From: Saccharospirillum mangrovi | Lineage (GTDB): Bacteria; Pseudomonadota; Gammaproteobacteria; Pseudomonadales; Natronospirillaceae | Direction: 5' to 3' | DNA length: 64,000 nt | Assembly: GCF_003367315.1 (NCBI RefSeq) | Contig: NZ_CP031415.1 | Span: 2,664,001-2,728,000 of the forward strand | Part shown: one piece after another, positions 1 to 64,000 of the stretch | Numbering within the stretch: position 1 is the stretch's first letter | Layout: every line of letters begins with the position of its first letter | Position numbers and translations under genes: made by a program | Notes under the pieces: model-generated | Told to the model about the DNA's origin: nothing | What the model saw: only the letters and a program-made list of their open reading frames with translations | Database searches by the model: none

Positions 1-2088
<2,088 letters not shown>

Positions 2089-2172
2089 GCCAGGACACTA
2101 TTCCGTTTTGCGATCTGCGTTTAAAGAACCCCAGGATGGTCATTTTTCGATCCAAAACCATTCATTGGGCAC

Positions 2173-2200
2173 AAAAAAACCGGGCAAGGAGCCCGGTTAA
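2173..2200 (-). terminator. Rho-independent terminator after hflC
   Basis: On the minus strand an 8-bp stem AACCGGGC/GCCCGGTT with a 5-nt loop is followed directly by a run of T (the A run at 2173-2179 on the plus strand). It closes the hfq-hflX-hflK-hflC transcript. The remaining bases up to the hisZ ATG at 2088 must carry the hisZ-purA promoter, which I could not pin down. Confidence 0.88.
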
Positions 2201-2287
2201 CGAATTCTACACTTAGGACGGGAAACCCCCAAAAGATTTTTCATCATTTAAGCGTCCGGCGTCTCCCGTCCAGCGTTTAGCACGGCG

Positions 2288-3214
2288 TCAATTGACGCCG
2301 TTTTGGTCACGCATAAAGCGGAAGAAATCGCTTTGCGGATCCAGCAGCATCAGATCGCCACCATCGTTAAAGCTTTCGCGGTACGCCTGCAGGCTGCGGT
2401 AGAACGAGTAGAAATCTTCGTTCTGACCGTAAGCGCGGGCGTAGATGCGTGCTGCTTCACCGTCGCCTTCACCGCGCAGCTGTTCGGCTTCGCGGAAGGC
2501 TTCGGCCAGAATCACCGTGCGCTGACGGTCGGCCGAGGCGCGAATTTCTTCGGCCTGACGTTCACCGTTGGAACGGAAACGGCGCGCTTCCTGTTCGCGG
2601 TCGGAACGCATCCGGCTGAATACATCCTGCGACACTTCCTGCGGCAGATCGATGGCCTTGATACGAATGTCGATGACTTCGATGCCCAGGCCGTCGGCAA
2701 ACTGGTTGATCTGCTGCGTGGTCTGACGCATCAGCCGATCACGTTCACCTTCGTCCTCAATGCGACCGCCGGTTGACAACGGTTCTTCCTGGCCGCGACC
2801 CGATACCACTTCACGCAAGGTGCGCAAACCAAAGGCATCACGCAGGCCAGAGTTGATGCGGCTTTCCAGAATGGAATTGGCGCGGAACATGTCACCACCA
2901 CTGGTGGCGGTGTAGTAGTCACGCACGTTGTCGATGCGCCATTGAATGTAGGCGTCGACTTCCAGACCTTTCTGCTCGCTGGTGATAAAGCGTTCCGGAT
3001 CGGTATCGAGGGTGATGATGCGGCGATCGAACTTGCGCACTTCCTCAATAAACGGAATTTTCAGGTGCAGGCCCGGCGGCAAATCCGCCTGAACGACTTC
3101 ACCGAATTTCAATTTGATGGCGCGCTCTTTCTCGGTCACCACGTACAAACTCTGGATACCGAGAAACACCAACAGGGCGAGCGCGACCAGAACCAGTGCA
3201 TTACGATTGCTCAT
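2288..3214 (-). CDS. hflC: HflC, SPFH-domain modulator of FtsH
   Basis: HflC pairs with HflK in the inner membrane, with most of the protein periplasmic, and forms a cage around the FtsH protease. The 308-residue protein has one N-terminal membrane segment (about residues 6-25) followed by an SPFH/band-7 domain beginning at YVVTEKERAIKLKFGE and a charged coiled-coil stretch rich in Glu and Arg near residues 200-260. It starts 11 bases after the hflK stop, so translation is probably coupled. A terminator follows it. Confidence 0.96.
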   Translation of the reverse strand: MSNRNALVLVALALLVFLGIQSLYVVTEKERAIKLKFGEVVQADLPPGLHLKIPFIEEVRKFDRRIITLDTDPERFITSEQKGLEVDAYIQWRIDNVRDYYTATSGGDMFRANSILESRINSGLRDAFGLRTLREVVSGRGQEEPLSTGGRIEDEGERDRLMRQTTQQINQFADGLGIEVIDIRIKAIDLPQEVSQDVFSRMRSDREQEARRFRSNGERQAEEIRASADRQRTVILAEAFREAEQLRGEGDGEAARIYARAYGQNEDFYSFYRSLQAYRESFNDGGDLMLLDPQSDFFRFMRDQNGVN

Positions 3215-3225
3215 TGTCTCGCTCC

Positions 3226-4422
3226 TCAGTTGTTGCCGCGCCGACGATCCAGCTCACCCAGAATCTGATCGGTCAGATTCCGGATTTCGCTGCTCGACAG
3301 GTTGTTGATGTCGCTGCCACCGCCGTTACCGCCGCCGCTGGCACTGCTGCTGCCAGTCGCGTTGCGACGCAACTGATCCAACGGCAGATACATCAGGTTG
3401 TTGCCGTTCTCGACATCAACCAGCACCTTGGAGGCGTTCTCGTAAATACCGGACAGCGTTTCCAGATAGAGACGCTGACGCGTGACGTCTGGCGCTTCGT
3501 TGTACGCCGCCAGAATGTCGGTAAAACGATCGGCTTCACCCGTGGCGCGGGCGACCACTTCTTCTTTATACGCCTGAGCTTCTTCCAGTTGCCGGCGCGC
3601 ATTACCTTCAGCGACGGGCAGAATCTGGTTGGCGTAAGCCTGGGCTTCGTTGATCAGGCGTTGTTCGTCTTCACGCGCCTTGATCACGTCATCAAAGGCT
3701 TCCTGAACCGCCGACGGCGGCGAGGTGTCGTTGATGTTCAACTGCGCCAGTTCAATACCGACGTTGTAGGAATCCAGGTAGTTCTGCAGCCGTTCACGCA
3801 CGGCAACCTGAATGGCGTCACGACCGACGGTCAACGCCTGTTCCAGCGTCGCACTGCCCATGACGTGGCGCAGCGCCGATTCAGCCGCGTTCGCCAACGA
3901 CGTTTCCGGCTGACGCACATTGAGTGCGAAATCGCGCGCGTTTACGGCGCGGTATTCGACCGTCATGGTGACCGAGACGATATTTTCATCGCCGGTCAAC
4001 ATGCTGGACTGATGCCGGTAGGACCGTACTTCGGTGACGTTCACCTTCTGATCGATGGCATCAATGAACGGCACTTTGAAGTGCAGCCCCGGTGTTTCCA
4101 GCGCGTGGAATTTACCCAGACGCAACACCACGGCGCGTTCAGATTCATCGACGGTATAGATGGAATCGTAAGCGGCGTAAGCGATCACCAGCACGACGAG
4201 AATGCCGATAATGGCACCCAGGCTACCGGCCGATCCGCCACCTTTATTGGAGCCACCGCCCTTATTGCCTTTGCCGCCGCCGAGCCATTTGCTCAGCTTT
4301 TCGTTGAATTGTTTGAACAGTTCATCCAGGTCCGGCGGACCGTCATTGTTGCCACGACGGCGACGGTTCCCCCAGGGATCCTGATCGTTGTTATTGCCAT
4401 TTGGTGGTTCATTCCACGCCAT
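3226..4422 (-). CDS. hflK: HflK, SPFH-domain modulator of FtsH
   Basis: HflK is the partner of HflC. The 398-residue protein has the typical Gly/Asn/Pro-rich cytoplasmic N-terminus (AWNEPPNGNNNDQDPWG), one membrane helix near residues 68-88, a band-7 domain starting at YTVDESERAVVLRLGK and a coiled-coil region around residues 250-300. The tail is low-complexity, rich in Ser and Gly. It lies between hflX and hflC in the conserved order and reads in the same direction. Confidence 0.96.
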   Translation of the reverse strand: MAWNEPPNGNNNDQDPWGNRRRRGNNDGPPDLDELFKQFNEKLSKWLGGGKGNKGGGSNKGGGSAGSLGAIIGILVVLVIAYAAYDSIYTVDESERAVVLRLGKFHALETPGLHFKVPFIDAIDQKVNVTEVRSYRHQSSMLTGDENIVSVTMTVEYRAVNARDFALNVRQPETSLANAAESALRHVMGSATLEQALTVGRDAIQVAVRERLQNYLDSYNVGIELAQLNINDTSPPSAVQEAFDDVIKAREDEQRLINEAQAYANQILPVAEGNARRQLEEAQAYKEEVVARATGEADRFTDILAAYNEAPDVTRQRLYLETLSGIYENASKVLVDVENGNNLMYLPLDQLRRNATGSSSASGGGNGGGSDINNLSSSEIRNLTDQILGELDRRRGNN

Positions 4423-4478
4423 GGTCGTCTCCGTTTTTTAAGTGTTCCGTCCGTTACGATGCCGGGCGGTGCCCACCA

Positions 4479-5792
4479 TCAATGCTCAAAAAATTCTTTG
4501 GTATTTGCCAGGCCGAAGCGCGACAGATCCAGGCCATTTTTCTTCAGCAATTGCTTCAAATCTTTCTTCTGAATGCGCACATCCAAAAGGCTGTTGCCGG
4601 TCTCGTCGTAGGCTTCGCTGAGCACGGCATTCTGTTTGTACAGTGCTGCGCGCACGGCCGACTCGCTCGGCGCCAATGCCAGTTGTTGCGCAATCACATC
4701 GTCACCGAGCAGTTCGGCAATAGCGGCCTGAATCAACGCCAGGCCATCGCCGCGATACGCCGACACCCAAACGCGAATCGGCTTGCCCTGGTCATCGCGT
4801 TCGATGGCCGGGGCAAAGTCGTCCAGCAAATCGATCTTGTTGAACACTTCCAGCCGGGGCAGGTCGAGTGAGCCGATTTCATCCAGCACCAGTTCGACTT
4901 GTTCGATGTTCTCGACCCGGTCTTCATCGGCGCAATCAATGACGTGCAACAGCAAATCGGCTTCTGCGGTTTCCTGCAACGTCGCCTTGAACGCCTGCAC
5001 CAGTTTATGGGGCAAATGGCGAATGAATCCAACCGTGTCGGCCAACACGACATCGCCCATGTCCGGCACACTCAGCCGGCGCAGTGTGGGGTCCAGGGTG
5101 GCAAACAATTGATCGGCAGCATAGACCTCAGCATTGGTCAGCGCATTGAACAGCGTCGATTTACCGGCGTTGGTGTAACCCACCAGCGACACCGTTGGCG
5201 TATCGGAACGGGTGCGTGCGCGACGGCCTTGATTGCGTTGTTTCTCGACCTTTTCCAGGCGGCGATGAATGCTGCTGATGCGCGCCTGCAACAGTCGACG
5301 GTCGGTTTCCAACTGGGTTTCGCCCGGGCCGCGCAGACCGATGCCCCCTTTCTGCCTTTCCAAGTGCGTCCAGCCGCGAACCAGGCGCGTGCTCTGGTAC
5401 TGCAACTGGGCCAACTCGACCTGCAATTTACCTTCATGGGTGCGCGCGCGCTGGGCGAAGATGTCGAGGATCAGACCGGTGCGGTCCAACACCCGGCACT
5501 CAACAGCGCGTTCGATGTTGCGTTCCTGGGAGGGGCTGAGGCTGTGATTGAACAACACCACATCAGCATCGGTACTGGCGACAGCGGCTTTGATTTCTTC
5601 CAGCTTGCCGGTACCGACAAAAAACTTGGAATCTGGCATGCCACGGGCACCACCAACAAAAGCCACTGGCGTTCCACCGGCCGACACCACCAGTTCTTCA
5701 AATTCTTGGGGGTCTTCGCGGCGGTCCGCATCATGGAAGTCGATGTGAACCAGTACAGCCCGGTCCCCACCTTCGACACGTTCAAAAAACAA
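4479..5792 (-). CDS. hflX: Ribosome-associated GTPase HflX
   Basis: HflX is a GTPase that splits stalled or heat-damaged ribosomes. The 437-residue protein has the N-terminal HflX domain with LSPSQERN and DRTGLILDIFAQRA, the glycine-rich linker GGIGLRGPGETQLETD, and a G domain with G1 GYTNAGKST, G3 DTVGF and G4 NKID. The start is a TTG at 5792. Homology begins at once after it (FFERVEGGDRAVLVHI) and a GGAGAG ribosome-binding site lies 5 bases upstream, which supports this rare start codon. Confidence 0.95.
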   Translation of the reverse strand: MFFERVEGGDRAVLVHIDFHDADRREDPQEFEELVVSAGGTPVAFVGGARGMPDSKFFVGTGKLEEIKAAVASTDADVVLFNHSLSPSQERNIERAVECRVLDRTGLILDIFAQRARTHEGKLQVELAQLQYQSTRLVRGWTHLERQKGGIGLRGPGETQLETDRRLLQARISSIHRRLEKVEKQRNQGRRARTRSDTPTVSLVGYTNAGKSTLFNALTNAEVYAADQLFATLDPTLRRLSVPDMGDVVLADTVGFIRHLPHKLVQAFKATLQETAEADLLLHVIDCADEDRVENIEQVELVLDEIGSLDLPRLEVFNKIDLLDDFAPAIERDDQGKPIRVWVSAYRGDGLALIQAAIAELLGDDVIAQQLALAPSESAVRAALYKQNAVLSEAYDETGNSLLDVRIQKKDLKQLLKKNGLDLSRFGLANTKEFFEH

Positions 5793-5851
5793 TCAGACTC
5801 TCCGCGCCCGGCTACGCCGGGCTATCCAGACAGAGGACGTCGACGCCGGCT

Positions 5852-6094
5852 TTATTCAGCCACCGCTTCGTCGCCTTCGTGGGCGATCTTGACGTTACGG
5901 GCCGGAACGACGGTTGAAATGGCATGCTTGTAGACCATCTGGCTGACGGTGTTTTTCAGCAGAATGACAAACTGGTCAAAGCTTTCGATCTGACCCTGCA
6001 GCTTGATGCCGTTAACCAAAAAGATAGAGACGGGGATGCGCTCTTTGCGCAAGGCGTTCAGGAAAGGGTCTTGTAACGAGTGCCCTTTTGACAT
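5852..6094 (-). CDS. hfq: RNA chaperone Hfq
   Basis: Hfq forms a hexameric ring that pairs small RNAs with mRNAs. The 80-residue protein carries the full Sm core: Sm1 with [21 protein letters not shown] and Sm2 ending [12 protein letters not shown], including the YKH motif that binds U-rich 3' ends. The C-terminal tail is only about 15 residues and acidic (HEGDEAVAE), shorter than the long tail of E. coli. The 240 bases between miaA and hfq probably hold its own promoter and leader. Confidence 0.98.
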
Positions 6095-6334
6095 GTCGGA
6101 CTCCTTTTAACGAAGGATTATAGGTATCGTTTATCACCCGGGATGCCCCGGGCGCCACGTGCTTGCACCAGCGTCGCCATCGGCCTCCAAACCGGAGGAG
6201 CCCGGCCGACAAAAAGTCTGGGAGAGACAGCCCGGTTACCGCCTCTTGGCAATAACCGCAACCGGCCCGGTCGCAATCACGAAAATCTGCGATGCATTGT
6301 AGGCGAAAAGCTGGGCGTTGTGGATGGCCGGTCG

Positions 6335-7309
6335 TCACCTAAATTTCGCTTTACGCAACCTTTGCCGCGCCTGATCCAGGCGGTCGTCGGCTTGCGAATC
6401 CAGCCAGATCAGGCCTTCCCAGGCGCGCATCCAACTGAGTTGGCGTTTGGCCAGTTGGCGCGTTGCGGCTACGCCGGCGTCGATCATTTGCGCCCGGTCC
6501 AGGTCGCCGTCCAGGAATTGCCAGACCTGCCGATACCCCACGGCACGCATCGACGGCAAATCCAGATGCAGATCGCCGCGCCGATACAGCGCTTCAACCT
6601 CGGCGATAAACCCCTGCTCCAGCATCAACTGAAAACGCTGTTCGATGCGTTGATGCAGCACCGAGCGTTCCGTCGGCGCGACGCCAAACTGCACCACCTG
6701 CCAGCCGAAGTCATCCAGCGCAGACGCACTCAGACCGCCGCGACCGTCGTGCGCCGACTGCGCCCAGAATTCGGAAATCGGCCGACCACTGAGACGTTGC
6801 ACTTCCAGCGCGCGCAACACCCGCTGCGGGTTTTGCCGATCAATACGCGCCCAGGCCTCGGGGTCGACGCGTTGCAATTCTTCGACCAATGCCGGTAAAC
6901 CGTCCTGCTCCAGCCAGGCCTGCAGTTGCGAGCGCAGTTGCGGGTCCGCCGCCGGCATTGCCGCCATCGGTTGCACCAGGGCTTTGAAATAGAGCGCGGT
7001 ACCGCCCACCAGAATCGGCAATTTGCCGCGCGCGCTGATGTCGGTCATCACCGCCAGCGCATCGTCGCGAAAGGCCGCCGCCGAATAGGATTCCGCCGGG
7101 TCGCACAAATCGATCAAATGATGCGGCACCCGGGCCAGTTCTTCAGCTGTGGGTTTGGCCGTGCCAATGTCCATGCCGCGATAAACCTGGGCCGAATCGA
7201 CGGTGACAATTTCGCCGTCGAATTCCTCCGCCAGCAGCAGCGACAGATCGGTTTTACCGGCCGCAGTCGGGCCGGTGAGAAAGACCGCGCGCGGTTTGTC
7301 AGCGGCCAC
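6335..7309 (-). CDS. miaA: tRNA dimethylallyltransferase
   Basis: MiaA adds the isopentenyl group to A37 of tRNAs that read codons beginning with U. The 324-residue protein shows the P-loop GPTAAGKTDL, the DSAQVYRGMDIGTAKP substrate motif and the PHHLID segment typical of the family, with the C-terminal QLSWMR region. The GTG start at 7309 shares its first base with the last base of the mutL stop codon, so the genes are translationally coupled. Confidence 0.96.
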   Translation of the reverse strand: MAADKPRAVFLTGPTAAGKTDLSLLLAEEFDGEIVTVDSAQVYRGMDIGTAKPTAEELARVPHHLIDLCDPAESYSAAAFRDDALAVMTDISARGKLPILVGGTALYFKALVQPMAAMPAADPQLRSQLQAWLEQDGLPALVEELQRVDPEAWARIDRQNPQRVLRALEVQRLSGRPISEFWAQSAHDGRGGLSASALDDFGWQVVQFGVAPTERSVLHQRIEQRFQLMLEQGFIAEVEALYRRGDLHLDLPSMRAVGYRQVWQFLDGDLDRAQMIDAGVAATRQLAKRQLSWMRAWEGLIWLDSQADDRLDQARQRLRKAKFR

Positions 7310-9165
7310 TAGCGCCCTCGCAAAAACAACTTGTCGAGTTCATCGAGACTCAACTGAGTCCAGGTCGGCCGACCGTGGTTGCACTGGCCGGAGCGCTCGG
7401 TGCGTTCCATGTCGCGCAGCAGGGCGTTCATTTCCGGAATGGTCAGTTTGCGGTTGGCGCGCACTGAACCGTGGCAAGCCATGGTGGAGAGAATTTCATC
7501 ACGCCGGGCAACAATGGCGTCGGACGTTTCGTGTTCCATAAAGTCGGCCAGCACCGAGCGCACCAGCGGTTCAATTTCCGCCTGCTGCAAATACACCGGC
7601 GTCTGCCGCACGATCAGTGCCTCCGGTCCGATGCGTTCGACCAGCAAGCCGAACTGCGCCAACAGGCCGGAAAATTCTTCCGCCGCGTCAGCTTCGCGTT
7701 CACTGACCGCCAGTTTTTGTGGCACCAACACCGGCTGCGCCTGCACGCCTTGCAGATCGTATTGGGTTTTCATGCGCTCGTAAGTGATGCGTTCGTGCGC
7801 CGCGTGCATATCGACCACAATCAAACCCAGCCGGCTTTGCGACAAAATATAGACGCCGTGCAATTGCGCCACGGCGAAGCCCAGCGGTGGCACATCGTCG
7901 GCTTCTTCCGGCAGTGGCGGCGACTGCAACGCCATGCCGTCCAGACGCGGACCCGTTGTCGGGTTGGCCTGCAACGACTGATAAAAACTCAGCTGATCGG
8001 CCACCGCCAACGGGCTGCGTTCGGGCGTTTGAGCGTAGGGCTGCGAATAAGATTGCGGCGACATATCCATGCGCTGCTGGCCGCCAAATTCGCCCGCGGC
8101 CAGACCGCTGACCGGCGCCGGTTGCGGCGTGCGCGCCAGCACCGGATCGTTGTTCGCGTCCGGGCGGACTTCGGCCAAGGCGCGGTGCAATTGGCGGAAC
8201 AGAAAATCGTGCACCAACCGTTGATCGCGAAAGCGCACTTCGTGCTTGGTCGGGTGCACATTGACATCCACACCCGCCGGGTCGAGCGACAAATACAGCA
8301 CAAAGCACGGATGCCGGCCGTGATAAAGCACATCACGATATGCCTGTTTAACGGCGTGGCCGATCACCTTGTCGCGCACTACCCGGCCGTTAACGAAGAA
8401 ATACTGCATATCCGGCATTGAACGCGAAAACGTCGGCAAGCCGACCCAGCCGGTCAGATGCAAACCGGCAGCCTCGACATCAATCACCAGGGCATTATTC
8501 ATAAAGTCAGCGCTGAGCAACTGGGCAACACGACGCTCCTGCTCAGCTTGCGTCGTCGCCGGGCGCAACGAATGAATGGTGCGGTTGTTGTGGCGCAACG
8601 AAAAACCAACATTGAACCGCGCCAATGCCTGTCGCTTGATCACTTCTTCGAGGTGGCTGAATTCGGTCTTTTCGGTGCGCAGAAATTTGCGTCGCGCCGG
8701 AGTGTTAAAAAACAGATCGCGCACTTCCACACTGGTGCCATCGGTGTGCGCTGCGGGTGAGAGCTCGGTGTCCATGTCCTGACCGTGCGTAACCACCTGC
8801 CAGGCTTGATCCTGTTCCGGCGGTTTTGAGGTCAGCACCAGCCGTGCGACGGAGGCAATACTCGCCAGCGCTTCGCCGCGAAAACCGAGCGAGGCCACGG
8901 CTTCCAGATCGTCGAGATTGTGAATTTTCGAGGTCGCGTGACGCGCCAGCGCCAACGCCAGATCGTCGCGATTAATGCCGCCGCCGTTATCGCGCACCCG
9001 CATCAATTTCACGCCGCCAGCTTCGACTTCGACATCCACCCGGTTAGCCCCAGCGTCGAGCGAATTTTCCAGCAATTCCTTGATCACCGACGCCGGCCGT
9101 TCCACCACTTCGCCAGCGGCGATCTGGTTAGCCAGACGGGGCGTCAGTATCTGTATTCGTGACAT
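7309..9165 (-). CDS. mutL: DNA mismatch repair protein MutL
   Basis: MutL links MutS mismatch recognition to strand incision. The 618-residue protein has the N-terminal GHKL ATPase with NSLDAGA, DNGGGI and GFRGEAL motifs, a variable linker (about residues 340-430) and a C-terminal dimerisation domain. That domain contains [12 protein letters not shown], which fits the metal-binding endonuclease motif DQHA(X)2E(X)4E with Met for Gln, plus [10 protein letters not shown] and CNHGRPTW, so this MutL may nick DNA as the Pseudomonas protein does, unlike E. coli MutL. Confidence 0.97.
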
Positions 9166-9223
9166 GCTTACTCGTTAGCGAATTGGTGAATCGAATGAAA
9201 AATGCGCGCCGAAAAACCGACCA

Positions 9224-10558
9224 TCAAGCTTCGGGAATCAGCAACACCTGGCCGATACGAATGGCACTGTCCTGCAACTGATTAACCTCGCGCAACCGGC
9301 CAACCGAGGTGCCGTTGCGATTGGCAATGCCAGACAGCGTATCGCCGCGCACCACGGTGTAACGGCGCATACCGTCGTTGCCGTTGCTCTGCTGCCACGC
9401 AATCCAGGTGCCTGGCGGCGGGTTGTCCTTGAACCAGTCGATGATGCCGTCGCGTACCGCCGTCGCCAGGCGCTGGCGATAACCGGGCGAGCCTAAATTG
9501 GCCTCTTCGGTCGGGTTGGAGATAAAGCCGGTTTCTACCAGGATGGAGGGCACGTCGGGCGACTTCAAGACGGCAAATCCGGCCTGCTCGACCGTCGCCT
9601 TGTGCAACCGCGCCACGCTGCGCATTTCACCCAGCACACGGCTGCCAACATCCAGACTGGAACGCATCGTCGCCGTCATCGATAAATCGACCAGAACCGA
9701 TCTCAGCACTTCGTCTTTATCTTCCAGACTGATGCCATTGATGCCGCCAATGACGTCCGACGCATTTTCCTGATTCGCCAGATACGCCGCCATGGTGGAA
9801 GTCGCACCGCCGGATGACAGCGCGAACACCGACGCTCCGGTTGCGCGCGGGCTGGTAAATGCATCAGCGTGAATGGAAACAAACAGATCAGCGTTATGTT
9901 CGCGCGCAATCTGACGGCGGCGTTGCAGTGAAATGTAGTAATCGTCGGTGCGCACCAGGAACGGCTCGAAGCCTTCGACCTGATTCAATTGTCGATAAAG
10001 TTCGCGCGCAATCGCCAGCACGATGTGTTTTTCCCGGGTGCCGCGGCCACCGATGGCACCAGGGTCTTCACCGCCGTGACCGGCATCGATGGCGACAATA
10101 ATGTTGCGCCGCTGACCGGCCAGATCGCCGACCGTTTTGCTGACCTGCTGTTCACGCGGTTGCAGCGCTTCGCCGCTGGCGCGTTCCAGATCGAGCACCA
10201 GACGGTGGCCGTATTGATCGTTCGGATTCAGCGTGAAACTGCGCGGCGACAAATCGGAATCGAGGTCCAGCACAATGCGCAAATCACCATCGGGACGCGG
10301 CCCGCTGCGAATGCGTTGAATGCCGCTGCGGGTCAGATCGAGCGTGTCGAAACGGGTATTCAGTTCAGCGCCTTCGATGTCGACCACCACCCGGCTCGGG
10401 TTCGACAGCGTAAAGACGCGGTGCTGCACCGGGCCACTCAGATCGAGCACCAGGCGAGTGTTGTCCGGCGCCGGCCACAGCCGCGCACTTTCAATTTCAA
10501 CCGCCTGAGTCAGCGGCGCCAGCAGGCTTATGACCAGCAGCATAAACAGCCGATGCAT
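9224..10558 (-). CDS. N-acetylmuramoyl-L-alanine amidase, AmiB/AmiC type with LysM
   Basis: This periplasmic zinc amidase cuts peptide stems from peptidoglycan during daughter-cell separation. The 444-residue protein has a signal peptide (about 1-19, ending TQA), an AMIN domain (about 20-125), the amidase_3 domain (about 153-375) with zinc ligands in DAGHGGEDPGA, the Glu of REKH and SIHAD, the ETGFISN motif, and one C-terminal LysM repeat (YTVVRGDTLSGIANRNG). Its place between tsaE and mutL matches amiB of E. coli. Whether it is regulated like AmiB or AmiC cannot be read here. Confidence 0.93.
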   Translation of the reverse strand: MHRLFMLLVISLLAPLTQAVEIESARLWPAPDNTRLVLDLSGPVQHRVFTLSNPSRVVVDIEGAELNTRFDTLDLTRSGIQRIRSGPRPDGDLRIVLDLDSDLSPRSFTLNPNDQYGHRLVLDLERASGEALQPREQQVSKTVGDLAGQRRNIIVAIDAGHGGEDPGAIGGRGTREKHIVLAIARELYRQLNQVEGFEPFLVRTDDYYISLQRRRQIAREHNADLFVSIHADAFTSPRATGASVFALSSGGATSTMAAYLANQENASDVIGGINGISLEDKDEVLRSVLVDLSMTATMRSSLDVGSRVLGEMRSVARLHKATVEQAGFAVLKSPDVPSILVETGFISNPTEEANLGSPGYRQRLATAVRDGIIDWFKDNPPPGTWIAWQQSNGNDGMRRYTVVRGDTLSGIANRNGTSVGRLREVNQLQDSAIRIGQVLLIPEA

Positions 10559-11031
10559 CAGGCGTTTTCCCCTCGTTGCTGCACGTATTCAACCAGACGT
10601 TGGCCGCGTTCACTGCGGGCTTCGAAGGCCAGATTCCGGCTGGAACCGGCCTCGCTGAAATGTATCACGACATCGGCCGGCGGCAACACGCCGGCGCCGC
10701 GTTCGGGCCATTCCACCAGCCAAACGCTGTCGTCGGTCAGGTAATCGCGGATGCCGATGAATTCCAATTCTTCCGGGTCGGACAAGCGGTACAAATCGAA
10801 ATGCACCACCGTCAGTTCAGCGCATTCGTATGGTTCGACCAGGGTGTAAGTCGGGCTTTTCACGTGGCCACTCCAACCGCAGCCGGCGATGATCGCCTGG
10901 CTCAACGTCGTCTTGCCCATGCCCAGCGTGCCATCGAGATAAAGGCGGCCACCGCCAGCGTGCAACAGGCCTTTTGCCAGGGCGTCGCCCAAGGCAGGCA
11001 TCTGCGATTCTTCAACGTTGAGTCGGTACAA
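10558..11031 (-). CDS. tsaE: tRNA threonylcarbamoyladenosine ATPase TsaE
   Basis: TsaE is the ATPase partner of TsaB-TsaD in forming t6A37 in tRNA. The protein has a P-loop GTLGMGKTTLSQ, then VKSPTYTLVEPY and HFDLYRLSDPEELEFIGIRDY, nearly identical in pattern to E. coli. I chose a TTG start at 11031 (157 residues): it gives the same distance to the P-loop as E. coli and a GGAG lies 8 bases upstream. An ATG at 11001 would remove the first strand. The stop overlaps the amidase start by 1 base. Confidence 0.92.
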   Translation of the reverse strand: MYRLNVEESQMPALGDALAKGLLHAGGGRLYLDGTLGMGKTTLSQAIIAGCGWSGHVKSPTYTLVEPYECAELTVVHFDLYRLSDPEELEFIGIRDYLTDDSVWLVEWPERGAGVLPPADVVIHFSEAGSSRNLAFEARSERGQRLVEYVQQRGENA

Positions 11032-11175
11032 GCCGTCTTCTCCGGACCCGGGCGGTGCGTGGTTGGCGCGCAGTGTACCATCCTGAAACGGCGGCGTGGA
11101 GCGGCCGCATTGACGCGCCCGCCGCCAGCACCCACACTCCGCCCCAATTCCGTTCAGCCGCGCCAACCAACCGCC

Positions 11176-12261
11176 ATGCCCGCTTCTATTCAACGCATCG
11201 ACGCCCTCGATCTGACCGCCCTGGCGGAACGGATCAAAGCCGAAGCGCGTGCGCTGGGGTTTCAGGCGGTGCACATCGGTTCGGCCAACAGCGAAGCCCA
11301 CCGCGCCGATTACGAAGCCTGGCTGGCGGCCGGTTACCACGGCGACATGGCGTGGATGGAACGCAACCTCGACAAACGTTTCGACGGCGCGCAACTGCAT
11401 CCGGGCACGCAACGCGCCATTTCCGTGCGGCTCGATTACCGGCCCGAAGGCCCGATGCAATCGGTGCTCGACAACCCCAACCAGGCCTACATTTCGCGCT
11501 ACGCCCTCGGCCGCGATTACCACAAAGTCTTGCGCAAACGCTTAACGCAATTGGGCCGGACCATCGAAAGCTGGGTCGGCGAACACGGCTATCGAGCCTT
11601 TGTTGACAGCGCGCCGGTGCTGGAGCGCCAACTGGCGCAACAGGCGGGCATGGGTTGGCTCGGTAAAAATACGCTGCTGTTGAACAACACAGCCGGCTCC
11701 TGGTTCTTTTTAGGCGAGCTGTTCACCAACCTGCCGCTGCCGATCGACCCACCATTCGAGACCGACCACTGCGGTTCCTGCACCCGCTGCTTAACCGCCT
11801 GCCCGACCGACGCCTTTGTCGCCGACGGCGTGCTCGATGCGCGCCGCTGCATCAGTTATCTGACCATCGAATTCAACGGCTCGATTCCGTTGGAATTGCG
11901 CCCGCTGATGGGCAACCGCATTTATGGTTGCGACGATTGCCAGATCGTCTGCCCGTTCAATTCGTTCAGCGAACCGACGCAGGAAGCCGATTTTCAACCG
12001 CGCCACGACCTGGATCAGGCCGAATTACTGACGCTGTTTCTGTGGAGCGAAACGCAATTTTTAGCGGCCACCGAAGGCTCGGCGATTCGCCGCATCGGAT
12101 ACCAACAATGGTTGCGGAATCTGGCCGTAGCCTTGGGCAATGCGCCGGCCAATCCGGCAATCATTGACGCGCTGCGCGCCCGGCGCGATGACGTATCGGA
12201 GCTGGTGCGCGAACACATCGACTGGGCGTTGCAACGCCAGGGCGCTAATCCACCGGCCTGA
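11176..12261 (+). CDS. queG: Epoxyqueuosine reductase
   Basis: QueG reduces epoxyqueuosine to queuosine in tRNA, the last step of the pathway, using cobalamin and two 4Fe-4S clusters. The 361-residue protein carries both cluster motifs, CGSCTRCLTACP near residues 196-207 and CDDCQIVCP near residues 254-262, and the cobalamin-domain residues AFVDSAPVLERQLAQQAG. It reads away from tsaE, so the region near 11040-11175 is a divergent promoter. The dependence on cobalamin fits the B12 receptors at 57-61 kb, and queA and tgt of the same pathway lie at 43.5-45.7 kb. Confidence 0.95.
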   Translation: MPASIQRIDALDLTALAERIKAEARALGFQAVHIGSANSEAHRADYEAWLAAGYHGDMAWMERNLDKRFDGAQLHPGTQRAISVRLDYRPEGPMQSVLDNPNQAYISRYALGRDYHKVLRKRLTQLGRTIESWVGEHGYRAFVDSAPVLERQLAQQAGMGWLGKNTLLLNNTAGSWFFLGELFTNLPLPIDPPFETDHCGSCTRCLTACPTDAFVADGVLDARRCISYLTIEFNGSIPLELRPLMGNRIYGCDDCQIVCPFNSFSEPTQEADFQPRHDLDQAELLTLFLWSETQFLAATEGSAIRRIGYQQWLRNLAVALGNAPANPAIIDALRARRDDVSELVREHIDWALQRQGANPPA

Positions 12262-12841
12262 GTTGCAAGTTCGGATCGGCCGGGGCGATGGCTTGAAACT
12301 GAGCGCGGAAATCGTCGAGTCGGCTATCTGCCATTTGCACCCGCATGCACACACTCTCGGCGTAATCCACCTGCATCGGCGTTAAAGCAAACAATTCCAG
12401 CAAACGCCGCACCTCACTCTCCAACGCAAACGGCAACGCCAGTTCTAACAAATGCTGCGTTTCCAAGGCGATGTAGTCAGCCGTCTCCAACGCCTGCGAC
12501 ACCGCGCCGCCATAAGCGCGCACCAGTCCACCCGCGCCCAATTTGATGCCACCGAAATAGCGCACCACCACGGCCAGCACATTATCGAGTTGTTTGTGAT
12601 TCAACACATTGAACATCGGCTTGCCGGCGGTGCCGGACGGTTCGCCGTCGTCGCTCATACCGGAATCGCCAGCGCTGACGAAGGCGAAACAAAGATGTCG
12701 CGCATCGGGAAATTGCTGCTGCAATTCGGCCAGTCGCCGTTGCGCCTGCGCTTTGTCGGCGACCGGTTCCACCCAGGCCAGAAAACGGCTTTTCTTGATC
12801 ACCAATTCGGCGTGAACCGGCGACGCCAGGGTGTATTTCAT
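12245..12841 (-). CDS. yigZ: IMPACT/YigZ-family protein (UPF0029)
   Basis: The family is widespread but its role in bacteria is not settled. The protein shows IKKSRFLAWVEPV, DARHLCFAFV, the signature DDGEPSGTAGKPM and the glycine-rich VVRYFGGIKLGAGGLVRAYGG, with a short C-terminal DUF1949-like domain. I chose the ATG at 12841 (198 residues), preceded by GGAGCGGAG. An in-frame ATG at 12880 would add 13 residues that are not family-like. Its 3' end overlaps the convergent queG by 17 bases. Confidence 0.9.
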   Translation of the reverse strand: MKYTLASPVHAELVIKKSRFLAWVEPVADKAQAQRRLAELQQQFPDARHLCFAFVSAGDSGMSDDGEPSGTAGKPMFNVLNHKQLDNVLAVVVRYFGGIKLGAGGLVRAYGGAVSQALETADYIALETQHLLELALPFALESEVRRLLELFALTPMQVDYAESVCMRVQMADSRLDDFRAQFQAIAPADPNLQLRPVD

Positions 12842-13044
12842 CTCCGCTCCCGCTGTTTCATCACTGTCATCGAACATCAAAGCCCAACGTTTAGACTGAC
12901 CTCGCGCCGGACCGTGCGCGGCGCATTATAACGACCCCGGTTCACAGCGACAGACAAGGCCAGCACCGCGACACCTTTCCTTTCGCGCAACACGCTGGGT
13001 ACACTGCCGATCAACCTGACCCTGAGACCGCCATTGAGACAGCC

Positions 13045-14112
13045 ATGATGAAAAAAACCTCCCTGCTCGTCAGCGCTTTTAGTCTGTGTCTGGGTGCCGC
13101 CCAGGCGGAAGAATTGAAACCCTCCGGCTGGGTGATTCTGCCGGCCATCGGTTCCAGCCCGGAGACCGGTTTTCAGTATGGCGTCTACGCCATGCATCAA
13201 TTTGCGCAAACCGCCGTCGGCGAGCCGCAAGACCGGCTGTCGTTTTTGCTGCAAGGCACCACCAAAGGCCAATACCAGGCCAACATTCAACCGGACATTT
13301 TCATTGCCGGCGGCGATTGGAATCTGACCGGCGGCCTGTCCGGTGTCTATTGGCCAACGCCCTATTACGGCCAGAGCAACGAAGTTGATCTGGACGCCGA
13401 CGAAGAAAGCTACAAGCTGACCGCCTTCACCGCCGAAGCCGGCGCGGCCTACGCCGTGACGCCGAATTTGCGTTTGGGCGGCCTGGCCTTTGTTGAATCC
13501 GAAGACATCGAAGACGACGCCGGCAACACCCTGCTCTCTGAAGCCGATCTGGGATTCGACGGCGGCCTCTACGTCGGCCTCGGCCTGACCGCCAGTTGGG
13601 ACACCACCGACGACCGCGACTGGCCGACGCGCGGCACCCTGGCTCAAGCCGAGCTGCGCCAGTACAACGTCTCGCTGGGCAGCGATTACGACTACGTGTT
13701 GCTGCAAACCGCCGCCAGCCAGTATTTTCCGATTGGCAGCGACGTACTGGCACTGGGTGTGAATTACGCCTACGGCAACGACGAAACGCCGTTTTCGCGC
13801 CTGCCGCGTCCGTCCGGTGAATCGTCGTTGCGCGGTGCCGATGGCAACCTCTGGATCGGGCACCAACTGTTCGGCTTGCAGACCGAATACCGGATGACAC
13901 TGACCGAGCGCTGGGCGACAACCGCCTTTATCGATGCCGCCCAAGTGGCTGACGACGCCGATGAACTGGCCTGGGACCGCTTCCACACCGCGCTCGGCGG
14001 CGGCATTCGTTACGCCACCCTGGCCGGTTCGCGCTTCAACGTGCGCGCCGACATCGCCTTGATCGACGTCGAAAGCATCGGCTTCACCATCAGCGTCGGC
14101 GAAGCCTTCTAA
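13045..14112 (+). CDS. Omp85-type outer-membrane beta-barrel protein without POTRA domains
   Basis: The 355-residue protein has a signal peptide (about 1-21, ending AQA) and then goes straight into a beta-barrel of the bacterial surface antigen (D15/BamA C-terminal) type. Visible markers are the DTTDDRDWPTRG segment, the lid-loop style LRG triplet (SSLRGADGN), the QTEYRMTL strand and a final GGGIRY ending with a Phe. POTRA repeats are absent, so it is not BamA or TamA; such short members are of unknown function, sometimes linked to lipid handling. ATG at 13045 or 13048 is equally possible. Confidence 0.82.
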   Translation: MMKKTSLLVSAFSLCLGAAQAEELKPSGWVILPAIGSSPETGFQYGVYAMHQFAQTAVGEPQDRLSFLLQGTTKGQYQANIQPDIFIAGGDWNLTGGLSGVYWPTPYYGQSNEVDLDADEESYKLTAFTAEAGAAYAVTPNLRLGGLAFVESEDIEDDAGNTLLSEADLGFDGGLYVGLGLTASWDTTDDRDWPTRGTLAQAELRQYNVSLGSDYDYVLLQTAASQYFPIGSDVLALGVNYAYGNDETPFSRLPRPSGESSLRGADGNLWIGHQLFGLQTEYRMTLTERWATTAFIDAAQVADDADELAWDRFHTALGGGIRYATLAGSRFNVRADIALIDVESIGFTISVGEAF

Positions 14113-14119
14113 GCCCACC

Positions 14120-14995
14120 ATGAGTCAACGCCGTCCCGACCGCTTCCACATTGCCCGCGAAACCGACCAGCCAGAACCGCTGGCCGGTTGGCGGCTGCGA
14201 TTGAACGACATCATCTTCGGAGCCGAATCGCCGGCCGGCAAAGCCTTCGACATCGCGCTGATCATCGCCATTCTGATCAGCGTCATGGCGGTGATGTTGG
14301 AAACGGTGGGTACAGTGCAACATCAGCACGGCGGATGGCTGGTGCGGCTGGAGTGGTTTTTCACGCTCGCTTTCACGCTCGAATACGGCCTGCGCCTGCT
14401 GTGCGTGCGACACCCCTGGCGCTACGCCACCAGCTTTTTTGGCGTTGTCGATCTGCTGTCGATCATTCCGACTTATTTAAGTCTGCTGATTCCGGGCGTG
14501 AATTCGTTGCTGGTGATCCGGGTGCTGCGCATTCTGCGCGTGTTCCGGGTGCTGAAACTGTTTCGCTATCTGAACGAAGCGGAAATGCTGTTGCAGGCGA
14601 TGCGCACCGGCTACCGCAAAATTCTGGTGTTTCTCTACGCGGTACTGACGCTGGTGATCGTGTTCGGTTCGATCATGTATCTGATCGAAGGCCCGGATAA
14701 CGGTTTTTCATCGATTCCGCGCTCGGTGTACTGGGCCATCGTCACGCTGACTACCGTCGGCTACGGCGACATCGCGCCGGTCACCGCCATCGGCCAGTTC
14801 ATTGCCTCGGCGGTGATGATCACCGGCTACGCGATCATTGCCGTACCGACCGGCATCTACACCGCCGAACTCGCCAACCAGATTCGCATCAAACGCGATT
14901 CCCGCGGCTGCCCCGGCTGTGGCAAAACCGGCCACGAACTGGACGCCGATTTCTGTCGCTTCTGTGGTGAATCGCTGCAAACCGGCCACGACTGA
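14120..14995 (+). CDS. Voltage-gated potassium channel, six-transmembrane, with C-terminal zinc ribbon
   Basis: The 291-residue protein has six predicted membrane helices of the ion-transport family. S4 carries regularly spaced arginines (RVLRILRVFRVLKLFR, about residues 134-149), the pore holds the K+ filter TVGYGD near residue 212, and S6 follows. After S6 the tail contains CPGCG and FCRFCGES (about residues 261-283), four cysteines that look like a small zinc ribbon. It starts 7 bases after the barrel gene stop, so the two may share a transcript. Confidence 0.92.
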   Translation: MSQRRPDRFHIARETDQPEPLAGWRLRLNDIIFGAESPAGKAFDIALIIAILISVMAVMLETVGTVQHQHGGWLVRLEWFFTLAFTLEYGLRLLCVRHPWRYATSFFGVVDLLSIIPTYLSLLIPGVNSLLVIRVLRILRVFRVLKLFRYLNEAEMLLQAMRTGYRKILVFLYAVLTLVIVFGSIMYLIEGPDNGFSSIPRSVYWAIVTLTTVGYGDIAPVTAIGQFIASAVMITGYAIIAVPTGIYTAELANQIRIKRDSRGCPGCGKTGHELDADFCRFCGESLQTGHD

Positions 14996-15007
14996 ACCGG
15001 CCGGTGC

Positions 15008-15457
15008 TCAGTCGGTCTCATCAAAGAAGGCGCAATAGTCTGCGCCCAGTTGTTCCAGTTCGGCTTCGCCCAAACAGCCGCCGCTTTGCCATTGCGCCTG
15101 CAAGCTGCTCATCAGGCTGTCTAAATAATCCGACTGCCGCTGCAAGCTGCCAATCAACTGAGTAATTTCCGTCCGCCGTTGCTGAAACACACCCAGCAAC
15201 TGGTCGCGGTCGGCCTTCTTCGGCCCTTCCTTGTTCAGCACCAAACCAATGTCTTTGAGCGAAAACCCCAATTGCTGCAACGCCCGAATCATCTGCAACC
15301 GATTCACCGTGCCCTGGTTATAGCGGCGGTTGCCGCCTTCGGTGCGCACCACACCAGACAACACGCCGATCTGCTCGTAATAACGAATGGTGGAAGCCGG
15401 TGTTTGCGATTGCTGAGCCACCCGGCTGATGGGCAACAGCGCGTCCGATTGTGTCAT
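15008..15457 (-). CDS. MerR-family transcriptional regulator
   Basis: The 149-residue protein has a winged-helix N-terminus with SRVAQQSQTPASTIRYYEQIGVL in two steps of helix-turn-helix and wing (residues about 9-31), a GGNRRY wing motif, and a dimerising helix from about residue 80. The C-terminal part has two cysteines (Cys about 128 and 142) that could serve as a redox or metal sensor, though the spacing does not match SoxR's CX2CXCX5C. It is divergent from an old-yellow-enzyme gene and most likely controls it through the operator between them. Confidence 0.93.
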   Translation of the reverse strand: MTQSDALLPISRVAQQSQTPASTIRYYEQIGVLSGVVRTEGGNRRYNQGTVNRLQMIRALQQLGFSLKDIGLVLNKEGPKKADRDQLLGVFQQRRTEITQLIGSLQRQSDYLDSLMSSLQAQWQSGGCLGEAELEQLGADYCAFFDETD

Positions 15458-15491
15458 GACGATGGGTCCAGGTTTTGAGTACGAATTTCAG

Positions 15492-15522
15492 TTGATCTTA
15501 AAGTCAGCTTTAAGATTAGCAT
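15492..15522 (+). promoter_or_regulatory. MerR-type promoter/operator for the flavin oxidoreductase
   Basis: A -35 box TTGATC (15492-15497) and a -10 box TAGCAT (15517-15522) are separated by exactly 19 bases. The spacer is filled by a perfect 9-bp palindrome ATCTTAAAG-N4-CTTTAAGAT (15495-15516). An overlong 19-bp spacer with a centred dyad is the hallmark of promoters that MerR proteins activate by untwisting DNA. The promoter points at the gene at 15565 and the regulator lies immediately on the other side. Confidence 0.88.
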
Positions 15523-15564
15523 CCAAACCTCTCAACTCAGAATCACGCTCGAGGTTTATTTGCC

Positions 15565-16797
15565 ATGTCATCCGTCGTCTTCGAATCGCTGACCCTGCCC
15601 AACGGTCAGACCCTCAACAACCGCCTGGTCAAAGCCGCCATGGAAGAGCGTCTGGCAAACGCACAACTGCTGCCAGACGATGCCCTGATAACGCTGTATC
15701 GGCGCTGGAGCGCCGGCGGCACCGGCTTGTTGCTTACCGGCAATGTGATGGTCGATGCGCGCGCCATGACCGGCCCGGCCAACGTTGCCCTTGAAGCGAA
15801 AACCGACCTGCAACCGTTCCAGCGCTGGAGTGCAGCGGCACACGAAGGCGGCGCGAAAATCTGGATGCAGATCAATCATCCGGGGCGGCAGGTAATGGCA
15901 AAACAAGGCGGCATTGCGCTGTCGGCGTCCGACGTGGCGGTCGATCTGGGCCGCTATTCAAAACTCTTTGCCCAACCCAAAGCCATGACCGAAGCCGACA
16001 TCCAGGACGTCATTCAGCGCTTTGTCGCCACCGCCACCCAGGCCGAAGCCGCCGGTTTCGACGGCGTGGAAGTACACGCCGCGCACGGCTATCTGCTCAG
16101 CCAATTCCTGTCGCCGCTGACCAATCGACGCAACGACCAATGGGGCGGTTCGCTACCCAATCGAGCGCGCTTGCTGTTGGAAATCGTGCAACAGATCCGC
16201 GCCGTCGTTCGCCCGGAATTTGCCGTGGCGGTGAAACTCAATTCCGCCGATTTTCAACGCGGCGGCTTCGAATTCAGCGACGCGCTGGACGTGGTCAAAC
16301 TGCTGAACCCGTTAGGGCTGGATGCCATCGAAGTGTCCGGCGGCAACTACGAAGCACCGGCCATGCAAGGCCAGACCGGCGATCAACGCACGCTGGCGCG
16401 CGAGGCCTATTTCCTGGCATTCGCGCAACAAATCGCGCAAGTCAGCAGCGTGCCGGTGATCAGCACCGGTGGCATTTCCCGGCTGGCAACCGCCGAAGCC
16501 GTGGTGCAATCGGGCGTGCATCTGGTGGGTCTGGGTCGGGCGCTAGCGGTGTGTCCGGATCTGTCGCAGCGCTGGCGCACCCAGCCGCATTTCCAGCCGC
16601 GCATCGATTCAGCCAACTGGAACAACAAGGCACTCGCCAGCCTCGCCAACATGGCAATGGCGCGGCGCTTTTTACGTTACTGGTCCGGTCGCCGCAACCG
16701 TGCGCCGTCGTTCTCGACCATTGGCAGTTTTGTGCTGGGGCAACTCAGAGACCGGCAGCAACTCAAACGCTACCGCCGTTTTCTGCAACAACGCTGA
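15565..16797 (+). CDS. NADH:flavin oxidoreductase, old yellow enzyme family
   Basis: The 410-residue protein is a TIM-barrel FMN enzyme. It shows NRLVKAAMEER near the N-terminus, QINHPGRQ, the signature HAAHGYLLSQFLSPLTNRR with the substrate-binding His pair, and a C-terminal GGISR phosphate-binding segment. Family members reduce activated C=C bonds, nitro compounds or quinones. A MerR operator upstream suggests induction by an electrophile or other stress signal. The true substrate cannot be read from sequence. Confidence 0.92.
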   Translation: MSSVVFESLTLPNGQTLNNRLVKAAMEERLANAQLLPDDALITLYRRWSAGGTGLLLTGNVMVDARAMTGPANVALEAKTDLQPFQRWSAAAHEGGAKIWMQINHPGRQVMAKQGGIALSASDVAVDLGRYSKLFAQPKAMTEADIQDVIQRFVATATQAEAAGFDGVEVHAAHGYLLSQFLSPLTNRRNDQWGGSLPNRARLLLEIVQQIRAVVRPEFAVAVKLNSADFQRGGFEFSDALDVVKLLNPLGLDAIEVSGGNYEAPAMQGQTGDQRTLAREAYFLAFAQQIAQVSSVPVISTGGISRLATAEAVVQSGVHLVGLGRALAVCPDLSQRWRTQPHFQPRIDSANWNNKALASLANMAMARRFLRYWSGRRNRAPSFSTIGSFVLGQLRDRQQLKRYRRFLQQR

Positions 16798-16803
16798 CAC
16801 GCC

Positions 16804-19056
<2,253 letters not shown>

Positions 19057-19066
19057 TCCCGCCTGA

Positions 19067-19097
19067 GGATGCCAACGCGCGTTGGCGTCCTTATGTC
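19067..19097 (+). terminator. Probable terminator after pobA
   Basis: Eleven bases after the pobA stop, GGATGCCAACGC pairs with GCGTTGGCGTCC (one G-U pair), a 12-bp near-perfect dyad whose innermost pairs must open to form the loop. It is followed by TTATGTCTT, a weak U tract. It probably ends the pobA transcript before the Lrp-like gene. Confidence 0.6.
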
Positions 19098-19227
19098 TTC
19101 GCTCATCTGGAACGCTTCGTTAGCGCGCAACGCCAGTCAACTGGCCTGCTAGTTGCTGCCGCAGATACGAACCCTGGCCGAGCGTTGTCCGAACGCTGCC
19201 CGGCCGTTTGCGCATCGAGGTAATAGC

Positions 19228-19680
19228 GTGACGATGAACACTCTGGATGCCGCCTTGTTGAACTTGCTGATCAAGGACGCCCGCCTGTCGTTTGCCGACA
19301 TCGCCCGGCAACTGAACATTTCCCGTGCGCACGCGCGCAGCCGGGTGCAGTTTCTGGTCGACAGCGGCGTGATCGAAAAATTCACCGCCGTGGTGAATCC
19401 GGAAAAGCTCGGCAAGATGGTCTCGACCTTTGTCGATTTGAAAGCGCTGCCCGCGCGCATCGAAGCGTTGGCCGACCATCTGGCAGAACAACCGGAAGTG
19501 GTCAGCCTGTACATCATGTCCGACCTGCAAAGCCTGCACATCCACACCCTGACCGAAGACGGCGACGCCTTCAGCCGCTTCGCCAGCCAACATCTGCTGA
19601 ACAACCCCGACATCAGTTTTATTGACTGCAAAAGCCTGCACAAACGCATCAAACACCGTCGCGGCGGCGCCCGATTATAG
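19228..19680 (+). CDS. Lrp/AsnC-family transcriptional regulator
   Basis: The protein has an N-terminal helix-turn-helix (SFADIARQLNISRAHARSRVQFL, shown here in parts as residues about 20-42) and a RAM-like C-terminal domain that binds amino acids or other small effectors. I chose the GTG at 19228 (150 residues) because GAGG lies 7 bases upstream; an ATG at 19234 would also work. It lies between pobA and a TRAP transporter, so it could control either. The C-terminal domain is weakly conserved, so the effector is unknown. Confidence 0.85.
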   Translation: MTMNTLDAALLNLLIKDARLSFADIARQLNISRAHARSRVQFLVDSGVIEKFTAVVNPEKLGKMVSTFVDLKALPARIEALADHLAEQPEVVSLYIMSDLQSLHIHTLTEDGDAFSRFASQHLLNNPDISFIDCKSLHKRIKHRRGGARL

Positions 19681-20050
19681 GGCGAAGCCATCGTCCGGCT
19701 GTCGATAATGTGGCAAAGCATACATTCGGTTGTTGGCAGCGCCGTCAGATGACAAATGGCAATGGCCGACGCCAAACCAGAACACAATCGGTCACCGAAC
19801 GGTTCGGCTTGGCAACCGAGTGATCGATGGTGTTTTGAGCAAACGTAAAGCGCGCCTCGAAACGGACCGCTCCGCACGACTCGTCAGTTTTTAATTAACC
19901 CAGTTAATTCAAATACTTAGCCAACAAAAACCCACTGGCACAGAAGCTGCAATTTCACTCGTCACGAAAGGAATTCGATCTCGCTCATTGTTCTCAACGT
20001 TCGATCTCGCCCTTGGTTTTCGCGAAGGGCCACACCCGACGAGGCTCCGT
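19681..20050 (+). other. 370-bp gap before the TRAP operon
   Basis: No gene is visible. An AT-rich inverted repeat TTAATTAAC-CCA-GTTAATT lies near 19890-19909 and is a plausible operator in the promoter region of the TRAP genes. The stretch 19985-20050 contains a weak upstream in-frame extension of the binding-protein gene that lacks a ribosome-binding site. Confidence 0.5.
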
Positions 20051-21199
20051 ATGACGTTCGATAAAACCCAACATTCCGAGCAAAGCTCAACCACCGACAC
20101 GGCCATGACGTCCGGTCGTCGCCACTTTCTGAAAGCCGCATTGGCATCCGGCGGCGCTGGCTTGACCCTGGGCGCGCCGATGATCGCCCGCGCCGAATCC
20201 AACCCGACGTTCAACATCCGCATGACCAACGCCTACGGGCCAGGCTCGCCGTTTTACGTGCAAGGCCCGGGCAGCCCGACCGACTTTTGCGAGCGTGTGA
20301 AAGTCATGTCTGGCGGCCGCCTGAACATTCAGCATTTCGCCGCCGGTGAATTGATTCCGGCACTCGAAGGCTTCGATGCCGTGTCCGCTGGTCTGGTCGA
20401 AATGAACGCCGCCAACGCCTATTACTGGGCAGGCAAAATTCCGGCCGCGCAGTTCTTCACCACCGTGCCGTTCGGCATGAACAGCCAGGGCATGCACGCC
20501 TGGATTTACCACGGCGGCGGCCTGGAACTGTGGCACGAACTGTACGAGCCGTTCGGTTTGATCGCCTTCCCAATGGGCAACACCGGCGTGCAGATGACCG
20601 GCTGGTTCCGCGAACCGATTGAATCGATCAACGATTTCGACGGCCTGAAAATGCGCATCCCCGGTCTGGCTGGCAAGGTGTACAGCGAGCTGGGTGTGTC
20701 GGTGCAATTGCTGCCCGGGGGTGAAATTTTCCCGGCGCTGGAACGCGGCGTGATCGACGCGGCGGAATTCGTCGGCCCGTATCAGGATCGCCGCCTCGGT
20801 TTGCACAACGCCGCCAAGTATTACTACACCACCGGCTGGCACGAACCGACCAACCTGACCGAGTTGCTGATCAACAAGGAAGTATGGGATGGCTTCCCGG
20901 ACGATCTCAAAGCCATCATCCGCGCAGCCTCGCAAGCCAGCGTGTTGGAAAGTTTGTCGTGGTCGGAAAGCGTTAACGCCGAAGCCATGACCGATCTGGT
21001 CGAAAACGAAGGCGTGATTGCACAACCGCTGAACGCCGACATCGTTGCGCGCTTGAAGGAAGTCACCTTCGATACGCTCGACACCATGGCCAATTCCGAT
21101 CCGCAAACCAAGCGTGTCTACGATTCCTTTATGGCGTTCCGGCAACAGCACCTGACCTGGGCCGCGTTGAGCGAAAAACCCTTCCTCAACATCGTCTGA
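20051..21199 (+). CDS. dctP: TRAP transporter substrate-binding protein, TAT-exported
   Basis: This periplasmic protein captures the ligand and delivers it to the DctQM membrane parts. The 382-residue precursor has a twin-arginine signal (SGRRHFLKAALASGGAG, about residues 19-35) ending near ARA. The mature domain resembles TakP-type binding proteins for 2-keto acids, with FYTTGWHEP-like and LLINKEVWDGFPDDLKAI segments, but the ligand cannot be assigned. The ATG at 20051 has GAGG 6 bases upstream; ATG 20105 would also keep the signal. Confidence 0.9.
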   Translation: MTFDKTQHSEQSSTTDTAMTSGRRHFLKAALASGGAGLTLGAPMIARAESNPTFNIRMTNAYGPGSPFYVQGPGSPTDFCERVKVMSGGRLNIQHFAAGELIPALEGFDAVSAGLVEMNAANAYYWAGKIPAAQFFTTVPFGMNSQGMHAWIYHGGGLELWHELYEPFGLIAFPMGNTGVQMTGWFREPIESINDFDGLKMRIPGLAGKVYSELGVSVQLLPGGEIFPALERGVIDAAEFVGPYQDRRLGLHNAAKYYYTTGWHEPTNLTELLINKEVWDGFPDDLKAIIRAASQASVLESLSWSESVNAEAMTDLVENEGVIAQPLNADIVARLKEVTFDTLDTMANSDPQTKRVYDSFMAFRQQHLTWAALSEKPFLNIV

Positions 21200-21229
21200 C
21201 ATGGCTGGTTGATTTAAGCGAGTACGAAT

Positions 21230-21730
21230 ATGAACAAAACCATTGCCATCATCGAATGGCTGGTGGAGGCGTTCGGAGGGCTGGCACGTCTTTGCGTGCT
21301 GGCCCTGGTTTTTTTGGTCGCCACCAACGTTATCCTGCGTTACTTATTTTCCATCGGTCCGGTGTCACTTCAGGAACTGGAATGGCACTTAATTTCCCCC
21401 ATCGCGCTGCTCGGTCTGGCCTACACCATGAAGCACAAAGCCGACGTGCGAGTGGACTTTATTTACGACCGTTTCGGCCCGCGCGGCCGTGCGGTGGTCG
21501 ATCTGGTATCGGCGTTATTAACGCTCGCTGTCGGCCTCTTCATCGCCAAGCTGGCGCTGCCTTATGTGATGCAGTCTTACCGCATAATGGAAGGTTCGCC
21601 CAACCCCGGTGGCCTGCCCTACCGCTACTTATTGAAAGCCTTTATTCCGCTCGGTTTTGCGTTGCTGGCATTGCAAGCCGTCGCCAATGTGTTGCACGCC
21701 ATCCGTGGCATAAGGAGCGTTGAATCATGA
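21230..21730 (+). CDS. dctQ: TRAP transporter small permease
   Basis: The 166-residue protein has four predicted membrane helices in the DctQ pattern, with NVILRYLF and LQELEWHLISPIALLGLAYTMKHKADVRVDF, the conserved core of the family. It lies 30 bases after the binding protein gene and overlaps the large permease by 4 bases (ATGA). Confidence 0.93.
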   Translation: MNKTIAIIEWLVEAFGGLARLCVLALVFLVATNVILRYLFSIGPVSLQELEWHLISPIALLGLAYTMKHKADVRVDFIYDRFGPRGRAVVDLVSALLTLAVGLFIAKLALPYVMQSYRIMEGSPNPGGLPYRYLLKAFIPLGFALLALQAVANVLHAIRGIRSVES

Positions 21731-23052
21731 CCGGTAATGAGTGGTTGATCATCGGCATGATCGCCGGTTTTCTGGGCATGATGATGATCGGAATTCCGGT
21801 TGCCATTGCACTGGCGGTGTCGGGTTTTGTCGCCGGGCTTTTTGGCTTCGGGCCGTTGCTGTTCAGCCTGATGCCGGCGCGATTAATGGGCGTGGTCACC
21901 AACTACACCCTGCTCGCCATTCCGCTGTTTGTGTTTATGGGCGTGATGCTGGAAAAATCGCGCGTCGCCGAAGACATGCTGGAAACCATCGGTACCGCCA
22001 TGGGCGGTTTGCGCGGCGGTATGGGCTTGGCGATTATTCTGGTCGGCGTGTTGATGGGTGCTTCGACGGGCATCGTCGGCGCCACCGTTGTTACCGTCGG
22101 CTTGCTGACGTTACCGTCGTTAATTCGGCGCGGTTATGCGCCCAGTGTTGCGACCGGCACCATCTGCGCATCGGGCACACTCGGGCAGATTATTCCGCCG
22201 AGTCTGGTGTTGATTTTGTTGTCCGACATTGTTGGCGAATCGGTTGGCACCTTGTTCGCAGCCGCCTTTATTCCCGGCCTGGTTCTGGCGCTGATTTACA
22301 TGGCGTATCTGTTGTTGCTCGGTGTATTTAAACCGCACTGGGTACCGGCGATTCCCAAAGAAGAACGCACACAGATCAGCACCAAACAATTACTGATTAA
22401 ATTGGCGCGCAATGTGTTGCCGCCGCTGGTGTTGGTGATCGCCGTACTCGGTTCCATTGTTGGCGGCATTGCTGCCCCGACTGAAGCGGCATCGATGGGT
22501 GCGTTGGGGTCGATATTAATTGCGCTGTTTTTTCACCGGCTCAACGGCCAGCTGCTGCGCGACGTCACGCACGGCACCCTGACCATTTCCGCCATGGTGT
22601 TTTTTATTCTGTTGTGCGCTCAGCCGTTTTCGTTAGCGTTCCGCGGCCTCGGCGGCGACCAAATGGTGCATGCGTTATTTGAGCAAGTGCCCGGTGGGGA
22701 AATGGGCGCGCTGTTGTTTTTAATGGCGCTGTTATTTGTGCTCGGTTTCTTTCTCGAATGGATCGAAATTTCTTACATCGCCTTACCGATGTTTTTGCCG
22801 GTTTTTATCAATTACGGCACTGACATGGTGTGGCTGTCGATTCTGATCGCAATGAATTTGCAGATGTCGTTTTTAACACCGCCGTTCGGCTGGGCGCTGT
22901 TCTTTTTGAAAGGTGTCGCACCACCCGGTGTCACCACACGCGATATTTACGTCGGCGTAATTCCGTTCGTGCTGTTGCAGTTATTGGCGTTGGTGGTGAT
23001 GTTCGCCTTCCCACATCTGGCAACCTGGCTGCCAGACGCTATCGGCTGGTAA
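21727..23052 (+). CDS. dctM: TRAP transporter large permease
   Basis: DctM forms the sodium-coupled transport path. The 441-residue protein has about 12 hydrophobic helices and the family patterns GIPVAIALAVSG, IPLFVFMG, GASTGIVGATVVTVG and GQIIPPSLVLILL, ending with the LTPPFGWALFFLKGVAP helix-loop. The gene overlaps dctQ and converges on the EAL gene with a 6-base gap. Confidence 0.95.
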   Translation: MTGNEWLIIGMIAGFLGMMMIGIPVAIALAVSGFVAGLFGFGPLLFSLMPARLMGVVTNYTLLAIPLFVFMGVMLEKSRVAEDMLETIGTAMGGLRGGMGLAIILVGVLMGASTGIVGATVVTVGLLTLPSLIRRGYAPSVATGTICASGTLGQIIPPSLVLILLSDIVGESVGTLFAAAFIPGLVLALIYMAYLLLLGVFKPHWVPAIPKEERTQISTKQLLIKLARNVLPPLVLVIAVLGSIVGGIAAPTEAASMGALGSILIALFFHRLNGQLLRDVTHGTLTISAMVFFILLCAQPFSLAFRGLGGDQMVHALFEQVPGGEMGALLFLMALLFVLGFFLEWIEISYIALPMFLPVFINYGTDMVWLSILIAMNLQMSFLTPPFGWALFFLKGVAPPGVTTRDIYVGVIPFVLLQLLALVVMFAFPHLATWLPDAIGW

Positions 23053-23058
23053 CAGGAG

Positions 23059-24720
23059 TTAGCGGAGATTAACGGCGCGCGCTGTCGATGTTTCAAAACT
23101 CGCACGCTGCGCCACAAAGGCAGAGTAAAACTCGTCAGCCGGCATCGGTTTCCCGTACAGCCAACCCTGGGCGTAATGCACGCCTTGGGCTTTCAGCCAG
23201 TCGGCTTGCGCGCGGGTTTCCACGCCTTCGGCCACCAACGACAGATTCAGCGACCAGGCCAATTGAATGATGCTTTGCAGCAAGCGGAAATCGATGCTGT
23301 CGGTGCCAATGGCCTGCACATAGCGACGGTCGAGTTTGAGAAAACTGAATGGTAAATCGCTGAGATAATCCAAACCGGCCTGGCCGGTGCCAAAATCATC
23401 GATGCCGATTAAACAACCCAACGCATCGAGTTTGGCGAGTGCTTCGCGCACCTGCGGCCGGCGGCTCGGGTCGAGTGCCGATTCAGTCATTTCCACGCGT
23501 AAATGCATGGGCGTCAGCGCCGGGAAAAAGTGACGCAGTTGATCGGCAAACGCCAGGCTGTGCGAACCCAAGGCATGTGGCGAGGCGTTGATGGAGATGT
23601 AGCAATCGCGCGCCTGCGGCACCAATCGGTTGAGCATTTCGCAACTCTGCCAGGCCATGATGGCGGTGAGTTCGCGAATCTGATCGCTGCTTTCGGCTGC
23701 GGCAATAAATTCCGACGGCGGCAACACCATCTGGCCGTTACGACGCCAACGCGCCAGCGCTTCGGCACCCAGCCACTGTTCGGAATGCAGATCGACAATC
23801 GGCTGAAACCAGGCTTCAAATTCGTGCCGCGCCAGGCCCAGACGAATCTGATGATCGACCTGCTCCAAGCGGTGCCGTCGCAACAACACCCAGGCCACGG
23901 TCAGGCCGAAACTCAACAACAAAATACCGATCACCGCCCAGCGTTCGAGCAGCATGACCGACCACAGGGTTTCCGGCGGGTACACCAGGGCGACGCTCAG
24001 TTTGGCGTCCTGATTGGAGCGCACCAACACCAGACGCGAGATGGCGCTGAGGTGTTGTTCGAACAATTCTTCATGGGTATTCAACGCCGCTTCGGCTTGC
24101 GGACGATGGCTGGGCGACAGCGCACCTTCCACCAACAACGGCTGTGTTTGATCACGATGGCCGATCAAAATGGCCTCGTCGGCTTCGCGCACTCGATCGA
24201 GCAATTGTCGCAACGCCGCCGATGAAAACACCGCCGCCGTAGCAACACCGCGCGCATCCCAACGGTAAATCAACAGGCCCGGACGCTCGATCACCGGAAT
24301 GCGTCGCGCCAGCGACAGATGCAACCCCAGGCCACCGTTTAACGCCGACACCTCGATCGGATTATCGACCGGGCCCCAACTGCTGCACACCAATCGATAA
24401 CCCGCATCGATGCGTAAAAAGCCTTCGATGCCAGGCAAGTTATAGGCTTCGCGTTGCATCGCCTGACGGCGTTCGGGGGCACAGCCAGCGCTGTTATCGA
24501 GTTGCAGATTGATCAGACTGCCGTTGACGTGATCGAGCAAAATATCCAGATCGGCGAGCACCGCCTGGGCGCGATCACGCGCTTCATCGGCTTGATGATT
24601 GCGCACCGTCGACAGCATCAACAGGCACACCAAACTGACGGGTACGACCATCAACAGCAGGCTAATCCACCAGCTCCAATGGTCGGTCAAACTGTCTTTC
24701 CAGCGTAAGTGCAGGGGCAT
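23059..24720 (-). CDS. CSS-motif EAL phosphodiesterase for cyclic di-GMP
   Basis: The 553-residue protein has two membrane helices (about 16-36 and 258-280) enclosing a periplasmic CSS domain with the eponymous Cys112-Ser-Ser, followed by a cytoplasmic EAL domain. In the EAL domain the metal and catalytic residues look intact: EALARW at 320, EMTES at 410, DDFGTG at 441, KLD at 462 and EGVET at 498. Family knowledge says that a disulphide-sensitive CSS domain regulates such enzymes through the periplasmic redox state. It should therefore lower cyclic di-GMP. Confidence 0.93.
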   Translation of the reverse strand: MPLHLRWKDSLTDHWSWWISLLLMVVPVSLVCLLMLSTVRNHQADEARDRAQAVLADLDILLDHVNGSLINLQLDNSAGCAPERRQAMQREAYNLPGIEGFLRIDAGYRLVCSSWGPVDNPIEVSALNGGLGLHLSLARRIPVIERPGLLIYRWDARGVATAAVFSSAALRQLLDRVREADEAILIGHRDQTQPLLVEGALSPSHRPQAEAALNTHEELFEQHLSAISRLVLVRSNQDAKLSVALVYPPETLWSVMLLERWAVIGILLLSFGLTVAWVLLRRHRLEQVDHQIRLGLARHEFEAWFQPIVDLHSEQWLGAEALARWRRNGQMVLPPSEFIAAAESSDQIRELTAIMAWQSCEMLNRLVPQARDCYISINASPHALGSHSLAFADQLRHFFPALTPMHLRVEMTESALDPSRRPQVREALAKLDALGCLIGIDDFGTGQAGLDYLSDLPFSFLKLDRRYVQAIGTDSIDFRLLQSIIQLAWSLNLSLVAEGVETRAQADWLKAQGVHYAQGWLYGKPMPADEFYSAFVAQRASFETSTARAVNLR

Positions 24721-24941
24721 TAGCGTCTCGAACCACTGACTGGCGCAGCGCTCCGGCTGCGTTCGTATCGAGGAGGAACAACCAGAGAGGCTTCATGCCA
24801 CACCCGTTGCACCACGTGTATCGTCCCTGCAATCGTGCGGCGCAGTGTATGACGCTTGAATGACAGTTCGATGACGGCGACCTCACTTTGGGGATAGCCA
24901 GAAGTTCGAACAGTGGTATTGCCGTGGGTTCTAGCAGGGCG

Positions 24942-25628
24942 TCAACCGGCCAGATACCGGGCTGTCGCCATAATACGCGGCCGCTTGGACGCATTGACCG
25001 ACGGTGTATGCCACAGCCGCATGTCCATCAAATACACATCGCCAGCACGTCCGCTCATTTCGACCAACGAACAGTCACTGCCCGACATCGATACCGCTTG
25101 CCCCCGCGCCAAATCTCCAAGATGCGATGCCAAAGCGGATATTTCCGACAACCGATGCGAGCCCGCCAGCGCCAGCGTTGCACCGCCCTGAGCCGCCAGG
25201 TCGTCGATCAACACAAAAGCCTGCACGCCTGGGATCTGAGTCGTATGCGCCTTGCCCACGTCGCGATGGAAGTTCAGCCCTTGTAATGTCCAATCCAATT
25301 TGTGCGGTAATGAAATCAACAATTGGGCATCGCCGGCCGACTTAAGCCGTCGCTCCGCCAATTGCTCCATCGCCGCGCGCAACGCAGCCGTTATCAGGCG
25401 CTCTTCCAAGTTTGGAAGCTGAATCAACTGGCTCAGTTTTCCAGTCTGCTGGAAGACAGGAACGCCCTTGAATGCTTGCGACAAGGTGCGACCACTCGCC
25501 CACAGGTTTCGGCGTTTCAACACGTCTAATACCTGTGTTTTAACCGACGCAACCCGACCTTTATCCAGCGCACCCGGCAGGTACAGAATGCCCTGCCGGT
25601 CAAACAGCGACTTCTGTTCAGGTGTCAT
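24942..25628 (-). CDS. Phytanoyl-CoA dioxygenase (PhyH) family protein
   Basis: The protein (228 residues) resembles non-haem iron, 2-oxoglutarate-dependent oxygenases. It has the HxD pair in NFHRDVG near residue 120, a distal His in MRLWHTP near residue 208 and an Arg shortly after (KRPRIMATARY), the pattern of PhyH enzymes. The ATG at 25628 has GGAGG 5 bases upstream. Substrate unknown. The 221 bases between it and the EAL gene contain nothing I recognise. Confidence 0.85.
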   Translation of the reverse strand: MTPEQKSLFDRQGILYLPGALDKGRVASVKTQVLDVLKRRNLWASGRTLSQAFKGVPVFQQTGKLSQLIQLPNLEERLITAALRAAMEQLAERRLKSAGDAQLLISLPHKLDWTLQGLNFHRDVGKAHTTQIPGVQAFVLIDDLAAQGGATLALAGSHRLSEISALASHLGDLARGQAVSMSGSDCSLVEMSGRAGDVYLMDMRLWHTPSVNASKRPRIMATARYLAG

Positions 25629-25753
25629 CTGCCCCTCCAAAGTGCGCCTGCGCTATGATGGCTGCGGTCTATGGCTGTTTGTCGAAATCCGCGTGCGGCA
25701 TTCGACAAATCCCGCAACGACGCAGACTACAACACGCCCGGAGGAAGAAACCA

Positions 25754-26110
25754 ATGGCGACCTCACACTACCACGGTGGCTGCCAGTGCGGCGCCGTCAG
25801 CTACGATGTTGACGTCGATCTCGACAGCACCGTCACCTGCAACTGTTCACGCTGCCAGCGAATCGGTTCGGTATTGGCGTTCACAGCCAAGGAGAATTTC
25901 ACACTGCACAGCGGCACTGAAAAGCTGACTGAATATTTATTCAACAAGCACGAAATCCGTCACCTGTTTTGTTCGGTCTGCGGTGTCGAAAGCTTCGCTT
26001 ATGGCACCATGCCGGATGGCACACCGATGGCAGCGATCAACGTGAATTGTTTGGATGGGGTGGAGCCGAGGCAACTGCAGAGCCATCATTACGATGGCCG
26101 CAGTGTTTAA
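25754..26110 (+). CDS. GFA (glutathione-dependent formaldehyde-activating) family protein
   Basis: The 118-residue protein is a typical zinc-binding GFA fold with the cysteine pattern CQCGAVSY, CNCSRCQR and FCSVCGVESF. Family members bind zinc; most have no proven activity. The ATG at 25754 is preceded by GGAGGAAG. It diverges from the PhyH gene, with a shared promoter region of about 125 bases. Confidence 0.9.
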   Translation: MATSHYHGGCQCGAVSYDVDVDLDSTVTCNCSRCQRIGSVLAFTAKENFTLHSGTEKLTEYLFNKHEIRHLFCSVCGVESFAYGTMPDGTPMAAINVNCLDGVEPRQLQSHHYDGRSV

Positions 26111-26171
26111 CGGAAATACAGTATCGGGTTGAACACGCGTACCGCCATATCCAACCAGCCTACCGACGCTT

Positions 26172-26210
26172 AAAAACGTTCAGGCGTTTGCACACGCAAA
26201 TGCCTGAACG
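26172..26210 (-). terminator. Terminator after the lipoprotein gene
   Basis: CGTTCAGGCGTTTGC pairs with GCAAATGCCTGAACG (one mismatch) around an ACAC loop at 26177-26210. On the minus strand the stem is followed by a run of five T (A run 26172-26176), so it ends the lipoprotein transcript, and it may also stop GFA readthrough. Confidence 0.8.
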
Positions 26211-26281
26211 GACAATTCGTAATCTTCGATTTCCACAACGCCACAGACACCGACTGTTAATAAAGTCTGCGCCCGTCTTTA

Positions 26282-27886
26282 TTAATCAAATACCAGATAA
26301 TCCAACAGTTCGGTGTTCCTGTTTTTCCCAACCGCCACTGCGTTATTGTTGCTGTCTATTTTCAATATCGATCGCGCGCCCAGTGACACATTGCCACCCA
26401 AACCGTAGAAATTTCCCCATCCGAGTTTCGCTGAGTAAATACCAGCCAAAGCAATGTTGGACCGATCCTCCACAAGAATAAGTATCACGTTGTTAAAGTC
26501 GTCCATCGCAATAACAGGAATATACTCACCCGGCTTAGCGTTTTGTTCAGCAGAAAAGACATTGATTTCTGACCAACCAGTGTCTGCGTCGTACGCCAGC
26601 CAAGCCTTTTTAGTGATATCCGTCGTAATATCCGTTATTGAATCTGACACCACGACGAAGCCTTTGTCGTTGTCATTCAGCGCCAAGGAAAAGGGTACGC
26701 TGTAATAGAACACCTCGGCATCCCCACTGTGACCCAAAATTTTATGTGGGGGACTCCATCCTTCGCCCAAACTGTATTCATTTGCCCAGAGCTCAGACTG
26801 ACTGTCCCCATCAATACTTGACACAAGCAGAGCCCGGCCATTCCGGTTCATCGCCAGCTCAAATGAACCGCCAATATTTGAAATGAGTGTCGGTTCACTC
26901 CAACCGAATTCGGACGTGTATTCGATGCCCCATAATTTCTGTGAACTGGCAGATTCATAGTCCTTCCATACGGCGATAACATGGTCTTGATTGTCTGAAG
27001 CCACCCGAATGTAAAATCCCGATCGTTCCACTTCTTCGTCTGCTAAAACAACAATGCTGCCCCAGCCTTCATCAAAATCGTAGACTTTTGACCACAGGTA
27101 CTGGGTGCTATCGACGTCCTCACGCCACAGCACAATGGCTTGGTTTGAATCGCTGAATACAACCTCAGGATCCACGCCATAATAACCAAAGTGACTCTCG
27201 TCAGGGGCATTGATCTGCTCCGGCTCACCCCAACCAACACCCGTCCTATAGACCGCCGCATTTAAATAGCCGGCACTGGTCTCATCGGAATCATAAAAAT
27301 CCCAAACAACGACAGCGTTCCCGGAATCTCCGATGGCAACCGCGACAGAGTTTATCGGTGTATCTTCTTCTTGATACAATTTTACCGGCGATGTCCAACC
27401 GGACGCTTTGAAATAATTTCTGACCCAAACGCTGCTTCCGTCTGTATCATCAGTCCAAACAAGAGCCCCACGGCCGTCGGCGTTTAAGTCAAATGCAAAT
27501 TCAGAGTCATCGTCGCCAGCATTGATATCGGTAAGAGATAAAGCGGGATGCCACGACCGACAATCAATGGATACCGTAGTAACATCGCCACTCGCAATTA
27601 TTCCTTCGACATTTTCCAGCTGACACAGGTCTTTTTCAGACTGGCTAACCATCGATACTTGATAAGCACTTCCGTCAGCCAACCGTGTTGGAAACCGAAA
27701 ACTCTTTCCAACAACCTCAATCTGATCGCCACCATTATTGGCAAGAGTCAAACCGTCACTGCTCAACCCACTGATCGTTCCACCCACAAAAAAGCCAGAT
27801 GGCCCAGAGCTGCCTTCGCTGTTGCAGGCAGATATCCATATAGGAATAAACAGAAGTAAAGCTATTCTGCTGATTAGCGACCGCAT
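26282..27886 (-). CDS. Lipoprotein with eight propeller-like repeats, function unknown
   Basis: The 534-residue protein begins with a lipobox signal (ISAC, Cys21). Residues about 31-115 form a domain of the GGTISGL...LANNGG...DG..Y type with a Cys pair, as in many surface lipoproteins. From about residue 125 to the end a motif of the form D-x-N-x-x-A-hydrophobic-x-W recurs about every 55 residues (near 134, 187, 246, 300, 347, 404, 463 and 511), each preceded by LWS-x-Y and GW segments. This suggests an eight-bladed beta-propeller. Function unknown. It is divergent from a sensor kinase gene. Confidence 0.75.
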   Translation of the reverse strand: MRSLISRIALLLFIPIWISACNSEGSSGPSGFFVGGTISGLSSDGLTLANNGGDQIEVVGKSFRFPTRLADGSAYQVSMVSQSEKDLCQLENVEGIIASGDVTTVSIDCRSWHPALSLTDINAGDDDSEFAFDLNADGRGALVWTDDTDGSSVWVRNYFKASGWTSPVKLYQEEDTPINSVAVAIGDSGNAVVVWDFYDSDETSAGYLNAAVYRTGVGWGEPEQINAPDESHFGYYGVDPEVVFSDSNQAIVLWREDVDSTQYLWSKVYDFDEGWGSIVVLADEEVERSGFYIRVASDNQDHVIAVWKDYESASSQKLWGIEYTSEFGWSEPTLISNIGGSFELAMNRNGRALLVSSIDGDSQSELWANEYSLGEGWSPPHKILGHSGDAEVFYYSVPFSLALNDNDKGFVVVSDSITDITTDITKKAWLAYDADTGWSEINVFSAEQNAKPGEYIPVIAMDDFNNVILILVEDRSNIALAGIYSAKLGWGNFYGLGGNVSLGARSILKIDSNNNAVAVGKNRNTELLDYLVFD

Positions 27887-27891
27887 ATTTA

Positions 27892-27923
27892 ACTCCAGAC
27901 AAAATAATCAGATGTGTCTGGAG
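27892..27923. repeat. Inverted repeat in the lipoprotein leader
   Basis: CTCCAGACA (27893-27901) and TGTCTGGAG (27915-27923) form a perfect 9-bp inverted repeat with a 13-base loop just upstream of the lipoprotein start. On the RNA it would put a hairpin near the ribosome-binding site; on DNA it could be an operator. Confidence 0.6.
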
Positions 27924-27949
27924 TATTCAGCAGCGATCAAAGAAGCGTA

Positions 27950-27968
27950 ATACCGCAGGGTGCGGTAT
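27950..27968. promoter_or_regulatory. Palindromic operator candidate between the lipoprotein and sensor-kinase genes
   Basis: ATACCGCA-GGG-TGCGGTAT is a perfect 8-bp inverted repeat. A second half-site, CTGCGGTATGG, lies at about 28088-28098, just before the kinase gene. The spacing and divergent layout suit a binding site for the LuxR-type response regulator at 29906, but this is inference. Confidence 0.5.
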
Positions 27969-28139
27969 ATAAAAATTTGAGCTCTGGTGCGATTGTTATA
28001 TACCGATTAGTATTTTATGTACCTTGCTCCTCATTACCCATTGTCTGCTAAAAACCGCAACAAGGATCGTTTCTAAAAATACTGCACGCTGCGGTATGGA
28101 CAAGGTGCGTAATCGATCAACGGCGGGATCCAATAGGAT

Positions 28140-29909
28140 ATGACAAACCTTCGGTTGAGTTATTCAATAGCACTCGGTATCGCTGTGTTATTTTTGTTAG
28201 TCGGTTGCTCGAACAATGACGCCCAAGAAAAAGGCACCCGCCTGAGCTACCTACCCGACGCCTCAGCCAGTCTGTCCATTACCGACGTCCAACAACAACT
28301 GGATCAGTTCCAATCCGCGCCCGCCACCGGCATCAACCTACCCAGAACACTGACACCCTATTGGTTCCACTTACAGATTGATCGAAATACCTGGCCGGCG
28401 GATGAATCGGGGCTGGCGTTCATCATTGAATCTTCAATGTTAAAAGCCGTCGATATGTATCAGGAAGGGCAGCCAATCCAGCATGCGGGATATCGCGTCG
28501 ACATCAATGAACAACCCATTCAGCATTACAGCTACGTCTTCGCCATGGATTTCACTGACGCATCCACTGCCGACGTTTTTTTTAGAGTCAGAGCGGGCAC
28601 CCGGATGAATTTTCAGATTGATGTACTTACCCAACATCAATTCTATAAACGAAGCCTGCTTCAATATCTGGGTATGGGAATTTTCCTGGGGGGCGCTTTG
28701 ATTATGGTTGGTTACAACCTGATCTTAGCGCTCATCTTATTCAAAAGCCCTTATGCCTATTACAGCCTCTACACGCTGGCAGTTGCTACGGCCGTGGTTT
28801 TTGATTCCGGACTGTTACGCCATCTTGGTGTGCCGTCCACTAATGGCACCGTTGGACTGTTTTATAACTTACCGGTGCTAACCGCCTTGCTGTTCTTTCG
28901 CAGCTTTTTGCCAATCAAAGAACTGACACCGCGCTTTGACACCGTCATAAAGGTACAAATCATCGTGGCGGTGTTGTTAATCGCCATTGGTCCATTTTTA
29001 CCACCAACATCAGAAAGCGATGTGCCTTATTCATTAATTAATCAAATCAGCATACTGCTTGCCGTCGCTTCAGGCGTGGCGGCTGTCGGTGTTGGGTTGT
29101 TTCACGGCTTTCGACCGGCACGCTGGCTGGCTGTGGCTGTTGCATTGTCGGTCATTGTTTTACCTGTTCCAGCTCTGGTGGTTTTCGGCGTGTTGCCGGA
29201 ATTCCCGTTCCGGCTATTTTTATTGCGCGCCGTAGTGCTGATCGAACTGCTGCTGTTCTCTCTGGGCTTGGCGGATTTGTATCGAGAACAATCACGCGCG
29301 CGCCGACGCGATCAACAACAACATCAAGACGAAATGGGCCAGCTCATGCGTGAAGTGCACGACAACATTGCGACCGACATTCACGCCGCCATGCTGGCAT
29401 TACCCAACAAAACAGAAATCACCTCCACCAGCCTGCTGCAACGCGCGCTCAATAATGCCCGCGACCTAGCGTCCATGCTGGGCCAATCGCACCAGGGCAC
29501 AGCATTCAGCCTGGAAAACGGCATTCGTCAGTACCTGACTATTTTGCAACAGCACGCCGACAAAAAGGCTGAATTGCGCTATTCAACGCGGCTTGCACTC
29601 ACTACACCCGTGCAGTTGCAACTGTATCGAATATTCCAGGAATGGATGAGCAATTGCCTGCGACATGGCGGTGCAAAACAGTTTCGAATCGAACTCATAC
29701 ACCGGCCGGGTGTTGTGCTGATGCGCATTCAATCCGATGGTGCACGCTTCCGCTGGAACAGCCAAAACATCGACCACAACATCGGCGCCGGCTTACTTAA
29801 CATTCAACATCGCTGCACCAACCTCAAGGCCCGAATTCGGGTGATGGCGGGCAAAGAGTCTGGGTGTCGTTTTGTATTGAAAATGCCCATGAAGGAGAGC
29901 TTGGCATGA
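28140..29909 (+). CDS. 7TMR-DISM sensor histidine kinase, lipoprotein-like N-terminus
   Basis: The 589-residue protein has an unusual lipobox (LVGC, Cys23), an extracytoplasmic DISM-type sensor domain (about 40-170), seven membrane helices (about 175-385), and a NarL-type kinase module. The phospho-accepting site is MREVHDNIATD (His407) and the ATPase N-box is EWMSNCLRH (Glu501, Asn505). The G-box is degenerate but present in GAGLLNIQHR. It overlaps the response regulator by 4 bases (ATGA), so the two form a two-component pair. Ligand unknown. Confidence 0.85.
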   Translation: MTNLRLSYSIALGIAVLFLLVGCSNNDAQEKGTRLSYLPDASASLSITDVQQQLDQFQSAPATGINLPRTLTPYWFHLQIDRNTWPADESGLAFIIESSMLKAVDMYQEGQPIQHAGYRVDINEQPIQHYSYVFAMDFTDASTADVFFRVRAGTRMNFQIDVLTQHQFYKRSLLQYLGMGIFLGGALIMVGYNLILALILFKSPYAYYSLYTLAVATAVVFDSGLLRHLGVPSTNGTVGLFYNLPVLTALLFFRSFLPIKELTPRFDTVIKVQIIVAVLLIAIGPFLPPTSESDVPYSLINQISILLAVASGVAAVGVGLFHGFRPARWLAVAVALSVIVLPVPALVVFGVLPEFPFRLFLLRAVVLIELLLFSLGLADLYREQSRARRRDQQQHQDEMGQLMREVHDNIATDIHAAMLALPNKTEITSTSLLQRALNNARDLASMLGQSHQGTAFSLENGIRQYLTILQQHADKKAELRYSTRLALTTPVQLQLYRIFQEWMSNCLRHGGAKQFRIELIHRPGVVLMRIQSDGARFRWNSQNIDHNIGAGLLNIQHRCTNLKARIRVMAGKESGCRFVLKMPMKESLA

Positions 29910-30529
29910 TCACGATTTTGTTAGCCGAAGACGAACAACGGTATCAGGAAAAACTCAGCCAACTGGTACAGGCCGAACCGGAATTTCAGCTTTTGGACAT
30001 TGTCGATACCATTGCCGACATCAAAATAAAACTCGCTGAATCACAACCGGATATCCTACTGCTTGATTTAGGTTTGCATCGGGAAAATTCACTGGACGCT
30101 TTAGCCGACTTTGTATCGCTCTCACCCGACACCCGAATATGCATACTCAGTCTGCTCGACGACGAAGCCTCCTTAATCCGTGCTTTCCAGTCCGGCGCCA
30201 AAGGCTATCTGGTAAAAGGCCAACAGGACGATCTATTAATCCAGGAAATCAAAACTCTGCATCTGGGCGGCTCGCCACTCAGCGCCGGCCTGGCACAAAA
30301 ACTCGCCCTGATCCTGCAACCCAAACCGAAACAACCTTCCCCACTTACCGACCGCCAAAGCGACATCCTCCGTTACCTGGCACTGGGCTACCAATACAAA
30401 GACATCGCCCGCGAACTCGACATCAGCCCGATGACGGTGCGCACGCATATCCGGAATATTTATGATGTATTGCAGGTGAGTACGAAACGGGAGGCGATTA
30501 GTAAAGGCAAGTGGCTGGGGATTTTTTGA
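29906..30529 (+). CDS. LuxR/NarL-type response regulator
   Basis: The 207-residue protein has a receiver domain with acidic pocket (ED at 8-10), phospho-acceptor Asp54 (ILLLDLGL) and Lys in YLVKGQ, and a C-terminal LuxR helix-turn-helix (LTDRQSDILRYLALG, then KDIARELDISPMTVRTHIRNIY). The ATG at 29906 overlaps the kinase stop and has AAGGAGA upstream. It is the partner of the preceding sensor kinase. Confidence 0.93.
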   Translation: MITILLAEDEQRYQEKLSQLVQAEPEFQLLDIVDTIADIKIKLAESQPDILLLDLGLHRENSLDALADFVSLSPDTRICILSLLDDEASLIRAFQSGAKGYLVKGQQDDLLIQEIKTLHLGGSPLSAGLAQKLALILQPKPKQPSPLTDRQSDILRYLALGYQYKDIARELDISPMTVRTHIRNIYDVLQVSTKREAISKGKWLGIF

Positions 30530-30570
30530 GCCTGCCTTTCAGCAGGCCAGCTATAAAGTTTCGATTGTGG

Positions 30571-31113
30571 CTAAATCACCTTGGCAAAGCCGCTGATGAA
30601 GTCGGCCAATTTATCGCGATTGGCGGTATCGGTCAGGTTTCCCTGTTCATCAAACATTTTACCGGCTTGCGACACCATCAATCGTCCTTCGGTCCAGACG
30701 GAAGCTCTAAGCGTTCGCAGCACGGGCAACCAATGATTCTGCGCCATGATCGTGCCGAAGCCACCGGGTGAAGCGCCGATAATGGCGACAGGCTTGCCGA
30801 CCCACATTTGCAGACCAGGCCCACGTGACATCCAGTCAATTACGTTCTTGAAAACACCCGGGATGCCATTGTTGTATTCCGGCGTTACCAGCAATACCCC
30901 ATCCGCCGCTTGAAGTTGCTCCTGAAGAACAAGAACCGCTGGCGGTAAGCCGTCGGCTTTTTCTAAATCGCCATCGTAGAGCGGGACATCGCGGATTGAG
31001 CCAATATCGATCTTTGCACCCGTAGGCGCCAACTCTGCCGCAGCTCTCAGCAAGCCCGCGTTAAAGGATGCGCGTCGTAAACTGCCGCTGAGACCAAGGA
31101 TTGTCTTCGTCAT
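30571..31113 (-). CDS. NADPH-dependent FMN reductase family protein
   Basis: The 180-residue flavodoxin-like enzyme shows the FMN phosphate loop GLSGSLRRASFNAGLLRAA (residues 7-25) and the PEYNNGIPGVFKNVIDW segment typical of ChrR/YieF-type quinone reductases, which reduce quinones or chromate by two electrons. A weak hairpin GCCTGC-N6-GCAGGC at 30530-30547 sits in the convergent gap with the response regulator. Confidence 0.92.
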   Translation of the reverse strand: MTKTILGLSGSLRRASFNAGLLRAAAELAPTGAKIDIGSIRDVPLYDGDLEKADGLPPAVLVLQEQLQAADGVLLVTPEYNNGIPGVFKNVIDWMSRGPGLQMWVGKPVAIIGASPGGFGTIMAQNHWLPVLRTLRASVWTEGRLMVSQAGKMFDEQGNLTDTANRDKLADFISGFAKVI

Positions 31114-31424
31114 GGTTGAAGCCCTTTCTAAAAAGTTTCACCAGGCATTAAAGGGCCGGGTACGCGCTTGGTCAATTACTGATACTGCGATATTCAAAGC
31201 CCACGCCGGCACGGATAGGTGCCATTCAATGGCCTCGTTTTTAGCGTCGCCTCTGGTGCTAAGCATTGAAGCATTCAGGCCCCGGATACATCGCAAGAAA
31301 CAGCTTTGCGTCATTTTTCCATGCTTTTGCGTCAATTTTCCTCTGCACTGCCACAAAGCCGTTCCCATAATGCCCGGCGAAGCCGCTCGGCGGATTATAA
31401 AAACGGCCTTGGAGTGCAAATCGA
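31114..31424. other. 311-bp divergent gap
   Basis: Intergenic region between the FMN reductase gene and the lipoprotein gene. It should hold both promoters. A short direct repeat, TTTGCGTCATTTTTCC and TTTGCGTCAATTTTCC, is visible near 31307-31341. No gene or structured RNA is evident. Confidence 0.5.
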
Positions 31425-32180
31425 ATGAGACAACGCAGTTGTGATATCAACCAGATAAACGTACGGAAAACCAAACTTATACCGGCCACTGTTATGGTCA
31501 GCCTGTTGCTCGTGCTGGGTGGCTGTGCCACCACGGCTCCGGTCGCCGAACCAGAAGCAGCGGGGAGCAGCGCCGTTATGATTAAAATGCCCAACCCCTG
31601 CATGCCGCTGATGCCCTGCAAAGACAAACGCCTAACCTTCGCCCGCCTCACAGAGAACAACAACCTTCTTTCCGGAGAGCTGTATCAGACAGCTGTCAGT
31701 TTCGACGACCACTACTACCTGTTAAATGCCGAGCCCGGACAATACGTCGCTGTCGCCGTCAGCTACTCAAGAGGCACAGCGGGTTCATTAGGTTCGGGAA
31801 ATGTTCAGGCAACCTTTAGCAGAACCTTCGGTGAAAACATTCTCTTATCTGAAGAAGCCGTAGAACGCAGCCTGGTTGCCGTAGCCGCTGGTGAATTGGC
31901 CGTTATGGGTGCATTTGAACTGGATATTGAAGGCCGCATGGCGATAGCGCCGAGTGCTTCCGCCTTCCTGAAAGACGCCGATGCCACCCAGGCCTATTAC
32001 GCCCATCAACTTGATCCGGAACTGGAAAGCCGAGGCATAACATCAAGTGCTAAATACTACCGAGGTAGCTATCTGTCGGATGACAACAGCGAGCCAGTTC
32101 GAGAGCAATTGTTGAACAACGCAGCGAAGCACATTGGTGCGCAGGGTTGGAGTATTCAGATTGGCAATGCACAGCGGTAA
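31425..32180 (+). CDS. Hypothetical lipoprotein
   Basis: The 251-residue protein has a positively charged N-terminus and a lipobox LGGC (Cys at about 34), then a Pro/Ala/Glu-rich linker and a beta-rich domain with repeated Tyr and Gly residues. I do not recognise the family. A motif NPCMPLMPCKDKR places two cysteines near residue 60. The ATG at 31425 has GGAG 10 bases upstream; a later Met (VMVSLLLVLGGC) is also a possible start. Nothing here shows its function. Confidence 0.7.
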   Translation: MRQRSCDINQINVRKTKLIPATVMVSLLLVLGGCATTAPVAEPEAAGSSAVMIKMPNPCMPLMPCKDKRLTFARLTENNNLLSGELYQTAVSFDDHYYLLNAEPGQYVAVAVSYSRGTAGSLGSGNVQATFSRTFGENILLSEEAVERSLVAVAAGELAVMGAFELDIEGRMAIAPSASAFLKDADATQAYYAHQLDPELESRGITSSAKYYRGSYLSDDNSEPVREQLLNNAAKHIGAQGWSIQIGNAQR

Positions 32181-32253
32181 CGGCAGCTGATTCAGCGCGA
32201 AGTGCCTTGCTGCCACACGGATTAAGCCGCAATGATCGCCGCATTCTTAATAC

Positions 32254-32270
32254 CCCGGCCAACGGCCGGG
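32254..32270. terminator. Short hairpin between two convergent genes
   Basis: CCCGGCC-AAC-GGCCGGG is a perfect 7-bp stem in the gap between the lipoprotein (plus) and the M48 peptidase (minus). There is no clear T tract on either side, so a role as a bidirectional terminator is only probable. Confidence 0.4.
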
Positions 32271-32275
32271 ATACT

Positions 32276-32851
32276 CTACTCAAACCGCTTGATTCGTTGG
32301 TCGGTTGCCGGGTGGCTGGAAAGGTATTCGTCCCAGACCTTGGAATCCTTCTGACCAGCACCATGGCTGTCCATCATCTTGCGCAGCGCCGACGCAAAAG
32401 CTTGCCGGTCCAGACCGGCGGCCTGCATCAACTGTAACGCGGCCGTATCGGCTTCCTGTTCCATATCACGCGAATAGGCGAGCTGCGCCAGTGCATAAGG
32501 CGCTGTGACGATGATTTCGGAAATGGCCTCGCTGTCACCGGTAATCAGCAATGTAGCGGCGACCAGCGTGGAGGAGCCAATGATGCTGCGTATGCTGTGG
32601 TCGTGACGAACATGGCCGATTTCGTGGGCGGCGACGGCGAGGAATTCATCTTCATTAACCAATTCCACAAATTGATCGGTGAATATCAAACTGCCGTCAG
32701 GTAAAGCAAAGGCGTTGGCGCCAAACGCAGTGCTGTTGTAGAACAACACACGGACATTCAGCCCAGTTAACCGATCACCAAAATACCGATCGAACGACTG
32801 GCGAAGTTCCTGCTGGCGTTCCTCACTGAGTGTTGTTGGGGGGGCAAGCAA
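32276..32851 (-). CDS. M48-family metallopeptidase, probably N-terminally truncated
   Basis: The protein holds the M48 zinc site HEIGH near residue 76 and the third ligand in AYSRDMEQEAD, with FGANAFALPDGSLIFTDQFV just before it, the family's standard order. Only about 191 residues remain and no signal peptide or membrane helix precedes the peptidase domain; members of this type usually carry another 100-150 residues. The frame stays open to a stop at 32903-32905 but lacks an ATG there, so only TTG is available as a start. The AT-rich island begins directly upstream, suggesting that its insertion removed the 5' part. Confidence 0.75.
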   Translation of the reverse strand: MLAPPTTLSEERQQELRQSFDRYFGDRLTGLNVRVLFYNSTAFGANAFALPDGSLIFTDQFVELVNEDEFLAVAAHEIGHVRHDHSIRSIIGSSTLVAATLLITGDSEAISEIIVTAPYALAQLAYSRDMEQEADTAALQLMQAAGLDRQAFASALRKMMDSHGAGQKDSKVWDEYLSSHPATDQRIKRFE

Positions 32852-32884
32852 GACAACAGCAGGATTTAAGTGCTCGTGGTTGGC

Positions 32885-32914
32885 TGTAGGAAAATAGCTC
32901 GTCTAGCTCCTACA
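32885..32914. repeat. REP-like palindrome at the island border
   Basis: TGTAGG (32885-32890) pairs with CCTACA (32909-32914), and inside them AGCT-N5-AGCT makes a nested dyad. On the minus strand it reads TGTAGGAGCTAGACGAGCTA, which resembles the REP elements of gammaproteobacteria. It marks the left edge of the island. Confidence 0.55.
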
Positions 32915-32949
32915 ACCGCGCCTTGAGCACCTACGACGTTGTGGGCCGT

Positions 32950-34023
32950 TTAAGCAGCCTTATCAAGAAACTTAGCGATATCTTCTCTTTTATTCCACAA
33001 CAACTTTTCGCAATCCATTTCCAAAAGCATATCGATGGTGCGTTTACAACGAGTGTCATCTCTAACGTACCAAGCTAACCAATTTGGACGAATTGTGTCA
33101 TTAAAAGTTAAGACCTCTGAATCAACTAGTTCACGATAGCTAGCTTTGATAAACTCTTGGGCTTGCAAATCACTAGTCATATACTTTGGCAGACATATTT
33201 TTTTTAGAGCAACAGGTCCGCTAGCGACTTCTGCACCAAAACACTGCAATACTTTTCTCCACTTAGTTTTAATTTTATAACTTCGTTTCCAAAAATCACT
33301 TTGAGAAATACCTTTAGTCAAGGAGCGCGTCTCCTCATACATGTCAAAAGACCCAGGGAAGAAATTAATTTGCTCTGGAATACCTTTCATAAGGAGCTTC
33401 GACTCCTCAGGTATAATTAGTGTCCTTTCACAAGTTAAAAATCTATAACTATCGGCACGATTCAATGCTTCCATATATACTGTTGTTTTTCCACTTCCGG
33501 ATGATCCCACAACTAATGTTCCACTTTCTGACCTGCAAAATGCCGAGCTATGCATGACTATCGCGCCCCGCGACTCGTAATATGGAACTAATAATTGATC
33601 TCTTACTATTCTCCTTACCTCTTTAGATCCTCTGTCCAAGTCAGAATTGTACAGCTTGATAACTTTCTTATCGTAATCACATACAATAACACTCTTTTTT
33701 GTAACCGAATCAACAATTGTAAGCCCGTCTTCTTTTGATATCCGTCCAATTCGATCTTCATTTTTAGTGTTCTTTGGCTTATGCATATAAAACTCTGTAT
33801 AAGAGCAATTAGCGTATTCTGCTAAGGTACTTTCATATAGACCTTCAGAACTATAAAATTCAACTGAACCAATACAAATACAGTCACTTGCAAGTAAGCC
33901 TGCATCACGCGTTACAGTAAAATACTCGCCCAATTCATTTTCTAGCAACGTGAACGTGTATGAATCCTCAGAAATTATATAAACATAAGCCTTATTCAAT
34001 ATAACATATAAATTATCACTCAT
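32950..34023 (-). CDS. HPr-kinase-like P-loop protein
   Basis: The 357-residue protein has a P-loop VVGSSGSGKTT (Lys179) in its central part and a pattern (SRGAIVMHSSAF before it) that matches the HprK-related kinases found with PqqD-like proteins and nucleotidyltransferases in many peptide or polysaccharide clusters. It is longer than HprK itself and lacks its usual partner HPr. The ATG at 34023 has AAAAGG 5 bases upstream. Likely job: phosphorylating a peptide or sugar intermediate, which is inference. It starts one base after the kdsA-like stop. Confidence 0.75.
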   Translation of the reverse strand: MSDNLYVILNKAYVYIISEDSYTFTLLENELGEYFTVTRDAGLLASDCICIGSVEFYSSEGLYESTLAEYANCSYTEFYMHKPKNTKNEDRIGRISKEDGLTIVDSVTKKSVIVCDYDKKVIKLYNSDLDRGSKEVRRIVRDQLLVPYYESRGAIVMHSSAFCRSESGTLVVGSSGSGKTTVYMEALNRADSYRFLTCERTLIIPEESKLLMKGIPEQINFFPGSFDMYEETRSLTKGISQSDFWKRSYKIKTKWRKVLQCFGAEVASGPVALKKICLPKYMTSDLQAQEFIKASYRELVDSEVLTFNDTIRPNWLAWYVRDDTRCKRTIDMLLEMDCEKLLWNKREDIAKFLDKAA

Positions 34024-34024
34024 A

Positions 34025-34825
34025 TCATACCTTTTCGTATTCAATGGATTTTGATAAGTCTGAAATCGCTTTTATATTTTTTAAGATTGCCTTTAATTTA
34101 CCTGTCGGAACCATATTCGGACCATCACTAATCGCTTTGTCAGGCTCAGGGTGCGTTTCGAAGAAAAATCCTTGAACCCCAACAGCTGCCGCCCCCCTTG
34201 CCAGCGCTTCAACGCAGTCTCTACGGCCACCTGTAGAAGTTAATTCTGATCCTGGTTGTTGTACGCTATGTGTAGCATCGAAAATAATAGGGATGGATTC
34301 TAATTGTAATTGATATATTGCTTTAAAATCATTAACCAAATTATTGTAACCAAAGCATGTCCCCCTCTCCGTAATGAATACAGGACCGTTAGTAAAGGAC
34401 TTGGCTTTATTGTAAAGTGATATTGTTTCACTTGGCGATAAAAACTGTCCTTTCTTAATATTCAAAATAGCATTTTTGCTCGCAGCTGCCTCTATAATAT
34501 CCGTCTGTCTACATAACAGCGCTGGTATTTGGATGATATCTACTATATCCCCAGCTTGCCTAGCATGTTGCTCATTATGCACATCAGTGGTTACTTTAAG
34601 TCCGTGCTGTTCCCGTACTGCCTCCAAAATTCGCAAGCCTTCATCAATACCAACTCCTCGCTTCGAACTTGCAGAAGTTCTATTTGCCTTATCAAAGCTA
34701 GATTTAAATACTATTTTTATACCCAATTCTCTTTCAATATTCACTAGCTCTTCTGCAACCGTCATTACAAGATCATAAGACTCTATTGCACACGGCCCAC
34801 AAATATATAAAGGAAGATTTTCCAC
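34025..34825 (-). CDS. 3-deoxy-8-phosphooctulonate synthase paralogue (KdsA-like)
   Basis: The 266-residue protein carries the KDO-8-P synthase signatures: YICGPCAIES, KSSFDKANRTS, QIPALLCRQTD, NIKKGQFLSP, TERGTCFGYNNLV, DATHSVQQPG and HPEPDKAISDGPN. Metal ligands Cys, His, Glu and Asp are all in place, so it looks like an active metal-type enzyme that joins phosphoenolpyruvate with a sugar phosphate. One change is TDVHN where TDVHE is usual. The GTG start at 34825 follows AGGAGA at 6 bases. AT-rich codon use differs from core genes, so this is probably not the housekeeping kdsA. Confidence 0.9.
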   Translation of the reverse strand: MENLPLYICGPCAIESYDLVMTVAEELVNIERELGIKIVFKSSFDKANRTSASSKRGVGIDEGLRILEAVREQHGLKVTTDVHNEQHARQAGDIVDIIQIPALLCRQTDIIEAAASKNAILNIKKGQFLSPSETISLYNKAKSFTNGPVFITERGTCFGYNNLVNDFKAIYQLQLESIPIIFDATHSVQQPGSELTSTGGRRDCVEALARGAAAVGVQGFFFETHPEPDKAISDGPNMVPTGKLKAILKNIKAISDLSKSIEYEKV

Positions 34826-34863
34826 ATTATTCTCCTAATGAAATATAAATTAACACAGGCTGA

Positions 34864-35493
34864 TCATCTTATTAAACTTAAATCCTCATTAACAGCATCA
34901 AAATCATCATCAGTTAAAGTTGCAATTGACTTATGTCCTAATTTTCCACTAGTCCAATGACTAACTTCAGAACCATGAAACATGTCATTCTTACCTTTCA
35001 TTGCAGGACCACGAAAAAATAGCGAATAAACTGTCGAATAGGGAATCAATTGATGTATCGCATCATGGTCCAATGTATAGCTGTTACCTTCTCGCACATC
35101 ATGAGTCATGACTATCGTACTATCATCTACTACACCGTTGATCCTACGATAGATATTTTGACGATAGGATCCAGAGAGCAACAAAGTTGCAATCTTGAAT
35201 CTATGATTATGCGGGCTTTCTGATCCTTCATTTGGTGAACGCTGCCTTATTTTATGTAATCTCAGTGACCATCCCGTATCGTTACATTTGTAAAGGATAT
35301 ACTTATCAATATTAGGACCACGCTCACTATACTCAGTTCGATTATCACTATATTTTATTTCATTCACGCGCTCTATAATTGGCTGTAGATCTCTTGCTAA
35401 CTCTAGCAACGAAGCCGTGATCACGGCGTGAAAATCAAGATGATTGACCCAATCAATACGTTGAATTCGATTAACAATGCTTTGATTTATCAT
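34864..35493 (-). CDS. Cupin-like protein
   Basis: The 209-residue protein has two cupin motifs: SPHNHRFKIATLLLSGSYRQ near residues 95-114 and YTLDHDAIHQLIPY near residues 138-151. Their His residues could bind iron or another metal, as in cupin dioxygenases or isomerases. I do not recognise a specific family. The ATG at 35493 overlaps the preceding nucleotidyltransferase stop by 4 bases, so translation is coupled. Confidence 0.65.
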   Translation of the reverse strand: MINQSIVNRIQRIDWVNHLDFHAVITASLLELARDLQPIIERVNEIKYSDNRTEYSERGPNIDKYILYKCNDTGWSLRLHKIRQRSPNEGSESPHNHRFKIATLLLSGSYRQNIYRRINGVVDDSTIVMTHDVREGNSYTLDHDAIHQLIPYSTVYSLFFRGPAMKGKNDMFHGSEVSHWTSGKLGHKSIATLTDDDFDAVNEDLSLIR

Positions 35494-36377
35494 GTGTTCG
35501 ATTCCTTGAATATTCTTATATGCTCTTCCCCTAAAAACCATGCAATATCGGAATTAGGACTGAGCATCGTCATTTTATACATCTTAGAAAATTCGGCCTG
35601 ATAATTTTTGCAGGTCAACTGTTTAAGATTAGAAAGTTGACAGTTAACGGACGAAGATACGAACTCATTGTCAAATGAGCAAATTGTATCTCTGAACCAA
35701 GTTAAAAGCACAATTATGACCTCTTCCAATTGACCCATTTCGAGCTCAGAAAACATGGCCTGCTCATATACTTCCCTGATTCCTCTTGGCACTTTAGGTT
35801 CGTTTAAAAATATTTTTGTTGTCCATTTCTTGTTCAAAAAAGATCTATACGACAATGACAAGTATGCAAGTGCCTGACACTCTATATAGTCCCTAAATAG
35901 CAATACCACTTGTCTCAAATCGCCATCATAGTAGGCACCTAGCATGTCTTTAAACTTCGCGTAGCCACCATAGAAAAACCGGTGATATAGAAAAGCAAGC
36001 ATTTCTATGGATGGTGCGCTTACCACCATATTATTGCAAGCATATATACAGAAAGATGATCTCAATCTATAAAGCGATAATAACCATGAAGGTATGATCT
36101 CCGGCTTCTTTGTAGTCTGTACTAGTTTTTCATATAAAACTGGGATCATTGAGCAATTTTTATTATACTCATCAAGTTTAATGCACGATATATCATACTT
36201 AATATTATTTATATAAATATCATAATTGAACGTCCTACTATGATTGATCACATATACGTCGATGTCCGAAGTACAGTTACCGTATCCAGACACTCTGCTA
36301 CCGCCTACAAAAACAGTCATAGATTGAGCAATATCTTTGTGTTTATTTAGTTCATCTAATAAAATTTGATTGCTCAT
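35490..36377 (-). CDS. Pol-beta-type nucleotidyltransferase
   Basis: The 295-residue protein has the minimal-nucleotidyltransferase motif GGSRVSGYGNCTSDIDVYV (residues about 25-43), that is GS followed by the DxD metal pair. The rest is helical and specific to this protein. Enzymes of this fold transfer AMP, CMP or UMP to a hydroxyl group. The ATG at 36377 has GGAGAA 5 bases upstream, and the gene overlaps the dehydrogenase gene by 26 bases. Confidence 0.78.
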   Translation of the reverse strand: MSNQILLDELNKHKDIAQSMTVFVGGSRVSGYGNCTSDIDVYVINHSRTFNYDIYINNIKYDISCIKLDEYNKNCSMIPVLYEKLVQTTKKPEIIPSWLLSLYRLRSSFCIYACNNMVVSAPSIEMLAFLYHRFFYGGYAKFKDMLGAYYDGDLRQVVLLFRDYIECQALAYLSLSYRSFLNKKWTTKIFLNEPKVPRGIREVYEQAMFSELEMGQLEEVIIVLLTWFRDTICSFDNEFVSSSVNCQLSNLKQLTCKNYQAEFSKMYKMTMLSPNSDIAWFLGEEHIRIFKESNT

Positions 36378-37359
36378 GAAATTCTCCAATTGAATAGTTC
36401 TGAATAGTTTCCTTTAATTCAGAGAGCGAATCTTTGTCAAACCACAACGGCACTGGCCGCATATTCGAGGGGTCTATAGGCCATCCTATTGTTGCATGTT
36501 TTTCAAAGCGCCTAAACTTTAAAGGAAGCTCAAGCACTACTGGCTCCAATGCCTCTCCTTGCAATAATTTGATGATATTACAAATAGACTTAGCACAAGA
36601 ATAAGCACTTCCATTCTTTTGTGAGTTCAATCTCTGGAGAAGCCACCACTTGTGGTGATCAGGAGCCATATTTAAGTGAGATAATAAGTTTGAGTACTCG
36701 TCTTCATTGATCTGTTGGTTTTGAAATTTCGAGTACTCTTTATACAGAGTCTCGCCAAAAACTAATGATTTTTCAACACCTAAGCTCTCATATCTAGAAC
36801 CAACATGGTACTCAAAAAAATTATGTCCTCCTACAATAAATAGATCATCAACAGAACATGTTTTTCTAAACCTAATGTTGTCGTTTTCAACTCCAACTGA
36901 ATAGGCTGATCCGATATTTTGCTTGTTTATTTCGTACATTATACGTGTACATGGATTAGTAACAATTAAAGTCGTTCGAGGCGTCAATCTATTAATGTAG
37001 GTACATACATCCTCAAAGTTTGAGCTATACAGGCGCTCCTTTAGGTTCTCCCCGGTCGTACTTTTGTTATTCTTTCCCGAAGCTATGACTAAAAGATCAC
37101 AATTAGATACTTCTGATATATTCGTAGCAATTCGAACCATTTCCGGCTGTGGAGTATCTAATAGAACAGCCCTCAACCTAGCAGAGTACTGAGTACTGTG
37201 ACTATATAGAATGACTGATATGGTAGGAGCCTCATATTGTAAGAGAGTAATTAGGTCTCTACCAACTTGACCAGCCCCACCAATTATAACTATTTCTGAA
37301 AGGCCTCTCGGGATGCTGGCAATCACTTCGGGCACAATGCATTCCATTTCCTTCGCCAT
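36352..37359 (-). CDS. Lactate/malate dehydrogenase family protein
   Basis: The 335-residue protein has the NAD-binding Rossmann start IVIIGGAGQVGRDLITLL, the CDLLVIASGKN turn, VTNPCTRIM with the conserved Asn, an ENDNIRFR segment that keeps the Asp-Arg pair of the active site, and VGGHNFFEYHVG with the catalytic His. The substrate loop differs from both LDH and MDH, so it probably oxidises or reduces a different 2-hydroxy or 2-keto acid. Such a reaction could act on the KdsA-like product, but that is inference. Confidence 0.8.
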   Translation of the reverse strand: MAKEMECIVPEVIASIPRGLSEIVIIGGAGQVGRDLITLLQYEAPTISVILYSHSTQYSARLRAVLLDTPQPEMVRIATNISEVSNCDLLVIASGKNNKSTTGENLKERLYSSNFEDVCTYINRLTPRTTLIVTNPCTRIMYEINKQNIGSAYSVGVENDNIRFRKTCSVDDLFIVGGHNFFEYHVGSRYESLGVEKSLVFGETLYKEYSKFQNQQINEDEYSNLLSHLNMAPDHHKWWLLQRLNSQKNGSAYSCAKSICNIIKLLQGEALEPVVLELPLKFRRFEKHATIGWPIDPSNMRPVPLWFDKDSLSELKETIQNYSIGEFHEQSNFIR

Positions 37360-37384
37360 TTTTAAACCATCCTTAATCAGTGAC

Positions 37385-38593
37385 TTAATAATTTTGTGAT
37401 AGTTTTTGATTCAAATTTAAAATTTTACTGCTAAGTAAAATTAATGCACCTATGATAAGGAAGGTTCCAAGCCAAGACAGTAATCTATCTACAGAAATAT
37501 GACTTCCTAGCAATGCGTATAGCCCCAAGCTTATTGGCATCAAAGATTTAAAGATACTTCCAGAAATCCCAGAAACTTTGCCAATGTCAGATTTTGGAGT
37601 AATCAATAGCCTATACGTACGAATACAAACTACATACATCGAATACAAGAATGATTCGGCAAATAGCAACATTGCAATAGTGAATACATTCAAGTTGATC
37701 GAACAAATAATATACGCCGCACCAATCAAAATAATGCTAAAAATTAGTATTTTTATGACCCCGAAAAGTTTTTCTAAAGACTCAGAAAAGTAAGACCCCA
37801 GTATGGCGCCTAGCCCAGAAATGCCGAGCAAAACTCCTATAGCCGCGTCAGACAATCCCAGTGTTTTTTTGCAATAGAAGATGATGGCAATTTCGGTTAA
37901 GACGATTATTGAATTTGTTACAGCTGTCCACCATGATAAAGTCCATAAAGTCTTTAACGAATAAGCTACTTTAAAACCTTTAGCGAAGTCTTTTAAAAAT
38001 GGACTAGATGAGTCACCTGGATTTACTCTAAAACTAATAGACCCTAAAGTAAGGGTTAAACAAAGTAACAAAACACTTAAGATTAATGCGCTTTTATAGG
38101 AAATAAAAATTAACAGTAGCCCAATAATTGCAGGTCCAGTACTATCAATACTGTTGCTTACCATGCTGTTTATTTTAGTGAAATTTACTATCCTGTCACT
38201 TGGGAGTTCAAACTTAACCTGAACCATAAACGAGTTGGCAGCGAAATATGTAAATCCCATAGAAGTAAATACCAACCCTACCATCAATCTTTGATCTACA
38301 GCGCCTGTTACAGCCAGCAGGAATATTGCAATTGCCTGTCCGGATGTCCCAATAATAAAACCAGATCTACTTCCTATTCGATCAACGATAGTTCCTATAA
38401 CAAGCCCTATTAGTAGAAATGGCAAGAACTCAAATAGCCTTACACTACTCATGAGACCACTAGAGCTAGTAAGTTCATAAGCCCATAATGGCAGAATGAA
38501 GTAAGTAGTTTTTTCGGAAAGAGCCCTAAAAACAGAGATTGCAATAAGGTTTTTCAATTTTTCACCTACGTATTCTTGAGTAATAGGTAGCAT
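37385..38593 (-). CDS. MFS transporter, probable exporter
   Basis: The protein (402 residues) has about 12 predicted membrane helices and an MFS loop between helices 2 and 3 (GLVIGTIVDRIGSRSGFIIG). The pattern resembles drug/metabolite exporters of the MFS_3 type rather than nutrient importers. The ATG at 38593 overlaps the stop of a tiny upstream ORF (TGATG). It is the only transporter of the island and so the likely exporter of its product. Confidence 0.82.
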   Translation of the reverse strand: MLPITQEYVGEKLKNLIAISVFRALSEKTTYFILPLWAYELTSSSGLMSSVRLFEFLPFLLIGLVIGTIVDRIGSRSGFIIGTSGQAIAIFLLAVTGAVDQRLMVGLVFTSMGFTYFAANSFMVQVKFELPSDRIVNFTKINSMVSNSIDSTGPAIIGLLLIFISYKSALILSVLLLCLTLTLGSISFRVNPGDSSSPFLKDFAKGFKVAYSLKTLWTLSWWTAVTNSIIVLTEIAIIFYCKKTLGLSDAAIGVLLGISGLGAILGSYFSESLEKLFGVIKILIFSIILIGAAYIICSINLNVFTIAMLLFAESFLYSMYVVCIRTYRLLITPKSDIGKVSGISGSIFKSLMPISLGLYALLGSHISVDRLLSWLGTFLIIGALILLSSKILNLNQKLSQNY

Positions 38594-38634
38594 CAAACCA
38601 TACCGATACGGATTTGACTCTGAAATTTGTACAT
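38593..38634 (-). CDS. Possible 13-residue leader ORF coupled to the MFS gene
   Basis: On the minus strand GGGGGTGA, a 7-of-8 match to the Shine-Dalgarno sequence, lies 8 bases before an ATG encoding MYKFQSQIRIGMV, whose stop overlaps the MFS start as TGATG. An alternative ATG at 38652 would give 19 residues. The MFS gene has no good ribosome-binding site of its own, so translation probably restarts from here. It may be a coupling leader or a second small peptide. Confidence 0.35.
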   Translation of the reverse strand: MYKFQSQIRIGMV

Positions 38635-38805
38635 TGAATTATTCACCCCCATCTTGCCAACTAAATAGCGAGTGAAAAAAGCTAGTATGAATTTAGCTAT
38701 GTACCATGGCTTTAACACCTTAACCTATAAGTTTTTATCGCAGCTGGCTGCAATCAAATAAATTTCTTAGCCCAACGAAATAGACTTTTATTGCCAATTA
38801 CCTCT
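38635..38805 (-). other. 171-bp intra-island gap
   Basis: The stretch between the NTP_transf_5 stop (38806) and the small ORF. On the minus strand another frame reads on as LNREVIGNKSLFRWAKKFI after the upstream stop, a plausible original C-terminus lost by a frameshift. No tRNA or clear terminator is visible, so a single transcript may run through. Confidence 0.35.
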
Positions 38806-39852
38806 CTATTCAATTGGTTCAAAATTTGATCCAGTTGTCGAGTAAAAGTATTTCCTTTTCGCAAAGGATAAAGATTTATGTTTATTATCTTTACAATATT
38901 TCGAGCTAGAAACTACTAGTGGAAAATCTATCTTCCTCAACAAGCTGACCATCATTCGGCTATCCAGAATACCTATTGCAAAACTCCCTATAATTGTTGA
39001 TTCGTTAATACGGTCGATGACCTTTCTGAGTCTTTCAAAAATAGGTAGCTTTTTCCTTTCACTACCCTCTGACAGATCAATAAATAGCGGATTTGCACTT
39101 GGAATTAAATCGAATACAACCTTAGGAAGTTCAATTTTTTTAGAAACAGCAAGTGATCTTACTTGATCTATTTGATCTGTGTTCATTTTCTTTAATAGTA
39201 GCTCTAGCTCTACAGCATCTCTAACCAAGCACCTGTTCTTGCGATCAAACTGTGTAAGCAGAAAGAATACTTGCAGTGCGCATGTACCTGCTGCTTGTTC
39301 GAAAACATCCATTTCCTCCCATGAAATCGACCTTCCATGGAGGTCAATTGGAAACCGCATGCAATGCAACTCAAATCCACGATCCGAATGACTCCCCTTC
39401 GGAACAAATCTTGTAGAAAATGTTCTCTTAGGATCTTTAAGCTGCAAGTCAATCGCAAATGACTCTTCATATCCTGCACCATCTAATAGACCACAAACTA
39501 TTGCAAATGATGCCTCGTCCCTTGTGACTATATCTATGTCCAATGACAGTCGCTTAGTTCCAGATGCGTATAGCTGATCTTCAATCTTTCGACCCTTAAT
39601 TAGCTTTACACTTTTACCTAGTTGTTTTTCATTGAGAATTAAGTCTAAAGCTTTAGTATTTAAGCTTGCCTCAATCGATATTTCTTGTAGAAAATTCTCT
39701 ATACTTACATCTTCTAACTCATTTTTTTTTGAATAGATGATTTTTTGATAGAGTAAATATTGGTCTGATAGTTCTGAGTAGTCGGCTAACATTCCGCTCT
39801 CTATATATTGCTTGTATTTTGATATCAAAGCTTCTTCTTTCAAAACATTCAC
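38806..39852 (-). CDS. NTP_transf_5-type nucleotidyltransferase
   Basis: The 348-residue protein has the family core LIKGRKIEDQLYASGTKRLS followed by DIDIV, the DxD metal site (residues about 80-105), and PIDLHG with ISWEEMDVFEQ later on. Uncharacterised nucleotidyltransferases of this family travel with HprK-like kinases and PqqD-like proteins. The GTG start at 39852 overlaps the preceding gene by 4 bases (GTGA). The last residues (STTGSNFEPIE) are atypical; see the possible frameshift after it. Confidence 0.8.
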   Translation of the reverse strand: MNVLKEEALISKYKQYIESGMLADYSELSDQYLLYQKIIYSKKNELEDVSIENFLQEISIEASLNTKALDLILNEKQLGKSVKLIKGRKIEDQLYASGTKRLSLDIDIVTRDEASFAIVCGLLDGAGYEESFAIDLQLKDPKRTFSTRFVPKGSHSDRGFELHCMRFPIDLHGRSISWEEMDVFEQAAGTCALQVFFLLTQFDRKNRCLVRDAVELELLLKKMNTDQIDQVRSLAVSKKIELPKVVFDLIPSANPLFIDLSEGSERKKLPIFERLRKVIDRINESTIIGSFAIGILDSRMMVSLLRKIDFPLVVSSSKYCKDNKHKSLSFAKRKYFYSTTGSNFEPIE

Positions 39853-40199
39853 CCCATAAGTTGATCAATAAAATTTTGATCAGCTTTATTTAACTCTTGA
39901 TGATTGGGAAGGAGATCCTTAATTGAAGATAGATAGCGCTCAATAGTTTTAGAGTCTGATGATAATTTTTCGTATATCAATGAAAATGCAGAAAAATAGC
40001 TAAGCCTGTTATTATATATTGTAAGCTCTAAAAATTCTACAATACCAATTTCAGGCGGCGAGAGGTTTTCTGAATTACAATCTCTCTTAAACTTAAGAAC
40101 AAATTTTTGCAGGATTTCATATTGAGAATCAGCATCTGCAAATGAACAAAAAAGAGAGGCGTGACGTGGTATCAAGATATTTTCAATATAAGAAATCAT
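39849..40199 (-). CDS. Small helical protein, unknown function
   Basis: The 116-residue protein is mostly helical by residue pattern, with no recognisable motif. It starts 3 bases after the RRE-HDO stop and overlaps the NTP_transf_5 gene, so it is co-translated with both and is probably a structural or recognition partner of one of them. I do not recognise a family. Confidence 0.6.
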   Translation of the reverse strand: MISYIENILIPRHASLFCSFADADSQYEILQKFVLKFKRDCNSENLSPPEIGIVEFLELTIYNNRLSYFSAFSLIYEKLSSDSKTIERYLSSIKDLLPNHQELNKADQNFIDQLMG

Positions 40200-40202
40200 T
40201 CC

Positions 40203-41123
40203 CTATCCCTCTAATAATGAATTATTCATCCAATGCATAATGCTGTATGTATTTAAAACCTGATACTTAATTGATTCTGCTTTTCTATGTGAAAACTCTC
40301 CAAAAGTCTTCATCATATGCAAGCTCTCGAGATCATGATCACCATTAGAGTTTATGTCCTCGTGAATGCGCTGAGGCTTAATAACTTTATCTGGTAGGTT
40401 GTACAACTCTAATGCACTTAGATAGTCATCAGCGTCGACCCTAGTACCCTCAAATAGAAAAATCATAGAGGAAAATGACTCGATATCAGTTAAGGACATG
40501 AGTTTTAGATGGTTCATTAGGACTCGAGTAGCATACCTTGGCGTCAAGCTAGTGATGTCACCTTCCGAGTATCCTAGCTCTATGAGAGATTTTCTTAAGA
40601 GCTTTTCATGTCCATACTCTTCCCTAAAAAACTCGAACACTTGATCTGTATACCCAATAGTTTGCGCGATGGCTGCCGATACTGAAGATGAACATAAGCG
40701 TGTCACTTGATAGTATTCTTCAATAAATCGGACAACCTCAGCATTACTAAGCGCTCCCTCGAAAAAGAGGGTATCGAATTTGGACTCCCCAATGTTTAGA
40801 ATATGGTAATATTCAAACCATGCTTCCAGTTCACATTGAAAGGCTAGAGAGTTAACGAAACCCGGGCGGGTGGGTACGCCTTCGGTAACTAACCGCAGCT
40901 TTGCTAGCTGTAAAAATATCTCCTCTGCTTTGTCTTCAGCGAGAATTTCATTAATATCTTGTCTTGATGACATTCGCTGGAATAGCACTTTTGCTATTTT
41001 TTGCTTTTCTTCACTATCAAATCCAATCGTAATCTCTTGATCAAAAATTTCTATTCTTAGCTTTTCATGATTAATCCATGAAAAGCTTAAGTTTGGGTTC
41101 AGTACAGGGTGCTGAAATATCAT
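40203..41123 (-). CDS. Heme-oxygenase-like diiron protein with an N-terminal RRE-like domain
   Basis: The C-terminal domain (about 95-300) resembles the haem-oxygenase-like iron enzymes (TenA/PqqC/HDO fold). Possible metal ligands are Glu136 (RFIEEYYQ), Glu169 and His172 (EEYGHE), Glu225 (FLFEG) and His254/Asp262/His263 (IHEDINSNGDH). The first about 85 residues (HPVLNPNLSFSWINHEKLR to QLAKLRLV) have the beta-hairpin plus winged-helix look of PqqD-like RiPP recognition elements. The ATG at 41123 has AAGGAA 9 bases upstream. Other HDO proteins oxidise or fragment amino acids, so this could modify the peptide encoded just upstream. The fusion reading is inference. Confidence 0.7.
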   Translation of the reverse strand: MIFQHPVLNPNLSFSWINHEKLRIEIFDQEITIGFDSEEKQKIAKVLFQRMSSRQDINEILAEDKAEEIFLQLAKLRLVTEGVPTRPGFVNSLAFQCELEAWFEYYHILNIGESKFDTLFFEGALSNAEVVRFIEEYYQVTRLCSSSVSAAIAQTIGYTDQVFEFFREEYGHEKLLRKSLIELGYSEGDITSLTPRYATRVLMNHLKLMSLTDIESFSSMIFLFEGTRVDADDYLSALELYNLPDKVIKPQRIHEDINSNGDHDLESLHMMKTFGEFSHRKAESIKYQVLNTYSIMHWMNNSLLEG

Positions 41124-41177
41124 ATATTGATTTCCTTATTCACTATATTGGGATTCAATATTCCCTATAATTAACTA

Positions 41178-41195
41178 GGGGAGGTATTCCTCCCC
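41178..41195 (-). other. Stem-loop between the short peptide ORF and the RRE-HDO gene
   Basis: GGGGAGG-TATT-CCTCCCC is a perfect 7-bp stem. It has a T tract only on the plus strand, so on the minus-strand mRNA it is not a full terminator but may slow polymerase or protect the upstream peptide message, as in many precursor-peptide operons. Confidence 0.6.
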
Positions 41196-41222
41196 TTTTC
41201 TAACCAGATTTAATCTAGTGTA

Positions 41223-41273
41223 TTACAGTGCCGAAGTGGCACGACGTACACGTTTAGCTTTTAAAATATCCAT
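41223..41273 (-). CDS. Candidate 16-residue precursor peptide
   Basis: Translation gives MDILKAKRVRRATSAL. The ATG follows AAGGAAG at 6 bases, the best ribosome-binding site of the island, and the gene is first in the operon, before a stem-loop and an RRE-like HDO gene. It is too short for automatic gene callers. The frame continues upstream to a GTG at 41426 (67 residues), but that start has no ribosome-binding site and would overlap the promoter. Function as a modified peptide or scaffold is inference. Confidence 0.45.
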   Translation of the reverse strand: MDILKAKRVRRATSAL

Positions 41274-41301
41274 TAAAATCTTCCTTATATAGTTAGTTGC
41301 T

Positions 41302-41329
41302 AATTTACTCTCACGATTAATGAGAGCAA
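41302..41329 (-). promoter_or_regulatory. Candidate island promoter with an internal operator
   Basis: On the minus strand TTGCTC (41324-41329) and TAAATT (41302-41307) are separated by 16 bases. The spacer contains CTCTCA-N7-TGAGAG (41308-41326), a perfect 6-bp inverted repeat. This would start RNA about 25 bases before the peptide ATG at 41273. The boxes are weak, so the assignment is tentative. Confidence 0.45.
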
Positions 41330-41639
41330 TTTCAAATTCGCATAATTTAACTCTTGATGCAATTCCCTTCCGAGGATTTTTTCCAATTATGACAACTTTT
41401 TCAAACGATGGTCGACTTGATAGCACCCATCAAAGCCTGATCTCTAATAATCTGATTGAAGCGTTACGCTAGTAATTAGTTGTTGATGACCTTACTGCCT
41501 CGTTCATGCCTGCCTTCGAGTACTTTCAATAATCCGGTTCTCTTGACTCAGCTGAACATTCCCAAACCCTAGTCATCTAGAGAATGGAGCTAATGTTTTC
41601 GGCTGCCTATAGCTTTCGTCTAAGCGATGTAAACAATTC
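41330..41639. other. 310-bp gap between the island promoter and the tRNA-derived array
   Basis: I see no gene with a ribosome-binding site here. The first part overlaps the unlikely GTG extension of the peptide frame. The remainder is intermediate in base composition and marks the right border of the island. No integrase remnant or direct repeat of the tRNA end is evident in it. Confidence 0.5.
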
Positions 41640-42111
41640 AAGAACGTCCAGTGTGAGGGCCCAATCGGTCCAGCTCGCGACCAGTAGCAAATAAAAGCCC
41701 CAACCACTCAACGTGATTGGGGCTTCTCAAAATTTAGTACCAGAGGCCAGACTCGATGGTCCGGCATCTCGGCCGAACGGCCAGTGTGCTGGTCCAATCG
41801 GTCCAGCTCGCGACGCCAGGCACAAAAAAGCCCCAACCACTTTCGTGATCAGGGCTCTTTAAAATCTGGTACCAGAGGCCGGACTCGATGGTCCGACACA
41901 TCGGCCGAACGGTTTGAGTCCGACTCGCGACGCAGAGCAATAAAAAAGCCCCGACCACATATCGTGATCAGGGCTCTCATATATCTGGTACCAGAGGCCG
42001 GACTCGACGGTCCGACGCCTCGGCCGGCACGTGCCGGTTTGAGTCCGGTCGCGACGCCCAGCAACGAAAAAGCCCTGACCACTTTTACATGATCAGGGCT
42101 TCGTCAAATAC
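41640..42111 (-). repeat. Tandem array of tRNA-Leu 3' ends with terminators (rtT-like)
   Basis: Behind tRNA-Leu the block CTGGTACCAGAGGCCGGACT (plus strand), a copy of the last bases of the tRNA, recurs at 41985, 41866 and, with changes, at about 41734. Periods are 126, 119 and 132 bases. Each unit also has a conserved CGGCCGA/GTCGCGA middle and a Rho-independent terminator (minus strand: 42066-42100, 41942-41975, 41824-41856, 41693-41724). The layout matches the E. coli tyrT rtT repeats, in which tRNA-end copies and spacers are repeated. Sequential integration scars are the alternative. Confidence 0.85.
42066..42100 (-). terminator. First terminator after tRNA-Leu
   Basis: On the minus strand AGCCCTGATCA pairs with TGGTCAGGGCT around a short loop, followed by TTTTT (A run at 42066-42070). 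The same element is repeated three more times in the array. Confidence 0.85.
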
Positions 42112-42198
42112 TGGTACCAGAGGCCGGACTCGAACCGGCACAGTGTTGCCACCGGGGGATTTTGAATCCCCTGCGTCTACCAATTTCGCCACTCTGGC
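42112..42198 (-). tRNA. tRNA-Leu(CAA)
   Basis: The minus strand folds as a long-variable-arm tRNA of 87 nt: acceptor GCCAGAG with CTCTGGT (a G-U first pair), D-arm GGCGAAATTGGTAGACGC, anticodon loop ATTCAAAA with anticodon CAA, long variable arm CGGTGGCAACACTGTG, T-arm CCGGTTCGAGTCCGG and an encoded CCA end. Anticodon CAA is that of leuX, a known island insertion site in other gammaproteobacteria. Confidence 0.96.
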
Positions 42199-42222
42199 AT
42201 TGCACCTCGCAAGGTGTGGGGC

Positions 42223-42250
42223 ATTCTAGCGAAAAATCCTTGCCCGTCAA
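42223..42250 (-). promoter_or_regulatory. tRNA-Leu promoter with stringent-type discriminator
   Basis: On the minus strand TTGACG (42245-42250) and TAGAAT (42223-42228) have a 16-base spacer and are followed by GCCCC, a GC-rich discriminator typical of stable-RNA promoters under ppGpp control. It would drive both the tRNA and the array behind it. Confidence 0.85.
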
Positions 42251-42263
42251 TGGGTTGTCTGGG

Positions 42264-43304
42264 TCAGTTTGTGGTTTTCACGCGCCAGTTGATGGTCTGA
42301 CCGGCTTGGAACGGGACGATGCTGTCGCCGTCGGGCAGGTCGATCACCTCGGGCAACTGCCAGGGTTCGCGCACCAGCGTGACCGTGCCCTGGTTCAGCG
42401 GCAGGCCGTAGAAGTTGGGGCCGTGTTCGCTGGCGAAGGCTTCGAGTTTGTCGAGCGCGCCCAGTTCGTCGAACACCTGAGCGTAGAGTTCCAGTGCCGA
42501 CCAGGCGGAATAGCAGCCGGCGCAGCCACAACTGCTTTCTTTCTTATGGCGTTCGTGCGGCGCCGAATCGGTACCCAGGAAGAACTTGGGCGAACCGCTA
42601 GCGACGGCGGCGCGCAACGCCTCTTGATGTGTGCGGCGCTTGAGCACCGGCAAACAGTAGTTGTGTGGGCGGATGCCGCCGACCAGCAAGTCGTTGCGGT
42701 TCAACATCAGGTGTTGCGGCGTCAGCGTGGCGGCAACGCGCTCAGGCGCTTCCAACACGAAATCGGCGGCGTCTTTCGTAGTGATGTGTTCGAACACCAC
42801 CTTTAAGCCGGGGTGACGCTCAACGATGCCGCGCAAGTGGCGTTCGATAAACACCGCTTCACGATCGAAAATATCCACCTCGCCGTCGGTCACTTCACCG
42901 TGAATCAGCAGCAACAAACCGGCTTCGGCCAGCGCATTAAACACCGGGTCGAGTGAATCCAACGCGCTGATGCCAGCGGTGGAATTGGTCGTCGCACCCG
43001 CCGGATACAGCTTGGCGGCAACCACACCGGCGGCTTTGGCGGCCTGAATATCGGCGGCGGTGGTGCGGTCGGTTAAATAGAGCGTCATCAGCGGCTCGAA
43101 GGTGCTGCCCTGCGGACGAGCGGCGCGTATGCGTTCGCGATAGGCGCTGGCCATCTCGGCAGTGGTGACCGGCGGCGTTAAGTTGGGCATAACGATGGCG
43201 CGCGCAAAGCAGCGGGCGGTGGCGGGTACGGTTTCAGTGAGCAGGGCGTCGTCGCGGAAATGCAGGTGCCAGTCGTCGGGCGTGCGCAGCGTCAGTTGGG
43301 TCAT
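42264..43304 (-). CDS. pyrC: Dihydroorotase
   Basis: PyrC closes carbamoyl aspartate to dihydroorotate in pyrimidine synthesis. The 346-residue protein shows DDWHLHFRD with the HxH zinc pair, [12 protein letters not shown] with the carboxylated Lys, and GTDSAPH with the catalytic Asp near the C-terminus, as in the E. coli type. The ATG at 43304 fits the family length; an upstream extension to 43355 has no homology. Confidence 0.95.
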
Positions 43305-43404
43305 CGTCGGGCCTGAAGCGGGAAGCAAGAAGGTGCGGCAGTTTATCAGATTCACACCTAAGTCGCTGTCATCGGCTTGTCATGGCAGCGCACTAGTCTG
43401 GGCG

Positions 43405-43497
43405 CGTCGTTAGAGCACTCGACCACCGATCCAAGTAGTTTCCTGCGGGATCGGAGAACCTCGGAACCTTGGCCGGCCCCTGCCGGCCTTTTTTTAT
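43405..43497 (+). ncRNA. Candidate small RNA or attenuator leader before queA
   Basis: A CCGATCC/GGATCGG stem with a 15-base loop (43426-43455) is followed by a strong terminator GGCCGGC-CCCT-GCCGGCC-TTTTTTT (43471-43495). No plus-strand gene precedes it, so the terminator must end a short RNA starting near 43400, or act as an attenuator for queA 54 bases downstream. It does not match known preQ1 riboswitches. Confidence 0.4.
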
Positions 43498-43550
43498 GCC
43501 CGCTCTGCCCCTAAAATACGCGGCCCTTTTTAGCCGGCCCGACGACCCGA

Positions 43551-45724
<2,174 letters not shown>

Positions 45725-45852
45725 TCGACTAACAACCTTTACCCAGCCTTGAGGCTCGGCCAAACGGCCCCATCAAATGGGGCTGCTATGCCTATCTACC
45801 TGCCTCTGGCTAACGATAATTTCAATCAACCTCTGGCATTTCGGAGTTAACA

Positions 45853-46200
45853 ATGAAAAAACTGATCGCCGCCGCCCTGGCCCTGTCTCCGGCACTGGCA
45901 CTGGCCGCTCCGGCCCCGGCTCAACCGACCTGGCAATTGCCGATCATGCTCGGCCTGTTCGTGCTGATCTTCTGGTTCATGGTCTGGCGTCCGCAAAGCA
46001 AGCGCGCCAAAGAACACAAAGCGCTGATCGCCGCGCTGAGCAAAGGCGATGAAGTGACCACCGCTGCGGGCATCGCCGGCAAGGTCACCAAGGTCAGCGA
46101 CGACTACGTCAGCGTGGAAGTTGCCGCCAACGTCGAACTGACGTTCCAGAAACAAGCCATCGTAGCCACTCTGCCCAAGGGCACGCTGAAGGCCATCTGA
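45853..46200 (+). CDS. yajC: Preprotein translocase accessory protein YajC
   Basis: YajC associates with SecDF in the inner membrane. The 115-residue protein has an N-terminal hydrophobic stretch, a second membrane helix (about 27-45) followed by FWFMVWRPQSKRAKEHK, and the conserved GDEVTTAAGIAGKVTKV segment. A GCCCCAT-CAA-ATGGGGC hairpin at 45767-45783 lies upstream. Confidence 0.95.
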   Translation: MKKLIAAALALSPALALAAPAPAQPTWQLPIMLGLFVLIFWFMVWRPQSKRAKEHKALIAALSKGDEVTTAAGIAGKVTKVSDDYVSVEVAANVELTFQKQAIVATLPKGTLKAI

Positions 46201-46212
46201 TCGGCCGACGCT

Positions 46213-46245
46213 AACGCCGCTTCCCCGGAAGCGGCGTTTTCTTTT
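46213..46245 (+). terminator. Terminator between yajC and secD
   Basis: AACGCCGCTTCC pairs perfectly with GGAAGCGGCGTT and is followed by TTCTTTT. It may partly separate yajC from secDF, which then need their own promoter or readthrough. Confidence 0.88.
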
Positions 46246-46304
46246 GGCTGTGTTGTTGGCTGTATTAATAGACAGGCAATCGCAACCGCGCTCAGGAAAC
46301 CCAC

Positions 46305-48152
46305 ATGTTGAACAAGTACCCGCTGTGGAAATACGCCGTCATCGTTATCGTTTTGGCGTTAGGCATCCTCTACAGCTTGCCGAATCTTTTCCCCGCCGAC
46401 CCGGCTGTCCAGGTGCGTGGCGCCGACGCCGGCATGGTCATGAATCAGACCAGCCTGAACCGCATTTCTTCCTTACTCGACGAAGCCGGCATTGACCACT
46501 TCGGCGAGGAAATCGTCGGCCAGTCTGCCCTGGTCCGGCTGCATTCCAACGACGCCCAGCTCGACGCCAAAGCCGCCATTCAACGCGGCCTGGGCAGCGA
46601 CTACATCGTCGCCCTCAACCTGGCACCGACCACGCCCGACTGGCTGACGGCCATCGGCGCCCAGCCAATGTCGCTGGGTCTGGATTTGTCCGGCGGCGTG
46701 CACTTCCTGTTGGAAGTCGACATGGACCGTTTCATCGACACCCAATTGAACAGCTACGCCGCCAACATCCGGCGCAGCTTCCGCGAAGAAAACATCCGTT
46801 ATCGCGGTGTCGATGTACTGGATAACGATTCCATTCAACTGCTGCTGGCCGATACCGATTTCCGCGATCAGGCCGAGCGCTGGCTGAACACCAACCTGGG
46901 CGATTTCCAGATTGATGAGATTGAATCCCGCGGCTTGCCGGGCCTGTCGTTGACGCTCACCGAAGCGCGCATCAACGAATTGCAGGATTACGCCGTCAGC
47001 CAGAACCGCACCACCCTGAACAACCGCGTCAACGAACTCGGTGTGGCCGAACCGCTGGTGCAGCGCCAGGGCGAAAACCGCATTGTTGTTGAGCTGCCAG
47101 GCGTGCAGGACACCGCTCAGGCGAAGAACATTCTCGGCAAAGCCGCCAACCTGGAATTCCGTTTGGAAGCCACCAGCGGTGGTGAAGTCTTCCCGATGCG
47201 TTCCAGCCAGGGCGGTCGTGGCACTGCCGCGCTGGAGCGCGATGTCATCGTCACCGGCGACAACGTGACCGACGCTCGCGTCTCTTACGACCAGAACGGC
47301 CTGCCACAAGTGCAGGTCAGCCTGGACGGCGAAGGCGGCTCGCGCATGGGTCAGGTAACGCGTGCCAACATCGGTCGGCCGATGGGCGTGTTGTTCATTG
47401 AACAGAAGTCGGTGCTGCAACGTTACGAGCAGCAAAACGGCGAACAGGTGCCGATTTACAACAGCGTCGAAGAGCGGGAAATCATTTCGCTGGCGACCAT
47501 TCGCGGCGCCTTCTCCAACTCCTTCGTGATTACCGGTCTGGACAGCCCGCAAGAAGCATCCGACCTGGCGTTGCTGCTGCGCGCCGGTGCGCTGGCTGCG
47601 CCGATGAGCTTTGTTGAAGAACGCACCATTGGCCCGAGCCTGGGTGCGGAAAACATCCGTCAGGGCACCAACTCGGTGATCATCGGTTTCGCGCTGGTGA
47701 TTCTGTTTATGATCGCCTGGTACAAAGTGTTCGGTGTGTTCGCCAGCGTCGCGCTGGGTGCCAACCTGATTCTGACCGTGGCAGTCATGTCGCTGATGGG
47801 TGCCACCCTGACGCTGCCGGGTATCGCCGGTATCGTGCTGACGGTCGGTATGGCGGTGGACGCCAACGTGCTGATCTACAGCCGTATCCGCGAGGAACTG
47901 GCCGAAGGACGCTCACCGCAAACGGCCATCGACGCCGGTTACGGCCGCGCCTTTGTCACCATTCTGGATGCCAACATCACCACCTTGATTGTGGCGGTGA
48001 TTCTGTTTGCCATCGGCACTGGCCCGGTCAAAGGCTTCGCGGTCACGCTCTCGGTGGGCATCATCACTTCCATGTTCACAGCCATCATGCTGACGCGTGC
48101 GCTGGCCAACCTGACCTTCGGTGGTCGGGCTGTGAAAAAGCTGCCGATCTGA
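46305..48152 (+). CDS. secD: Protein translocase subunit SecD
   Basis: SecD uses the proton gradient to pull proteins across the inner membrane after SecA. The 615-residue protein has an N-terminal membrane helix, the LGLDLSGGVHFLLEVDMD motif, a large periplasmic P1 region, and C-terminal membrane helices with GMAVDANVLIYSRIREE. It is followed by secF 10 bases later. Confidence 0.97.
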   Translation: MLNKYPLWKYAVIVIVLALGILYSLPNLFPADPAVQVRGADAGMVMNQTSLNRISSLLDEAGIDHFGEEIVGQSALVRLHSNDAQLDAKAAIQRGLGSDYIVALNLAPTTPDWLTAIGAQPMSLGLDLSGGVHFLLEVDMDRFIDTQLNSYAANIRRSFREENIRYRGVDVLDNDSIQLLLADTDFRDQAERWLNTNLGDFQIDEIESRGLPGLSLTLTEARINELQDYAVSQNRTTLNNRVNELGVAEPLVQRQGENRIVVELPGVQDTAQAKNILGKAANLEFRLEATSGGEVFPMRSSQGGRGTAALERDVIVTGDNVTDARVSYDQNGLPQVQVSLDGEGGSRMGQVTRANIGRPMGVLFIEQKSVLQRYEQQNGEQVPIYNSVEEREIISLATIRGAFSNSFVITGLDSPQEASDLALLLRAGALAAPMSFVEERTIGPSLGAENIRQGTNSVIIGFALVILFMIAWYKVFGVFASVALGANLILTVAVMSLMGATLTLPGIAGIVLTVGMAVDANVLIYSRIREELAEGRSPQTAIDAGYGRAFVTILDANITTLIVAVILFAIGTGPVKGFAVTLSVGIITSMFTAIMLTRALANLTFGGRAVKKLPI

Positions 48153-48162
48153 GGACGACGAC

Positions 48163-49113
48163 ATGAGTGAACCCAAGGTTTTGAATTTTATGGGTCGTCG
48201 CCATTGGGCGGCTGCCTTCTCCATCACGCTGCTGTTGATCTCCGTTGTGTCACTGGTTGTGCGCGGCCTGAACTACGGCCTGGATTTCACCGGCGGCGCG
48301 CAGATTGAAGTCGGCTATGAACAGCCGGCCGATGTCGAGCAGGTGCGCACCATTCTGACCGACGCCGGCTACCGCGATGTTGTGGTGCAATATTTTGGCA
48401 ACAACACCGACGTGCTGATTCGCATGCAGGAAGACAACAACCCCAACCTCGGCACCGATGTGCTGGCGCTGTTGTCGCAAGAGCGCAACGACGTTGAACT
48501 GCGCCGCAACGAATACGTTGGCCCGCAGGTCGGCGAAGAACTGCGCGAGAAAGGCGGCATCGGCATGCTGGTCGCGCTCGGCCTGGTGATGGTCTACATC
48601 GCCTTGCGCTTCCAGTTCAAATTCGCCGTTGGCGCGGTCGCCGCTTTGATTCACGACGTCATCATCGTGCTGGGCTTTTTCTCGGTGACGCAGTTTGCGT
48701 TCGATCTGACGGTACTGGCAGCCATTCTGGCGGTGATCGGTTACTCGCTGAACGACACCATCGTGGTCGCCGACCGCATCCGGGAAAACTTCCGCACCGT
48801 GCGCCGCGACGACTCGCTCTATCTGGTGAACCTGTCGCTGACACAAACGCTGAGCCGGACGATCATCACCTCCTTGACCACCTTGCTGGTGTTGATCGCG
48901 CTGGGCCTTTTCGGCGGCGAACTGATTCGCGCGTTTTCCGAAGCGCTGACCGTCGGCGTCGTCATCGGTACTTATTCATCGATCTACGTGGCGTCGAATA
49001 TTCTGCTGACCATGCAGTTGTCGAAAGAAGACCTGATGCCGCCGGAAAAGGAAAAAGCCGACCAGGACGAAGTGCCGTCCTGGCTGGCTGACCCGGAAGA
49101 CGACAAGCCTTAA
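48163..49113 (+). CDS. secF: Protein translocase subunit SecF
   Basis: The 316-residue partner of SecD has the LNYGLDFTGGAQIEVGYE motif near the N-terminus, six predicted membrane helices, and GYSLNDTIVVADRIRENFR in the C-terminal half. A clear terminator follows at 49139-49163. Confidence 0.97.
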   Translation: MSEPKVLNFMGRRHWAAAFSITLLLISVVSLVVRGLNYGLDFTGGAQIEVGYEQPADVEQVRTILTDAGYRDVVVQYFGNNTDVLIRMQEDNNPNLGTDVLALLSQERNDVELRRNEYVGPQVGEELREKGGIGMLVALGLVMVYIALRFQFKFAVGAVAALIHDVIIVLGFFSVTQFAFDLTVLAAILAVIGYSLNDTIVVADRIRENFRTVRRDDSLYLVNLSLTQTLSRTIITSLTTLLVLIALGLFGGELIRAFSEALTVGVVIGTYSSIYVASNILLTMQLSKEDLMPPEKEKADQDEVPSWLADPEDDKP

Positions 49114-49138
49114 TTGGCTCGCCTTCGTCCATCCTTTC

Positions 49139-49170
49139 GAGCCCCGGCCCCGCGCCGGGGCTCTCGATTT
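49139..49170 (+). terminator. Terminator after secF
   Basis: GAGCCCCGGC pairs with GCCGGGGCTC around a 5-base loop and is followed by TCGATTTT. It ends the secDF transcript, before trpS. Confidence 0.85.
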
Positions 49171-49225
49171 TGACGCCCCTTTCCGCTAAGGTTCGCGCTC
49201 TCCAATTGATTTGCTGAAGAGCCTC

Positions 49226-50239
49226 ATGAGCACCACGCGCGTACTGACCGGCATCACCACCACCGGCATTCCACACCTGGGCAATTACGCCGGCGCCATT
49301 CGCCCGGCCATCGCTGCCAGCCAGAATCCGAACACCGAATCCTTTCTGTTTCTTGCCGACTATCACGCCCTGATCAAATGTCAGGAACCGGCTCGAGTGC
49401 AGGAATCGGTACGCGCCATCGCCGCCACCTGGCTCGCCTGCGGCCTCGACCCGGAGCGCGTAACGTTCTATCGCCAGACCGACATTCCCGAAATCACCGA
49501 ACTGACCTGGGTGCTGACCACCGTCACCGCCAAAGGTTTGATGAACCGCGCTCACGCTTATAAAGCCGCGGTGCAAGACAACATCGACGACAACGACGCC
49601 GACCCGGATCGTGGCATCACCATGGGTTTGTTCAGCTACCCGATTCTGATGGCCGCCGACATTCTGATGTTCAATGGCGAAAAAATTCCGGTCGGCAAAG
49701 ACCAGACTCAGCACATCGAAATGGCGCGCGACATCGCCGGCCGATTCAACCACATCTACGGCGACACCTTCACGTTGCCGGAAGCGGTGATTGAAGAATC
49801 GGGCATGATTCTGCCCGGCCTCGACGGTCGCAAGATGTCGAAGAGTTACAACAACACCATTCCGTTGTTCGAAGAAGAAAAGAAATTCCGCAAGCTGATC
49901 AACAAGATCAAAACCAACTTGCTGGAACCGGGCGAACCGAAAGACCCGAACGACTCGGCGCTGTTCGACATTTATTCCGCCTTCGCCAGCCCCGAACAAA
50001 TTGCCGACATGCGCCAGCAATACGCCAATGGCATCGCCTGGGGCGAGATGAAGCAGAAACTGTTCGAATTCCTCAACGAGGAACTGCAAGGCAAACGCGA
50101 ACAGTATCGGCTGTTTATGGACGACCCGGCGCAGCTCGACGCCATCCTCAAACGCGGTGCGGAAAAAGCGCGCGACCTGTCGGTGCCGTTGATGGCCGAC
50201 GTGCGCCGTAAAGTCGGCATCGGCCCGATCGCGGGTTAA
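49226..50239 (+). CDS. trpS: Tryptophanyl-tRNA synthetase
   Basis: TrpS charges tRNA-Trp. The 337-residue protein shows the class I HIGH-like motif in [19 protein letters not shown] and the KMSKS motif in [10 protein letters not shown]. The ATG at 49226 gives the usual length. The next gene starts two bases after its stop. Confidence 0.96.
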
Positions 50240-50241
50240 TT

Positions 50242-51465
50242 GTGAACGCTTCAGCCGGCCTGGCACTGCTGCTGGCCCGGCACTGGCCGGAGCCGAATTC
50301 CACCGCCGCAGGCCGGCGCACACTCGACCTGATCGGCGCGCTGGAAACGGCGGGTTATCGGGTCGAAATCGCCAGCCCGGCGGAAACCTCCCCATTCCAG
50401 GCCAACACCGGCCACGTTCAACACAGCATCGCCGTCAACGATTCCCGCTTCGACGACTGGATCAAACCGCTCAATCCAGCGCTGGTGATTTACGACCGCT
50501 TCGTCATGGAAGAACAGTTCGGTTGGCGCGTGCATCAGCAATGTCCGACTGCGCTCACGCTGCTCGACACCAGCGACTTCCACAGCTTGCGCGAAGCGCG
50601 TCAGCAAGCACTCACCTCCGGCGAACCGCTGAATCTATTCAACGCCACCGCTGAGCGCGAACTGGCGGCGATGGCACGCTGCGATTTGACGTTGATGATT
50701 TCCCAGGTGGAAATCGATTTGCTGCAAAACCAGTTTCATGTCCCGGCCGAACAACTGCTGTATCTGCCATTTCTGGTCGATCAATTACCCGACCTCAACG
50801 CCCTGCCCGGCTTCGACGACCGTCAGAATTTAATGATGATTGGCGGCTTCAAGCACGCGCCAAACCGCGACGCCGTAGCCTGGTTTCGCACTCAAATCTG
50901 GCCTTTGGTACGCGCCCGCTTACCGGGCGTTGAATGCCACGTCTATGGCGCCTACGCCGATCACGCCATGCAGCAACAGCATCAACCCAAGGCGGGTTTT
51001 TATCTGCGCGGACGCGTCGAGGATGCGTTGGCGACGATGCAGCAATACCGACTGAATTTAGCGCCGCTGCGTTTTGGCGCCGGCCAGAAAGGCAAGATTC
51101 TCGACGGCTGGCTGACCGGCACGCCAACAGTGACCACGCCAATCGGCGCGGAATCAATGGCCGCCGCCGACGCCTGGGTTTATCCGCTCAGTGACGATCC
51201 GCAACAATTGGCCGATACCATCGTGCGGCTCTACACCGACCCAGTTGCCTGGCAGCAAACGCAGCGATCCGGCCTGGATGCATTGAAAAGCGGCTTTTGG
51301 CATCAAGATTATGTGCCAGGCTTCGTCCGCCGCCTGAACCAGGTGGCGCTGAATCTGGCCGACCATCGCAACCGCCAGATTTGGGGTCGCATCCTGCGGC
51401 GGACCGAACATCGGGCCGAAGAGTTTATGAGCCGCTGGATAGAAGCAAAGAATCGCACGCCATAG
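50242..51465 (+). CDS. GT-B-fold glycosyltransferase
   Basis: The 407-residue protein has a two-domain layout of GT-B enzymes, with an N-terminal GxxxA-like start and a C-terminal sugar-nucleotide site. MMIGGFKHAPNRDAV begins the second domain and PLRFGAGQKGKILDGWLTGTPTVTTPIGAE is the typical donor-binding E-rich part seen in GT4-like enzymes. The GTG start at 50242 comes two bases after trpS. Acceptor and product are unknown. Confidence 0.82.
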   Translation: MNASAGLALLLARHWPEPNSTAAGRRTLDLIGALETAGYRVEIASPAETSPFQANTGHVQHSIAVNDSRFDDWIKPLNPALVIYDRFVMEEQFGWRVHQQCPTALTLLDTSDFHSLREARQQALTSGEPLNLFNATAERELAAMARCDLTLMISQVEIDLLQNQFHVPAEQLLYLPFLVDQLPDLNALPGFDDRQNLMMIGGFKHAPNRDAVAWFRTQIWPLVRARLPGVECHVYGAYADHAMQQQHQPKAGFYLRGRVEDALATMQQYRLNLAPLRFGAGQKGKILDGWLTGTPTVTTPIGAESMAAADAWVYPLSDDPQQLADTIVRLYTDPVAWQQTQRSGLDALKSGFWHQDYVPGFVRRLNQVALNLADHRNRQIWGRILRRTEHRAEEFMSRWIEAKNRTP

Positions 51466-51547
51466 CCTAAACTCATCGGACTGATCGTGGACTCACGGCT
51501 GCGCCGCCCCCATTTGGCACAGCGCAACCATCGACGGAGGAACACCG

Positions 51548-54280
<2,733 letters not shown>

Positions 54281-54287
54281 GCCCAAT

Positions 54288-54307
54288 GCCCCGGCACCTG
54301 CCGGGGC
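54288..54307 (+). terminator. Probable terminator after acnA
   Basis: GCCCCGGC-ACCT-GCCGGGGC is a perfect 8-bp stem seven bases after the acnA stop. The T tract is poor (GTCCTTC), so termination may be incomplete. Confidence 0.6.
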
Positions 54308-54353
54308 GTCCTTCACAACGGCAGGTGGAAGTCATCCTTCTATACACAAAAGT

Positions 54354-54384
54354 TTGACACCGACCCCAATGGAAACGGTACACT
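54354..54384 (+). promoter_or_regulatory. Sigma-70-like promoter for the 87-residue gene
   Basis: A consensus -35 TTGACA (54354-54359) lies 19 bases before TACACT (54379-54384). The -35 is perfect; the spacer is long. It points to the small gene at 54538 with a leader of about 145 bases. Confidence 0.6.
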
Positions 54385-54537
54385 CAAAAAAAGTGACGGT
54401 TTATTGACGCTTGCTTGTACTTTTGAGCGATATAAATCACACTTTAAACGACGACTGAATCACAAAGTTTGGTCGACGCAGCTAACCTAGGTAGGCTGCA
54501 TTCTTTTCATAGAAGTCATACAAGTCGGGTAACCGGG

Positions 54538-54801
54538 ATGTTTATCGACGGTCTTACAGAAAGCGAAAAGCACCAACTGGCCATTCACCTGCGTGAGCAC
54601 GACCACACGCCCTTTATGGTCATCAAGCACGCCCACGCCGCCGTTCAATGCAAAAAGCGCGGTCTGGAAGTGCACCCTATCGACGGCAAATATCTGGATC
54701 TTCTGGATAACACCATTGCCCACCTGTACGACAAGCGGCGCACCGGCCCCGCCCTGGTGTACACCCAGCCTCAAACAAACAGCCATCGCGACCTGGCCTG
54801 A
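54538..54801 (+). CDS. Small hypothetical protein
   Basis: The 87-residue protein (MFIDGLTESEKHQLAIHLRE...) has several His and Lys residues and no membrane segment. I do not recognise a family, and the promoter and long leader are the only hints on regulation. It converges on argO with a 16-base gap. An in-frame GTG/ATG further up lacks a ribosome-binding site. Confidence 0.65.
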   Translation: MFIDGLTESEKHQLAIHLREHDHTPFMVIKHAHAAVQCKKRGLEVHPIDGKYLDLLDNTIAHLYDKRRTGPALVYTQPQTNSHRDLA

Positions 54802-54817
54802 ACACCGGGTCGCACCC

Positions 54818-55417
54818 TCACATCAATAACGACACCGCCACCAGCACCATCACCAAACCAATCACCGCATCGAAACAGCGCCAATGCCAGGGCGAACGCA
54901 GCCATTGCTGCAAGTAGCGCCCCAGCCCGGCCAGGGCGCTGAACCACGACAACGACGCCAGCGCCGCGCCCAGCGCATACCACCCGGGCGCTGGCTGCTG
55001 AGCGCCGACACTGCCGATCAACACCACCGTATCCAGATAAACGTGCGGATTGAGCAGGGAAATTGCCAACGCCTGCCCCGCCAACACCCAGGCGCCGGTA
55101 GCCGCCACCGCCGAACTGGCAACCAGCCCCGAAGTGCCCTGCCAGGCGCGCAACAAGGATTGCGCCGCCAGATACAGCAATAAGCCAACACCCAGCCAGG
55201 TCAGCACTGGCACCAACGCTGGCAACCATTGCTGCACCCTATCCAGGCCAAACACGCCGGTGACAATCAACACCGCATCGACTCCGGCACACACCAGTGC
55301 CAGCACCCAGCGATGTTCACCGCGCAAACTGCGGCTGAGCACCCAGGCATTCTGGGCACCGATCGCTACGATCAAACCTATCGACACGGCAAAGCCGGTT
55401 AAAAACGACGCCAACAT
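54818..55417 (-). CDS. argO: LysE/ArgO-type amino-acid exporter
   Basis: The 199-residue membrane protein has about six helices and the LysE-family core FAVSIGLIVAIGAQNAWVLSRSLRGEH near the N-terminus and LALLNPHVYLDTVVLIG-like signatures (ISLLNPHVYLDTVV). It should export basic amino acids, especially arginine. It diverges from an ArgP-like regulator, its usual activator. Confidence 0.92.
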   Translation of the reverse strand: MLASFLTGFAVSIGLIVAIGAQNAWVLSRSLRGEHRWVLALVCAGVDAVLIVTGVFGLDRVQQWLPALVPVLTWLGVGLLLYLAAQSLLRAWQGTSGLVASSAVAATGAWVLAGQALAISLLNPHVYLDTVVLIGSVGAQQPAPGWYALGAALASLSWFSALAGLGRYLQQWLRSPWHWRCFDAVIGLVMVLVAVSLLM

Positions 55418-55490
55418 TGCATTTCCCAATCGTTGCTGCAGACAGTGGCGCCAGCCTAAGTCGGGCCGCTATCATTAATCCAACGAATAA

Positions 55491-55509
55491 TCCTTATGCC
55501 TAATAAGGA
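55491..55509. promoter_or_regulatory. Dyad operator candidate between argO and argP
   Basis: TCCTTAT-GCCTA-ATAAGGA is a perfect 7-bp inverted repeat just upstream of the regulator ATG. It has the TTAT/ATAA shape expected of a LysR-type site and may serve autoregulation. Its right arm also contains the AAGGA ribosome-binding site of the regulator. Confidence 0.55.
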
Positions 55510-55515
55510 ATGCTT

Positions 55516-56385
55516 ATGATCGACTATCGCCTGCTCGAAGCGCTTTCCGCCGTCATTGAAACCGGCGGGTTTGAACGCGCCGCCGAACAACTGCATCTGA
55601 CGCAATCGGCCGTCAGCCAACGCATCCGACAACTGGAAACGCAGCAAGGGCAGCCTGTGTTGGTGCGCACCCAGCCGCCCATCGCGACGGATCTGGGCCG
55701 ACGCCTGAACAACCACCTGCAACAGGTTCGGCTGCTGGAACACAGCCTGTCGCAGGCCGACCAGCCGCTGAACATCCGCCTCACCGCCAATGCCGATTCA
55801 ATGGCCACCTGGCTACCGGACGCACTCGCCACGGCCCAATCGAGCCACCGCTTCAACTTCGATCTCATTGTCGAAGACCAGGAAATTGGCCTCAAACGCA
55901 TGCGCGACGGCGAAGTCATGGCCTGTATCTGTGCGGAAAACCAAAGCGTTAACGGCGGCCGGGTACAGCCGTTGGGCGTCTTGCGATACCGCGCACTGGC
56001 GAGCCCCGACTTCATAGAACGTTACGGCCTGGCAGACACCGCCGCCCTGCCCAACGCGCCGTGTCTGGTCTTCAATCGCGACGACCGTCTGCAACACCGC
56101 TTCCTGGCCGACCAGGGTTTGCACGGCCCGCGGCGCATTCACCGCTGCCCCACATCCGAAGGCTTTGTGCGCATGGCACAGGCGGGGCTGGGTTACGGCA
56201 TGATGCCGGAGCTGCAAGTGGAAGCAGCCTTGACCCAACGCACATTAATCGACATTTGTCCCGGCTATCATCTGGATGTGCCGCTCTATTGGCACTACTG
56301 GCAAACCGAAAGCGAGGCGCTGGCGGATTTACGCCAAGCCGTCGCGCAACACGCCGGGCATCGGCTTCGGCCGATGGTTTATTAA
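55516..56385 (+). CDS. argP: LysR-family regulator, ArgP-like
   Basis: The 289-residue protein has the LysR N-terminus DYRLLEALSAVIETGGFERAAEQLHLTQSAVSQRIRQLE and TQPPIAT, near the E. coli ArgP pattern. Divergent placement beside argO supports its role as the activator of argO in response to arginine or lysine. The ATG at 55516 follows AAGGA at 6 bases. Confidence 0.93.
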   Translation: MIDYRLLEALSAVIETGGFERAAEQLHLTQSAVSQRIRQLETQQGQPVLVRTQPPIATDLGRRLNNHLQQVRLLEHSLSQADQPLNIRLTANADSMATWLPDALATAQSSHRFNFDLIVEDQEIGLKRMRDGEVMACICAENQSVNGGRVQPLGVLRYRALASPDFIERYGLADTAALPNAPCLVFNRDDRLQHRFLADQGLHGPRRIHRCPTSEGFVRMAQAGLGYGMMPELQVEAALTQRTLIDICPGYHLDVPLYWHYWQTESEALADLRQAVAQHAGHRLRPMVY

Positions 56386-56518
56386 TCCGAATTATCGATG
56401 CCCATTAAATTTCATCAAAAAAACTATCAGTGCCTTTAAACCAATTCATTCGACCCTATCTGTTTGCTGTAGGACACTGATTTCGAATCGAATAGACGCC
56501 TGAACAAGGAGGCACATC

Positions 56519-56992
56519 ATGAGTACTAATGCGATTGGTCTGAACACTGCAAGCGCTGAAAAACTGGCCGACGGCCTGAACGAATTGCTGTCCAACTATC
56601 AGGTTTTTTACATGAACGCGCGCGGCTTCCACTGGAACATCAAAGGCGAAAATTTCTTCGAACTGCACGTGAAATTTGAAGAGCTGTACACCGATCTGCT
56701 GACCAAGATCGATGAAGTCGCCGAACGCATCCAGACACTGGGCTTTGAGCCGGTGCACAGTTACAGCGAGTACGTGAAGCAGTCTTCCATCAAGGAACAG
56801 ACACGCATTCGTGACGGCCGCGTTGCCATCGGCCACATTCTGGAATCTTTCCAGGCGATGATCGGCAAGCAGCGCACCCTGTTGTCCGTCGCGTCCGACG
56901 CCAGCGACGAAGGCACCGCCGCGCTGATGAGCGACTACATTCGCGAACAGGAAAAAACTGTCTGGATGTATCGCTCCTATCTGGGCGAATAA
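56519..56992 (+). CDS. dps: Dps-family ferritin-like protein
   Basis: Dps forms 12-mer cages that oxidise and store iron and protect DNA. The 157-residue protein shows the di-iron ligands in ARGFHWNIKGENFFELHVKFEELYTDLLTKIDEVAERI (read in parts: FHWNIKG and FEELY...DEVAERI). The N-terminus is short with no extra DNA-binding tail. A perfect AAGGAGG lies 6 bases upstream. Confidence 0.94.
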   Translation: MSTNAIGLNTASAEKLADGLNELLSNYQVFYMNARGFHWNIKGENFFELHVKFEELYTDLLTKIDEVAERIQTLGFEPVHSYSEYVKQSSIKEQTRIRDGRVAIGHILESFQAMIGKQRTLLSVASDASDEGTAALMSDYIREQEKTVWMYRSYLGE

Positions 56993-57021
56993 ATCCGCAA
57001 CGCGGTTAAACCTGACCAGCC

Positions 57022-57055
57022 AGGCCAACGCCATAAAAGCGTTGGCCTTTTTATT
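57022..57055 (+). terminator. Terminator after dps
   Basis: AGGCCAACGC-CATAAAA-GCGTTGGCCT is followed by TTTTATT. It closes the dps transcript, so the next receptor gene must have its own promoter or sit within readthrough. Confidence 0.93.
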
Positions 57056-57101
57056 GCAAACGTCCCGAGATTTCGCCAAAAAAACGCTCAGGAATCGGTT
57101 C

Positions 57102-58901
57102 ATGAAATTCACTGCATTACCGCCGCTGCTACTGCTCACGGCGGCGTTTGGGTCCAACACCTTGTGGGCGGAAACGCCACAAAACTTCGCAGGCGACGGC
57201 CGTCAAAATTCCAACGCCGCCGCACTCACTCTGGTACTGAATCAGGATGACATCCGGCGCTACGGCGACCACCCATTGTCCGGCCTGCTCGCACGTCTGC
57301 CCGGCATCAACAGCACGCCTGCCGGTGGATTATCGGCGGGCAGTCCGGTCAGCGTGCGCGGCCGTGATTTAAGTCAGGTTGTGATTCTGCTCGACGGCGT
57401 GCGCATCGGCCGCGCCAGCGATGGCCTGACCGAACTCGACGCCATTCCCATTGCGCAAGTCAAACGCCTGGCCTGGCAACGCGGCCCCAACGCCCAATAC
57501 CCCAGCGCCAACGGCGTGATTTACATCGACACCCAAACCGAAGCACCGCGCAGCGACGACCTCTGGTTCCGTTCCGAACTCGGCAGCCACGACCTGATGA
57601 CCCACAGCGTCAACTTTGTGGTTCAGGCCGGCAACAGCGAGGCCGAAGGCGGCATTCATTACCAGACCAGCGCCGGCTTCGACGCCAACGACATCGATAA
57701 CGCAGGCAACGCCGACAAAGACGGCACCGACCAATGGGGCGCGAACATCGCGGTACACAACCAATGGTCCGACACCCTGCAACTGGATTTAACGCACAGC
57801 CAGTCGCTGCAGTTAACCGACTACGACAGCAGCGATTGCACACAAAATTGCGCGTCACAATTGCGTCGCGAAACCGAACTGATGACCTCTCGTCTCGGCT
57901 ATCGTTATTGGGCGGCCGACGGTTGGCTGTATGAAGGCAGTCTGTTCCGACATCTGGATCAACAAACGCTCAAAGAAACCAACACCGACACCAGCACCGA
58001 ACGCACCGGCCTCAGCTTGGTGGGCAGTCAGCAACTGTCGGACGAGTTGTTTGTGCAATTCGGTGTAGACGGCGTGGAAGAAAAACTCGACAGCGATACC
58101 GACTACGTTGACACCTATCGCTCCAACATCGGCCTGTTTGGCAGCGGCGAATTTCAGGTGCGCGAATACGCCGTCGAAGCCGGCGCCCGCCTCGACGGTC
58201 ACAGCGATTTCGACAGCCAATTAACCGGCCAGGCGGCATTAAGCAGCTACATCATCGGCAACGTTGAAGCGGTAATTCGCTACAACGCCGCCTACCGCTT
58301 ACCCACCTTCGATGAAGCCGATAACGCTGAACACCCGGCGCCGGATCTTGATCCGGAAACTTCAGAAACTTTCGAAATCAACCTGCAACAAACGGTTGAA
58401 CAAATCGACTGGCGAGCCACCTATTACCAAACGCATTACCGCGATTTGATTCAGTACGACCCGGACAGCAACACCGCTGCGGTAAACGCCGGCAGTGAAG
58501 ACGTGCAAGGCGTTGAACTGGAATGGCGTGCGCGCAGCGGCGCACTGGAACTGACGCTGATGGCGAGCTACATCGAAGCGGGCAACAAAAACAACACCGC
58601 GCTGGCCGACTTCCCCGGCTGGTCGGCGAACGCCGCCGTTACCCGTCATCGCGGCCGCCTCAGCACACACCTGGACCTGCAATTTGAAGACGAACGCCAA
58701 AGCCAGGGCGACTCCCTCAAAGACTTGCTGTTGCTCGGTGCCGGCCTGGATTTAAACCTCGGTCGCGACGAACGAACGCGCCTGTACGCCCGCATCGACA
58801 ATCTGCTCGACGAAGCCTACCGCGTACAAAACGACGCCAACGGCAACAGCCAGAAAGGCGATGGTCGCAGTGTGACGGTGGGGGTTGAGTTGCATCTTTG
58901 A
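57102..58901 (+). CDS. TonB-dependent receptor, BtuB-like
   Basis: The 599-residue protein has a signal peptide, a plug domain with PGINSTPAGGLSAGSPVSVRG and VVILLDGVRIGRASDGL, and a beta-barrel ending in VTVGVELHL with a terminal Phe-like aromatic/Leu pattern. The whole resembles the neighbouring BtuB-type receptor but is divergent. It lacks a clear TonB box of the VVVTA type. No riboswitch precedes it, but its place beside a B12 riboswitch gene suggests corrinoid or siderophore uptake. Ligand unknown. Confidence 0.85.
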   Translation: MKFTALPPLLLLTAAFGSNTLWAETPQNFAGDGRQNSNAAALTLVLNQDDIRRYGDHPLSGLLARLPGINSTPAGGLSAGSPVSVRGRDLSQVVILLDGVRIGRASDGLTELDAIPIAQVKRLAWQRGPNAQYPSANGVIYIDTQTEAPRSDDLWFRSELGSHDLMTHSVNFVVQAGNSEAEGGIHYQTSAGFDANDIDNAGNADKDGTDQWGANIAVHNQWSDTLQLDLTHSQSLQLTDYDSSDCTQNCASQLRRETELMTSRLGYRYWAADGWLYEGSLFRHLDQQTLKETNTDTSTERTGLSLVGSQQLSDELFVQFGVDGVEEKLDSDTDYVDTYRSNIGLFGSGEFQVREYAVEAGARLDGHSDFDSQLTGQAALSSYIIGNVEAVIRYNAAYRLPTFDEADNAEHPAPDLDPETSETFEINLQQTVEQIDWRATYYQTHYRDLIQYDPDSNTAAVNAGSEDVQGVELEWRARSGALELTLMASYIEAGNKNNTALADFPGWSANAAVTRHRGRLSTHLDLQFEDERQSQGDSLKDLLLLGAGLDLNLGRDERTRLYARIDNLLDEAYRVQNDANGNSQKGDGRSVTVGVELHL

Positions 58902-58906
58902 AGCCT

Positions 58907-58935
58907 CGGCAGAGAAACCTCTGCCGTTCTTGTTT
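58907..58935 (+). terminator. Terminator after the first receptor gene
   Basis: CGGCAGAG-AAAC-CTCTGCCG followed by TTCTTGTTT. It separates the two receptor genes, and the riboswitch begins about 30 bases later. Confidence 0.85.
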
Positions 58936-58967
58936 AACCCTGCGGCGCTCGCTACCATCGCGCCCGA

Positions 58968-59128
58968 CAGACTGCCATCGGTGTACGGGAAATCAGTGCA
59001 AAGCTGATGCTGCCCCCGCAACGGTAAGAGGTCGAGCAAGGCAATAGCCACTGCGAATATTCGCGGGAAGGCGCTGCGCACGATAAGTCCGCTTATCACA
59101 CCTCAAGCCCGGAGACCGGCCGAAGGCT
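58968..59128 (+). ncRNA. Cobalamin riboswitch
   Basis: The aptamer has the conserved CTGCCATCGGTG start, GGAAATCAGTGCAAAGCTG, the GCTGCCCCCGCAACGGTAAG core with its B12-box-like part, CCACTG, GGGAAGGCG, ATAAGTCCG and the end AAGCCCGGAGACCGGCC. It belongs to the adenosylcobalamin class and lies before the second receptor gene. Binding should switch off that gene when B12 is plentiful. Confidence 0.96.
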
Positions 59129-59164
59129 TTTCCCTGTTTGTTGCGGAGGGCAACAAGGTGGCTA

Positions 59165-59193
59165 ACGACGCCGTTCGCGCGTCGTGCTTCTTT
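59165..59193 (+). terminator. Riboswitch expression platform hairpin
   Basis: ACGACGC-N7-GCGTCGT followed by GCTTCTTT forms a stem with a U-rich tail between the aptamer and the receptor ATG at 59238. Another stem, TTGTTGC-GGAGG-GCAACAA near 59137-59156, could be its antiterminator partner. The choice between them would give transcription control. Confidence 0.6.
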
Positions 59194-59237
59194 GCGCCTT
59201 CGCTAATTCAAAATTGAATAGCGAAAGGAACCAAACC

Positions 59238-61025
59238 ATGAAACACCCCTTGTTGGCACTGGGCATGACTGCCCTGCCATTATTTGCGGTGGCTGAAAAC
59301 AACACTGTCGTTGTAACGGCCAATCGTTATGAACAACCCATCACCAATACACTGGCAGCCGTTACGGTATTAACCGAAGACGACATTCGGCAATCGGGTC
59401 AAAGCGATTTATCTTCACTGCTGGCAACAGTGACCGGCCTGGCGAATAAAACCAGTGGTGGCCTGGGCACATTGTCGAGCGTCAGCGCCCGGGGATTATC
59501 ACACGACAGAATGATCGTGCTGATCGACGGAATCCGGGCAACCAATGCCACGTCCGGCGCAACAACATTAGAAGCCATTTCGTTAAGCGATATAGAACGT
59601 ATCGAGATTGTTCGCGGCCCGGTTTCCAGCTTATACGGAGCCGATGGCATGGGCGGCGTGATTCAGATTTTCACCAAGGCCAGGCAGGTAAACAGCGAAG
59701 ATCACTATGTGTCCGCCGAATACGGCAGTGATAACTTCCAGCAATTTAGAGCCGGATTCAGTGCTTTAAACGAGAAGAACGAATTGCAGGCCGGGTTTGG
59801 GCATCTTTCAACAGACGGGTTTGATAACACCCAACACACTGACAACGGCAATGACGACAAAGACGGTTTTGATCAGTGGTCTGCCAGCGTCAATGTGTCT
59901 TCCCGGATCACTGACGAACTGGCACTCAAACTATCGCATTCCCAAACGTCCAGCATCGTCGAGTACGACAACCAATATTGCACCAGCGATTGCGATACCG
60001 CCGTCAAATCCGATATGACTCTGATGACCTCCAGCGTCAGCCTGAATGCCCAACTGCCCAACAACTGGCAATTACAGAGCACCGTCGGCCGAAATCTGGA
60101 CGATAAATTCAACTATGAATCCGGTTCTGCATTTACCACAGAAAGCTGGAGCTATAACTCAATTGTGTCCCAGCAAACGCGGGGTTTGGAAATCACCATT
60201 GGCGCGGATGCTGCGCTGGATGATGTATCGTCAACCACCGAGTACGACCAGACTGAACGAACAAACGTGGGAGTATTCAGCCAAGGCATCGTCCGACTGG
60301 GAGACACACGTTTGGGCGCAGGTGCACGCTTCGATGCAAACAGTGATTTTGGATCGGTGCTGACCGGGAACCTGTCACTGTCGAGTTTTATCGTCAGCGA
60401 CGTAGAAGCCATTGCAACTTATGGCACGGCCTTCAACGCGCCTTCATTTGATTATCTGTATTACCCGGGCTACAGCAATCCAGACCTTGAACCGGAAGAA
60501 TCTTCAACCGTGGAAATCGCCTTACGGCAATTCAGAGGTGATGACTACTGGCGCTTAAGTGCCTATCGAACCAATGCCGACAACCTGATCGTTTCAACGG
60601 CCAGTACCGGTTACATCCCGGAAAATGTATCGGAAGCGGTGATGCAAGGCGTTGAAGCTGAAGTGAGCAAACGGCTGGCCAATACCCGCCTGAGTTTGAA
60701 TGCTGCTTATGTCGATGCTAAAGACTCCGACGACAATCAGCTTTCAGACATTCCCGAATGGACAGCCAATGTGAAAGTTAACCAACACTTTAACGCCATT
60801 GGTGTTTTGTTCGAACTTCACGGCGAAGGAAGCCGGATATCCAGCAGCGAAACATTAGATGGTTTTGTCACTCTGAATTCAGGCGTTGATTACCAATACG
60901 GCGCCCATGCGCAAAGCCGATTGTATGCCCGCATTGATAATATTCTGGACGAGGATTACGAAATCAATTTGGGCTACAACACGCCAGGACGGACCTTCAA
61001 AGTGGGTGTTGAATACCACCTCTAA
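59238..61025 (+). CDS. btuB: Vitamin B12 TonB-dependent receptor
   Basis: BtuB takes up cobalamin across the outer membrane. The 595-residue protein has a short signal peptide, the TonB box NNTVVVTANRYEQP (as in E. coli BtuB DTLVVTANRF), a plug domain with GLSHDRMIVLIDGIRATNATSG and VRGPVSSLYGADGMGGVI, and a barrel ending VGVEYHL. The cobalamin riboswitch upstream makes the assignment strong. Confidence 0.95.
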   Translation: MKHPLLALGMTALPLFAVAENNTVVVTANRYEQPITNTLAAVTVLTEDDIRQSGQSDLSSLLATVTGLANKTSGGLGTLSSVSARGLSHDRMIVLIDGIRATNATSGATTLEAISLSDIERIEIVRGPVSSLYGADGMGGVIQIFTKARQVNSEDHYVSAEYGSDNFQQFRAGFSALNEKNELQAGFGHLSTDGFDNTQHTDNGNDDKDGFDQWSASVNVSSRITDELALKLSHSQTSSIVEYDNQYCTSDCDTAVKSDMTLMTSSVSLNAQLPNNWQLQSTVGRNLDDKFNYESGSAFTTESWSYNSIVSQQTRGLEITIGADAALDDVSSTTEYDQTERTNVGVFSQGIVRLGDTRLGAGARFDANSDFGSVLTGNLSLSSFIVSDVEAIATYGTAFNAPSFDYLYYPGYSNPDLEPEESSTVEIALRQFRGDDYWRLSAYRTNADNLIVSTASTGYIPENVSEAVMQGVEAEVSKRLANTRLSLNAAYVDAKDSDDNQLSDIPEWTANVKVNQHFNAIGVLFELHGEGSRISSSETLDGFVTLNSGVDYQYGAHAQSRLYARIDNILDEDYEINLGYNTPGRTFKVGVEYHL

Positions 61026-61041
61026 ACAGCAATAACAGCCG

Positions 61042-62064
61042 TTATAAAGCAGCCGGCACTTTCCCCGGCTGCGCCACATCGCTGATAACCACACTCAGCG
61101 CGTGCCAGGGGTCGCCGGGGCGGCGGCCTTTGATGGTGGCGTCGATGTCGCCGCAGCGCACCAGACATTGTTGCCAATGCTCCAGATTCGCGCGGCGCAT
61201 TGCCTGTTGATACGGGCCTTGGCGTTTGTCGAAAATGCGCAGTCGTTTGAAGACGTTGGCGATGGCCTGGCCCGATTGCTGCGCTTCGCCCAGTTGCACC
61301 AGATTGCGCAGTTCACGCGACAACACCCACAATACAATTGGTGCTTCCACGCCTTCGGCGGCGAGGCCAGAGAGCACGCGTTGGCTGCGCGCTAAATCGC
61401 CATTCAGAAACGCATCGGAAAGATCGAAAATATCGAAACGCGCGCTGTCGGCAACTGATTGAATCACGGTGTCGAGATCGATGGTCTGGCTGTCGCTGAG
61501 CAACAGCAATTTGTCGATTTCCTGACGGGCGGCCAATAAATTGCCATCAACCCGGTCGGCCAATAATGCCAGCGCATCGTCGTCAATCGACAAGCCTTGC
61601 GTCTGTAATCGCTGCCGCAACCAGCCCGGTAATTGATGGCGCTCCACCGGCCAGATCGGCAACCACCAACCAGTATCAATGACCTGATTGAACCACTTGG
61701 CTTTGCTTTGTGCGGCTTCCAGGCGTTCGGACTGAACCAACAATACGTTGTCAGGATTGGCGTTGCTGGCGTAGGCGGTTAGCGCTTTGCGGCCGTCGTC
61801 TTTCAGTTTGGCGCTGAGCCGCACTTCCAATAATTGCCGGTCGCCAAACAATGACATCGACTGGTTGGCGTCGAGCAACAGGTTCCAATCGAAACTGGTG
61901 TCGGCGTGAAACACCTGGCGTTCGGTAATGCCAGCGGTGCGTGCAGCAGCTCGAATCTGATCGGCCGCTTCGAGCATCAGCAAGGGTTCGTCACCGCTGA
62001 TCCAGATCACCGGCGGCATCGACTGCTGCAATTGCTGCGTCAGTTGCTGAGCGGTGATTTTCAT
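61042..62064 (-). CDS. holA: DNA polymerase III delta subunit
   Basis: HolA is the clamp-loader subunit that opens the beta clamp. The 340-residue protein starts MKITAQQLTQQLQQSMPPVIWISGDEPLLMLEAAD in the family pattern (read in parts) with the GDEPLL motif and a C-terminal collar domain. It overlaps lptE by one base at its start and is the last gene of leuS-lptE-holA. Confidence 0.93.
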   Translation of the reverse strand: MKITAQQLTQQLQQSMPPVIWISGDEPLLMLEAADQIRAAARTAGITERQVFHADTSFDWNLLLDANQSMSLFGDRQLLEVRLSAKLKDDGRKALTAYASNANPDNVLLVQSERLEAAQSKAKWFNQVIDTGWWLPIWPVERHQLPGWLRQRLQTQGLSIDDDALALLADRVDGNLLAARQEIDKLLLLSDSQTIDLDTVIQSVADSARFDIFDLSDAFLNGDLARSQRVLSGLAAEGVEAPIVLWVLSRELRNLVQLGEAQQSGQAIANVFKRLRIFDKRQGPYQQAMRRANLEHWQQCLVRCGDIDATIKGRRPGDPWHALSVVISDVAQPGKVPAAL

Positions 62065-62561
62065 CAGCGCGACTCCGGTGCCCGGTTCAGTTCTTCGGTG
62101 GAAATGGCTTCGAGTTGGTCGAGCAAACGCAAGGCGATGCGCTGTCGCAAAAACGCCTGACGTTCGGCGCGGGCGTCGTCTTCGTCGATTTCCGGACTCA
62201 GACTGAGGCGGGTTTCCGAGCGCGTGCGACGATGATTAATCACCGCAACGCCCTGGGCGTTGATAAGACTCCATTCGATTTCCAATGCCAGCATTTCGGC
62301 TTCGCTCAGCTCGACCGTGTTGTCGTTTACCGAGTGAATTTGCAGCAAGGTATCGGCCGGTTGTTCTGATAACGACAGCCCGTAAATGGCGAAAATATCG
62401 CGCGTCACCAAATACAAATCGTCCTGGTCGCCGCGCGCTTCCCACACCAGCGGGCTCAAGCCATCGGCAAAGCGAAACTGGCCTTTGAGCTGATAGCCGC
62501 AAGCGCTGACCAGCAGCGCTGCGGCGATCAATACGCCGGTAATTCGTCCGTTAATTCGCAA
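62064..62561 (-). CDS. lptE: LPS-assembly lipoprotein LptE
   Basis: LptE is the lipoprotein plug of the LptD barrel that inserts lipopolysaccharide. The 165-residue protein has a signal with lipobox LVSAC (Cys21), then GYQLKGQFRF, the typical start of the mature part. It overlaps leuS by 11 bases and holA by one base, fitting the conserved operon. Confidence 0.92.
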   Translation of the reverse strand: MRINGRITGVLIAAALLVSACGYQLKGQFRFADGLSPLVWEARGDQDDLYLVTRDIFAIYGLSLSEQPADTLLQIHSVNDNTVELSEAEMLALEIEWSLINAQGVAVINHRRTRSETRLSLSPEIDEDDARAERQAFLRQRIALRLLDQLEAISTEELNRAPESR

Positions 62562-64000
62562 CGATGTTCACCAGCTTGTTGGGCACCACAATCACTTTGC
62601 GCACGGTCGCATCGCCGATAAAACGCTGCACATTTTCATCGGCCATGGCGGCGGTTTCGACGGCGGCTTTATCGGCATTGGCAGCCACTTCGAAACGACC
62701 GCGCACCTTGCCGTTTACCTGCACCACGTACAGCTGGGTGTCTTTGACCAGGGCGCTGTCGTCGACTTGCGGCCAGCTGACGTCGAGGATCAAACCGGCA
62801 TGGCCGAGTTCGTTCCACAATACCTGTGTGATGTGCGGCACGATGGGTGCCAGCACCCGCACGGCGGTTTCCAGCGCTTCGTGCACCACGGCGCGACCTT
62901 GAGCGTCAGTGGCTTCAAACTTGTTCACCGCGTTGAGCAATTCCATCACTTTGGCGATGGCGGTGTTGAAGGTTTTGCGTTCGCCAAAATCGGCGGTGAC
63001 GCCGGCAATGGTTTCGTGTGTTTTACGACGCAGCGCTTTTTGTTCGTCGTTCAATTCAGCGGCGTTCAGTGCAGCGATGTCGCCGCCTTCAAGCAACTGA
63101 TGTACGGCACGCCACAGACGCTGTAAAAATTTCTGCGCGCCCTGCACGCCCGACTCGGTCCATTCCAAAGTTTGCTCCGGCGGTGCGGCAAACATGGAGA
63201 ACAAGCGCAGCGTGTCGGCACCGTATTGTTCAATCGCTTCTTGCGGATCGGTGCCGTTGTTTTTCGATTTCGACATCTTGGAAATGCCGTTGAATTTAAC
63301 CGGCAAGCCCGTGGAAATCTGTCGGCCGCCGATGACTTTGCCTTTGTCATCGCGCTCGACTTCCACGTCGCCCGGCGCTACCCAAACGCGACCTTCATCG
63401 CCTTCGCGGAACCAGGTTTCGGCCAGCACCATGCCCTGGCACAGCAGATTGGTGAACGGCTCGTCGGACTTGACCAAACCTTCATCGCGCATGGCTTTGT
63501 AATAGAAACGCGCGTACATCAAATGCATGGTGGCGTGTTCGATGCCGCCAATGTACTGATCGACCGGTAACCAATAGTTGGCTTCTTCCGGCTCAATCAT
63601 GCCGTCGTTGTAATGCGGCGTGGTATAGCGCGCGAAATACCAGCTCGATTCCATGAAGGTGTCGAAGGTGTCGGTTTCGCGTTTTGCCGGTTGGCCGCCA
63701 ACGGTGGTGTCTTCAAAAGCCGGGTTGTTTTTGATCGGCGAACTGGCGCCGTCGAACACCACGTCTTCGGGCAATTCGACCGGGAATTCTTCGGCCGGTC
63801 TGGCTTGCCCATCAACATAGACCATCGGCACTGGCGCACCCCAATACCGCTGGCGGCTGACGCCCCAATCGCGCAGACGATAGTTGGTGGTTACTTCGCC
63901 CAGGCCTTTGCTCGCCAGCCAGTCGGCGATTTTCTTGAACGCCTGTTCGCTGGTCAGGCCGTCGAATTCACCGGAATTCACCACCACACCTTTTTCAGTG
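62551..64000 (-). CDS. leuS: Leucyl-tRNA synthetase, C-terminal part (cut by window edge)
   Basis: The window holds about 483 C-terminal codons of LeuS, usually 850-880 residues. Visible are the end of the editing/catalytic region (YRLRDWGVSRQRYWGAPVP), the KMSKS motif in FNGISKMSKSKNNGTDP, and the anticodon-binding domain to VIVVPNKLVNIVAN. It is the first gene of the leuS-lptE-holA operon. Confidence 0.96.
   Translation of the reverse strand, partial: TEKGVVVNSGEFDGLTSEQAFKKIADWLASKGLGEVTTNYRLRDWGVSRQRYWGAPVPMVYVDGQARPAEEFPVELPEDVVFDGASSPIKNNPAFEDTTVGGQPAKRETDTFDTFMESSWYFARYTTPHYNDGMIEPEEANYWLPVDQYIGGIEHATMHLMYARFYYKAMRDEGLVKSDEPFTNLLCQGMVLAETWFREGDEGRVWVAPGDVEVERDDKGKVIGGRQISTGLPVKFNGISKMSKSKNNGTDPQEAIEQYGADTLRLFSMFAAPPEQTLEWTESGVQGAQKFLQRLWRAVHQLLEGGDIAALNAAELNDEQKALRRKTHETIAGVTADFGERKTFNTAIAKVMELLNAVNKFEATDAQGRAVVHEALETAVRVLAPIVPHITQVLWNELGHAGLILDVSWPQVDDSALVKDTQLYVVQVNGKVRGRFEVAANADKAAVETAAMADENVQRFIGDATVRKVIVVPNKLVNIVAN

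Follow-up and report, generated by a model that had tools for sequence, protein, structure and literature searches.

Heme-oxygenase-like diiron oxidases (HDOs) form a fast-growing oxidase family for which few peptide substrates are known. In microcin C, a very short peptide gene is followed by a hairpin, a modifying enzyme and an MFS exporter, and this order is resembled by the locus described here, which lies in a 64,000-nucleotide stretch of the Saccharospirillum mangrovi genome (the window; contig NZ_CP031415.1, positions 2,664,001 to 2,728,000) and has an HDO in place of the ThiF-type enzyme, absent from its nine proteins. Two HDO-family proteins are described as acting on a peptide residue, as proposed below for the window: MboA (mangotoxin), which acts on the C-terminal Arg of a peptide (PMC13185094), and VarO (thiovarsolin), whose deletion points to desaturation of an Arg side chain in a RiPP (PMC6511847). 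The MboA tripeptide is built by ATP-grasp ligases without the ribosome, whereas the window peptide would be ribosomal, and the accessible text of the MboA paper never mentions "RRE" (PMC13185094); the thiovarsolin system, as far as its available text describes it, differs from the window in having YcaO and TfuA (PMC6511847). An RRE is present in about half of the prokaryotic RiPP classes, and daptides offer a precedent for the RRE-guided oxidation of a precursor C-terminal residue that we propose here (PMC10036551). Unlike daptides as presented in the accessible text, whose precursor ends in Thr, the window peptide and 24 others end in Leu, the oxidant would be an RRE-fused HDO, and no methyltransferase is recognized in the window operon (PMC10036551). 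A class III aminotransferase from a related locus (L065) matches the daptide model with E 8e-46 but reaches 156 bits where the cut-off is 450, and other models fit it better. A kinase and nucleotidyltransferase are also found with phosphorylated or glycosylated lasso peptides (PadeK/PsmK, PsmN), where they act on the precursor C-terminus, which ends in Ser there and in Leu in the window; the lasso HprK kinase motif His-Lys-Asp-Asp compares, by eye, with a retained H165 and K186 and with Cys205-Glu206 at the Asp-Asp site (PMC9266682). In contrast to lasso peptide loci, an asparagine-synthetase-like cyclase and a leader peptidase are absent from the nine window proteins by Pfam. Pearlins and 3-thiaglutamate likewise involve a ribosomal peptide with chemistry at its C-terminus, but their PEARL (LanB-like) ligase and DUF692 protein have no Pfam counterpart among the nine (PMC9303977, PMC9016710). 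Nitrilobacillins were set aside, since in the available text their C-terminal enzyme is asparagine-synthetase-like (PMC13060819).

The nine ORFs all lie on the minus strand, as do all features below, and run from 41123 down to 32950. GC content per kilobase is 0.35-0.38 from 33 to 41 kb of the window, against 0.53 in the left flanking kilobase and 0.60-0.62 on the right. The block adjoins a tRNA-Leu(caa) gene (42112-42198), and three extra copies of the tRNA 3' end (3 mismatches in one) make the region 41734..42198 a possible integration site. The GC profile and the ORF list agree with the first-pass annotation, which had described an AT-rich, single-strand block, and the block is best described as a foreign-looking gene island. 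The region from 26 to 29 kb of the window is also lowish in GC (0.47-0.48). Promoter-like sites were no more frequent in the scan that located the hairpin described below than in shuffled sequence.

Ahead of the HDO gene lies a 16-residue ORF (41223..41273; MDILKAKRVRRATSAL) with an AAGGA ribosome site 8 nt 5' of its ATG; no other short ORF listed on the minus strand between 41124 and 42100 has a ribosome site. Its frame can be extended 5' as far as a GTG at 41426 (67 aa), where no ribosome site is visible. Within the HDO sub-family of the window, all 25 loci examined, those of distant bacteria included, encode a short Leu-ended peptide before the HDO gene or the operon that contains it. One of these loci came to light only once the Leu-end rule had been formed; a ThDP-enzyme gene stands between peptide and HDO at four (Tistrella, Pedobacter, UBA4416 and G1239). 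For this reason the ORF is very probably a gene, and the short peptide that was to be looked for beside the HDO gene in homologous clusters is indeed present. In one round of locus inspection a peptide was found at 16 of 19 loci. The position of the peptide, its ribosome site, its Leu end and a downstream hairpin are common to the window and its relatives. In the Robbsia-like group the peptide ends in HL at 21/21 aligned loci, encoded by five Leu and two His codons, and at one more locus picked without the scan motif. The three window-type peptides (window, Enterobacter plasmid and Roseateles) have little in common except their final residue; the window and Enterobacter peptides are clearly basic and the Roseateles one (MQVRNTTVGVESGDFRL) is not. 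In a control set of 349 genes, with limits chosen after the peptides were known and identical upstream stretches collapsed to one, nine had a short ORF upstream that ends in Leu and follows a strong ribosome site, and all nine are HDO genes; several other HDO genes were missed in this set because their longest ORF extends over the peptide. The ribosome site, the Leu-ended peptides of the relatives and this control all favor the 16-residue peptide that had been put forward as possible.

These peptides are not annotated in the plasmid records examined. The HDO profile hit one of 369 genomes of the host's class, namely its own, and one of 399 in the order of Roseateles, namely Roseateles itself. 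No relatives of the HDO, the kinase pair, the NTP_transf_5 trio or the motif were found in viral contigs, the Enterobacter core had no match in E. coli genomes, and a first scan of genome contigs with the two-sequence alignment A2 gave 67 pattern matches, none confirmed.

The HDO itself consists of an N-terminal domain (residues 1-88; 40860..41123) and a diiron oxidase domain (residues 89-306; 40203..40859). An RRE-like identity of the former, proposed in the first-pass annotation, is supported by the topology of the AlphaFold2 model, which is RRE/PqqD-like, and by a profile match to PqqD of 93.5% against at most 0.81% for shuffles, with two of the 20 HDOs (Bacteroidota, without the N-terminal domain) left out and the PqqD side reduced from 20 loci to 12, four being dropped for lack of an extracted ORF and four for too few matches to the rest. 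Pfam models alone miss this domain, the Pfam PqqD model finds nothing there, and the host genome has no PF05402 match at 1e-8. The VIA structure list for residues 89-306, outside whose coverage the N-terminal domain lies, has no RRE chain. The second domain is CADD-like, and its heme-oxygenase-like fold, as had been suggested, is clear, with a sequence score slightly below the curated cut-off (27.7 vs 28.9 bits). Residues E169, H172, E225, H254 and H263, the putative diiron ligands, are invariant in 20/20 aligned HDOs, and E136 is not; in this alignment one HDO was left out from each of several loci, L018 is represented only via L065, and L020, L024, L025, L031, L034, L040, L044, L046, L047, L050 and L051 are absent.

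Downstream of the HDO gene come a 116-aa protein (39849..40199), for which Pfam and NCBIfam give no convincing family, in line with its earlier description as a small unknown protein, and an NTP_transf_5-like nucleotidyltransferase (38806..39852), with a weak Pfam score (16 of 31.2 bits) and weak matches to the Enterobacter and Roseateles proteins. The MFS exporter (37385..38596; Pfam MFS_1, 1.3e-18) is above the curated cut-off. The next two proteins are a Rossmann-type dehydrogenase (36352..37359), by weak matches a distant LDH/MDH relative (21 of 27 bits) found among 349 only in its own genome, and a second nucleotidyltransferase-like protein (35490..36389) with a Pol-beta-type motif by eye (best score 16.8 of 27 bits). 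Neither of these nor the NTP_transf_5-like protein has a match in plasmids at E 1e-3. The 225-aa protein (34864..35541) was called a cupin, a label left without support, as it has no Pfam, NCBIfam or PDB match; its predicted structure is uninformative (pLDDT 32). The KDO-8-phosphate synthase (KdsA) paralogue (34025..34825) is of the GPC (Cys) type, scores above the cut-offs of two NCBIfam equivalog models and retains DKANR, KKGQF, DATHSVQ, SDGPN and the metal-site Cys, which we take to be the functional hallmarks of KDO8P synthases; a second copy lies elsewhere in the genome. The earlier description as a full KdsA paralogue therefore holds, and synthesis of a sugar acid by this enzyme is plausible from these intact motifs and the second copy. 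The last protein (32950..34044) is HprK-related and kinase-like (NCBIfam TIGR04355, 1e-5, 24.9 of 200 bits); it has its own match and two partial ones, of 398, and a Bosea relative (E 4e-40 over 98%), whose locus has no convincing peptide. Its PDB matches by phmmer (E 0.013 and worse, short, mostly influenza hemagglutinins) were rejected as chance. The family assignments first given to both nucleotidyltransferases, the LDH/MDH relative and the HprK-like protein are thus echoed by weak matches, all below curated cut-offs.

The MFS exporter, the NTP_transf_5-like protein, the peptide and the HDO occur together in all three window-type loci, and the accessory genes vary: KDO-8-phosphate synthase in the window, PEP mutase, another PEP-using enzyme, with an aminotransferase in Roseateles. 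The Robbsia-like loci examined carry carbonyl-using enzymes, namely an aminotransferase in L065 and Robbsia and a ThDP enzyme in L067. The joint set of RRE-HDO, NTP_transf_5, HprK, KdsA and LDH genes, which the first-pass annotation proposed as a search key for related clusters, occurs in no other locus examined.

The peptide-HDO pairing, the C-terminal Leu, the RRE-like and HDO folds and the recurring four-gene core lead us to favor, as fairly likely, a RiPP-like operon in which the RRE-HDO oxidizes the C-terminal end of a short Leu-ended peptide. Two marks of RiPP pathways are present, a precursor gene beside a modifying enzyme, conserved in relatives, and a domain of the precursor-binding RRE type. 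The ribosomal peptide would be bound by the RRE-like domain and is probably modified by the HDO, whose diiron domain would oxidize Leu or the preceding residue. The NTP_transf_5-like protein, as part of the core, probably acts as the transferase of a nucleotidyl or phosphoryl-linked group; in parallel, the KdsA paralogue, the dehydrogenase, the second nucleotidyltransferase and the kinase-like protein would make and activate a 3-deoxy-ulosonate unit. This PEP-derived sugar acid may be joined to the peptide, and the product exported by the MFS protein would then be a conjugate. What ties KdsA to the peptide pathway is their common operon.

The conserved C-terminus would also suit a pearlin-like pathway, in which the peptide serves as a carrier only and its modified end is cleaved off as a small amino-acid-like product. 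The GNAT genes found besides the aminotransferase in L065 and Robbsia, the EamA transporter of Robbsia and an M14/DUF2817-type hydrolase in the Enterobacter cluster fit this reading, but neither a peptidase nor a PEARL-type ligase is recognized by Pfam in the window operon, in which two proteins lack a family; the missing peptidase also counts against the preferred reading. We regard the carrier pathway as possible but somewhat doubtful. That the island holds two unrelated units, one for the peptide (with HDO, NTP_transf_5 and MFS) and one a KDO-type module for surface sugars, is unlikely: from MFS to kinase the genes keep to a single strand, overlapping three times and leaving two gaps below 40 nt, and by Pfam none of the nine proteins other than the KdsA paralogue is a known polysaccharide protein, against which stand the ordinary KDO8P synthase motifs of the KdsA paralogue, the absence of both halves together from every relative examined and a gap of ~210 nt ahead of the MFS gene that leaves space for a second promoter.

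The stem-loop noted earlier between peptide and HDO gene is an 8-pair, G+C-rich, terminator-like hairpin (41177..41196), followed by a mixed A/T tail that is T only in part. A short ORF and hairpin before the first enzyme gene, with 5-6 T in the eight bases after the hairpin in all three window-type loci, could also mean that the peptide is a leader rather than a substrate, whose translation or C-terminal stalling governs read-through into the HDO operon, and a conserved C-terminus would suit an arrest peptide too. This arrangement, with at least four T of eight, is seen in just 6 of 24 loci, hence in the window type and not across the family; the two loci without a G+C-rich hairpin, both from Bacteroidota, still have a -VHL peptide, and the HDO bears an RRE-like domain, all of which makes attenuation quite improbable, though less so for the three window-type loci.

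The preferred reading, a RiPP-like operon, looks like a peptide-derived natural product pathway of an undescribed kind: no description of this peptide-HDO system turned up in searches of an open-access library, nor of a pathway with this gene set, as the first-pass annotation had stated. The recurring short Leu-ended precursor provides a defined HDO substrate for testing and a simple genome-mining rule, and the operon offers a possible route to products uniting a short peptide with PEP-derived acids. More speculatively, and on balance rather unlikely, the loci could represent a new RiPP class spanning at least three phyla, in which an RRE-fused HDO makes a reactive C-terminal handle on Leu-ended precursors and lineage-specific units are joined to it. 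In the window the joined unit would be a PEP-derived sugar acid, in Roseateles a phosphonate, and in the Robbsia-like loci either a transaminated group or a ThDP-extended one. The window product would on this reading couple the peptide to an ulosonate, bringing ribosomal peptide and nucleotide-sugar chemistry together in one molecule.

The AT-rich block spans window positions 32950 to about 41640, with a GC content of 0.35-0.38 per kb (0.53 and 0.60 in the neighbouring kilobases to the left and right), and its minus strand carries nine ORFs, in agreement with the AT-rich, one-direction gene block proposed by the first-pass annotation. A tRNA-Leu(caa) adjoins it, together with three further copies of the tRNA 3′ end that lie in tandem by the gene (41734-42133), each with hairpin-like sequence alongside; these are possibly scars of repeated integration. 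A 19-base piece of this 3′ end does not recur elsewhere in the window at up to three mismatches, so the other edge of the block is unmarked by any copy, and Pfam identified no integrase among the nine island proteins. Among the 96 nearest genomes, the heme-oxygenase-like diiron oxidase (HDO), which carries an RRE/PqqD-like N-terminal domain, is present in the Saccharospirillum mangrovi genome only; in a second comparison, it is absent from 5/5 congeners. The block looks acquired.

The KdsA and MFS proteins score over curated cut-offs. The KdsA paralogue retains the hallmark motifs of KDO8P synthases; the genome encodes another copy at a different site, and the two share 47% identity. The HDO, NTP_transf_5-like, LDH/MDH-like, second nucleotidyltransferase and HprK-like proteins fall under the cut-offs; structure secures the identity of the HDO, and a relative from Bosea, matching at E 4e-40 over 98%, secures the kinase family. 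In the HprK-like protein the His and P-loop Lys are conserved, but Cys-Glu occupies the site of the Asp-Asp pair described for lasso kinases (PMC9266682), and its role is therefore uncertain. For the NTP_transf_5-like protein, matches in Enterobacter (E about 3e-5) and Roseateles (6e-5), from databases of ~35-40 proteins, tentatively suggest the label; the plasmid search gave no match. The 225-aa protein matched no family, and its “cupin” label is unsupported; no family was found for the 116-aa protein.

In the window, a hairpin separates the peptide MDILKAKRVRRATSAL (41223-41273, minus strand) from the HDO gene downstream. The peptide frame stays open upstream as far as a GTG (41223-41426, 67 aa), and the precursor may be longer, like the Bacteroidota ones of 61-70 aa. 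HDO relatives picked without regard to peptides in four plasmid records (Enterobacter, Robbsia, Rhodococcus, Tistrella) each have a short Leu-ended ORF (MKVTRRVIPVMNARL, MSQATTKQPVIVVKPRNPRPVLIPVHL, MTITKKKRTIVAVAVHL and one ending ...EKPVLIAVHL), unlisted in all three annotated records. Among ORFs listed with a ribosome site, whatever their last residue, the peptide stands alone in the gap ahead of the HDO in the window and in Enterobacter, Robbsia and Rhodococcus; for the Tistrella stretch five are listed, two in the peptide's frame. A DNA motif scan of genome contigs gave 42 loci, 19 with an HDO by profile and 23 with none. The peptide lies upstream in 16 of the 19 when the listing is limited to Leu-ended, ribosome-site ORFs (at locus L034 it also gives one unrelated Leu-ended ORF), and was identified by eye in the remaining three. 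One scan-locus peptide is truncated at the locus edge, with 11 residues visible, and in Pedobacter and a Bacteroidetes MAG the peptide precedes a ThDP gene without an obvious ribosome site. HDOs occur in 2/16 genomes of the Roseateles genus, where a new, motif-independent locus (G1239) has a peptide ending ...GKSVLVAVHL and then a ThDP gene. On the proposed check, a short peptide ahead of the HDO or its operon was found in 25/25 loci examined, a count that applies to the sub-family picked by the scan motif and not to HDOs generally.

HDO similarity sets two groups, type B (window-type; window, Enterobacter and Roseateles) and type A (Robbsia-like, 22 loci). Type B peptides end in AL, RL and RL, and type A peptides in -HL throughout; in 21 of the latter the last two residues are invariant while their codons vary (five for Leu, two for His), so it is the protein that is conserved, not the DNA. 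Within limits chosen after the peptides were known (ATG start, 13-60 aa, strong ribosome site, ≤300 nt upstream), 15 of 349 genes have such an ORF; nine of these ORFs are Leu-ended, all nine ahead of HDO genes. Attenuation by a short ORF and hairpin is the serious alternative, and it suits type B, where all three hairpins are followed by at least five T in eight. It does not fit the family as a whole: a G+C-rich hairpin is found in 22/24 loci (G1239 outside the set), 6/24 have at least four T in eight after it, and the two Bacteroidota loci have no such hairpin.

All three type B loci share a core of MFS, NTP_transf_5-like protein, peptide and HDO, with KdsA as an accessory gene in the window. 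The Enterobacter and Roseateles clusters (HDO 32% and NTP_transf_5 30% identical) have an aminotransferase and an NDK-like protein in common, the latter (L002, 4415-5467; L064, 13930-14844) 35% identical over 200 residues and under the Pfam NDK cut-off. Enterobacter adds a second HDO, a 2-hydroxyacid dehydrogenase, an APH-type phosphotransferase, a histidine phosphatase and a DUF2817 protein; Roseateles adds a TonB receptor and a PEP mutase (L064, 14866-15723; Pfam 3e-56; TIGR02320 307.7 bits vs cut-off 319.6), and a peptide-linked phosphonate is a possible product there. Two or three HDO ORFs are present in 17/18 type A scan loci, L047 having one at the locus end. Among the few type A loci surveyed for accessory genes, L065 and Robbsia have an aminotransferase and a GNAT protein, L067 an acetolactate-synthase-like ThDP enzyme under cut-off, and Tistrella, L068 and G1239 a ThDP enzyme by sequence reading. 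The order VHL-ended peptide, acetolactate-synthase-like ThDP enzyme, HDOs recurs in L067, L068, L011 and L093, and hosts of this variant are Bacteroidota, Alphaproteobacteria and one Roseateles-genus genome. A Bosea vaviloviae plasmid locus (L004, 12526-20795) encodes an HprK-like protein, MFS, NTP_transf_5, 2-hydroxyacid dehydrogenase, methyltransferase and, by eye, an unlisted histidine-phosphatase-like ORF (~14330-14940), with no HDO match and no clear peptide.

HDOs are known from RiPP or peptide pathways, namely VarO (PMC6511847) and MboA (PMC13185094), and daptides undergo RRE-guided C-terminal oxidation (PMC10036551). Full-text searches of an open-access library showed no description of RRE-fused HDOs with Leu-ended precursors or of the gene set of the window, and the words “heme” and “oxygenase” are confined to the reference list of one structure-based survey of RREs (PMC12710340). 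In the peptide-based reading, the peptide would be produced ribosomally, as the comparison of loci supports, and bound by the RRE, as the predicted fold suggests. Its C-terminus would then be oxidized, given its conservation and the MboA precedent (PMC13185094); since the aminotransferases and ThDP enzymes of type A loci both use carbonyls, the HDOs may generate a C-terminal carbonyl. A KDO-like acid would be made in parallel by KdsA, the nucleotidyltransferases would activate and transfer it, by analogy with PsmN (PMC9266682), and the MFS protein would export the product.
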